Shown in pieces: positions 1 through 39,145 of a DNA stretch of 39,145 nt. The notes beneath the pieces were generated by a model that was not told the origin of the DNA, did no database searches, and saw nothing but the letters and a program-made list of their open reading frames with translations. The DNA is from Flavipsychrobacter stenotrophus (lineage in GTDB: Bacteria; Bacteroidota; Bacteroidia; Chitinophagales; Chitinophagaceae). Positions within the stretch are counted from its first letter, which is position 1. Each line of letters starts with the position of its first letter. The position numbers and the translations under genes are program-made. The stretch covers positions 1-39,145 of the forward strand of contig CAMDNC010000011.1 in the NCBI GenBank assembly GCA_945902755.1, read 5' to 3'.

Positions 1-1015
1 TGAGTAAAAAGTTAATGATCTTATCTTCATCATTGCCATCGCAAAAGGCAATAAAGTATTGCAGCACTGCTGGCACTACACCTGCCGCACCATTGGTAGG
101 GGCTGTTACTACCCTACTGAACGACGCGTTTTCTTCATTAACAGCCAGTGCAAAACAACTTACCCAATCGAGTGTGGTTTTGAATGTCTGTTTGCTATTG
201 GCTATGATTGCCAACCACTCATCGTAATTAGCGTAAGTATTATCACCAATCAGTTTTTTGTTGAGTGCTTCTGCTCTGCGAGTAACTTTAAGTCCACCAG
301 GCAATTCACCACCTATATGGCATCCTCTGTAAATGCAGCTACGCATTACATTCCAAATATTGAGCACACCTTTACGAGTGTCTGCTTCAGAACGCCATGT
401 TTTTTCATTCTCCATCACTACACCCGATACACTTAAGCCTGTTTTCTTACAAGCAGCCAATAGGTATTCAGATTTCTCTATAGGGTAAGGCAAATGAACG
501 AAGTTGCCTCCACCACCTTCTTCTCCTTCCTTCACCACAAAACCACCACCTATAGAATAGTAGGTTTCGGCTATCTCCTGACCGTCGCTGAAGGAGCATA
601 GAAATGTAAGTGCATTGGGATGGTACTGCAAACTCTCTGTCATGAGGAAGGCAACATCTACTGCAGGATTGAAGGGAATAGACAATTCGCCTCCTAGCAT
701 CATTTGTTTCTCTTCACTTATCTGAGCTATACGAGGTGTAATAAGATTAACGTCGAAGGTAACAGGGTCTTCGCCACACAGTCCTAAAATGACTGCGACA
801 TCAGTACCGTGACCTTTTCCGGTCTTGGCTAAAGAGCCATAAAGTAATACCCTGACGTGCTGCACCTTATCTATACCTATAGCTTTTATGCTATCTACAA
901 ACCTGAGTGCTGCCCTCCATGGGCCAAGGGTGTGCGAACTACTGGGACCTACGCCTATCTTAAATATATCGAATACCGAAATACTTTCTTTACTGGTAAC
1001 CTGCATCTTTGACAT
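1..1015 (-). CDS. sdaA: L-serine dehydratase (L-serine ammonia-lyase), 3' end cut by window edge
   Basis: An open frame of 338 codons runs from an ATG at 1013-1015 off the left edge without a stop. It should convert L-serine to pyruvate and ammonia in the cytoplasm using an Fe-S cluster. The N-terminus reads [20 protein letters not shown], the hallmark of the beta domain of single-chain bacterial L-serine dehydratases. Near residue 300 it reads [17 protein letters not shown], the start of the catalytic alpha domain. Full-length relatives are about 450-475 residues, so roughly the last quarter, where I expect the cluster-binding cysteines, is missing. A second in-frame ATG lies three codons in (1006), so the start is uncertain by 9 bases. 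A TATATTTG element and a G6/C6 hairpin lie just upstream, suggesting its own promoter. The family assignment is strong. Confidence 0.93.
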
Positions 1016-1020
1016 GAAAA

Positions 1021-1040
1021 GGGGGGAAGAATTTCCCCCC
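1021..1040 (-). terminator. G6/C6 hairpin directly before the sdaA start
   Basis: A perfect 8-bp stem pairs 1021-1028 (GGGGGGAA) with 1033-1040 (TTCCCCCC) around a GAAT loop. Read on the minus strand it is followed by TTTTC and then the sdaA ATG five bases away. It could terminate transcription of the fasciclin gene, whose stop is 37 bases upstream. It could equally sit at the very 5' end of the sdaA mRNA, because the likely -7 promoter element is at 1042-1049. The structure is plain; its function is not. Confidence 0.5.
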
Positions 1041-1041
1041 A

Positions 1042-1049
1042 CAAATATA
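1042..1049 (-). promoter_or_regulatory. Bacteroidota -7 element, sdaA
   Basis: TATATTTG on the minus strand matches TAnnTTTG and ends 27 bases before the sdaA ATG. No convincing -33 TTTG was found. Confidence 0.4.
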
Positions 1050-1076
1050 ACATCAAACAACGCAATAAAAACAAGA

Positions 1077-1631
1077 CTATGGAAGCAATACTTTATCAAT
1101 TACATGTATCACACCATTGCTCTGACGAACATCTTTGATGGTCACTGTAGCTACATTACCACTACCATCTTTTACCATCAGATTTTTGCCTTTGGTCATA
1201 AAAGTAAGCTCATTGCCCTGTACTGTTTTCAGGGTAGCTGTGCCATTCCCTTCTTTTACTTTAGCCATCAGTGCTTTGGCATCAAGATTGCCAGCCACTA
1301 CGTGATAAGTGAGCACAGCGGTAAGTTTACCTTTTGCCTCAGGCTTTAATAACCCATCTACTGTACCTGCTGGTAGCTTACCAAAGGCGTCGTTGGTAGG
1401 TGCAAAAACGGTGAATGGCCCTGCACTCTGCAATGTTTCTACCAAGCCTGCTGCTTTTACTGCTGCTACCAGCGTGGTGTGGTCTTTGGAGTTCACTGCA
1501 TTTTCTACTATGTTTTTGGTGGGGTACATAGCGGCACCACCTACCATTACTGTCTTCTGGGCATACGTGTGTGTAGTAGCACCAGTCATTGTCACTACAG
1601 CCATTGCTGCGATCATCACGATCTTTTTCAT
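1077..1631 (-). CDS. Secreted fasciclin (FAS1) domain protein
   Basis: This 184-residue protein has a lysine-led hydrophobic signal peptide (residues 1 to about 25, ending near TYAQ), so it should be exported to the periplasm or beyond. One FAS1 domain fills most of the rest (about 45-184). It shows the family hallmarks: [13 protein letters not shown], then [15 protein letters not shown] (H1-type box) and TYHVVAG (the YH motif), ending in [16 protein letters not shown]1 domains usually mediate adhesion or protein-protein contacts; no catalytic role is implied. Single-domain secreted forms of this length are common in Bacteroidota. It precedes sdaA on the same strand but is separated from it by a hairpin and a probable promoter, so it is probably monocistronic. 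Start ATG at 1629-1631. Confidence 0.93.
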
Positions 1632-1683
1632 TTCTCTGCTTTTATTTAAGTGGTTAAAAATTGTTTAGTGCTATCATGTACGG

Positions 1684-1704
1684 AAAACAAACCTTAATGG
1701 TTTG
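1684..1704 (-). terminator. Intrinsic terminator after the ABC-2 permease
   Basis: Arms 1688-1693 (CAAACC) and 1699-1704 (GGTTTG) form a 6-bp stem with a 5-base loop. On the minus strand the stem is followed by TTTTCC. It lies about 50 bases past the permease stop and would end the ABC operon before the fasciclin gene. The stem is short and AT-containing. Confidence 0.45.
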
Positions 1705-1751
1705 GAGCATGAAGCAAAATAATTTTTGACCAAAAAAAGCAACAGAAATAA

Positions 1752-2555
1752 CTACCAATCTCTACGCAACAATAGTATTCTACCTGCTAAGTAATACACT
1801 GCACACCAACCAATAGTGGCTATAACATAGGTAGTATCTGAAAAAGTTTCACTAGAAGGCATAAGTGATTTCATCATTTGCATGAGCTGGAAGGGTAATA
1901 ATTCATCGCTAGCTTGTAGCGGTAGAAAATTGCCAATAGGAGCACCATCTCTACTATTAAGTATCCCCTTGAGGATGTGTTCTACAAAATTGGTGTATAG
2001 AAGAAACAACCCTATTGCCAATCCGCTACGCTTGATGCTTATAGCCAGAAATAAACCAAGCCCCAAGTAATTGACAGATAGTAAAAAGAAGTAAAAGACC
2101 TTGTAAAACTCTGAAAATAGATTGGATAGAGAACCTGAATTGACCCAGCCAAAAAGAGCACCTACTAGGAATAAATATACTGTGGCTAACAAACTAAGCA
2201 CTACTACCATGATAACCTTGGCATGAAAAAACTGCAATCGGCTCCAACCGTCTATTACATTCTGGCGGTGGGTGCGATAGGTGTACTCATTGGAAGTGAT
2301 AATGATAACCAGTATGCTCAGAAAGGTGATGAAGGTGCTGGCCCAAAAGCCCATGTTGCTCCATACAGAAGGGAATGAATAAGCTGTATTGAGTAGATTG
2401 ATGCCACCCATGCTATCCCCCCCACCTATACTTATGATGCCCTTTGCTATCTGATAGTTCCAGAGGGGAAGGAGCACCATAAATAGACCTATAAGCACCC
2501 AAAAGGTACGGTAACGTTTTATTTTGAGCCATTCTATGGCAAGCAGTGAGCGCAT
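1752..2555 (-). CDS. ABC-2 type transporter permease subunit
   Basis: A 267-residue integral membrane protein beginning MRSLLAIEWLKIKRYRTFWV. This charged amphipathic start followed by a first membrane span is typical of ABC-2 export permeases (NatB/BcrB-like). About six hydrophobic segments follow, including SFITFLSILVIIITSNEY-like and VVLSLLATVYLFLVGALFGW regions, and a last span near SDTTYVIATIGWCAVYYLAG. I chose the ATG at 2553-2555, 7 bases after the stop of the ATPase gene, over a longer frame starting at 2618 that would overlap the ATPase. With the preceding ATPase it forms a two-gene export operon. The substrate cannot be told from sequence; relatives export peptides, antibiotics, sodium or lipids. 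Confidence 0.88.
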   Translation of the reverse strand: MRSLLAIEWLKIKRYRTFWVLIGLFMVLLPLWNYQIAKGIISIGGGDSMGGINLLNTAYSFPSVWSNMGFWASTFITFLSILVIIITSNEYTYRTHRQNVIDGWSRLQFFHAKVIMVVVLSLLATVYLFLVGALFGWVNSGSLSNLFSEFYKVFYFFLLSVNYLGLGLFLAISIKRSGLAIGLFLLYTNFVEHILKGILNSRDGAPIGNFLPLQASDELLPFQLMQMMKSLMPSSETFSDTTYVIATIGWCAVYYLAGRILLLRRDW

Positions 2556-2562
2556 AAGGGGG

Positions 2563-3459
2563 TTACTTATTGATGAGTTCCATAAATCTGGTTTCAAGAC
2601 TTTTCTTTCGGAGCACAAGGTGCGTAAGCACTACGCCCTGTGCCATACAATGCTCATTGACCATGGATGGTGTAATACCCTGAGCACCTGTGAGCTGCAA
2701 GAGGCCATCTACTATCCTGAACGAAGGTGCAACAGAACCTGGCAAGGTAAGCAGCGCCTGTTGCAAAGCGGCCATATCGTTGGCACGAAGTTCTATCCAA
2801 TCTTCTTGGCGTAGCACCTCATCTACAGGACCATGCAGCAGTAAATTGCCCTGCTTTAGGATAGCAACATGAGTGCATATTTTCTCTACTTCATCGAGCA
2901 GGTGACTGGCTATGATGATGGTAATACCCTGACTGCTAAGGGTGCGAATAAGCTGCCGAATTTCGGCAATACCTGCTGGGTCAAGACCATTGGTTGGTTC
3001 GTCCAGCACCAATACTTTAGGATTGCCCAAAAGAGCAGCACCTATAGCTAAACGCTGCTTCATGCCTAGTGAAAACTCCTGAAATTTACTATGCCTGCGC
3101 TCAAAGAGCCCTACTTGTTGCAATACACTATTGCGGTCGTCTAACCCACGACTACGAAGCGAAGCAGTGATCTCAAGGTTGTTATAAGCAGACATGTAAT
3201 GGTAAAAGTTAGGCGTTTCGAGGAGGGAACCTATTTGACGGCGGGCATCATCGGGCGGCATACCCCCAAACCAGCTATAGGTGCCAGCATCTGCCAGTAG
3301 CACATTCAATAGAATACCCAGAAGGGTGGTTTTGCCGCTACCATTAGGCCCCAGCACACCATACACACTACCCTCAGGCACATCAAAGGAAACACCCTTC
3401 AGTGCCTGTATGGCACCATAACTTTTCGACAGATTTTGTATGGAAAGTATATTGCTCAA
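2563..3459 (-). CDS. ABC transporter ATP-binding protein (BcrA/NatA-like)
   Basis: This 298-residue nucleotide-binding subunit energises the adjacent permease from the cytoplasmic side. Walker A is GPNGSGKTT (about residues 37-45), the signature is FSLGMKQRL, Walker B is KVLVLDEPTNGLDP, and the switch histidine sits in IIIASHLLDEVEK. A roughly 80-residue C-terminal extension follows, as in BcrA/NatA-type ATPases. The start codon is TTG (3457-3459): the only upstream codons before an in-frame TGA contain no ATG, and the ABC fold begins immediately (ILSIQNLSKSYG). A TACTTTTG element lies 17 bases before it. The stop is 7 bases before the permease ATG, implying translational coupling. Confidence 0.94.
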   Translation of the reverse strand: MSNILSIQNLSKSYGAIQALKGVSFDVPEGSVYGVLGPNGSGKTTLLGILLNVLLADAGTYSWFGGMPPDDARRQIGSLLETPNFYHYMSAYNNLEITASLRSRGLDDRNSVLQQVGLFERRHSKFQEFSLGMKQRLAIGAALLGNPKVLVLDEPTNGLDPAGIAEIRQLIRTLSSQGITIIIASHLLDEVEKICTHVAILKQGNLLLHGPVDEVLRQEDWIELRANDMAALQQALLTLPGSVAPSFRIVDGLLQLTGAQGITPSMVNEHCMAQGVVLTHLVLRKKSLETRFMELINK

Positions 3460-3475
3460 TGGAATAAGGAAAAAT

Positions 3476-3483
3476 CAAAAGTA
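3476..3483 (-). promoter_or_regulatory. Bacteroidota -7 element, ABC operon
   Basis: TACTTTTG on the minus strand fits TAnnTTTG and lies 17 bases upstream of the TTG start of the ATPase. No clear -33 box. Confidence 0.45.
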
Positions 3484-3562
3484 AGTAAATAATGATGATG
3501 GGTTTGGGGAAATTTTTTAGCATCCAAACATCCTTAACTACTGATGGTCAGCTAAATTGAGG

Positions 3563-3587
3563 TTGAAAGAACAATTAGATCTTTCAA
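3563..3587 (-). terminator. Hairpin after the DUF4268 gene
   Basis: Arms 3563-3570 (TTGAAAGA) and 3580-3587 (TCTTTCAA) form a perfect 8-bp AT-rich stem with a 9-base loop, 8 bases past the DUF4268 stop. There is no T tract on the minus strand, so it may be a stabilising or weak terminating hairpin. Confidence 0.35.
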
Positions 3588-3594
3588 ATCTACT

Positions 3595-4050
3595 TTACCG
3601 CTCAAAACCATATTTAGCCATACTCCAAAAGGAATCAAGCGCTATAATACGGTGCTTGAAAAACGTAATGAGCAGCGGCCAGTCTTCTTGTCGGGCAATG
3701 TTTACATTGTGTATCTGCGTGGTGATGCGGCTTATGGTTTTACCATAGTCGTCTTCTGTTAGGGGTTGCCATTGCCATTCTTCGCCCAAGGTTTCTTGCA
3801 ATACCTGCTTTAGCCCTTGCAACTGCTCATAATAAGACGCTTGTAGTTCAATATCTGCTTGAGTGAGTTCTATAGCAATAGATGCTTGCTTATGACCAGC
3901 ATTCATGCGGAAGAAAATGCCGGGAATTCCTGTTTTGTAGTTTATCCAGTTTACATACTCACAGTCGGCAGAAAGAATAGGCTTCATGTACTGACCAAAA
4001 GCAGTCCAGAAAGCTTGTTTTTGCTTCGATTCTTCTTGTTTGGTGTACAT
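3595..4050 (-). CDS. DUF4268 domain-containing protein
   Basis: A 151-residue soluble protein with no signal peptide. It resembles the DUF4268 family by its start (MYTKQEESKQKQAFWTAFGQ), the motif VNWINYKTG near residue 35, and FFRMNAGHKQASIAIEL. In larger relatives this domain forms the C-terminal part of restriction-nuclease-like proteins, but stand-alone Bacteroidota copies have no proven function and no nuclease motif is visible here. Residues 100-151 are rich in aromatic residues and end WSMAKYGFER. It sits between two unrelated transporter genes with its own TACTTTTG element only 6 bases before the ATG, so it is probably monocistronic. Family assignment by eye; function unknown. Confidence 0.82.
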   Translation of the reverse strand: MYTKQEESKQKQAFWTAFGQYMKPILSADCEYVNWINYKTGIPGIFFRMNAGHKQASIAIELTQADIELQASYYEQLQGLKQVLQETLGEEWQWQPLTEDDYGKTISRITTQIHNVNIARQEDWPLLITFFKHRIIALDSFWSMAKYGFER

Positions 4051-4055
4051 GCTAT

Positions 4056-4063
4056 CAAAAGTA
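4056..4063 (-). promoter_or_regulatory. Bacteroidota -7 element abutting the DUF4268 start
   Basis: TACTTTTG on the minus strand ends 6 bases before the ATG. If this is the promoter, the transcript would start at or next to the start codon (leaderless or nearly so). Confidence 0.4.
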
Positions 4064-4083
4064 AAACAATTAGGAATTGTACC

Positions 4084-5328
4084 CTACTCATACCTCAGCG
4101 CCACAATAGGGTCGAGGCGGGAAGCCTTGATGGCGGGATAGATACCTGATATAACGCCCACTAGCAGACAAATACTTACTCCCATGGCTATCCACAACCA
4201 AGGCACAACAAAGCCAGTGCCAAAAAAGATGCCTACAATATTACCCAAAAGCATACCTAGTATAATACCGCTGACACCACCTAGCAGACTAATAAGTACC
4301 GACTCGGTAAGGAATTGTTGCTTGATGGTAGATGACCGTGCACCCAGTGCCTTACTCACACCTATCTCACGGGTACGCTCTGCCACAGATACCAGCATGA
4401 TGTTCATTAGCCCAATTACAGAGCCCAATAATGTGATGATACCAATGATGATGGCTGAATACCTGATGTACACTATACTATCCATCACTTTTTCTACAAG
4501 GTCGTTGTTTTGGGATATTGTAAAGTTGTTCTCGGTACCCAGTGGCAATTTGCGTACTACCCTGAATGAGCCTTCTGCCTCTTCGCCAGCTATATCTTTG
4601 ATGTGTACATCGGGTACTTTTACACTGATAAGGTAAGAGTTATTACCTCCAAATAAAGCACGCGCAGTGTTGAGCGGGATGAGTACTTTATTGTCGCCAT
4701 CCATCATCATACTACCTCCCTTCGACTCCATGATACCCACTACGCGGCACTTTACATTGCCTACCGAAACTATCTCGTTTATAGCTTCCTGGTTTTTGCC
4801 TTTGAACAGCTTTTTAGCTACACCACTACCCAACAAACAAACATAACCGCCCGAATAAACCTCTGCAGTAGAGAAATTCCTACCCGCCTCCAGCTTAGTA
4901 TCTGTTACAGTAAGGTATGCCTCATCTACACCTGTTACTCGTACATTGGGGTTGGTTTTATTGGATCGGTAATTGACAGTAGCATTACCAGTACCACCTA
5001 CCGACAGACCTATATTTGCTGGAAATTCGAACCGCTCTTTGAATGTTTTCGCATCTTCGAAACTAATGGCTCTTCCGTCTACCACCGTCACATTTACCCC
5101 ACCTCCTCTGTGTCGCTTTTTCTTAAGCACATCGCTGGTTATCTGAAAAGTATTTACGCCCATGCTACTGAAGTTGCTGTAGACGCTCGCCTTCATGACC
5201 TCTATGGCGGTAAGAATACCCACCAGTGCCATGATACCCAACCCTATGATGGCTATAGTGAGTATAGACCTCAACTTATTGTTTCGGATGGCACGAAAGG
5301 CAAGTATTACATTAAAAAATAACTGCAT
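4084..5328 (-). CDS. MacB/FtsX-type ABC transporter permease
   Basis: A 414-residue permease with the MacB-like plan: one N-terminal membrane span (about 22-45, in [20 protein letters not shown]), a large periplasmic domain (about 46-285), then three spans forming the FtsX domain. The FtsX part includes [20 protein letters not shown], the typical [13 protein letters not shown] cytoplasmic loop (about residues 320-332) and the closing [18 protein letters not shown]. Such proteins, as dimers with a LolD/MacB-type ATPase, drive mechanical export across the envelope rather than pumping through the membrane. No ATPase of that type is adjacent; the nearest ABC ATPase (2563-3459) pairs with a different permease. 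ATG at 5326-5328. The substrate is unknown. Confidence 0.92.
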
Positions 5329-5382
5329 TACTGTATATAAAAATTAGTGACAGGTAAACATCTTTACTATGCATTGCTTGGT

Positions 5383-7260
5383 TTACTTGCGCACCAATTT
5401 GTGTACAGGTATCTGCTCACCTTTACTGCCTATGGCCTGTAAAATATAAGTGCCCGGCGCCAATGGTGCCACATTGAATTGAATAATGTTTTTGCCCTTT
5501 TTGCACTGAGTAGACAACACTTGGTCTACTACCCTACCCGCCATATCATAAATCACAAAACTGAAATTCTGAGCATCTGCTACCGTGAATTCAAAATTCA
5601 CATATTCCCAAGCTGGAGCAGGGTAAACTGATGACGTAGGTGACTTGACAACTGGCGCATCGTTGACAGCAGTGAAATGAGGTGCTGTAAGCCGTGCCAT
5701 ATAGTTGCCGTATCTGAAATCTTTTCTACCGAAAATACCCTCTACCCATATAGCACCTGGAGAGTCCCAGTCGGGCTGAGACCCACTGTAGTCACCCCAA
5801 CGCTGCTCGCGACCTGATAGTAACTTGATACTGTTATCACCAGTTTTTATCTTGAGCATATCAGAGTAACCTGCACCGTCGCAAAACACTGCACCATAGC
5901 CGGGAAAAGTACGCCTGCCTGAAAATTCATAAGTTATGATAGAAGTGTTGAGCCCGCCCACATTGCCCGTATAAGAAATATTGGGGTAGCCAAAATCGAG
6001 CGTATCAATACTAATTAACTGAGCGCTAACTATAGGTGCAGTACGAAAATTGGAAATAACGCCGTGATAAATAGCTGAAGCTCCGTTGGCAGCATTGGTT
6101 GTAGTGCTAACAAACTGTAATTCATCTCCCTTAACAAAACCACCTAAAACCCTGCCGTCATTTGTAGCTAGGTCTTTGGTAGTATCGGGCTGCAGCGCGT
6201 TTGGTGGCACACCATATGGCAATGATGATATTAGTGGCGTTATGGTAAGCACTGTATCTGTACTACCAATAGTATCGGGCACTTTGACTAAAAAAATGGA
6301 GTCGTTAGACATATCAAAGTTCCTGTTTGACAAAAAATACTGCTCTTTTTCTTCCAGTGCAGCACCAGGCTTAAGGGGATACAAACATCTTAATGGGCGG
6401 TCGTTGTACTTAATGTTGTCCCATATTTGGTAGGTTAGCAAACTGTCGCCATTGTAGCCTTCAGCCTTACGAATCTGATAAATGAGGGTTTGTTTAAATC
6501 CTGCCTGCCAACTTTCATTGTATTTGATTTGGTTGCCAGTGAGGAAAAATTCATTCTTGGTAATAGAAATTGCGGGATAATCAAACCAAGTAGTATCGGC
6601 AAATATGTCGCCATAAAACTTGTAGAAATTCCATTCGCCAGAAGGATCATTGGTTTTTGAAAAACCTACTACAATCCAATTATATTGGTTAGTACTATTG
6701 AGCATCACAGATATAAATCTATCTGCTTCGGGGTCATAAATAACTTTTGGGTCGAAGCGGTAATTCACCCCACCACCTACACCAGAGTTATTAAGCCCCA
6801 CAGCAACACTATATGCCATCAAGCTTTTGCGATATTCGTAAGCACCAGTTGTGGCATCGTGTGTAGCAATGTTAGAGTTCATAACAGCTACAGCTTTATT
6901 GCCATTACTGACAGCACAATAGTTATCTGGTGGTATACCAGATAGCGAATCGGCAATAAACCCTATAGACACGGCAGGCAGCATAACAGCAGATGTTTTC
7001 TTTTGTTGTACATCTGTTGCCTTTCTAGGATACAATTGCTGCATTTTTTCTTTTATTTCTTTCAGCTTCTTTTTATCTGCATTATGTTCCACGTCTGGTG
7101 CCTCAAGATTTATAACACTAGCATTATACTTGTCTTCCGCATCGCGCAACGCAGTTGTGCCTTGCAATGTAGCCTGATGTCGAGTAACCCTCGCCTGCTG
7201 AGCCTGTGAAAAATGAGAAGTAAACAACGCTATAAGCCCTAAAAAGTATAAACTGCGCAT
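5383..7260 (-). CDS. Secreted protein with type A T9SS C-terminal sorting domain
   Basis: I place the start at the ATG 7258-7260, which gives a clean signal peptide (MRSLYFLGLIALFTSHFSQA); an upstream in-frame ATG (7338) would put a 26-residue extension before it. The 625-residue product has a charged, partly helical stretch (about 55-95, KKKLKEIKEKMQQLYP). A long region with beta-propeller-like phrases follows (FDPKVIYDPEADRFISV, WFDYPAISITKNEFFLTGNQ). The last 80 residues are a T9SS sorting domain (FVIYDMAGRVVDQVL ... LAPGTYILQAIGSKG ... VHKLVRK). It should be exported by Sec, moved across the outer membrane by T9SS, and have its tail removed. The sorting domain opens with YPAP rather than the usual YPNP. 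No catalytic motif recognised. Confidence 0.88.
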   Translation of the reverse strand: MRSLYFLGLIALFTSHFSQAQQARVTRHQATLQGTTALRDAEDKYNASVINLEAPDVEHNADKKKLKEIKEKMQQLYPRKATDVQQKKTSAVMLPAVSIGFIADSLSGIPPDNYCAVSNGNKAVAVMNSNIATHDATTGAYEYRKSLMAYSVAVGLNNSGVGGGVNYRFDPKVIYDPEADRFISVMLNSTNQYNWIVVGFSKTNDPSGEWNFYKFYGDIFADTTWFDYPAISITKNEFFLTGNQIKYNESWQAGFKQTLIYQIRKAEGYNGDSLLTYQIWDNIKYNDRPLRCLYPLKPGAALEEKEQYFLSNRNFDMSNDSIFLVKVPDTIGSTDTVLTITPLISSLPYGVPPNALQPDTTKDLATNDGRVLGGFVKGDELQFVSTTTNAANGASAIYHGVISNFRTAPIVSAQLISIDTLDFGYPNISYTGNVGGLNTSIITYEFSGRRTFPGYGAVFCDGAGYSDMLKIKTGDNSIKLLSGREQRWGDYSGSQPDWDSPGAIWVEGIFGRKDFRYGNYMARLTAPHFTAVNDAPVVKSPTSSVYPAPAWEYVNFEFTVADAQNFSFVIYDMAGRVVDQVLSTQCKKGKNIIQFNVAPLAPGTYILQAIGSKGEQIPVHKLVRK

Positions 7261-7279
7261 AAAAAAACTTTTGATAAAA

Positions 7280-7316
7280 ATAAGAAAACATCTCCATGCA
7301 GACATGAAGATGTTTT
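7280..7316 (-). terminator. Intrinsic terminator after atpG
   Basis: Arms 7285-7293 (AAAACATCT) and 7308-7316 (AGATGTTTT) pair over 9 bp; inside the loop CATG pairs with CATG, extending the stem. On the minus strand the stem is followed by CTTATTTTTATC. It lies 30 bases past the atpG stop and separates atpG from the T9SS-protein gene. Confidence 0.6.
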
Positions 7317-7346
7317 GAGAAATATTGTGTAAAAACATTGTAGGTA

Positions 7347-8228
7347 CTAGCCCTGCAACGCTGCAGCACCACTCACAATCTCTGTAAGCTCGGTTGTAAT
7401 GGCTGCCTGACGCGCTCGGTTGTAGCTAATCTTAAGTGATTTCAACAACTCATTGGCATTTTCGCTGGCTTTATCCATCGCCGTCATACGAGCGCCATGT
7501 TCCGATGCATTAGCATCTAGTACAGATTTGTAAACCTGAGTATTGAGGATTTTTGGCATCAGCTCTAGCAATAATTCCTCCATAGATGGTTCGAAAATGA
7601 AATCTACGTTCATTTTCTTATTAGATTGCTCTACACGTGGAATAGGCAAATATTGCTCAGACACAAAGTTTTGAGTAGCAGCGTTTTTAAACTGGCTGTA
7701 TACTATTTCTATATGATCGTACTCCTTATTAAGGAATGCTTGTTGTGCATACTGAGCAGCTCTACGCACGTTTTCAAATGAAAGATCTGAGAAAATATCC
7801 CAGAAGTTATCTACTAATTTGAAATTGTTACGCTGAAAAAATTCATACCCTTTCTTACCTATTGGGAGTATGGTTATATTACCTTTCGCCATCTGAGAAG
7901 AGTATTTACTTTCTATTATTTGGCGAGTAAGTTTAATAACATTGGCATTATATGCACCACAAAGACCACGATCGCTGGTAACTGTAATGAATAAAATGCG
8001 CTCTATAGGGCGAACCTCTGCGAGAGGCAAACTAACATCTGAAGAAGCAGCACTTACTATATTGCTTAGCATCGCCTGCAATTTGCGAGAGTAAGGACGC
8101 ATCTGCAAAATGGCATCCTGAGCACGGCGAAGCTTTGCGGCACTCACCATTTTCATAGCCTTAGTTATCTGCTGTGTAGACGATACAGATTTTATTCGGT
8201 TACGTACCTCTTTAAGTTGACCTGACAT
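7347..8228 (-). CDS. atpG: ATP synthase F1 subunit gamma
   Basis: The central rotating stalk of F1Fo ATP synthase, in the cytoplasm against the inner membrane. The 293-residue length matches the family. The N-terminal helix is MSGQLKEVRNRIKSVSSTQQ followed by ITKAMKMVSAAKLRRAQ. The middle carries ITSDRGLCGAYNANV, and the C-terminal helix ends KISYNRARQAAITTELTEIV, the most conserved gamma segment. I chose the ATG at 8226-8228 over a longer frame from 8276, because MSGQLKEVRNRI is the normal N-terminus and a TAATTTTG promoter element lies inside the extension. Usually atpG follows atpA in an operon; here no other ATP synthase gene is in the window and both neighbours are T9SS-substrate genes. 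It appears monocistronic. Confidence 0.97.
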   Translation of the reverse strand: MSGQLKEVRNRIKSVSSTQQITKAMKMVSAAKLRRAQDAILQMRPYSRKLQAMLSNIVSAASSDVSLPLAEVRPIERILFITVTSDRGLCGAYNANVIKLTRQIIESKYSSQMAKGNITILPIGKKGYEFFQRNNFKLVDNFWDIFSDLSFENVRRAAQYAQQAFLNKEYDHIEIVYSQFKNAATQNFVSEQYLPIPRVEQSNKKMNVDFIFEPSMEELLLELMPKILNTQVYKSVLDANASEHGARMTAMDKASENANELLKSLKISYNRARQAAITTELTEIVSGAAALQG

Positions 8229-8264
8229 ATAATGAAAATATGATAATAAAACGGAAAATCGATG

Positions 8265-8272
8265 CAAAATTA
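8265..8272 (-). promoter_or_regulatory. Bacteroidota -7 element, atpG
   Basis: TAATTTTG on the minus strand, 37 bases before the atpG ATG, fits TAnnTTTG. It supports independent transcription of atpG rather than read-through from the giant gene. Confidence 0.45.
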
Positions 8273-8319
8273 CCAAATAAAAAGCAAGAATAAAGTTTTT
8301 TTTCCGCCTCAGTTGCGAA

Positions 8320-8345
8320 TGTGGAAAACTAAGTGCTTATCCACC
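8320..8345. other. Pair of DnaA-box-like sequences in inverted orientation
   Basis: TTTTCCACA on the minus strand (8320-8328) fits the relaxed DnaA box TTWTNCACA, and TTATCCACC on the plus strand (8337-8345) differs from TTATCCACA at one base. They face each other in the gap between the giant gene and atpG. Two sites alone are weak evidence; they could be chance or a weak hairpin. Confidence 0.2.
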
Positions 8346-8394
8346 ATTATCAAGGAATGAAAGACACCCATCTGCAACCAAACACAGAATACTA

Positions 8395-11300
8395 CTATTT
8401 TCTCACTACAAAATGAAACACCTGATGGCCACTTCCATAAATAACTCTGAGCGAGTACAAACCACTGGCCAAATGTAAAGGCAACTGTATCGGTACGTTT
8501 ACAATACCATCTACAGCAGTAGCGGTTATAATTTGCACTTCTTTTCCCAACATATCTGCAATACGTATATCCATCTTGGCGCTATTGGCTGATTGTAGGC
8601 TTCCTTTTAGGATGAAGTTACCAGTATTAGGATTAGGCATCAACATTAAATGTCTATTCACCTGCCCCAAGTTTTGAACACCCACAGTGTTCACATATAT
8701 CACTTCCGACTTACTACCTACAATACCGTTGCACACACCTGACGACACCACTCTACAACTAACAGTATCAAGATTGGCAAATCCTCCATAAACAAATGTA
8801 TTAGTTGTAGCACCTACAATAGCCATACTGTTGATATACCACTGAAAACCAGGCACACTGCCAGCATTAGCTGCTACTGCCGTAAAAGTCACCTCATCAC
8901 CGGCATTGATAGTAAATGCTGGTGATGCATTGATAGTAACTGTAGGAAGAACATACGGCAATACCTCCAAAGTTATTGGTGTACTGAATGCTGTGTCGAT
9001 GAGACGACATCGCTCGTTAGACAACATTGCACAATACACCACATCACCATCGGCAGGCAGGTATGCATAGGTATCTCCTGAACCAGCAAAGCCACCATTG
9101 ACCAACCATCGGTAAACGGGAGACGTACCACCACCTGATGCAGTTGCAGTGAAGTTGGCGACAGAAAACTGACAAAGTGTGTCATTGGGTGTAGTAGCAA
9201 CTGTAATAGTGGGAATAATTGTAGACAACACAATAGGCATCGTAGTGTCATAAGCTACAGCGGGCACCGCACAACCTGCACTACTGGTGAGCCTGCATGT
9301 AATAATATCGCCAGCAGTAGGTGCATAAGAATAGGAAGCACCACTACCTGCGGCTACACCATTAACCTGCCACTGATAGGCTGGTGAACTGCCTGGCAAA
9401 TAGGTAGCTAATGTATAGGTAACTATATTACCGGAACATAAAGTGTCGCCGGATGAAGCAATGATATTAACAGCAGCGGGTGCTATGCTTATAGGATTGA
9501 CAATCGCGGCACCTGGCATGATACGGGTGCAACCAGTGGTCACATTAGTAGCCTTAACAGTATATGTACCTGCTGTGGTATGTAAACCAAAATTCAGTGC
9601 AGCCCCTGTACCAGTAAGGTAAGCAACAGGTATAGTACCATTGTATAACTGATATCCATAACCTACAGCAGAACCAGCTAGAGATATGGGTACACCTGTA
9701 CTGCCAATACAAAAAGTACCACCACCAGTTAGTAGATATGATACTGGCAACTGATTGACTGTGACAGGATGAGTGACCAAACAGCCTGATGGCATACTGT
9801 ATGAAATAACAGTAATACCCGGAGCATTGCCAATAACCTCGCCAGAAATAGTAACTGAAGCAACCGCTATGGCACTACTACTCCAAGTACCAGCAGGCAC
9901 AGTATTGGAGAGATAAATTGTATCCCCAGAACACACAGTGGCGGTACCTGCGATAGGTGATGACGGATGTACTGTGAGCGTTGTAGATGAAGAACAGCCA
10001 GTAGGAATGGTGTAAGTAATCGCTACTGTGCCTGCCGATAAAGACACAGCTGTACCCGTGGTTGGATTGATAGTTGCGATAGCCGAGTCACCGCTACTCC
10101 ACCATCCGCCAGGTGAAGTGCTACTATAAAATGCTGAAGCTCCTCTGCACACACTGGCTGGGCCCGAAATAGCCGTTGGCAAGGGATTGACAGTAATAAC
10201 TGTGGTGCGCGCACAACCAGTGGGTAACGTGTAGGTAACTGTAGTGGTACCCAAAGCCATACCTGTAAGTATACCACTGCCACCTCCAATGATGGCTATA
10301 GCAGTAGATGCAGTGCTCCATACACCACCTACCAAAGCATTGGATAAAACTGATGAGGCACCTAAACATACACTCCCAGAACCAGATATAAGCGATGGCA
10401 AGGGATGAACTGTAACTGCAATTGCCGCAAAACAACCAGTGGGCAACACATAACTAATTACAGCAACGCCAGCTGCAACACCGGTGACGATACCAGTAGA
10501 CGACACAACAGTAGCTACTGCTGGCGTAGAGGAAACCCAAGTACCACCTGAAGTAGCGCAAGCTAAAGTAGTATTGCCACCCGCACAAAGTGCAGTGCTC
10601 CCAGTAACTGCAGCAGGTGGCGCATTTACAAACACAATAGCATTGGTAAAACACCCAGTAGGTAAGGTATATGTGATAATGGACAAACCACTCGCTAAGC
10701 CAGTAACAATACCAGTAGCAGCATCTACACTCACCAATGTAGGCGTACCTGACCAACTACCACCTGCTACTGAATTACTTAGCGTAACTGAGGTGCCTGG
10801 GCATATACTGGCAACACCAGTGATAGATGGTGGGTTTGGGTTGACGCTGACCATTACCACTGCTCTACAACCTGTAGTAAGTGAATAAGAAATAGGAATA
10901 ACGCCAACAGCTATGCCTGACACAACGCCAGATGTACTAATTGATGCGATTGACGGACTGCCTGAGCTCCACACACCGCCTGAATGTGTATTAGAGAGTG
11001 CAGTAGTAGCACCTAAGCACACTAATGGCGCACCCGTAATGGCTGCTGGAGTAGTGTTGATAGTAACATTGTATGTTCGCATACAACCAGTGGGTGAAGT
11101 ATAAGTAATTGATGTACTACCAGTTCCAACACCTGTAAGAAGGCCTGTCACAGGATCTATTGTACCTATAGAAGGACTAGCAATACTCCATACACCACCC
11201 GGCGATGCAGAAGTTAATGTAGCAGATTGGGCTACGCATAGTGCTGCAGAGCCAGAAATGGGCGCTGGTAGTGGATTGACTGTAACGATTGCTGTGCGTA

Positions 11301-14300
11301 TACATCCTGTGGGTAAAGTATAGGTAACATAAGTGACACCAGCAGAAACTCCTGTAACTAAACCTGAAGCATTAATAGTAGCGATAGTAGTAGAGCTTAC
11401 CGACCATGTGCCTGTAGTGCTGGCAGTAGACAACAAAGTAGTGCTACCCTCACATACTGATAGCGTACCTGATATAGTAGTTGGTAACGGGTTGACTGTA
11501 ACGCTATATGTAGCAAAACAACCAGTAGGCAATGTGTAGGAGATAACAGCAATGCCAGCGGCAAATGCACTTACAACACCTGAACTTACGCCAATACCTA
11601 TAACTGGTGTAGCACTGCTAGACCAAGTACCGCCTGCTGAAGCAGACGCAAACATTGCATTGCCTCCTACACACAACTGCGATGGACCCGCAATAGGCAA
11701 AGGAAGTGGATGTACAGTAAATGGCAAAATACGGTAACAGCCAGTAGGCAATGTATATGACACATACCCAGTACCTGCACTTACACCAGTAACCAAACCA
11801 GGCGTAGCCCCCACTGCTGCAAAAACACCCGAACTACCCCACACACCTCCCGAGGTAGCATTAGTAAGTGCAACGGTGGCGCCCAAACAAACATTGTCTG
11901 CACCTGATATTGCAGCTGGTATAGCATTGACGGTCACTATTGCTACCGCTGTACAACCAGAGCCTAATGTATAAAGAACTGGAGCTATGCCCGGAGCTAG
12001 ACCACTTACCACACCTGTTACAGGGTTTATAGTGGCTACTGCAATGTTACCGCTGCTCCATACGCCACCAGCGGCAGTATTAGTGAGTATGGTATTAGCT
12101 CCCTCACATACTTGCAATGCCCCCGATATCAATCCTGGCAATGGATTGACGGTAAGTACTACAGAGCGAATACAACCTGTGGTTAACTGATAAGAAATAG
12201 ATGATGTACCAGCAGCAATAGCAGCTACCAAACCGGAAACTGCATCGATTGTTGCTACTGCAGTATTGCTACTGATCCACACACCACTAGGTGTGGTGCT
12301 AGCCAATGTAGACGTAGCTCCTTCGCACAAGGTAGCAGCACCAAAAATGGTTGCTGGCAAAGGTTGTATTGTGAGTAATGATGTGGTGACACAACCACTA
12401 GACATAGTGTAACTAATAGCTACCGTGCCTGCTGCTATACCTGTAACATCACCGGTGGAGTTGACACTAGCTATTGACGTATTACTGCTACTCCACGAAC
12501 CACCTGAAATTGGATTGGTTACTGACACTAAAGATGCGACACAAAGTGTGGCAGGTGCCGTAGAGGGCGCCAGAGCATTGACAGTAAGCAAACGTGATAC
12601 TACACAGCCAGTAGGAAGTGTATAACTAATCCGAGCCGTGCCGGCTGATATACCAGTTACCAATCCTGTACCTGCGGCAACCGCTATCGTAGTGTCGGTA
12701 GTAGTCCATATGCCACCTGCCAGAGTGTTGAACTGTGCTACTGATTGCCCTACACATACACTAGATGATCCGGTGATAGAAGATACAGGATTTACTGTTA
12801 CTACAGTTGTGGCAACGCACCCATTACCAAAAGTATAAGAAACTACAGTAGTACCAGCTGCGATACCAGACACAAAACCACCAGCTACAGACGCAACTGC
12901 TGGGCTACTGCTGCTCCACATACCACCCGATATAGGATAGGTGAGCGCTGTGGTGCTTCCCATACATACAGATGTCACACCACTGATTGCTGACAATGGC
13001 AATACAGTGACAACTGTGCTTGCCACACACCCTGAAGGCAAAGAATAAGAAACAACTGAAGTACCGGCACCTAAACCAGTTACTAATCCAGTACTACCAA
13101 TAACAGTTGCTATAGCTGTGTTACTGCTAGTCCATACCCCACCCGATATCGAATTGGAAAGCGGTGTGGAGAACCCAACACAGGTAGCAGCCGTACCAGT
13201 AGACGTTGCAAATGGATGTACAGTCACAGCTCTGGTGACTCTACACCCATAAGCAATGGTATAAGATATTAATGCAGTGCCCGGGGCTATTCCACTCAAT
13301 ACACCCGTACCACCTACCACGGTAGCTATAGATGTGTTACTACTGTTCCATGCACCACCGATTGTAGTGGAAGCAAGCGTCGTAGAAAGGCTGTTGCAAA
13401 CTGATGATGCACCAGTGATGGGGGCAGGTATTGGATGCACTGTAACTACCACTAGGGCACTACAACCTGCACCCAAAGTATAAGAAACAACAGCAGTACC
13501 AGCAGATACTCCGGTAACAATGCCTGATAAATCGACAGAAGCAACAGATGGAACAGATGAACTCCATACACCACCAACAGTAGTATTTGAAAGTGATGTC
13601 GTTTGCCCGGCACATACCCCTGCAGCACCTGTGGTAGCAGCGGGAATAGGATTCACAGTGACCGGCATTATCGCATAGCAACTGTTAGGCATATAATAGG
13701 TGATCACAGCAGTACCTGCCGACACACCCGACACTATACCTGTTCCGCTGACAGAAGCAATTGTGGGCAGTGAACTGCTCCAGATACCTCCAGTCGTTGT
13801 ATTGGACAATACAGAGGCTAACCCAATACATACACTAGGCGTACCTGATATAGGCGCAGGTGAGGGATTGACAGACACAACTCTTGTAGCATTACAACCT
13901 GTGCCTATCATGTAGGTGATAGTAGCTGTACCTACACTTACACCCGACACCAAACCGGTTGCGGCATCAATAGAAGCAACAGATGGGTTTGCACTTATCC
14001 ACGTGCCACCCCCTAATGCAGGGTCTGAGAGTGAGGTAGTGGCACCAGTACACACTGTAGCAACACCAGCTATTACAGATGGCAAAGGACTCACCGTTAC
14101 AACAACTGGCACCGCACAACCCGACGGCAATCTATAAGTAATACCGACAGTACCAGGAGATACACCAGATACTGCCCCAACAGTGGCGAGGACAGAAGCA
14201 GTAGATGGAGATGAACTACTCCAGGTTCCGCCAGATGGCGTACTCGATAACAAGGTAGTGTAGCCCACACATACGCTAGGCGCACCTGTTATAGCAGTAG

Positions 14301-17300
14301 GTACCACTTGTACTGTGATTACTTGTGTAACTGAACAACCAAGACCTAGGGTGTATGATATGGTAGTAGTGCCCAACGCTACTGCGCTTACAAAGCCTGT
14401 AGACGGATGAATAGTAGCGACGGAAGGATCGGTACTTGACCACACGCCACCAGATACAATATTTGAAAATACAGGGGTAGTACCAATACATATTGATGGA
14501 TTGCCCAAGATGGGTCCAGGCACAGAATTTACTGTTACCGAAGTAGTGGCTACACAACCAGTAGAGGGGGTGTAACTAATGGTAACAATACCTGCACTCA
14601 TGGCTGTGACTGTACCTGTGCTCGCACCTACTGTAGCTATAGATGGACTACTGCTACTCCATACACCGCCCGTAGTAGCCGATGATAATAATAAACTAGA
14701 ACCAGCGCAAATCGACACGCCACCACCAGTGATGGCAGCGGGTAACGGATTGACCGTAAACAAACGCGATACACTACATCCACCAGCCAAAGCATATTGA
14801 ATGGATACCAACCCAGGAGATACACCAGTTACCACACCAGTAGCCGAGCCGACTGTAGCAATTGATGCATTACTGGACGCCCACACACCTCCAGAAACAG
14901 CATTAGTTAGGGTAACAGAAAAACCAGGACAGACATTAGCCACACCACCTATAGGTGCTGGCAATGGTGCTACAGTAACTAATTTGGTGGCTCTGCAACC
15001 ACCCGGAAGTGTGTAGGTAATAGTAGCTGTGTTAACTGCATAGCCTATCGCTGCTCCCGATGTAGCATTGATGCCTGCAACCAACGGACTACTGCTACTC
15101 CATGTACCACCAGGTGTGCTGTGTGAATATACTGAAACTGCCCCAACACAAATGGTATTGCTGCCTGAAATAGGAGTAACCGCTGTAACAGTAACTACAG
15201 AGGTAGCCGTACAACCAGTAGCTAAGGTATAGGTTACTACAGCAGTTCCCACTGAAATAGGTGATACTACCCCCGTGGTGGGATTAACAGAAGCAATAAT
15301 AGCAGCAGTAGTGCTCCACCCGCCACCTGTAACAGAATTGGAAAGTAAAATATTAACTCCAGGACATGTTGGAACACTACCTGTAATAGCTGGAGGTAAT
15401 GGATTGACTGTTATGGTGCGCAGTGCTGTACAGCCCACGCCCAAGGTGTAGGTGATAACAGATGTACCTAATGAAATACCCGACACAATACCACCAGTAT
15501 CTATCGTTGCTACGGATACATTGCTGCTGGTCCATGTGCCTCCTAACGTAGCATTGGTAAGTGCGCTGGCAGTGCCTAGACATACAGATGCAGACCCGGC
15601 AATAGCCGCAGGTAGTGCATGCACCGTAAAGGAACGGGTAACCGCACACCCTGTTGGCAATGTATAAGCAATAGTCACCACGCCGGAATTAGACCCATTC
15701 ACTAACCCGGATGTAAGCCCTACACTAGCTATGGAAGTATTACTGCTAGCCCATGTGCCACCAGATGTGGCGCTAGTAAGCGTGGTATTTAGTCCTTGAC
15801 AAATTGCAGACAAACCCACAATAGATGCAGGCAGCGGATTGACTGTAATTGACCTTACAGCGAAACAACCTGTGTTGAGTGTGTAAGTAATAGTAGCTAC
15901 ACCTGCTGCTACACCAGACACTACACCTGTTATGGGCGCAACGGATGCAATAGTACCGATACTACTAGTCCATGTTCCCCCTACTACTGTATTTGTAAAT
16001 GTTGTACTGGAACCGACACATACAGCTGCTGCACCTGATATTGCAGTAGGTGTGTTATTGACTGTTACAACTCTTGTGGTGATACAACTAGTGGGTAATG
16101 TATAGGTGATAATTGTAGTGCCTGGCACAGCACCAATTACAATACCTGTGCTAGCGCCAATACCTGCTACTACTGTGGTACTACTCGTCCATACACCACT
16201 TGGTGTTGCACTGGTTAGTGGAGTAGGAGCTGAGATACAGATACTTGCAGTGCCCGTTATCGCGGCAGGTAATGGATTGACGGTGATAATACGGGAAGAA
16301 ACACAACCCAATGGCAACATATACGTAATAGCTGCTGTACCTGCAGCCAAACCCGTAACAACTCCACCAGCACTGATAGAAGCAATAAGTGGTGCACCTG
16401 AACTCCAACTTCCACCGGGTGTAAAATTGGTCATATTTACTGTATTGCCCACACACACAGTTGCTGCTCCTATAATGGTAGCAGGTAGAGCTGTGACACT
16501 GAGTGCCGCTGTAGTATTACAGCCAGTGGGTAATGTATAAGATATTATAGTAGCACCTCCAGCAATACCTGTAACTATACCAGAAGCTGATACTATAGTA
16601 CCCACTGCAGGCACACTACTGCTCCAAGTACCTCCAGTTGCTGTATTAGTGAACGAGGCAGTAGCATTTTGACAAATATTAGTTGGGCCAATAACAGGAC
16701 CGGGTAGAGGATGAACAGTAATAGTACGTGTAGCAGAACAAGCGGTAGGCAGGGTGTAACTAATGACTGCTGTACCTGCAGAAATACCACTTACTAAACC
16801 AGCAGTCGAGCTAACAGTTGCAACGGCTGTATTGCTGCTTGTCCAACTACCGCCTGTAGATGTTGTAGTATACAATGTTGAGGACCCCTCACATACAATA
16901 GACGAACCACTAATGGCGGACGGTAAAGGATTGACAACGACTAACGCGGTATTGAAACAGCCAGTTGGCAGGGTATAAGTTACACCAACAGTACCGGGCA
17001 CAACACCAGTTGCAATGCCAGACGCACTACCTATAATTGCAGTAGCCATGGCACTGCTCACCCATGTACCACCCGAAGGCATACTGCTCAAAGTAGCGCT
17101 TGTGCCCGGACAAATGTTAAGTGTGCCAGTGATAGCTGATGGTATAGGCAACACTGTAACAACAGTAGTAGCGACACATCCACTAGAAAGCATATAAGTA
17201 ATTGTGGCTGTACCTGAAGAAATACCAGATACCACGCCTGTGCTTGGAAGTACTGAAGCGACTGCTGTATTGCTGCTCGCCCATATACCAGCAGGTGTAG

Positions 17301-20300
17301 CGTTTCCAAGCGTGGTTGTCTGGAATTCACAAACGGATGTTGTGCCCGAAATAGCAGCCGGTGATGTATTTACAGTCATTGGCAAAGTGGCGATACAGCC
17401 TGTAGGCAATGTGTAAGTAATAATGAAAGTACCTGCAGTAATACCTGTTACAGTACCTGCACCTACCCCCGATGCTATAACGGTAGCGATTGGGACATTG
17501 CTACTAGTCCACGTACCCCCAACTGTCGTGTTGCTAAGCAATGTTGTAACACCAGTACATACAGTATTACTTCCATCTATTGCAGCTGGTAATGGGTGCA
17601 CCGTTGCTATGCTGGTAGTATTGCAACCAGTGGGTAACGAATAAGTAATGACTGTGGTGCCTGCCGAAAATCCCTGCACCATGCCTGTACTACTACCTAC
17701 TACAGCTACTGTTGTGTTGCTACTGCTCCATGTACCACCTGTGGTAGTACTATTTAAAACAGTGGTAAGCCCTTGACAAACCGTTAATGTACCAGAAATC
17801 GCATTAGGGACAGAGTGAACGGTAATGCTACGCACACTCCTGCACCCAGTAGGTAGTGTGTAGGTAGCAGTACCAGTACCTGCTGCCACACCAGTTAGCA
17901 ATCCGGTACTGACACCTAAAGCAGTTACCGTTACCACACTTATGTTGCTGCTACTCCATGTGCCTCCCAATGTTGCATTACTCAGTACGCTGGTCTGCCC
18001 AGTGCATACCGTAGCTATGCCTGTTATAGCAGCTGGCACAGGATTGACCGTAATGGTAGTTGTCTTAAAACAACCAGTAGTAGCTGTGTAAGATATAGTT
18101 ACGACACCTGCATTTACACCGGTTACTACTCCAGTTGCTGCACCTACATTTGCAATTGCCGTATTACTACTCGTCCAACTACCGGCAGCAGTGGCATTGG
18201 CGAGTGTTGTACTAATACCTACGCAAACTGTTGTGGCACCTGTAATATCGGCAGGAAGTGGAAATACAGTTACTGTTCTGCTAGCAACGCAACCTGTAGC
18301 CAGCGTATAACTTATGACTGCTGTACCAAGCCCCACACCATTTACAATACCTGTTGCAGCACCTACTACTAAAACACTAATATTAGTAGAAGACCATGTA
18401 CCTCCCAAAGCAGTGTTCGTTAGCGTTGTTGCTGCACCTAAACAGGTAGTGGTATCTCCGGATATAGCTGATAATGGATTGACAGTGATAGTTCGTGTAG
18501 CTATGCATCCAGTACCGGTAAGCCGGTAGGATATTGTGGCAATACCATTTGCAATACCAGTCACTACTCCAGTAGCAGATCCTACAGTAGCTATTGTGGT
18601 GATGCCGCTTTGCCAAGTACCACCGGTAGTAGCATTAGCAAGTGTAATAGACTGAGTCGCACATACAACTGACGGACCAGTTATAACAGCTGGTAACGGC
18701 TGCACAGTAACCTGCCGCACAGCTCTGCAACCCACTCCTATGGAATAAGTAATGTTGGCAGTGCCTAATGCTAGACCATTAACTACTCCGGAAAAAGTAT
18801 CTACGTCGGCTACAGTGGTGTTACTACTACTCCACGTACCACCAGCAACAGCATTTTGCAATGTATCCGTAGTACCCAAACATACATTAGCATCGCCCGT
18901 AATGGCAGGGGGACTATTGCTTACAGTGACAACCGATATGGCTGCACAACTTGCTCCTAATATATAACTTATAGCTGCTGTACCAGTAGATACTCCAGTC
19001 ACCAAACCGGTAGCAGAGCCCACTACTGCAACTGCTGTATTACCACTTACCCACGTACCACCTGCCGCACTGTTAGTTAATGTAGTGCTGATACCGGTAC
19101 ACAAATTCAGCGCACCAGAAGTAATACCTGGAGCAGGATTGACCGAAACCACCGATGTGGCAGCGTTGCTGCAAGCGCCTGCTGTTGACGTAGCGGTATA
19201 TGTGATAACCGAGGGAGAAATAATACCCGTAGGATATACATAAACCGTATTCGTAGCGGTACCCGCGACATAAGGTATTGTGTGGGCTGCATCGTTATAA
19301 AGATGGGTAACAGGCGACCAAGTGGGTGTTACTATTCCCGTTACCCCAGTAATAAGAATATTATCTACAGCCCAATAATAGCCAAATGTTGACCTGTAAT
19401 TGAATCTGATTCTCACATTAGTGTTACCCAAATAAGCATTTAGCGAAAAAGACTGACCAACAAATGACATCTTGCCACCTACACTAGCACCCAAATAGTT
19501 GTTGATTACCGTCCACGTAGATCCTCCATTAGTAGATATCTCTAAATTTACATTAATATCACCTGCAGCCCAATAATCATACGCATGCTGAAACGTGAGT
19601 GTGGCGGCTGAGTATAAAGCCAATGAAAAAGAGGGCGAGGTGAGCCGGGTAGATAACGTAGAGGATGAACCAGAAGTATCGGCATTAGCCATTACAAAAG
19701 TACTCGAGTCGGGGCTTCGATACCAACCCTGCTCGTTTAGGTAACTGTCTGCACATGCCTTCCACTCTGAGCCGTGCAGTATATTTATACTACCCACAGT
19801 ATCTACCGTCCATGGAGCCACGCCAGAGTTAAAGTTTTGTGATAAAATAGTGGTAGGCGCTACCCCAGTGGCGGCATTGATAGTAAGCCCAGTGGCATCG
19901 CATATAGTAGAAACTGTAGGCGTAAGTGCAGGTGCCAATGGTGGATTATTGATGAAGATGGTCTTTCTGGACGCACAGCCACCAGCAGTGTAAGATACCA
20001 TAGTAGTACCTGCAGCTATACCTGTTACTACGCCAGATGTACTGATTGTGGCTGCCGATGGTATAGTGCTGCTCCATACCCCCCCACTGGTAGCACATGC
20101 TTGCGTTATGGTATTGCCTGGACACACATTACTGAGTCCAGTTATCGGCGCAGGTGCCACAAGCACTGTAGCTGTTATCGTATTAGAGAAAACGGGGTTG
20201 GTGGTTACACAACCTACACTACTATTCATACGGCAACTAATAGTATTGCCATTAGCCAGTGAATTATTAGTATAACTGCTACCTATGGATACATCTATTC

Positions 20301-20937
20301 CATTAAGCGTCCAGGTGAAGGTAGGTGAACCACCACTGACCGGAATAGGTGTAAAAACGACATTAGTCCCTGGACAAAAAGCACCAGAAGGTGATGACGT
20401 CAGCGTAACTGATGGCGTAACAGGCGCTGTAACAGACAGCGAACCAAAGTTAGTACCACCCACTCCTAGCGATATACCCACAATACCAGACGCCATTGAT
20501 GCCACAATATTACCAGCAGCAGCAGTTGTGCTAAGTGGCTGCACCTGCAGCCCCGTTATCATTACCTGATCAGCCATTGTAACACCAGTAGCACTGATAT
20601 TGACTGTAAGAGCAGTGCTGCTAATAAAACCCGAAACTCCCGTAATATTAGAACCTGTTATGTAGGTAATAGCTGGTAACGCACCACTAAACTGCCAGCC
20701 AGTAGGCGCCTGCAAGACAAGCGTATTGGTACCAATGCCAAAATCTGAATTTACAACTTCAGTTATCAGTATAGAACCTAAACTTGTAAAAGCTGGCGCA
20801 GTACTACCCACCGCCTTGTTACTGCATATGCCTGTACCACCGGTGCCCGGTAACACAGTAACTGCTGCAAACACACTGTGCTGTAGTCCGCACCACAAGG
20901 CAATCGACAGTATAATTCTCAAAAACATTTCACGCAT
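8395..20937 (-). CDS. Giant Big_2-repeat surface protein with type A T9SS sorting domain
   Basis: About 4180 residues. I place the start at the ATG 20935-20937, giving the signal peptide MREMFLRIILSIALWCGLQH...VFAA; ATGs at 20988 and 20928 are alternatives. Order, with approximate residues: Ig/PKD-like N-terminus (25-260); one lone Big_2-like repeat (260-335); a MAM/jelly-roll-like domain (360-530) with FNSGVAPW near its start, NLEISTNGGSTW, and YWAVDNILITGV; 43 more Big_2-like repeats (602-3731); about four Ig-like modules (WQVNG..., ITCRLTSSAGC); and a T9SS tail (4086-4180) with LMPNPNTGNF, ADMLGKEVQ, LASGLYSLRV and FVVRK. It should be exported by Sec and T9SS to the surface or medium. No enzyme motif was seen, so a fibrous adhesin is the likeliest role, by analogy with SprB. 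The frame is uninterrupted over 12.5 kb. A PorP/SprF gene is divergent from it. Confidence 0.93.
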   Translation of the reverse strand: MREMFLRIILSIALWCGLQHSVFAAVTVLPGTGGTGICSNKAVGSTAPAFTSLGSILITEVVNSDFGIGTNTLVLQAPTGWQFSGALPAITYITGSNITGVSGFISSTALTVNISATGVTMADQVMITGLQVQPLSTTAAAGNIVASMASGIVGISLGVGGTNFGSLSVTAPVTPSVTLTSSPSGAFCPGTNVVFTPIPVSGGSPTFTWTLNGIDVSIGSSYTNNSLANGNTISCRMNSSVGCVTTNPVFSNTITATVLVAPAPITGLSNVCPGNTITQACATSGGVWSSTIPSAATISTSGVVTGIAAGTTMVSYTAGGCASRKTIFINNPPLAPALTPTVSTICDATGLTINAATGVAPTTILSQNFNSGVAPWTVDTVGSINILHGSEWKACADSYLNEQGWYRSPDSSTFVMANADTSGSSSTLSTRLTSPSFSLALYSAATLTFQHAYDYWAAGDINVNLEISTNGGSTWTVINNYLGASVGGKMSFVGQSFSLNAYLGNTNVRIRFNYRSTFGYYWAVDNILITGVTGIVTPTWSPVTHLYNDAAHTIPYVAGTATNTVYVYPTGIISPSVITYTATSTAGACSNAATSVVSVNPAPGITSGALNLCTGISTTLTNSAAGGTWVSGNTAVAVVGSATGLVTGVSTGTAAISYILGASCAAISVVTVSNSPPAITGDANVCLGTTDTLQNAVAGGTWSSSNTTVADVDTFSGVVNGLALGTANITYSIGVGCRAVRQVTVQPLPAVITGPSVVCATQSITLANATTGGTWQSGITTIATVGSATGVVTGIANGIATISYRLTGTGCIATRTITVNPLSAISGDTTTCLGAATTLTNTALGGTWSSTNISVLVVGAATGIVNGVGLGTAVISYTLATGCVASRTVTVFPLPADITGATTVCVGISTTLANATAAGSWTSSNTAIANVGAATGVVTGVNAGVVTISYTATTGCFKTTTITVNPVPAAITGIATVCTGQTSVLSNATLGGTWSSSNISVVTVTALGVSTGLLTGVAAGTGTATYTLPTGCRSVRSITVHSVPNAISGTLTVCQGLTTVLNSTTTGGTWSSSNTTVAVVGSSTGMVQGFSAGTTVITYSLPTGCNTTSIATVHPLPAAIDGSNTVCTGVTTLLSNTTVGGTWTSSNVPIATVIASGVGAGTVTGITAGTFIITYTLPTGCIATLPMTVNTSPAAISGTTSVCEFQTTTLGNATPAGIWASSNTAVASVLPSTGVVSGISSGTATITYMLSSGCVATTVVTVLPIPSAITGTLNICPGTSATLSSMPSGGTWVSSAMATAIIGSASGIATGVVPGTVGVTYTLPTGCFNTALVVVNPLPSAISGSSIVCEGSSTLYTTTSTGGSWTSSNTAVATVSSTAGLVSGISAGTAVISYTLPTACSATRTITVHPLPGPVIGPTNICQNATASFTNTATGGTWSSSVPAVGTIVSASGIVTGIAGGATIISYTLPTGCNTTAALSVTALPATIIGAATVCVGNTVNMTNFTPGGSWSSGAPLIASISAGGVVTGLAAGTAAITYMLPLGCVSSRIITVNPLPAAITGTASICISAPTPLTSATPSGVWTSSTTVVAGIGASTGIVIGAVPGTTIITYTLPTSCITTRVVTVNNTPTAISGAAAVCVGSSTTFTNTVVGGTWTSSIGTIASVAPITGVVSGVAAGVATITYTLNTGCFAVRSITVNPLPASIVGLSAICQGLNTTLTSATSGGTWASSNTSIASVGLTSGLVNGSNSGVVTIAYTLPTGCAVTRSFTVHALPAAIAGSASVCLGTASALTNATLGGTWTSSNVSVATIDTGGIVSGISLGTSVITYTLGVGCTALRTITVNPLPPAITGSVPTCPGVNILLSNSVTGGGWSTTAAIIASVNPTTGVVSPISVGTAVVTYTLATGCTATSVVTVTAVTPISGSNTICVGAVSVYSHSTPGGTWSSSSPLVAGINATSGAAIGYAVNTATITYTLPGGCRATKLVTVAPLPAPIGGVANVCPGFSVTLTNAVSGGVWASSNASIATVGSATGVVTGVSPGLVSIQYALAGGCSVSRLFTVNPLPAAITGGGVSICAGSSLLLSSATTGGVWSSSSPSIATVGASTGTVTAMSAGIVTISYTPSTGCVATTSVTVNSVPGPILGNPSICIGTTPVFSNIVSGGVWSSTDPSVATIHPSTGFVSAVALGTTTISYTLGLGCSVTQVITVQVVPTAITGAPSVCVGYTTLLSSTPSGGTWSSSSPSTASVLATVGAVSGVSPGTVGITYRLPSGCAVPVVVTVSPLPSVIAGVATVCTGATTSLSDPALGGGTWISANPSVASIDAATGLVSGVSVGTATITYMIGTGCNATRVVSVNPSPAPISGTPSVCIGLASVLSNTTTGGIWSSSLPTIASVSGTGIVSGVSAGTAVITYYMPNSCYAIMPVTVNPIPAATTGAAGVCAGQTTSLSNTTVGGVWSSSVPSVASVDLSGIVTGVSAGTAVVSYTLGAGCSALVVVTVHPIPAPITGASSVCNSLSTTLASTTIGGAWNSSNTSIATVVGGTGVLSGIAPGTALISYTIAYGCRVTRAVTVHPFATSTGTAATCVGFSTPLSNSISGGVWTSSNTAIATVIGSTGLVTGLGAGTSVVSYSLPSGCVASTVVTVLPLSAISGVTSVCMGSTTALTYPISGGMWSSSSPAVASVAGGFVSGIAAGTTVVSYTFGNGCVATTVVTVNPVSSITGSSSVCVGQSVAQFNTLAGGIWTTTDTTIAVAAGTGLVTGISAGTARISYTLPTGCVVSRLLTVNALAPSTAPATLCVASLVSVTNPISGGSWSSSNTSIASVNSTGDVTGIAAGTVAISYTMSSGCVTTSLLTIQPLPATIFGAATLCEGATSTLASTTPSGVWISSNTAVATIDAVSGLVAAIAAGTSSISYQLTTGCIRSVVLTVNPLPGLISGALQVCEGANTILTNTAAGGVWSSGNIAVATINPVTGVVSGLAPGIAPVLYTLGSGCTAVAIVTVNAIPAAISGADNVCLGATVALTNATSGGVWGSSGVFAAVGATPGLVTGVSAGTGYVSYTLPTGCYRILPFTVHPLPLPIAGPSQLCVGGNAMFASASAGGTWSSSATPVIGIGVSSGVVSAFAAGIAVISYTLPTGCFATYSVTVNPLPTTISGTLSVCEGSTTLLSTASTTGTWSVSSTTIATINASGLVTGVSAGVTYVTYTLPTGCIRTAIVTVNPLPAPISGSAALCVAQSATLTSASPGGVWSIASPSIGTIDPVTGLLTGVGTGSTSITYTSPTGCMRTYNVTINTTPAAITGAPLVCLGATTALSNTHSGGVWSSGSPSIASISTSGVVSGIAVGVIPISYSLTTGCRAVVMVSVNPNPPSITGVASICPGTSVTLSNSVAGGSWSGTPTLVSVDAATGIVTGLASGLSIITYTLPTGCFTNAIVFVNAPPAAVTGSTALCAGGNTTLACATSGGTWVSSTPAVATVVSSTGIVTGVAAGVAVISYVLPTGCFAAIAVTVHPLPSLISGSGSVCLGASSVLSNALVGGVWSTASTAIAIIGGGSGILTGMALGTTTVTYTLPTGCARTTVITVNPLPTAISGPASVCRGASAFYSSTSPGGWWSSGDSAIATINPTTGTAVSLSAGTVAITYTIPTGCSSSTTLTVHPSSPIAGTATVCSGDTIYLSNTVPAGTWSSSAIAVASVTISGEVIGNAPGITVISYSMPSGCLVTHPVTVNQLPVSYLLTGGGTFCIGSTGVPISLAGSAVGYGYQLYNGTIPVAYLTGTGAALNFGLHTTAGTYTVKATNVTTGCTRIMPGAAIVNPISIAPAAVNIIASSGDTLCSGNIVTYTLATYLPGSSPAYQWQVNGVAAGSGASYSYAPTAGDIITCRLTSSAGCAVPAVAYDTTMPIVLSTIIPTITVATTPNDTLCQFSVANFTATASGGGTSPVYRWLVNGGFAGSGDTYAYLPADGDVVYCAMLSNERCRLIDTAFSTPITLEVLPYVLPTVTINASPAFTINAGDEVTFTAVAANAGSVPGFQWYINSMAIVGATTNTFVYGGFANLDTVSCRVVSSGVCNGIVGSKSEVIYVNTVGVQNLGQVNRHLMLMPNPNTGNFILKGSLQSANSAKMDIRIADMLGKEVQIITATAVDGIVNVPIQLPLHLASGLYSLRVIYGSGHQVFHFVVRK
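9740..19132 (-). repeat. Tandem array of 43 Big_2-like repeats, about 218 bp each
   Basis: I counted 43 consecutive units by eye, plus one earlier unit at about 19940-20160 beyond the MAM-like domain. Each is about 71-76 residues. The consensus starts AITG...VCxGxTxxLSN, then GGTWSSSNTAVATV, then STGVVTGVSAGTATITYTLPTGC, and ends with a TVNPLPA linker. Every unit keeps a first cysteine near the start and a second near the end, about 50 residues apart, and a central tryptophan. The core matches bacterial Ig-like group 2 domains. Units are clearly related in protein but diverged in DNA, with varied synonymous codons. The exact edges are approximate. Confidence 0.92.
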
Positions 20938-21259
20938 ATTACATCCCGAAAAAACAGGTGGCATAAGGCGCAAAAACACATTCCCCATTTGTTGTAGTTT
21001 AACTGCAATAAATCCCTTACCGATTTCAACGAAAACCGGAAGACGACCTATTATTACAAAGATAAAAAATTGTAAATAAATTATGCCAGTTTAGTTTAGG
21101 ACTGGTTCAACGCTTTTCACTTTCGAAAAACAGCCCAATTCGATGCGGCAATGATCATTTTTTATATTCCCCCTGAAATATAATTAATACAAAACAATAA
21201 TATAGCTCAATCTATCGTTTCAACCCTTTGCTCACTTTTCACCTTTTTATCAACACACT
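20938..21259. other. Divergent intergenic region between the giant gene and the PorP/SprF gene
   Basis: This 322-base AT-rich gap must hold the promoters for both genes. A TATCTTTG element for the giant gene lies at 21057-21064. No TAnnTTTG element is evident for the plus-strand gene; TTTG at 21227-21230 could be a -33 box but lacks a matching -7. A short inverted repeat (CCAGT/ACTGG) lies near 21086-21105. No ORF, RNA gene or strong hairpin was recognised. Confidence 0.6.
21057..21064 (-). promoter_or_regulatory. Bacteroidota -7 element, giant surface protein
   Basis: TATCTTTG on the minus strand, about 120 bases before the chosen start, fits TAnnTTTG. It implies a leader of about 115 bases, longer than for most genes here. 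No good -33 TTTG at the expected spacing. Confidence 0.4.
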
Positions 21260-22264
21260 ATGCGCACTATTACATTTATTGCATTCACTACATTATGCAT
21301 TCCAAGCATTAACACCACAGCACAAAACATACAGCATACCTTGGTAGATGCTACCCCACTCATCCTCAATCCAGCTTTTGCAGGCAACACACCCGGCAAA
21401 CTAAGAGTAATCGCCAATCACAGATTTGAAAGCCCCAACTCATACATTCCTTACAATAATTCCAATATATCGGTAGACGCACCTTTGATAACGCTAAAAA
21501 ACGGTAATTTTATTGGATACGGATTTTACATTAACAGGTATAAAATGAAGAATGATTTTTACAGCTCTTCTAACATGTCAACAAATGCCAGTATATCTGT
21601 CCATAAAATAATAAAGGTAGACGAAAATAACCTGCTAGATATTGCCGGAGGTATAACTGGAGGTGTAGCGTCCTATTATCACGACGCATCTTTTGACTAC
21701 TTTACTTACAAAAACAATTACCTCTCACCATTCAATTATTTGTATGCAGGTACTAATTATTACAATATTGACTTAGGTGGCTCGGTATCACATTCAGTGG
21801 GCAATAAGTTTAATTATATTGTATCATATAGTATCAATAATTTCAATAGTGAAAGTGATGCATTACTTGAAAGACAACGAATTTCAGTCGGTCTTGATAA
21901 AAGACAATTATTCAGTTTTGGTGGTAATGTATACCTGAATAATCGTTGGCAACTACGCCCATGTTTTATACACATAAAACAATCTACCACCACCAACTAT
22001 ATAGCTGGTAATGAATTTACGTATCACCTAAAAAATAGCAAAAACCAAACCTCTTTGTTTGCAGGATTGTGGTATAGGTCGGGAGATATGCACTCAGTAA
22101 CAGTAGGCGTAAACCGTACCTTCTGGCGCGCAGCAATAGCGGTAGATTATGGCATATCTAACCCTAAGAGGGTATATTACAACGATGCCCTAGAGCTTAG
22201 CCTGAGTTATGCCATGGCACCCTCTAAAAACAGCCGAAAACAAGTGGTATGTAATAGATTTTAG
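21260..22264 (+). CDS. PorP/SprF family type IX secretion outer-membrane protein
   Basis: A 334-residue protein with a signal peptide (1 to about 21, MRTITFIAFTTLCIPSINTT then AQ). The N-terminal family signature is DATPLILNPAFAGN followed by KLRVIANHRF; PorP/SprF proteins typically read 'NPA.AG..G..R....YR'. The rest is alternating beta-strand sequence rich in Y, N and S (GYGFYINRY, LDIAGGITGGVASYY, SVTVGVNRTFW), as expected for an outer-membrane barrel. In Flavobacterium johnsoniae, SprF is needed for secretion of the giant adhesin SprB, and PorP/SprF homologues often neighbour their T9SS clients. Here the gene is divergent from the giant repeat protein, making it the obvious candidate partner (inference). 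It ends 51 bases before the convergent DUF1275 gene. ATG at 21260. Confidence 0.9.
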   Translation: MRTITFIAFTTLCIPSINTTAQNIQHTLVDATPLILNPAFAGNTPGKLRVIANHRFESPNSYIPYNNSNISVDAPLITLKNGNFIGYGFYINRYKMKNDFYSSSNMSTNASISVHKIIKVDENNLLDIAGGITGGVASYYHDASFDYFTYKNNYLSPFNYLYAGTNYYNIDLGGSVSHSVGNKFNYIVSYSINNFNSESDALLERQRISVGLDKRQLFSFGGNVYLNNRWQLRPCFIHIKQSTTTNYIAGNEFTYHLKNSKNQTSLFAGLWYRSGDMHSVTVGVNRTFWRAAIAVDYGISNPKRVYYNDALELSLSYAMAPSKNSRKQVVCNRF

Positions 22265-22315
22265 GAAAGGGTAAATAAAACACCAGCCAACCACAGTTAA
22301 TAGGCCAAACTTCAC

Positions 22316-23041
22316 CTACTTAAACCGCTTACGAAACTTATAAACTGCAATCACAAAATTGTCATAGACAAGAGCCACTGCAACCACCAATGCTGCCAAA
22401 TACAGTGTTTTCAGCTGAAAAGACATATAAGCAACGCCACCTAATACGCAGCCAAGAAAAAAGAAGAAAATAATACCAAGTCTCAGACCAATACTTCGCC
22501 TAAGCATACTACGCTGCTCATTGTCCTTGTAAAAAAACAACTGAGACAACTCAATACCCAGATCGGTAAATAAGCCCGTAAGATGAGTAGTTCTTACTAT
22601 TGAGTTGGATACCTTAGTTACTAGTGAATTTTGAATGCCCATAGCAAAAAGCATAACTGTAGCTATTGGATAAGTATATTTTTCGGTGTCGATACCACCC
22701 ACACTTGCACTAGCCAAAAAAAGCAAAGTAAAAATCTCTAGTAGTATCGCGGCATTATGAGGTGCTTTCTGTTTTTTTGCTATAAAATATTCAGCAAGAA
22801 AATTAGAAACAAAAGACCCCAACAAAAAAACAAGAATAAATAGCAAATACTCAACACCTATCAGGTACTTTTTTGCAATCATGTTTTGAGCAAAAAAAGC
22901 GAAATGACCTGTAACATTGGTAGTTAATATCCCTACAGCTAATACACCGCAAATATTGACAATACCTGAGGTAAAAGACAAAAAAGCAGCTAAACGGAAA
23001 TTATCGGTAAATGTTCTTGAACTTCCCCGATGCCTAAACAT
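22316..23041 (-). CDS. DUF1275 (YoaK-like) family integral membrane protein
   Basis: A 241-residue inner-membrane protein. It begins FRLAAFLSFTSGIVNICGVL and continues LTTNVTGHFAFFAQ, the characteristic first-span and T-x-N-x-TGH signature of DUF1275/YoaK. Six or so hydrophobic segments follow, including YLLFILVFLLGSFVSNFLAEY and YPIATVMLFAMGIQNSLVTKV. The segment HLTGLFTDLGIELSQLF near residue 155 is the second conserved TG motif. Function is unknown in the family; no transport substrate is proven. It lies downstream of copA on the same strand but has its own TACTTTTG element 32 bases before the ATG. The C-terminus is basic (YKFRKRFK). Family assignment is confident. Confidence 0.9.
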   Translation of the reverse strand: MFRHRGSSRTFTDNFRLAAFLSFTSGIVNICGVLAVGILTTNVTGHFAFFAQNMIAKKYLIGVEYLLFILVFLLGSFVSNFLAEYFIAKKQKAPHNAAILLEIFTLLFLASASVGGIDTEKYTYPIATVMLFAMGIQNSLVTKVSNSIVRTTHLTGLFTDLGIELSQLFFYKDNEQRSMLRRSIGLRLGIIFFFFLGCVLGGVAYMSFQLKTLYLAALVVAVALVYDNFVIAVYKFRKRFK

Positions 23042-23072
23042 AAAATTTATTTCTTGCTTATAAATGCACTAG

Positions 23073-23080
23073 CAAAAGTA
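23073..23080 (-). promoter_or_regulatory. Bacteroidota -7 element, DUF1275 gene
   Basis: TACTTTTG on the minus strand, 32 bases before the ATG at 23041, identical to the elements at 3476, 4056 and 29500. Confidence 0.45.
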
Positions 23081-23106
23081 CAGTGTTTAAAAAAGAATAT
23101 CACTGC

Positions 23107-25317
23107 TTATATCTTCATCCATTTCAACCGCAAGCTATTTGCTACTACCGATACAGAGCTAAGTGCCATTGCCCCACCTGCTATCATCGGGTTCAACAAA
23201 AAACCATTTACTGGGTATAGTATACCTGCCGCTACCGGTATACCAATAACATTGTATATAAAAGCCCAAAAAAGATTCTGCCTTATAAGGGAGGCGGTTT
23301 TACGAGATAGGTTAATGGATTTGGCTACTGCCGTAAGGTCAGATGATATTATGGTAATACCTGCTACCTCCATAGCTATATCTGCTCCCTTGCCCATAGC
23401 TATACTTACATCTGCTAATGCCAATGCCTGACTGTCATTGATACCATCGCCCACCATAGCTACAATCCTTCCTTTGTCTTGCAGTTGTTTTATAAATGCT
23501 GCTTTACCAGCAGGCGATACACCCGCCTCAATATGCGTTATACCTACCTGATGAGCTATAGCAGTGGCAGCATAGCTATTATCGCCAGTTAGCATACATA
23601 CTTCTATACCCATTTGCTGTAGCTGTTGCACAGCTGCAGCAGACGTTGGCTTTATGGTATCTGTGAGCGCTACAAACCCTAACGCCTTGGCATGGTCCGA
23701 AAACCAAATAATGGTATTCGCCTGTTGTGCCAACACATCCGCATCACCCAGTAGTTCGTCGGGTAGGCTTATGTTCATAGACTGCAACAAAGCAGTAGTA
23801 CCAGCAAAGTATAAAGTACGGTTGCAGAAACCCGTAATACCACCTCCGGGTATACTACTGAATGAGTTGACTGGCAACTCCTCAGCACGATTAGCTTTCA
23901 AGTATTCCACCAGGGCTCCAGCTAGCGGATGTTCCGACAACTGTTCCATGCTGTACAACACAGACTGCAATAGCTGTTCATTTGCCCCTGCAATCCATTT
24001 CAGTTCAGTCACTTGCGGTTTACCATAGGTTATGGTTCCTGTCTTATCAAGCACTACAGCATTTACTTTTCTGGCATCTTCTAGGCTACGGGCGTCTTTT
24101 ATTAGTATACCACTCCCTGCCCCCTTGCCTATGCCTGCAATAATGGCTGTGGGAGTGGCAAGACCTAGCGCACAGGGACAAGCAATGACCAACACCGTTA
24201 CAAATGCAGAAAAACCATGCACCCAACCATCGTTACCACCAAGCCACAACCACAAAGCAAAACTCATCAAGGCTATACCCATTACTACTGGCACAAACAC
24301 TGCAGCTATTTTATCTACCAATTGCTGCACAGGCGCTTTACTGCCCTGCGCCTCTTGCACCATTTTTATGATATGTGCCAGCAAAGTATCTGCACCCACT
24401 TTAGCAGCAGTGTAAGTAAAACTGCCTTTCTGGTTAATAGTACCAGCATACACATGCATTCCAGTCGTTTTTTCCGTTGGTACAGGCTCGCCTGTTATCA
24501 TACTTTCGTCCACATAGGATGTACCTTCTTTTACAGTACCATCTACTGCTATGCGCTCGCCAGGTTTGGCTAGTAGCACATCTTTGGGCACCACTGCAGC
24601 TATATCTACTATTTCTTGAATACCCGCAGGTGCTATACGCACCACTGTTTGGGGTTGCAGTCCCATCAGTTTTTTGATAGCCGAAGAAGTGTTAGACTTT
24701 GCCTTCTCCTCCAATATCTTGCCCAGCAATACAAACGTTATTACAACTGCCGATGCCTCAAAGTACACATGACCATGCATGCCTCTGCTCATCCAAAAGT
24801 GAGGAAATATCGTATTGAATATACTATAACTATAAGCTATACCTGTGCTCAGCGCCACTAGTGTATCCATATTTACCACTTTATGGCGGGCATGGCGCAC
24901 TGCTCCCGTAAAAAAATGCGAACCCGAATAGAACAAAACGGGAGTAGACAATGCCCACATTATATAATTGGCATAGGGCATATTCATAGCAAACATGCCA
25001 ATGATAAATAAAGGTGTGGCGAAAACAATAGCTACTACTGCTCTACTTCTCAATGCAATAAACGTTTTCTGGGAACTATCTTCTGCTGCGCCTTCATCCT
25101 CACTCAACACCAAGTCGTATCCTGCAGCTTTTACTACTCCTTTTATTTTTTCGGGCGTTACTATGGCTTCGTCGTATTCTATCAGGGCATTACTATTGGC
25201 ATAGTTTACACCGGCACTACTGATGCCTTTTTGTGCAATGATAACCCTTTCTATGCTTGCAGCACAAGAGGCACAGCTCATACCTGTAACCGGAAAAACT
25301 TGCTTGAGTACTGCCAT
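23107..25317 (-). CDS. copA: Copper-translocating P-type ATPase (P1B-1)
   Basis: A 736-residue inner-membrane pump that exports Cu+ from the cytoplasm using ATP. It has one N-terminal HMA domain with the metal-binding GMSCASC (residues 12-18), then TGEP in the actuator domain (about 275), ACPCALGLATPTA with the intramembrane CPC (about 380), phosphorylated Asp in DKTGTITYGKP (about 422), the SEHPLAGALVEY 'HP' motif, and GDGINDSQAL (about 622). The last spans carry YNVIGIPVAAG and MALSSVSVVANSLRL, the residues that specify Cu+ in P1B-1 ATPases. I chose the ATG at 25315-25317 because the HMA domain starts at once; a 13-codon longer frame exists. No copper chaperone or CueR-type regulator is adjacent. 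A TACTTTG element (one base short of the usual spacing) lies at 25332-25338. Confidence 0.95.
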   Translation of the reverse strand: MAVLKQVFPVTGMSCASCAASIERVIIAQKGISSAGVNYANSNALIEYDEAIVTPEKIKGVVKAAGYDLVLSEDEGAAEDSSQKTFIALRSRAVVAIVFATPLFIIGMFAMNMPYANYIMWALSTPVLFYSGSHFFTGAVRHARHKVVNMDTLVALSTGIAYSYSIFNTIFPHFWMSRGMHGHVYFEASAVVITFVLLGKILEEKAKSNTSSAIKKLMGLQPQTVVRIAPAGIQEIVDIAAVVPKDVLLAKPGERIAVDGTVKEGTSYVDESMITGEPVPTEKTTGMHVYAGTINQKGSFTYTAAKVGADTLLAHIIKMVQEAQGSKAPVQQLVDKIAAVFVPVVMGIALMSFALWLWLGGNDGWVHGFSAFVTVLVIACPCALGLATPTAIIAGIGKGAGSGILIKDARSLEDARKVNAVVLDKTGTITYGKPQVTELKWIAGANEQLLQSVLYSMEQLSEHPLAGALVEYLKANRAEELPVNSFSSIPGGGITGFCNRTLYFAGTTALLQSMNISLPDELLGDADVLAQQANTIIWFSDHAKALGFVALTDTIKPTSAAAVQQLQQMGIEVCMLTGDNSYAATAIAHQVGITHIEAGVSPAGKAAFIKQLQDKGRIVAMVGDGINDSQALALADVSIAMGKGADIAMEVAGITIISSDLTAVAKSINLSRKTASLIRQNLFWAFIYNVIGIPVAAGILYPVNGFLLNPMIAGGAMALSSVSVVANSLRLKWMKI

Positions 25318-25415
25318 AATGAATTTTATTGCAAAGTACCAGCAATCAAACAACAAACTTTAGAACCAAAATCAGGAATTAGTAAGTTTTTGTCGATACA
25401 CCTATAAGGCTGTTA

Positions 25416-25910
25416 CTATTTAGCGATTACACACTTTATACCCTTACTCAATATAATGTCATCTTCTGCCACAGCCTCTCCTTTTCTGTTTGTGTTTTTG
25501 TATACACTCACCCTGTTGATGAAAAGTGTGTCTCCCGGTTTCATCCTATCATAAATACTTGATGTAATACCTCCACTCAGTGTGTCACCCAAACAATACT
25601 CGGTGAGATAATCTACCACAAGAATGGGGTTTGCTGCAGAATCATCAAACCATCCACGCTCAGCATATCCAAATTCGAAACCATGCACCCTGTAAGCATT
25701 ACCTGCCGAATCCCTTACAGAAATACCTTTTCTAAGCATCTTGCTAAGGGTGTCTTTTCTTACAACACCACCAGAAAAATTAGTACTAGCAAAATAGGCT
25801 TGTGGCAACAATAATTTACGGGCTATAGGCTTTGCGCCATTGGTTGTTTTTTGCGCAAAAGCCGCCAAATTGCACATCAGTAAAAATATTACAATAGCTA
25901 CCCTATTCAT
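25416..25910 (-). CDS. Small secreted protein, possibly GldM C-terminal-like
   Basis: A 164-residue protein with a signal peptide (MNRVAIVIFLLMCNLAAFAQ). I do not recognise it firmly. Its mature part has a GG-V-K-dTL phrase (SGGVVRKDTLSKMLRKGISV), then VHGFEFGYAERG, and ends KPGDTLFINRVSVYKNTNRK with a final short hydrophobic strand. This layout recalls the last domain of the gliding/T9SS protein GldM, which reads roughly 'GG.i.k..l' then 'v.sF' then 'GD.i.f..i', but the match is weak and the protein lacks the GldM membrane anchor and coiled regions. It lies upstream of copA on the same strand, 98 bases away, with no sign of a shared function. Confidence 0.7.
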   Translation of the reverse strand: MNRVAIVIFLLMCNLAAFAQKTTNGAKPIARKLLLPQAYFASTNFSGGVVRKDTLSKMLRKGISVRDSAGNAYRVHGFEFGYAERGWFDDSAANPILVVDYLTEYCLGDTLSGGITSSIYDRMKPGDTLFINRVSVYKNTNRKGEAVAEDDIILSKGIKCVIAK

Positions 25911-25917
25911 GATGTAC

Positions 25918-25925
25918 CAAAAATA
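25918..25925 (-). promoter_or_regulatory. Bacteroidota -7 element abutting the small secreted protein
   Basis: TATTTTTG on the minus strand ends 8 bases before the ATG at 25910, implying a very short or absent leader if used. Confidence 0.35.
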
Positions 25926-26056
25926 ATCATTTTGACTTCATAACATAGACGGACGAAAAGAAAAGATTACGCAAGCTACCTACTTCCAAACTAAAACGTA
26001 GTGTTTCAACACAACCTATTAGCATTATTACTCTATTCATCATTACTTAGTATCTG

Positions 26057-26064
26057 TACATTTG
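26057..26064 (+). promoter_or_regulatory. Bacteroidota -7 element, P-type ATPase
   Basis: TACATTTG lies 34 bases before the ATG at 26098. Because it overlaps an in-frame TTG at 26062, it argues that translation begins at 26098. Confidence 0.45.
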
Positions 26065-26097
26065 CAATGCAATTATTGCCCCACACAACACAAATCT

Positions 26098-28635
26098 ATG
26101 ACCGGAACCAACTATGGTTTAGGAGACATTACAGGTCTTAGCAATAAGGAAGTAACCACTGCCAGAGCTAAGCATGGAAAAAACAAACTAAAAGAACACA
26201 AGCAAAACCCTGTTGTGGCAGCCGCAAAAGGCATACTGAAGGAGCCTATGGTAGTGCTACTACTTGTGACCTCTACTATATACTTCGCAAGTGGTGACTA
26301 TGGCGATGGTGCATTTCTGGCTGCGGCTATATTGTTAGTTGCAGCAATCTCTCTGTACCAAGACAACAGAAGCCGCAACGCGCTGAAGCAGCTAGAGCAA
26401 TTGACCCAGCCAGTAGTAAAAGTGATAAGAAACAATGAAATTGTTGATATCAGTAGCGAAGACCTAGTAGTGGGCGACTACATGATAGCAGACGAGGGTA
26501 CCTGTCTGGTGGCTGATGGCATTGTTTATCAATGTAACGACTTTACGGTAAATGAATCTGTGATTACGGGCGAGTCTATGCCGGCTTCAAAAGACACTAC
26601 CGATGAGAACAATAAAGTGTACATGGGTACCACGGTAGCCAGTGGACTGGCTGTGGCAGTAGTGACTGCCATCGCCCACAATACCAAATTAGGAATGATA
26701 GGCGATAGCCTGAATGCAATAAAAGAAGAAAAAACACCTCTAGAGCTACAAATAGCAGGTTTTGTTAAAAACATGGTCATATTGGGTAGTATTGTGTTTA
26801 TGATTGTTTGGGGGCTCAATTATTACCATTCCAAACTGGTTGTAGATAGTCTGCTTAAGGCGCTTACACTTGCCATGAGCATATTGCCTGAAGAAATACC
26901 AGTAGCATTCTCCACATTTATGGCATTAGGTGCATGGCGATTAATGAAGCTGGGCATCGTGGTAAAACAAATGAAAACAGTAGAGACACTCGGTAGTGCC
27001 ACTGTGATATGTACTGACAAGACTGGTACTCTTACTGAAAATAAAATGAGCTTAGTACATGTATACTCTTTGGCTGACAACAATGTAATAAAATATGGTG
27101 CGTCTAAAAGCACCATAGCAGATGATGTAATAAGAATGGCCATGTGGTCTAGCGAGCCCATCCCCTTCGACCCTATGGAGGTGGCACTGCACGAAGCCTA
27201 CACTGCAACCCATACAAAAGATGAGCGTAGCCAGTACAAACTGGTGCATGAATATGCACTAAGTGGAAAACCACCTATGATGACCCATGTATTTGAGAAT
27301 GAAGAAGGCGTAAGAATAGTGGCAGCTAAAGGGGCACCTGAAGCCCTAATGGCAGTAAGCGAACTGAGTACCCTGCAAAAAGAATACATAAATGCAGCTA
27401 TAGACTACCTAGCCCAGCAAGGATACCGATTGCTAGGTGTAGCCGAAGCTGTGCATACTGGCAATGACTATCCTACTACCCAACAGGAATTTAAATTCAA
27501 CTTTAAAGGGATGGTAGCATTCTACGACCCACCCAAACAAAATATAAAAGAAGTACTGGAAGGTTTTTATGATGCTGGTATAGACGTAAAAATAATAACT
27601 GGTGACAATGATAAAACCACAAATGCGATAGCCAAACAAATAGGGCTTCGCAACTACCAAAAAAGCATAAATGGTAGCGATTTGATGGAGCTTGAAGAAA
27701 AAGAACTACGAATAACAGTAGCAGAGACTCAGGTATATACCAGAATGTTTCCCGAGGCCAAGCTGCGTATAATAAATGCCCTCAAAGCCAATGGACAGGT
27801 TGTGGCTATGACAGGCGATGGTGTAAATGATGGGCCCGCTTTAAAAGCTGCCCACATAGGGATAGCTATGGGCAAAAAAGGTACAGAAATAGCCAAGCAA
27901 GCTGCATCACTCATACTTGCAGAAGACGACCTGAGCAAGATGATAGATGCCATTGCTATGGGCAGAAGAATTTATGCCAACCTCAAAAAAGCCATACAAT
28001 ACATCATATCCATTCACATACCCATCATACTTACTGTATTTGTGCCACTAGCATTAAATTGGGTATATCCAAATATATTCTCTCCACTACACATTATTTT
28101 TCTGGAATTGATAATGGGCCCTACCTGCTCCATAATATACGAAAACGAGCCTACCGAAGGCAACACAATGAAAGTAAAACCACGAATGTTCAGTGTAACT
28201 TTCTTCAACTGGAGAGAGCTTACAATAAGCATTGTGCAAGGCTTAGCCATTACAGCAGGCACGCTATTGATCTACCAATATGCGGCATATCAGTATACCA
28301 CCGAAAATACAACCCGTACCATGGTGTTTGCAACACTGATAGCCGCTAATATATTTCTCACATTGATAAACCGCTCTTTCTATTTTTCTTTTCTAACGAC
28401 CCTCAAATACAAAAACAACTTGGTAGGCATCATTATTTTGTCCACGATCCTACTTTCAGGATTACTTATATACATTACCCCACTGGCAACATTCTTTGGT
28501 TTTTCTCCTTTAGCATTACCGCAGGTATTGCTGTGTGTTTGTACGGGGTTTGTTTCAGTAATATGGATGGAATTAGTGAAATGGAACACCCGCAAAAGAA
28601 ACCCATTGGGTTTATCTGCGGGTGCTGCCGAGTAA
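26098..28635 (+). CDS. Cation-translocating P-type ATPase (P2/P3-like), substrate uncertain
   Basis: An 845-residue pump with the full P-ATPase core. The cation-ATPase N-terminus (GLSNKEVTTARAKHGKNKL) is followed by TGES (about 156), PEEIPVAF in span M4 (about 264), the phosphorylated Asp in CTDKTGTLTENKMS (307), KGAPEAL in the nucleotide domain and GDGVNDGPALKAA (about 571). A C-terminal membrane domain completes it. It has no metal-binding N-terminal domain and no CPC motif, so it is not a heavy-metal pump. M4 PEEIP resembles the PEGLP of Ca2+ pumps. In M6, however, the sequence is FLELIMGPTCSIIYENEP, where SERCA has its N796/T799/D800 ligands; at those positions this protein has E, M and G, so Ca2+ specificity should not be assumed. 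It converges on punA with a 16-base gap. Confidence 0.9.
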   Translation: MTGTNYGLGDITGLSNKEVTTARAKHGKNKLKEHKQNPVVAAAKGILKEPMVVLLLVTSTIYFASGDYGDGAFLAAAILLVAAISLYQDNRSRNALKQLEQLTQPVVKVIRNNEIVDISSEDLVVGDYMIADEGTCLVADGIVYQCNDFTVNESVITGESMPASKDTTDENNKVYMGTTVASGLAVAVVTAIAHNTKLGMIGDSLNAIKEEKTPLELQIAGFVKNMVILGSIVFMIVWGLNYYHSKLVVDSLLKALTLAMSILPEEIPVAFSTFMALGAWRLMKLGIVVKQMKTVETLGSATVICTDKTGTLTENKMSLVHVYSLADNNVIKYGASKSTIADDVIRMAMWSSEPIPFDPMEVALHEAYTATHTKDERSQYKLVHEYALSGKPPMMTHVFENEEGVRIVAAKGAPEALMAVSELSTLQKEYINAAIDYLAQQGYRLLGVAEAVHTGNDYPTTQQEFKFNFKGMVAFYDPPKQNIKEVLEGFYDAGIDVKIITGDNDKTTNAIAKQIGLRNYQKSINGSDLMELEEKELRITVAETQVYTRMFPEAKLRIINALKANGQVVAMTGDGVNDGPALKAAHIGIAMGKKGTEIAKQAASLILAEDDLSKMIDAIAMGRRIYANLKKAIQYIISIHIPIILTVFVPLALNWVYPNIFSPLHIIFLELIMGPTCSIIYENEPTEGNTMKVKPRMFSVTFFNWRELTISIVQGLAITAGTLLIYQYAAYQYTTENTTRTMVFATLIAANIFLTLINRSFYFSFLTTLKYKNNLVGIIILSTILLSGLLIYITPLATFFGFSPLALPQVLLCVCTGFVSVIWMELVKWNTRKRNPLGLSAGAAE

Positions 28636-28651
28636 TTTGAAGAATTAGTTG

Positions 28652-29479
28652 TTATTGGGCAGCTATATAATCTACCAATCCTGACACTATTGCTGCCATG
28701 CGGGGTGCTGCAGCATTGGCGGCTTCTAGCACCTCTTCGTGGGTGATGGTTACAGGTACATCGCTTATACCTATGTCTGTAATTACGCTCATCCCAAACA
28801 CTCGCATATTACCATGTTTGGCTACTATCACCTCAGGTACAGTACTCATGCCCACAGCATCGCCACCTATTACATGCAACCACCTATACTCCGCAGGCGT
28901 TTCGAAAGTAGGACCTTGCAACCCGACATATACACCTGTTGTCACATCTATCCCTAGGTTCGCTGCAATACCTTTAGCTGCATCAATTAGCTCGGGGTCA
29001 TATGTTTTGCTCATATCCGGAAACCTGGTGCCCAGTCTTTCATCATTAGGTCCGCGCAATGGATGTTCCGGAAACTGGTTAATATGATCAGTAATAATCA
29101 TCAACTCCCCTATTCTGAAATGTTTATTCATGCCTCCGGCCGCATTAGAAACTATCAGCGTATCAGCACCCAGTGCCTTCATTACCCTCACCGGAAAGGT
29201 AACCGTATCCATGTCATACCCCTCGTAATAATGAAACCTACCTGACATCAGCACTACATCACAATTGCCCATCTTACCAAATATCAATTCTCCCCCATGC
29301 CCTTTGACAGTTGACACCGGAAAATTTGGTATTTCAGAATACTTAAGCACACAATCGTTACTAATATGTTCTGTAAGGCCTCCCAATCCACTACCTAGAA
29401 TGATACCTACTTTAGGGGTATGAGCTATTTTAGATTTTATGAATGCAGCAGTTACTTGTATTTTATCAAAGAGTGTCAT
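28652..29479 (-). CDS. punA: Purine nucleoside phosphorylase
   Basis: A 275-residue cytosolic enzyme of the trimeric PNP class, which phosphorolyses guanosine or inosine type nucleosides to the base and ribose-1-phosphate for purine salvage. Key motifs: GIILGSGLGGL (residues 25-35, phosphate site), KGHGGELIFG, SGRFHYYEGYD (phosphate and ribose contacts), SNAAGGMN (about 115), VGLQGPTFETPAEYR with the phosphate/base-site residues, and GDAVGMSTVPEVIVA (about 207-221). Length fits the family (about 270-290). I chose the ATG at 29477-29479 because MTLFDKIQ matches the usual N-terminus; the frame opens 11 codons earlier, but a TACTTTTG promoter element lies there. No other nucleotide gene is beside it. 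Confidence 0.95.
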   Translation of the reverse strand: MTLFDKIQVTAAFIKSKIAHTPKVGIILGSGLGGLTEHISNDCVLKYSEIPNFPVSTVKGHGGELIFGKMGNCDVVLMSGRFHYYEGYDMDTVTFPVRVMKALGADTLIVSNAAGGMNKHFRIGELMIITDHINQFPEHPLRGPNDERLGTRFPDMSKTYDPELIDAAKGIAANLGIDVTTGVYVGLQGPTFETPAEYRWLHVIGGDAVGMSTVPEVIVAKHGNMRVFGMSVITDIGISDVPVTITHEEVLEAANAAAPRMAAIVSGLVDYIAAQ

Positions 29480-29499
29480 TTCAAGAATTTTTATGCGGG

Positions 29500-29507
29500 C
29501 AAAAGTA
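29500..29507 (-). promoter_or_regulatory. Bacteroidota -7 element, punA
   Basis: TACTTTTG on the minus strand, 21 bases before the chosen punA ATG; it supports the shorter start. Confidence 0.45.
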
Positions 29508-29554
29508 CACAAATGCAGTAATGAAAGTGTGTGTCATCAGAATGATAACAGTAC

Positions 29555-30511
29555 TTATCGTATGGTAATATTACCTTCGGGAATGGCATATTCTTTAAGT
29601 TTATCTATCTGTGTTTTCAAGATTTTCCGCCACGCAGTATTAACGTATTGTAGTGTACCATTGACAGAGGTTGCTGCGCCTGTTTGTTTATCAAACTCGA
29701 ATTGCATATTGTTCAATTGCTGGTATAACTGCTCAAAAACTGGGGTTATTTCGTTAGCAAGATCAAGGTCTGTGTTGTAATCATAGTTTTCCCTCAACGT
29801 TTCCACCAGATGTTTTCGCATTTTACGAGCAAAGAGCTCGAAAATATCAAAGTGTATCTGCTCGTGTTCTAATATATCTTTCGACTTCACAATCATCCAC
29901 GAATCGTTGATACTGAACAAGGGTGTAATGTTAAAATAAAAAGTACTTGGGTCCAGTACGTATATTATTGGCGCTATATTGATTACCGATGCCGCTGGTG
30001 AGTCAACAGTAATGGTAAATACATAACCTGTATCTAGCAATGTTCCATTGTGACCATCAGTTGCTGCACCATTCGCTCTGGGTCGGGTAATTTGGTTCAA
30101 TTTATCTTGCCAATACTCATCATACACTTGTTCTTCTTTTGCCAGCCGCTCGGATAAACGTTTATAAAACTCTCGATAATCTGGATAAATCACATTTGCT
30201 AAATCGGTATCTCTAGTGGGCAAAAACTTATTATACAAATTCCGATTATACCTGAAATCGCTGTAGGTAAGTGGTCGCTTCACCTTCCAACTCAGATAAA
30301 AAACAGCATCAAGTGGATCTTTAATTTTGGACTTCGGAGATATGACAATTTCAGTTGATTTTTTGCGCTTTTGCTCCTGGATTACCTGACTATATTTCTG
30401 CTTTTGCACATACCTACCCTTCACTCTACGCACCCTCACCTGCGCCATAAGACTTTCGCAAAAAGCTAATGCGCAAACAAAAACTACTATTTTAAAGGCT
30501 ACAGATTTCAT
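29555..30511 (-). CDS. Secreted DUF922-like putative zinc protease
   Basis: A 318-residue exported protein with a signal peptide (1-23, VVFVCALAFCESLMAQ). After a basic linker (RKKSTEIVISPKSK) comes WKVKRPLTYSDFRYN (about 73-87), like the 'r.LtW.DF.g' phrase opening DUF922 domains. Near residue 213 is DILEHEQIHFDIFELFARKM, with an HExxH-type pair (HEQIH) as in the HEQgHFDI of that family, which is predicted to be a zinc-dependent protease; activity is unproven. The C-terminal 60 residues (VTPVFEQLYQQLNNMQ-like, LNNMQFEFDKQTG) contain a helical segment matching DUF922 tails. It is divergent from uppS across 270 bases and otherwise isolated. No lipoprotein cysteine follows the signal peptide, so a periplasmic or secreted location is likely. 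Assignment by motif only. Confidence 0.78.
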   Translation of the reverse strand: MKSVAFKIVVFVCALAFCESLMAQVRVRRVKGRYVQKQKYSQVIQEQKRKKSTEIVISPKSKIKDPLDAVFYLSWKVKRPLTYSDFRYNRNLYNKFLPTRDTDLANVIYPDYREFYKRLSERLAKEEQVYDEYWQDKLNQITRPRANGAATDGHNGTLLDTGYVFTITVDSPAASVINIAPIIYVLDPSTFYFNITPLFSINDSWMIVKSKDILEHEQIHFDIFELFARKMRKHLVETLRENYDYNTDLDLANEITPVFEQLYQQLNNMQFEFDKQTGAATSVNGTLQYVNTAWRKILKTQIDKLKEYAIPEGNITIR

Positions 30512-30719
30512 TTACAGGTACTACTGCACGTAATATAGGTTGTTAACGTCCTAAAGATACACGGATATTGGTTGTATGTTGCAAATTGTATTTGTATATC
30601 GTAATGAGCCAATTGATTACAATTAGTAATGATCGACATAATACACAAGCCACACAAATCAAAACAAACTTTTACACCATACAATGCAGTTAAAATCGAG
30701 TTAAACTGTATTTACATAT

Positions 30720-30757
30720 TTTGATACCATCTACTGTACGCTATTTTTGTACCTTTG
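30720..30757 (+). promoter_or_regulatory. Bacteroidota promoter for uppS-bamA-ompH-ompH
   Basis: The best promoter in the window: TTTG at 30720-30723, an 18-base spacer, then TATTTTTG at 30742-30749, 33 bases before the uppS ATG. A second, abutting TACCTTTG lies at 30750-30757, so two start sites are possible. No other convincing promoter was seen before the terminator at 35577. Confidence 0.6.
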
Positions 30758-30781
30758 CGCACTTTTCGCATAATTCCTGAA

Positions 30782-31555
30782 ATGAATATTCCTGAATCGA
30801 TTGATCGTACAAAATTGCCAGCACATATAGCCATCATTATGGATGGTAATGGCCGTTGGGCAAAAGAGCGTGGCGAGGACAGGGTCTACGGGCATTACGA
30901 AGGCGTGGTAAGTGTGCGTGATATAGTGGACGCTTGTGGTGCTATAGGTGTAGGTCACCTCACTTTATATGCTTTCTCTGCAGAAAACTGGAACCGTCCA
31001 CAAGCAGAAGTGGACGCTCTTATGGAGTTGTTGGTCAACACCATCAGAAAAGAAGTAGACGAGCTGAAGAAAAACAATGTTCGGCTACATGTGATCGGCG
31101 ATTTTTATAGCCTTCCAGCTATCTGCCAAAAGGAACTGAATGAAGCCAAAGAAATGACAGCCATGAATACAGGGCTTAATCTCATACTGGCTCTTAGCTA
31201 TGGTTCAAGAAACGAAATAGTACGGGCTGCAAAAATGATAGCAGAAAAAGTTGCCGCTGGCACAATGCATATCGACGACATTACCGACGATACTTTTGGT
31301 CAACATTTATACACTAGTCAGTTTCCCGACCCAGAGTTGATGATTCGTACCAGTGGAGAATACAGAATCAGCAATTTCCTGCTATACCAGTTAGCTTACG
31401 CAGAGCTTTACTTCACAAATGTACATTGGCCCGATTTCAGACAACAACACCTGTTTGAAGCCATACTGAACTATCAGCAGAGAGAACGCAGATTTGGAAA
31501 AACCAGTGAACAAATACAAACGATTAAACCCGAACATGCACAGGGAACAAATTAG
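30782..31555 (+). CDS. uppS: Isoprenyl transferase (undecaprenyl diphosphate synthase)
   Basis: A 257-residue cytosolic or membrane-associated cis-prenyltransferase that extends farnesyl diphosphate with isopentenyl diphosphate to make the C55 carrier lipid for peptidoglycan and other glycans. Signatures: HIAIIMDGNGRWAKERGEDR (catalytic Asp and substrate Arg), GHYEGV, LYAFSAENWNRPQAEVDALM, LILALSYGSRNEI, and RTSGEYRISNFLLYQLAYAE followed by WPDF. The ATG at 30782 is chosen over an in-frame TTG at 30755 that lies inside the promoter element. The 3' end overlaps the first ATG of bamA by 20 bases, indicating coupled translation. The order uppS-bamA-ompH-ompH is standard in Bacteroidota. Confidence 0.97.
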   Translation: MNIPESIDRTKLPAHIAIIMDGNGRWAKERGEDRVYGHYEGVVSVRDIVDACGAIGVGHLTLYAFSAENWNRPQAEVDALMELLVNTIRKEVDELKKNNVRLHVIGDFYSLPAICQKELNEAKEMTAMNTGLNLILALSYGSRNEIVRAAKMIAEKVAAGTMHIDDITDDTFGQHLYTSQFPDPELMIRTSGEYRISNFLLYQLAYAELYFTNVHWPDFRQQHLFEAILNYQQRERRFGKTSEQIQTIKPEHAQGTN

Positions 31556-34325
31556 TAACGCAACAAAATGCGTAAATAAACACAACAATATATTGACCAC
31601 TGGCTCCCAAGCTAGCGGTCATCGTACATACAATACTACATCTGTAAACTTGTCATTTTTTAATAACAGCAACTTGTCTTTTCCCCCTTCTATTGTCAGA
31701 TATACAACTCTTATAATTTTCCTTTTTGCAACAAGCAACTCTTTTGCACAATTAGGAAACGCTACTGGTGGCGGCCTCAACAGCATGAGGCAGCAAGGCA
31801 TGAACTACAACAAACCCAAAGAATACAGCTTGGGTGGTATCACTGTATCAGGCGCGCAATACCTAGACCAAGACCTGTTAATAGCGGTTACCAACCTGTT
31901 GGTAGGGCAAAAAGTAGTGCTACCAAACGATGAAGGAATAGCCAAAGCTATTAAAGCACTTTGGAAACAAGAACTATTCTCAAATATAGAAATATCAGTA
32001 ACTAAAATCATTGACGACAAAGTATTCATCAACATAGCAGTAGAAGAGCGCCCTAGGCTAAGCCGATACAACTTCAAAAACATAAAACCTAGCGAGGCTA
32101 AAGAACTAAAAACGAAAGTGCCTCTGGTAACCAATAAAGTAGTGACAGACGCCACTAAAAAAGAAGTGGCAGAAAGAATTAAAAAGTACTATACAGATAA
32201 AGGTTATGGCAGAGTAACCGTCAGTGCTTCTGAGAAAAACGATACCAATGCTGTAAATAAAGTTATACTTACCTTTTTTATTAATAAGGGCACTAAAACA
32301 CACATCAATCAGGTAAATATATCGGGCGCTGAGAATGCCAACGAAGCCAGATTGAAACGCACCTTGAAATCTACCAAGGAAATGAGCAGACTGACGCTAC
32401 ATGCTGACAAATCTGAAAGTGTCTATGGATCAAAACCACGTACTTTTAAAAATTATTTGAAACAAGCAGGTTTTCTTTCGCTTTCTAAAACCCTCGACGC
32501 TCTCGACCCTTACTTCAGATTCAAACTATTTGCTTCTTCAAAATTTAATCAAACAAAGTTTGATGAGGATAAACAGTCTCTGGTAGCTTATTACAATACC
32601 CTTGGTTACAGAGATGCCAGTATCGAAGCCGACACCCTCTACCCTGTCAAAAATGGCAATATTAACATTGACATTAAAGTAAAAGAAGGAAACAAATACT
32701 ACTTTGGCGATATAGCCTGGAAAGGCAATACGAAATATTCTTCGGAAGTGTTATCAAGAGTGCTCGGCATCAAAAGAGGTGACGTATACAATCTTCAATT
32801 GCTCGAAACCCGAATGGGTCGTCAGCTGAACCCCGAAGGTGGCGAAGATGTAAGTAGTCTTTATATGGATGACGGTTATCTATTCTTTAATATAGAACCA
32901 GTAGAAACGTCCGTTACAAATGATACCATTAATTACGAGATGCGTATCACTGAAGGAGCACAAGCCACCATCAGAGACATAAGTATTGCGGGCAACGACC
33001 GTACTAACGAACACGTAATACGAAGAGAACTACGAACATTACCTGGTAGTAAGTTTAGCCGTACAGACCTAATTCGATCTCAACGCGAAATTGCCAATTT
33101 AGGCTTCTTCGACCAAGAAAAAATAGGCATCCAACCTAAACCACATCCAGAAGATGGCACAGTGGATATTGAATACACAGTGGTAGAAAAATCTAGCGAC
33201 CAATTACAATTATCTGCTGGTTTTGGTGGTGGAGTCAATTTCTATGGCAATGTAGGTATCACTTTCAATAACTTCTCGGCTAGAAACATACTTAAACCAA
33301 AATTCTGGGATCCGCTACCAGTAGGCGACGGTCAGAAATTCTCTATCACCTATGCTTCAAATGGTCGTTTCTTCAACTCTTTAAGCACCTCCTTTACAGA
33401 GCCATGGTTAGGCGGTCGCAGACCAAATGCACTTACAGCTAACATTGTTTACACCCGTACATCTGGTAACTTCTCAGACCCTGGAGCATCATTTCTAAGG
33501 GTTACTGGTGGTGGTCTTTCAATGGGCAAACGTCTTACTTGGCCCGACAACTTTTTTGTATTCAACTTTGGTGTGTTTTACAATAACTATCGCCTAAAAG
33601 AGTTTGAATTGGTACCTAACTTCAAAAATGGTTACAGCAATGACCTTAATTTTAAGTTCGTATTATCAAGAAACTCACTCGATGGTCCTTTGTATCCTAG
33701 AAGTGGCTCCAACGTTTCTTTTACTTTCCAGTTTACCCCACCCTACAGCGCTTTCTCAGGTAAAGACTATACTACTGAAAGTACAGACAGAAAATATCGC
33801 TGGCTAGAGTACCATAAGTATAGATTTACAACCGATTGGTACCAGAAGATATACGGAAATCTTGTATTAAGACTCGGTGCCAAATATGGTTTCATGGGCT
33901 ACTACAACAAAGACCTTGGCTACTCACCATTTGGTAGGTACCAGTTGGGCGGCGATGGTATGACCGTGGGTAACTTCTTTATAGGTCGTGAAATTATTAG
34001 CCAACGAGGATATGATGTTTATACTCAAACTGCTACTATTTTCAATAAATATGTAGCTGAGGTGCGTTATCCTTTCTCATTGAGCCCTACTGCCACCATT
34101 TATGGCCTGATGTTTGTAGATGGTGCTAATGCATGGAACAATTTCTCCGAATTCAATCCGCTAAAACTTAATCGCGACGCAGGACTAGGCATCAGGGTAT
34201 TCCTACCTATGTTTGGCTTATTGGGTCTAGATTATGGTATAGGAGTAGACAGAGCAATTCCAGGCAATAATGGAATCAAGAATATCGCTAAATTTACATT
34301 TATGCTAGGCTTTGAACCTGAATAA
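31536..34325 (+). CDS. bamA: Outer membrane protein assembly factor BamA
   Basis: The essential outer-membrane insertase for beta-barrel proteins. It has periplasmic POTRA domains (about residues 55-480; GITVSGAQYLDQDLLIAVT, INQVNISGAENANEARLKR, YFGDIAWKGNTKYSSEVL, IRDISIAGNDRTNEHVIRRE) and a C-terminal 16-strand barrel domain. The barrel opens LQLSAGFGGGVNFYGNVG and ends IAKFTFMLGFEPE with a final beta-signal aromatic. The first ATG (31536) gives 929 residues but places about 46 hydrophilic residues before the hydrophobic core IVRYTTLIIFLFATSNSFAQ. No ATG lies nearer; a TTG at 31674 would give a normal signal peptide. The true start is therefore unsettled. Expected partners are periplasmic chaperones, two of which follow. 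Confidence 0.95.
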   Translation: MHREQISNATKCVNKHNNILTTGSQASGHRTYNTTSVNLSFFNNSNLSFPPSIVRYTTLIIFLFATSNSFAQLGNATGGGLNSMRQQGMNYNKPKEYSLGGITVSGAQYLDQDLLIAVTNLLVGQKVVLPNDEGIAKAIKALWKQELFSNIEISVTKIIDDKVFINIAVEERPRLSRYNFKNIKPSEAKELKTKVPLVTNKVVTDATKKEVAERIKKYYTDKGYGRVTVSASEKNDTNAVNKVILTFFINKGTKTHINQVNISGAENANEARLKRTLKSTKEMSRLTLHADKSESVYGSKPRTFKNYLKQAGFLSLSKTLDALDPYFRFKLFASSKFNQTKFDEDKQSLVAYYNTLGYRDASIEADTLYPVKNGNINIDIKVKEGNKYYFGDIAWKGNTKYSSEVLSRVLGIKRGDVYNLQLLETRMGRQLNPEGGEDVSSLYMDDGYLFFNIEPVETSVTNDTINYEMRITEGAQATIRDISIAGNDRTNEHVIRRELRTLPGSKFSRTDLIRSQREIANLGFFDQEKIGIQPKPHPEDGTVDIEYTVVEKSSDQLQLSAGFGGGVNFYGNVGITFNNFSARNILKPKFWDPLPVGDGQKFSITYASNGRFFNSLSTSFTEPWLGGRRPNALTANIVYTRTSGNFSDPGASFLRVTGGGLSMGKRLTWPDNFFVFNFGVFYNNYRLKEFELVPNFKNGYSNDLNFKFVLSRNSLDGPLYPRSGSNVSFTFQFTPPYSAFSGKDYTTESTDRKYRWLEYHKYRFTTDWYQKIYGNLVLRLGAKYGFMGYYNKDLGYSPFGRYQLGGDGMTVGNFFIGREIISQRGYDVYTQTATIFNKYVAEVRYPFSLSPTATIYGLMFVDGANAWNNFSEFNPLKLNRDAGLGIRVFLPMFGLLGLDYGIGVDRAIPGNNGIKNIAKFTFMLGFEPE

Positions 34326-34401
34326 ACTAATCTCTAATTGTTAAAAATAAGAACCTTTCATACATAAAATAAAACTTTTTATAACACAAAAATCGCAGCA
34401 C

Positions 34402-34920
34402 ATGAAAAAGACTTTCTTCAGTGTTTTGTTGGTACTACTGGCTACCACTTTCGCACAGGCACAACAACGGTATTGTTTTATCGATTCAAAGTACATTCTC
34501 GAAAAAATATCTGATTATAAAGATGCCCAAACCAAATTGGACAATCTTTCTAAAACATGGCAAGACGAGATAGATGCAAAAATGGCCGACGTAGAGAAAA
34601 TGTACAAAGGCTATCAAGCTGAAAAACCCATGCTTTCAGACGATATGCGCAACAAGCGTCAGGACGAAATAGTAGCCAAAGAAAAAGAAGCAAAAGACCT
34701 GCAAAAACAAAGATTTGGCTACGAAGGCGACTTATTCAAAAAACGTCAAGAACTCGTAAAACCCATTCAAGACCGTGTTTTTAATGCTGTTCAGAAAATG
34801 GCTACTACCAAAGGTTTTGAATTAGTGTTTGATAAATCTGCAGGTGTTACTTTGTTTTACGCCGATCCTAAACTCGATAAAAGCGACGAGGTGTTAAAAA
34901 TTCTTGGAATAAACAAATAA
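34402..34920 (+). CDS. OmpH/Skp family periplasmic chaperone, copy 1
   Basis: A 172-residue Skp-like holdase that would keep unfolded outer-membrane proteins soluble on their way to BamA. It has a signal peptide (MKKTFFSVLLVLLATTFAQA) followed by QQRYCFIDSKYILEKI, the short strand of the Skp core. A long charged coiled region (about 45-125, rich in K, E, D and Q: VEKMYKGYQAEKPML, KEKEAKDLQKQRFGYEG) makes the tentacle-like hairpin. The C-terminal core strand is FELVFDKSAGVTLFYADP. It lies 76 bases after bamA and 66 before its paralogue. Tandem ompH genes after bamA are normal in this phylum. A single Cys near the mature N-terminus (residue 25) is not a lipobox. Confidence 0.93.
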   Translation: MKKTFFSVLLVLLATTFAQAQQRYCFIDSKYILEKISDYKDAQTKLDNLSKTWQDEIDAKMADVEKMYKGYQAEKPMLSDDMRNKRQDEIVAKEKEAKDLQKQRFGYEGDLFKKRQELVKPIQDRVFNAVQKMATTKGFELVFDKSAGVTLFYADPKLDKSDEVLKILGINK

Positions 34921-34986
34921 TGGCATTTACTTTGCAGCACTCTTATAGTACAAGAAATATTTAATATAAAAACACAAAAAAACCAA

Positions 34987-35502
34987 ATGAAAAAACTAAT
35001 CATGTTCCTTGCTTGCGGGTTCATACTTTCTACCTCTGCTAAGGCACAAACCACAAGTCTGAAAATTGCTTATATCAACTCTGCTGTGCTGCTACAGTCA
35101 ATGCCCGAAAGAATAAATGCAGATTCTGCACTCGCCAAATATACACGTACTTTTCAGGAGCAGATAGAAATAATGACGAAGGAATTCCAAACAAAACTGC
35201 AACAGTTTCAGGCTGGAGAAAAAACCATGACCGAAGCTATGAAAGAAGTAAAAACTAAAGAACTGCAAGACCTCCAAACCCGCATAGAAAGCACTCAGCA
35301 AAGTGCACAAGAAAAAATACAAACAAAAAAACAAGACCTCTACACTCCAATATTAGAGAAAGCCGATAAAGCAATAAAAGATGTAGCTAAAGAGAAAAAT
35401 TACGATTATATCTTCGACATCAACAGTCAAGGTGGCATCGTATTTAGCAAAGAAGAATTTGATATTACAGCAATAGTGAAAGCTAAAATGGGCATAAAAT
35501 AA
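34987..35502 (+). CDS. OmpH/Skp family periplasmic chaperone, copy 2
   Basis: A 171-residue paralogue of the preceding gene. Signal peptide MKKLIMFLACGFILSTSAKA, then TSLKIAYINSAVLLQSMPE as the core strand. A long helical hairpin (about 50-130) is rich in K, Q and E (QEQIEIMTKEFQTKLQQFQ, TKELQDLQTRIESTQQSAQ), and the final strand is YDYIFDINSQGGIVFS. It would act as a trimeric periplasmic chaperone with BamA. It is more glutamine-rich than copy 1, and the two differ clearly in sequence, which suggests separate client preference or ancient duplication. It is the last gene before a strong terminator. In many relatives murI follows; here it does not. Confidence 0.93.
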   Translation: MKKLIMFLACGFILSTSAKAQTTSLKIAYINSAVLLQSMPERINADSALAKYTRTFQEQIEIMTKEFQTKLQQFQAGEKTMTEAMKEVKTKELQDLQTRIESTQQSAQEKIQTKKQDLYTPILEKADKAIKDVAKEKNYDYIFDINSQGGIVFSKEEFDITAIVKAKMGIK

Positions 35503-35526
35503 TTCCAATTTAGCACACCTCTTATC

Positions 35527-35577
35527 AAAACAAGTTGGCAAAGATGTACTCTTTAGTCAACTTGTTTTTTTTATTTC
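35527..35577 (+). terminator. Strong intrinsic terminator of the bam/ompH cluster
   Basis: Arms 35527-35537 (AAAACAAGTTG) and 35558-35568 (CAACTTGTTTT) form a perfect 11-bp stem; AAAG/CTTT inside the loop can extend it. An eight-T run (35565-35572) follows directly. It starts 25 bases after the second ompH stop. Confidence 0.85.
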
Positions 35578-35659
35578 AGTATCATTTGACAACAAACAAA
35601 TAATCTACACCAGCGAATAGTTGAATACGAAATCGTACTATACACTAACAATACATAGC

Positions 35660-36790
35660 ATGGAATTCAAATTAATATCCACCGATACCGCTTCTGCTGC
35701 CAGAGCCGGCACTATCACCACCGCACATGGCAACATAAACACACCTATATTTATGCCGGTAGGTACAGTAGGTAGCGTGAAGGGCATTTCCCAGCAGCAG
35801 TTGAAGACAGAAATAAATCCAGAAATCATTCTCGGAAATACCTATCATTTATACTTGCGCCCGGGTACAGATATCATTGAGCAGGCCGGTGGCTTGCATA
35901 AATTCAACGGCTGGGATCGCCCCATACTTACTGATAGCGGAGGATATCAGGTTTTTTCGCTTGCTGCCAACAGAAAAATAAAGGAAGAAGGAGTATTGTT
36001 TCAATCGCATATTGATGGCTCAAGACATTTATTCACTCCAGAAAGTGTCATAGATACCCAACGTAGTATTGGTGCCGATATCATAATGGCTTTCGACGAA
36101 TGTCCTCCTTACCCCTCCGAATATGCCTATGCCAAAACCTCAATGGAACTTACCCATAGATGGCTTGCACGGTGTGTGCAACACATGAATGCTTCCGAAC
36201 CAAAATATGGCTACGAGCAATCTTTGTTCCCAATAGTACAGGGCAGCACTTACGAAGACCTCAGAAAACAATCGGCTGAGTTTATAGCTGGTATGGAGTG
36301 CGACGGAAATGCCATAGGTGGGCTGTCGGTGGGTGAGCCAGAAGAAATGATGTACGAAATGTGCGGACTGTGCTGCGACCTGTTACCCGCCGACAAGCCA
36401 CGCTACTTGATGGGCGTGGGCACACCATGGAACATACTAGAAAATATAGCTCTTGGTATAGATATGTTCGACTGTGTAATGCCTACAAGAAATGGTAGAA
36501 ATGGAATGCTTTTTACATCAGAGGGGGTAATCAACATAAAAAATAAAAAGTGGGCAACCGACTTCTCGCCTGTAGACAATGGTATAGACTGCCCTACCAG
36601 CCGCTTTTACAGTAAAGCGTACCTCAGACACTTATTTGTTGCATCAGAAATTTTAGGACTCACCATAGCAAGTATACACAATTTGGCGTTCTACCTGCAT
36701 TTGGTGCGCGAAGCCCGCCAACATATTATTGATGGAGACTTTGCCAGCTGGAAAAACTCAATGATCCCAAAACTTAAAAACAGACTATAG
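35660..36790 (+). CDS. tgt: tRNA-guanine transglycosylase
   Basis: A 376-residue cytosolic enzyme that exchanges guanine-34 for the queuosine precursor preQ1 in tRNAs with GUN anticodons. It contains GNTYHLYLRPG, the catalytic-base region LTDSGGYQVFSL (Asp near 91), FDECPPYP, GGLSVGEP (substrate pocket) and the nucleophile region FDCVMPTRNGRNG (Asp 271). The C-terminal zinc site is altered: at the usual C-x-C-x2-C-x25-H spacing it has I309, C311, S314 and H340, so two of four ligands are missing. The ATG at 35660 is chosen over an in-frame TTG at 35621 because MEFKLIST is a normal start. The gene stands between two terminators and is likely monocistronic. Confidence 0.96.
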   Translation: MEFKLISTDTASAARAGTITTAHGNINTPIFMPVGTVGSVKGISQQQLKTEINPEIILGNTYHLYLRPGTDIIEQAGGLHKFNGWDRPILTDSGGYQVFSLAANRKIKEEGVLFQSHIDGSRHLFTPESVIDTQRSIGADIIMAFDECPPYPSEYAYAKTSMELTHRWLARCVQHMNASEPKYGYEQSLFPIVQGSTYEDLRKQSAEFIAGMECDGNAIGGLSVGEPEEMMYEMCGLCCDLLPADKPRYLMGVGTPWNILENIALGIDMFDCVMPTRNGRNGMLFTSEGVINIKNKKWATDFSPVDNGIDCPTSRFYSKAYLRHLFVASEILGLTIASIHNLAFYLHLVREARQHIIDGDFASWKNSMIPKLKNRL

Positions 36791-36820
36791 TTTTAGATAT
36801 TGCAGTATTGCCTCTTAATA

Positions 36821-36857
36821 ATACACCCACTACTTCATTAAGAAACAGTGGGTGTAT
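36821..36857. terminator. Bidirectional hairpin between tgt and def
   Basis: Arms 36821-36831 (ATACACCCACT) and 36847-36857 (AGTGGGTGTAT) form a perfect 11-bp stem with a 15-base loop, centred between two convergent stop codons (30 bases from each). The T tract is poor on both strands. Placement supports a shared terminator. Confidence 0.65.
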
Positions 36858-36887
36858 CAGTTATATCTTACTTCATTTCCTTTGTTA

Positions 36888-37466
36888 CTATTTGTTGTAT
36901 ATCATCCTGTAGTCAGTATGTACCTTACCCTTGGTTATATCATCCAGCTTCTTTTTCAACAAGCGTTTTTTAAGCGGTGATATATAGTCTATAAATAGTT
37001 TACCTTCAATATGGTCATACTCATGTTGTATCACCCTAGCCGTTATACCATGAAAAACAGCTTCCTTGGGTTCGAATTTATCATTAAGATAGGCTATTCT
37101 CACATGGCTATTTCTGAGTATATCCTCACGCACCTTGGGTATGCTTAAGCACCCTTCATTATACGCCCATTGTGTTCCACTTTCGTCTAGTATTTTGGCA
37201 TTGATAAACACCTCTTTTATTGGTATTTCATTAGGGTATTTTTTTAAATCCTCTTCTTCAAAGTCTGCCACTATTTGTTCAGTATCTACAATAAACAGCC
37301 TTATGGGTTTATTGATCTGTGGTGCTGCCAACCCCACACCATTACTGTTATATAGAGTCTCCCACATATCTACCAGCAATTTTTCAAGACCGGCATATTC
37401 TGCATTTATATCATCACATACTTTGCGCAATATGGGGCTACCATAAGCTACTACTGGTAATATCAT
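36888..37466 (-). CDS. def: Peptide deformylase
   Basis: A 192-residue cytosolic metalloenzyme that removes the formyl group from nascent N-termini. All three family motifs are present: GVGLAAPQ (43-50), EGCLS (104-108, metal-binding Cys106) and QHEYDH (147-152, two metal-binding His and the catalytic Glu). Tyr replaces the variable residue of HExDH, which is common. Length is close to the family's usual 165-195. The C-terminal tail is lysine-rich (SPLKKRLLKKKLDDITKGK). ATG at 37464-37466; the start MILPVVAYGSPILRKVC is typical. It is convergent with tgt and divergent from ddl, so probably transcribed alone. In many Bacteroidota a Holliday-junction resolvase gene (ruvX) lies upstream; not here. 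Confidence 0.97.
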   Translation of the reverse strand: MILPVVAYGSPILRKVCDDINAEYAGLEKLLVDMWETLYNSNGVGLAAPQINKPIRLFIVDTEQIVADFEEEDLKKYPNEIPIKEVFINAKILDESGTQWAYNEGCLSIPKVREDILRNSHVRIAYLNDKFEPKEAVFHGITARVIQHEYDHIEGKLFIDYISPLKKRLLKKKLDDITKGKVHTDYRMIYNK

Positions 37467-37567
37467 TATGTACCTACTGTTTTTTTAACCAACAAAAAAT
37501 GCTATGTTCTGCTTACTGTTCCTATTCACAAACCCCAAAAAATAAAACCTAGTATTTTTAGAGTCAG

Positions 37568-37575
37568 CAAAGTTA
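37568..37575 (-). promoter_or_regulatory. Possible -7 element, def
   Basis: TAACTTTG on the minus strand, about 102 bases before the def ATG, is the only TAnnTTTG match on that strand in the 263-base def-ddl gap. The long leader makes it tentative. The rest of the gap is AT-rich, with no ORF or strong hairpin seen. Confidence 0.3.
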
Positions 37576-37692
37576 CATTGAAAATACTTGTGGTACTTGC
37601 ATATGTAAAATCATTTGCACTGCTACAAACAACAAAATAAACTTATCGAGCTCAATTTTATGCTCACCCCTCAAAAATCTTTATGCTTTCCT

Positions 37693-37700
37693 TACCTTTG
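37693..37700 (+). promoter_or_regulatory. Bacteroidota -7 element, ddl
   Basis: TACCTTTG, 30 bases before the ddl ATG, fits TAnnTTTG. No clear -33 TTTG at the expected distance. Confidence 0.45.
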
Positions 37701-37729
37701 GCTACCTGTATATTCAGGGCTTTAATACA

Positions 37730-38743
37730 ATGCGCAAAAACATAGCTTTACTTGCTGGTGGTTATTCAGGAGAATACGTAATCTCTATAAAAACCGCTGA
37801 GACTATCGAAAAAAATCTGGACACTGAGCATTATAATGTCTATAAGATTATCATTACCAAAAACGAATGGTGTTACGAAACCAACGGAGAAAAAATTCAT
37901 GTCGATAAAAATGACTTTTCTCTCAATATAGCCGGCGAAAAAATAATTTTTGACTGTGTGTTTATAGCAATCCATGGTACGCCTGGCGAAGACGGAAGGA
38001 TACAAGGCTATCTAGACATGCTTAACATACCCTACACTACTTGCAATTCTATTGTTTCAGCACTGACATTTAATAAAAGCTACTGCAACAAAGTAGTAAA
38101 ATCATTTAATGTAGTCAACATAGCCAACTCTGTATTACTTATCAAAGGTGAATCTTTTTCAATTGGTGCAATTTTAGACCAGTTGAAGCTACCAGTGTTT
38201 GTAAAACCTAATGAAAGTGGCAGCAGCCTCGGCGTAAGTAAAGTAAAAGATGTAGGTTCTTTACTCCCAGCAATCGAAAAAGCCTTTAGAGAAGATAATC
38301 AAGTTCTTATAGAAGAGTTTATAGAGGGCAGAGAATTGACTATTGGTGTATACAAGACTAATGGCTACATGCACGCATTACCAGCTACCGAAATAGAAAG
38401 TAAAAATGAGTTTTTCGACTATGAAGCAAAGTACACACCCGGGGTTACTAATGAAATAACTCCTGCGCGTATTGACAAAAATATTAAAGAACAACTAGAA
38501 AATAAAGCCCAATACATCTACCGCCACCTTAATTGCAGAGGAGTAGTAAGAATGGACTTCATATTAGAAAACGGCACAGGAAAACTATTTTTCCTTGAAG
38601 TAAATACAATGCCAGGGCAAAGCGAAAACAGCATTGTACCTCAGCAAGTAAGGGCCGCTGGTATATCTCTAAAATCATTTTATGGAGATTTACTAGACGA
38701 TTGCATAAAAAACAGCAAACAAAACTCTATTGCTATACTATAG
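37730..38743 (+). CDS. ddl: D-alanine--D-alanine ligase
   Basis: A 337-residue cytosolic ATP-grasp enzyme that joins two D-alanines for the peptidoglycan precursor. N-terminal domain: NIALLAGGYSGEYVISIKTA (the usual GG.S.E..VS phrase), then FIAIHGTPGEDGRIQGYLDM (HG..GEDG, about 84-103). The ATP-grasp part has LPVFVKPNESGSSLGVSKV, QVLIEEFIEGRELTIGVY, FFDYEAKY (substrate loop) and VVRMDFILE with FFLEVNTMPGQSENSIVPQQ, which supplies the Mg-binding Glu and Asn. Length is normal. The stop is 6 bases before the ATG of the PASTA-domain gene, so the two form an operon, a known Bacteroidota arrangement. Confidence 0.96.
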   Translation: MRKNIALLAGGYSGEYVISIKTAETIEKNLDTEHYNVYKIIITKNEWCYETNGEKIHVDKNDFSLNIAGEKIIFDCVFIAIHGTPGEDGRIQGYLDMLNIPYTTCNSIVSALTFNKSYCNKVVKSFNVVNIANSVLLIKGESFSIGAILDQLKLPVFVKPNESGSSLGVSKVKDVGSLLPAIEKAFREDNQVLIEEFIEGRELTIGVYKTNGYMHALPATEIESKNEFFDYEAKYTPGVTNEITPARIDKNIKEQLENKAQYIYRHLNCRGVVRMDFILENGTGKLFFLEVNTMPGQSENSIVPQQVRAAGISLKSFYGDLLDDCIKNSKQNSIAIL

Positions 38744-38749
38744 CGTATT

Positions 38750-39145
38750 ATGAAAGAAAAATTAAAAAATTCCTTTTTACTCAATCTAGCTGTGGTATTC
38801 ACACTAGGGATACTCCTTTATGTAATGTTCTTTGCTTCGCTCAATTGCATTACTCGTCACGGCGAAGAAGTAGCTATGCCCGATGTAAGAGGAAAAAAAA
38901 TGGACTCAGCCGTTGCAGCGCTCAAAACGCTGAACTTCGAAGTACTTGTAGACTCCACCTATGACCCTACTGCACGTCCGCTGAGTGTACTGAAACAAAT
39001 GCCAGACACAGGTTCGTTTGTAAAACGTGGCCGAACAATTTTCCTTACAGTTAATATGCTTACGCCTCCCAAGGTATCTATGCCCGCCATCAAAGATCTC
39101 TCTTACAGAAGTGCTGAGATGATTTTGCGTAACAATAAACTAATA
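38750..39145 (+). CDS. PASTA domain-containing membrane protein, 3' end cut by window edge
   Basis: 132 codons are visible before the window ends. The start MKEKLKNSFLLNLAVVF leads into one membrane span (about 10-30, ending LYVMFFASL), then GEEVAMPDVRGKKMDSAVAA, the opening of a PASTA domain (about 42-107), which ends GRTIFLTVN. A second PASTA begins PPKVSMPAIKDLSYRSAEMI. PASTA domains often bind uncrosslinked peptidoglycan or beta-lactams and are usually attached to Ser/Thr kinases or penicillin-binding proteins; here no kinase domain precedes them, as in the short anchored PASTA proteins found next to ddl in Bacteroidota. The ATG is 6 bases after ddl. Position beside ddl supports a role in cell-wall synthesis (inference). 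The C-terminus is not visible. Confidence 0.9.
   Translation, partial: MKEKLKNSFLLNLAVVFTLGILLYVMFFASLNCITRHGEEVAMPDVRGKKMDSAVAALKTLNFEVLVDSTYDPTARPLSVLKQMPDTGSFVKRGRTIFLTVNMLTPPKVSMPAIKDLSYRSAEMILRNNKLI

Follow-up and report, generated by a model that had tools for sequence, protein, structure and literature searches.

Bacterial surface stalks that are built from repeats are often said to vary in the number of those repeats. The protein SiiE of Salmonella is described as a rod of 53 BIg beads, 175 nm in length, and the loss of more than five of its domains is reported to abolish SiiE-dependent invasion (PMC6272769). The grappling hook of Aureispira is formed by GhpA, a protein of 5,898 residues that is secreted by the type IX secretion system (T9SS) and reported to be a heptamer (PMC11205867), and GhlA of Litorilinea, which contains 49 DUF11 domains, is described as having a three-stranded stem, probably C3 (PMC13319060). 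SprB is reported to carry a type B C-terminal domain (CTD) that needs SprF, whereas RemA is reported to carry a type A tail, and the same source describes how tails of type A are cut by PorU and the new C-terminus is joined to A-LPS (PMC10202324). Periscope proteins are described as containing near-identical repeats in variable number (PMC9704523).

The window analysed here, a stretch of 39,145 nucleotides from Flavipsychrobacter stenotrophus (contig CAMDNC010000011.1), contains an open reading frame at positions 8395 to 20988 of the minus strand that encodes 4,197 amino acids from its first ATG without interruption, and the plus-strand reading of this stretch contains many stops. The original prediction of a single unbroken 12.5-kb frame, which had named no strand, is therefore borne out on the minus strand, where all of the parts described below are located. 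Met18 (position 20937, where the originally stated coordinates end), chosen by eye, is the likelier start because a typical signal peptide begins there; this probable Sec signal peptide (residues 18–41, 20866–20937), also judged by eye, resembles the hydrophobic leaders at the N-termini of the orthologues. The sequence TATCTTTG at 21057–21064 of the same strand fits, by reading only, what we take to be the Bacteroidota −7 box TAnnTTTG and is a candidate for this element. The putative signal peptide is followed by N-terminal modules that are beta-rich and Ig-like and show no family match above cut-off (residues 42–277, 20158–20865), by a lone Big_2-like repeat identified with a repeat HMM (residues 278–348, 19945–20157), and by a module that is tentatively MAM- or jelly-roll-like (residues 381–562, 19303–19848). 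The greater part of the protein consists of 43 tandem Big_2-like repeats of 70–76 amino acids, each with one cysteine pair (residues 619–3747, 9748–19134). C-terminal Ig-like modules (residues 3748–4117, 8638–9747), which lie within a C-terminal module of approximately 450 amino acids, and a type A T9SS C-terminal sorting domain (residues 4118–4195, 8404–8637) complete the frame.

The repeat HMM, which was built from the giant's own array, finds 44 units, one lone and 43 in tandem, in agreement with the number that had been predicted. Pfam Big_2 (PF02368) matches the protein in 30 stretches (8.1e-96) and is outscored by Ig_NUP210_16th (9.7e-110, 33 stretches). The 43 array repeats, of approximately 73 residues, have a mean identity of 44.6% at the amino acid level and 52.6% at the DNA level, with DNA identities between repeats of 39–64%, a longest exact DNA repeat of 18 bp and a top pair of 63% amino acid identity; adjacent repeats are no more similar than distant ones, and at four-fold sites 35.5% of positions are identical versus 30.7% expected from composition. 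Because the repeats are so dissimilar, their four-fold sites so near to composition and the longest exact repeat so short, the array is taken to be old and without recent amplification. Misassembly or repeat collapse, which had been named as something that could overturn the prediction, was rejected and is unlikely, since the repeat DNA is this divergent and contains no exact repeat longer than 18 bp, and the count of 43 is also found in seven other genomes. The claim of 43 nearly uniform, cysteine-paired repeats in a row also stands: both cysteines are kept, with no losses, in 591 of 591 repeat matches of the 14 complete orthologues. One tryptophan is invariant in all 43 array repeats, and aspartate and glutamate together make up 0.83% of the array, a value that describes composition only.

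A structure model of repeats r21–24, aligned with 61 other four-repeat segments of the giant and its orthologues, predicts Ig-like beads (mean pLDDT 94.3, pTM 0.74), so that structure prediction and the PF02368 profile search agree on the Ig-like repeats originally claimed. The best Foldseek matches of this model are mostly strings of Ig-like beads, among them Nup210, GhpA, the extender of an Aeromonas RTX adhesin, S-layer proteins and cadherins. Cryo-EM fragments of GhpA occupy ranks 3–6, 10, 12 and 13, i.e. seven entries among the first 13 (E 2e-11 to 2e-10, TMq 0.28–0.33, 18–22% identity). TM-scores among the 50 matches listed range from 0.19 to 0.43; such low scores are expected when bead-to-bead angles differ, and the matches therefore speak of fold and not of kinship. 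Searching PDB sequences with the repeat profile found Nup210, intimin and other Big_2 proteins. For the MAM-like module, the profile search gave Reelin_subrepeat-B alone at an E value of 0.012, below the cut-off. The model of the N-terminal 577 residues is poor (mean pLDDT 54.9), with pLDDT values of 64–91 at mature residues ~30–140 and poor values beyond, and its Foldseek matches include the jelly rolls of reelin, LAST-MAM, meprin and the gingipain Kgp K3 adhesin. These matches accord with the weak Reelin_subrepeat-B match and may be taken as a hint, but since poor models can give meaningless matches, the MAM assignment of residues 381–562 is tentative.

The tail of the giant scores 29.4 bits with TIGR04183, over the cut-off of 23, and is thus classed as a type A T9SS CTD; PF18962 gives 21.9 bits, under its own cut-off of 27. 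The source genome, which is 95% complete (3.5 Mb in 266 contigs), encodes SprA (2461 bits) and PorU (1202 bits), and the model for type A tails matches it at least 150 times (150 of 186 candidates were scored). The T9SS export signal had been foreseen, as had the terminal Ig-like modules that precede the tail, and both were found; with the SprA and PorU genes present, the giant is probably a cell-surface protein. The C-terminal module of approximately 450 amino acids (8398–9747) also occurs in 13 other places of the source genome, over at least 280 residues and at E values of at most 1e-28, and has 31–141 matches in each of seven relatives, many of which are parts of one array. Other T9SS proteins of the genus have this module in common with the giant.

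Scanning GTDB genome contigs with the 606-residue N-terminal part gave 14 loci, seven of them with a nearly full-length match (64–91% identity in the best segment) and seven with a partial or distant one; every named record with the complete N-terminal part is a MAG. When the MAM-like module was searched against 35 genomes of the genus, 26 gave matches, with at least 51% identity in 17, the source's own included, and lower identity in the other nine. Genomes from the GTDB scan recur within these 17, as judged by contig number and coordinates. The orthologue frame is complete at both ends and free of Ns in 14 of the 17, and in the remaining three (L053, L130 and L135) it ends at a contig end; 16 array repeats are visible in L053, and in L135 the spacing turns to ~82 residues after a few repeats. 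Besides the giant itself, the complete orthologues (L071–L076, L127–L129 and L131–L134) come from MAG records titled Flavipsychrobacter, Taibaiella, Chitinophagaceae, Bacteroidia, Sphingobacteriales and uncultured Bacteroidetes. Three shorter proteins (L136–L138; 1,370–1,915 amino acids) with repeats of ~77 residues were left out of the orthologue count. A relative of 3,863 amino acids in the named strain F. stenotrophus RB1R16 (L054) is 40% identical over query residues 320–603, and the repeat HMM gives no match in it.

The whole architecture is common to all 14 complete orthologues, so the original view that it is unmatched is not supported. No published description of this protein was found in the open-licence PMC literature. 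A midpoint-rooted tree of the non-repeat parts divides the 14 into a clade of nine (clade 1) and a clade of five (clade 2), with support of 100/100 each. Since L071 is sister to the giant and L072 to L073, there are fewer independent lineages than genomes. Eight of the nine clade-1 proteins have a tandem count of 43 (the giant, L071, L072, L073, L075, L076, L127 and L128) and four of the five in clade 2 a count of 42 (L129, L132, L133 and L134), so that 42 or 43 repeats are present in 12 of 14, the giant included. The exceptions, which are natural variants in length, are L074 of clade 1 (G197/G215), with 39 repeats, and L131 of clade 2 (G222), with 26. Against the giant, L074 is without r30–31 and r38–39; against other partners its gap is slightly shifted, lying between about r29 and r39.

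Number is not the only property that the clade-1 arrays share. In six non-sister pairs among the giant, L072, L075 and L076, the repeat score at offset 0 lies 12–17 SD above that of the other circular offsets, and the best path from the giant to each of the seven 43-repeat partners of its clade is a straight diagonal from 1 to 43. Repeats matched by position are 49–52% identical between the giant and its non-sister partners, versus 44% for unmatched repeats. Taken singly, only 17–23 of the 43 repeats have as their top match the repeat of equal position in a non-sister array, where approximately one would be expected by chance; on these comparisons the clade-1 register appears as a property of the whole array and not of repeats singly. 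Within clade 2, the 42-repeat arrays align straight in the three pairs tested. Between the two clades the array ends alone are clearly in register. A register restored by one deletion scored weakly better than single offsets (5.8 versus at most 3.3) and was rejected. Identity within clade-2 arrays is 0.47 versus 0.43–0.45 between clades, a pattern that would fit either partial re-making of the array middle or loss of signal. The near-constant number of beads in most of these relatives suggests that length or domain order matters.

The Big_2-like repeat is not peculiar to this family, which is a second respect in which the architecture is less isolated than was thought. Six of seven other giants fetched from the source genome contain it, with 34 (C10), 25 (C14), 17 (C33), 38 (C45, cut at its 5' end), 41 (C51) and 19 (C12) matches. 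Like the giant, all six have a type A tail, and C33 and C12 also share its C-terminal module of ~450 amino acids; they differ from it in having fewer or interrupted repeats and different N-terminal parts. Among complete frames, the C33 family has 17, 17 and 15 repeats and the C14 family 25, 25, 27 and 23 (L153, which is cut, was left out), while C51 has 41 repeats and a complete relative that is 57% identical over the query region has 14; the relative of C51 in G211 (L154) was left out because a contig end cuts the frame. Because these numbers vary, the 43-bead family is steadier than these three families, a small set that comes partly from G215, the genome with the 39-repeat exception. Mean DNA identity between repeats is 0.48–0.57 in the control arrays versus 0.525 in the giant, but the controls are imperfectly matched because several (L143, L148, L145, L150 and L142) hold repeat pairs of 82–95% amino acid identity versus 63% in the giant; four others (L149, L151, L152 and L155) have no pair above 67%. 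The C10 giant itself (L140; 4,234 amino acids) contains among its 34 matches some of up to 95% amino acid identity and a longest exact DNA repeat of 73 bp, and its near-identical repeats read as a recent duplication in the source genome. Another protein of this genome (L139; C63, 4,724 amino acids, cut at its 5' end) consists of tandem Ig-like units of ~88 residues that match the first unit of the C-terminal module and give no match with the repeat HMM. Still larger frames, of 7,207 residues (G195:C56) and 10,216 residues (G221:C353), occur in relatives.

Conservation is unevenly distributed along the protein. The MAM-like module is the most conserved part, with 76–81% identity in the non-sister clade-1 orthologues and 53–64% in the five complete clade-2 proteins. 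In non-sister comparisons within clade 1, the array is 49–52% identical (L127 not included) and the C-terminal module 41–47% (five relatives). Between the giant and L071, dN/dS is 0.04 in the N-terminal part, 0.11 in the array and 0.21 in the C-terminal part, and the corresponding values between L072 and L073 are 0.02, 0.08 and 0.14; purifying selection acts on each of the three parts in the two pairs and is strongest N-terminally, where the presumed tip lies. Over the ~600 N-terminal codons (19135–20937) dS rises to 1.4–1.6 per 200-codon segment, versus 0.6–0.9 in two neighbouring genes, and this high dS is accompanied by very low dN in both pairs, with lower dS over most of the array. Possible accounts of this are that the alleles are old or that the tip region has been exchanged.

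Directly downstream of the giant and on the same strand is the gene for ATP synthase gamma (7350–8276), which adjoins the giant in six of the nine clade-1 loci (source, L071, L072, L073, L075 and L127), lies 1.3 kb off in L128, and was not found in the fetched flanks of L074 and L076. The divergent gene on the other side (21260–22264, plus strand) has an 'LNPAFAG' start, presumably a PorP/SprF-like motif, and matches nothing in Pfam or NCBIfam at E values of at most 0.01. It was considered as a conserved secretion partner and rejected, since tblastn (E at most 1e-6) on the fetched flanks of the 12 remaining complete loci placed it beside the giant in the source and L071 only, and the cognate tails of PorP/SprF are described as type B (PMC10202324), whereas the giant's tail is type A.

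The reading that these results best support, and the one we think somewhat more probable than otherwise, is that the giant is a surface stalk of constrained length with a conserved MAM-like tip. The signal peptide would take the protein into the periplasm, from which it would pass the outer membrane through the T9SS, and the sortase PorU would then swap the type A CTD for an A-LPS anchor. With the tail anchored to A-LPS, the C-terminus would be held at the cell, leaving the N-terminal modules outermost. The 43 Ig-like beads, whose cysteines (~51 residues apart within a bead, ~22 between beads) may form disulfides, would make a rod, the array of which would be ~140 nm long if each bead added ~3.3 nm as in SiiE, and the MAM/jelly-roll-like module near the N-terminus would act as the ligand-binding tip. 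Bead number and order might then be near-constant because the tip needs a set distance from the cell, or because individual beads have functions tied to their place in the array. It is also conceivable that the array is itself the binding surface, acting by avidity along many beads, with the MAM-like module as an accessory. Glycan binding by the domains of SiiE along the rod has been proposed (PMC6272769), and the invariant tryptophan of the 43 repeats could be seen in the same light, but that residue sits in a core motif common to the NUP210 domain found by the repeat profile, and conservation of the MAM-like module far exceeds that of the array. We judge a binding array very unlikely.

A more serious challenge to a length-set stalk is that constancy may need no selection on length. 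The repeats are so different in DNA that slippage and recombination should be rare, and an array whose repeats diverged long ago could simply pass on its count, as the stalk of an ordinary adhesin. Such a frozen state would fit the mean DNA identity of 52.6%, the longest exact repeat of 18 bp, and the absence of any pair above 63% amino acid identity, versus the 82–95% pairs left by recent duplications in several controls; it would also fit the description of variable-number surface proteins as those with near-identical repeats (Periscope; PMC9704523). However, controls of similar mean DNA identity (0.48–0.57) still change in number, and those that do so include the four without a pair above 67%; the clade-2 arrays, moreover, look partly re-made (0.47 versus 0.43–0.45) and yet total 42 in four of five. 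On balance we regard simple inheritance of the count as rather unlikely. If copies of the giant instead lay side by side over their full length in a filament or hook, with beads of the same position touching, number and order could not drift, and lateral registration would indeed predict a fixed number and register. The T9SS-secreted GhpA heptamer (PMC11205867) and the three-stranded GhlA stem (PMC13319060) offer reported precedents, and fragments of GhpA stand high in the Foldseek list, but many other Ig-bead proteins score alike there, the giant has no sequence match to GhpA, and with no VipB match in the 95% complete genome a predation kit like that of Aureispira is not evident. A multi-chain assembly is, to our mind, a live rival but quite unlikely. 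Bolder than the length-set, tip-presenting stalk, which remains the best-supported reading, is a proposal that takes in the registered multi-chain fibre, namely that the genus possesses a surface device sized by selection at ~43 Ig beads, either a single molecule acting as a length ruler for the MAM-like tip or a fibre or hook of several chains in lateral register; the two clades would have reached or kept 43 and 42 though their array middles are no longer recognisably in register. We consider this wider proposal unlikely as it stands.

The giant belongs to a kind of protein that is already known, the T9SS type A giants of Big_2-like beads. What appears new, and unusual, is the near-constant number of beads and their common register across much of a genus: 43 very dissimilar beads seem to have kept their number and order while diverging to ~50% identity, beside sister giants of the same genomes that change. 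The question of how the length of a surface stalk is determined thereby becomes testable by comparison of families within one genus. Like GhpA and GhlA, the giant is a chain of Ig-like beads, and like GhpA it is predicted to be T9SS-secreted. Membership of the GhpA family by sequence was considered and rejected, as phmmer with the whole protein (E at most 0.01) and the repeat profile (E at most 1) found no GhpA chain among the PDB GhpA chains. An ixotrophy kit like that of Aureispira was likewise rejected, with no match to the T6SS sheath protein VipB in the source genome (95% complete). GhpA and GhlA show that arrays of beads can build multi-chain hooks; by analogy the giant might do so too. 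The gliding adhesins SprB and RemA resemble it, by description, as T9SS-exported surface adhesins. SprB, originally named as an example of T9SS-secreted giants, is the wrong comparison where the tail is concerned, its CTD being described as type B (PMC10202324) and the giant's being type A, and the pairing that marks the SprB type, a CTD of type B and an SprF/PorP gene clustered with it, was not found in the giant. Periscope proteins share with it the plan of a rod of repeats presenting a tip, and are its opposite in that the giant's repeats are divergent (52.6% at the DNA level) and near-constant in number (43 in eight of nine, 42 in four of five). The nearest functional analogue would be SiiE, although SiiE is a T1SS substrate with Ca2+-binding aspartates and the giant has a type A T9SS tail, a cysteine pair in each bead and only 0.83% acidic residues in its array; as far as composition can tell, the Ca2+-binding acidic residues of the SiiE and RTX extender type were not found in it. 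The giant may thus represent a T9SS counterpart to SiiE, one that could be stiffened by disulfides instead of calcium.
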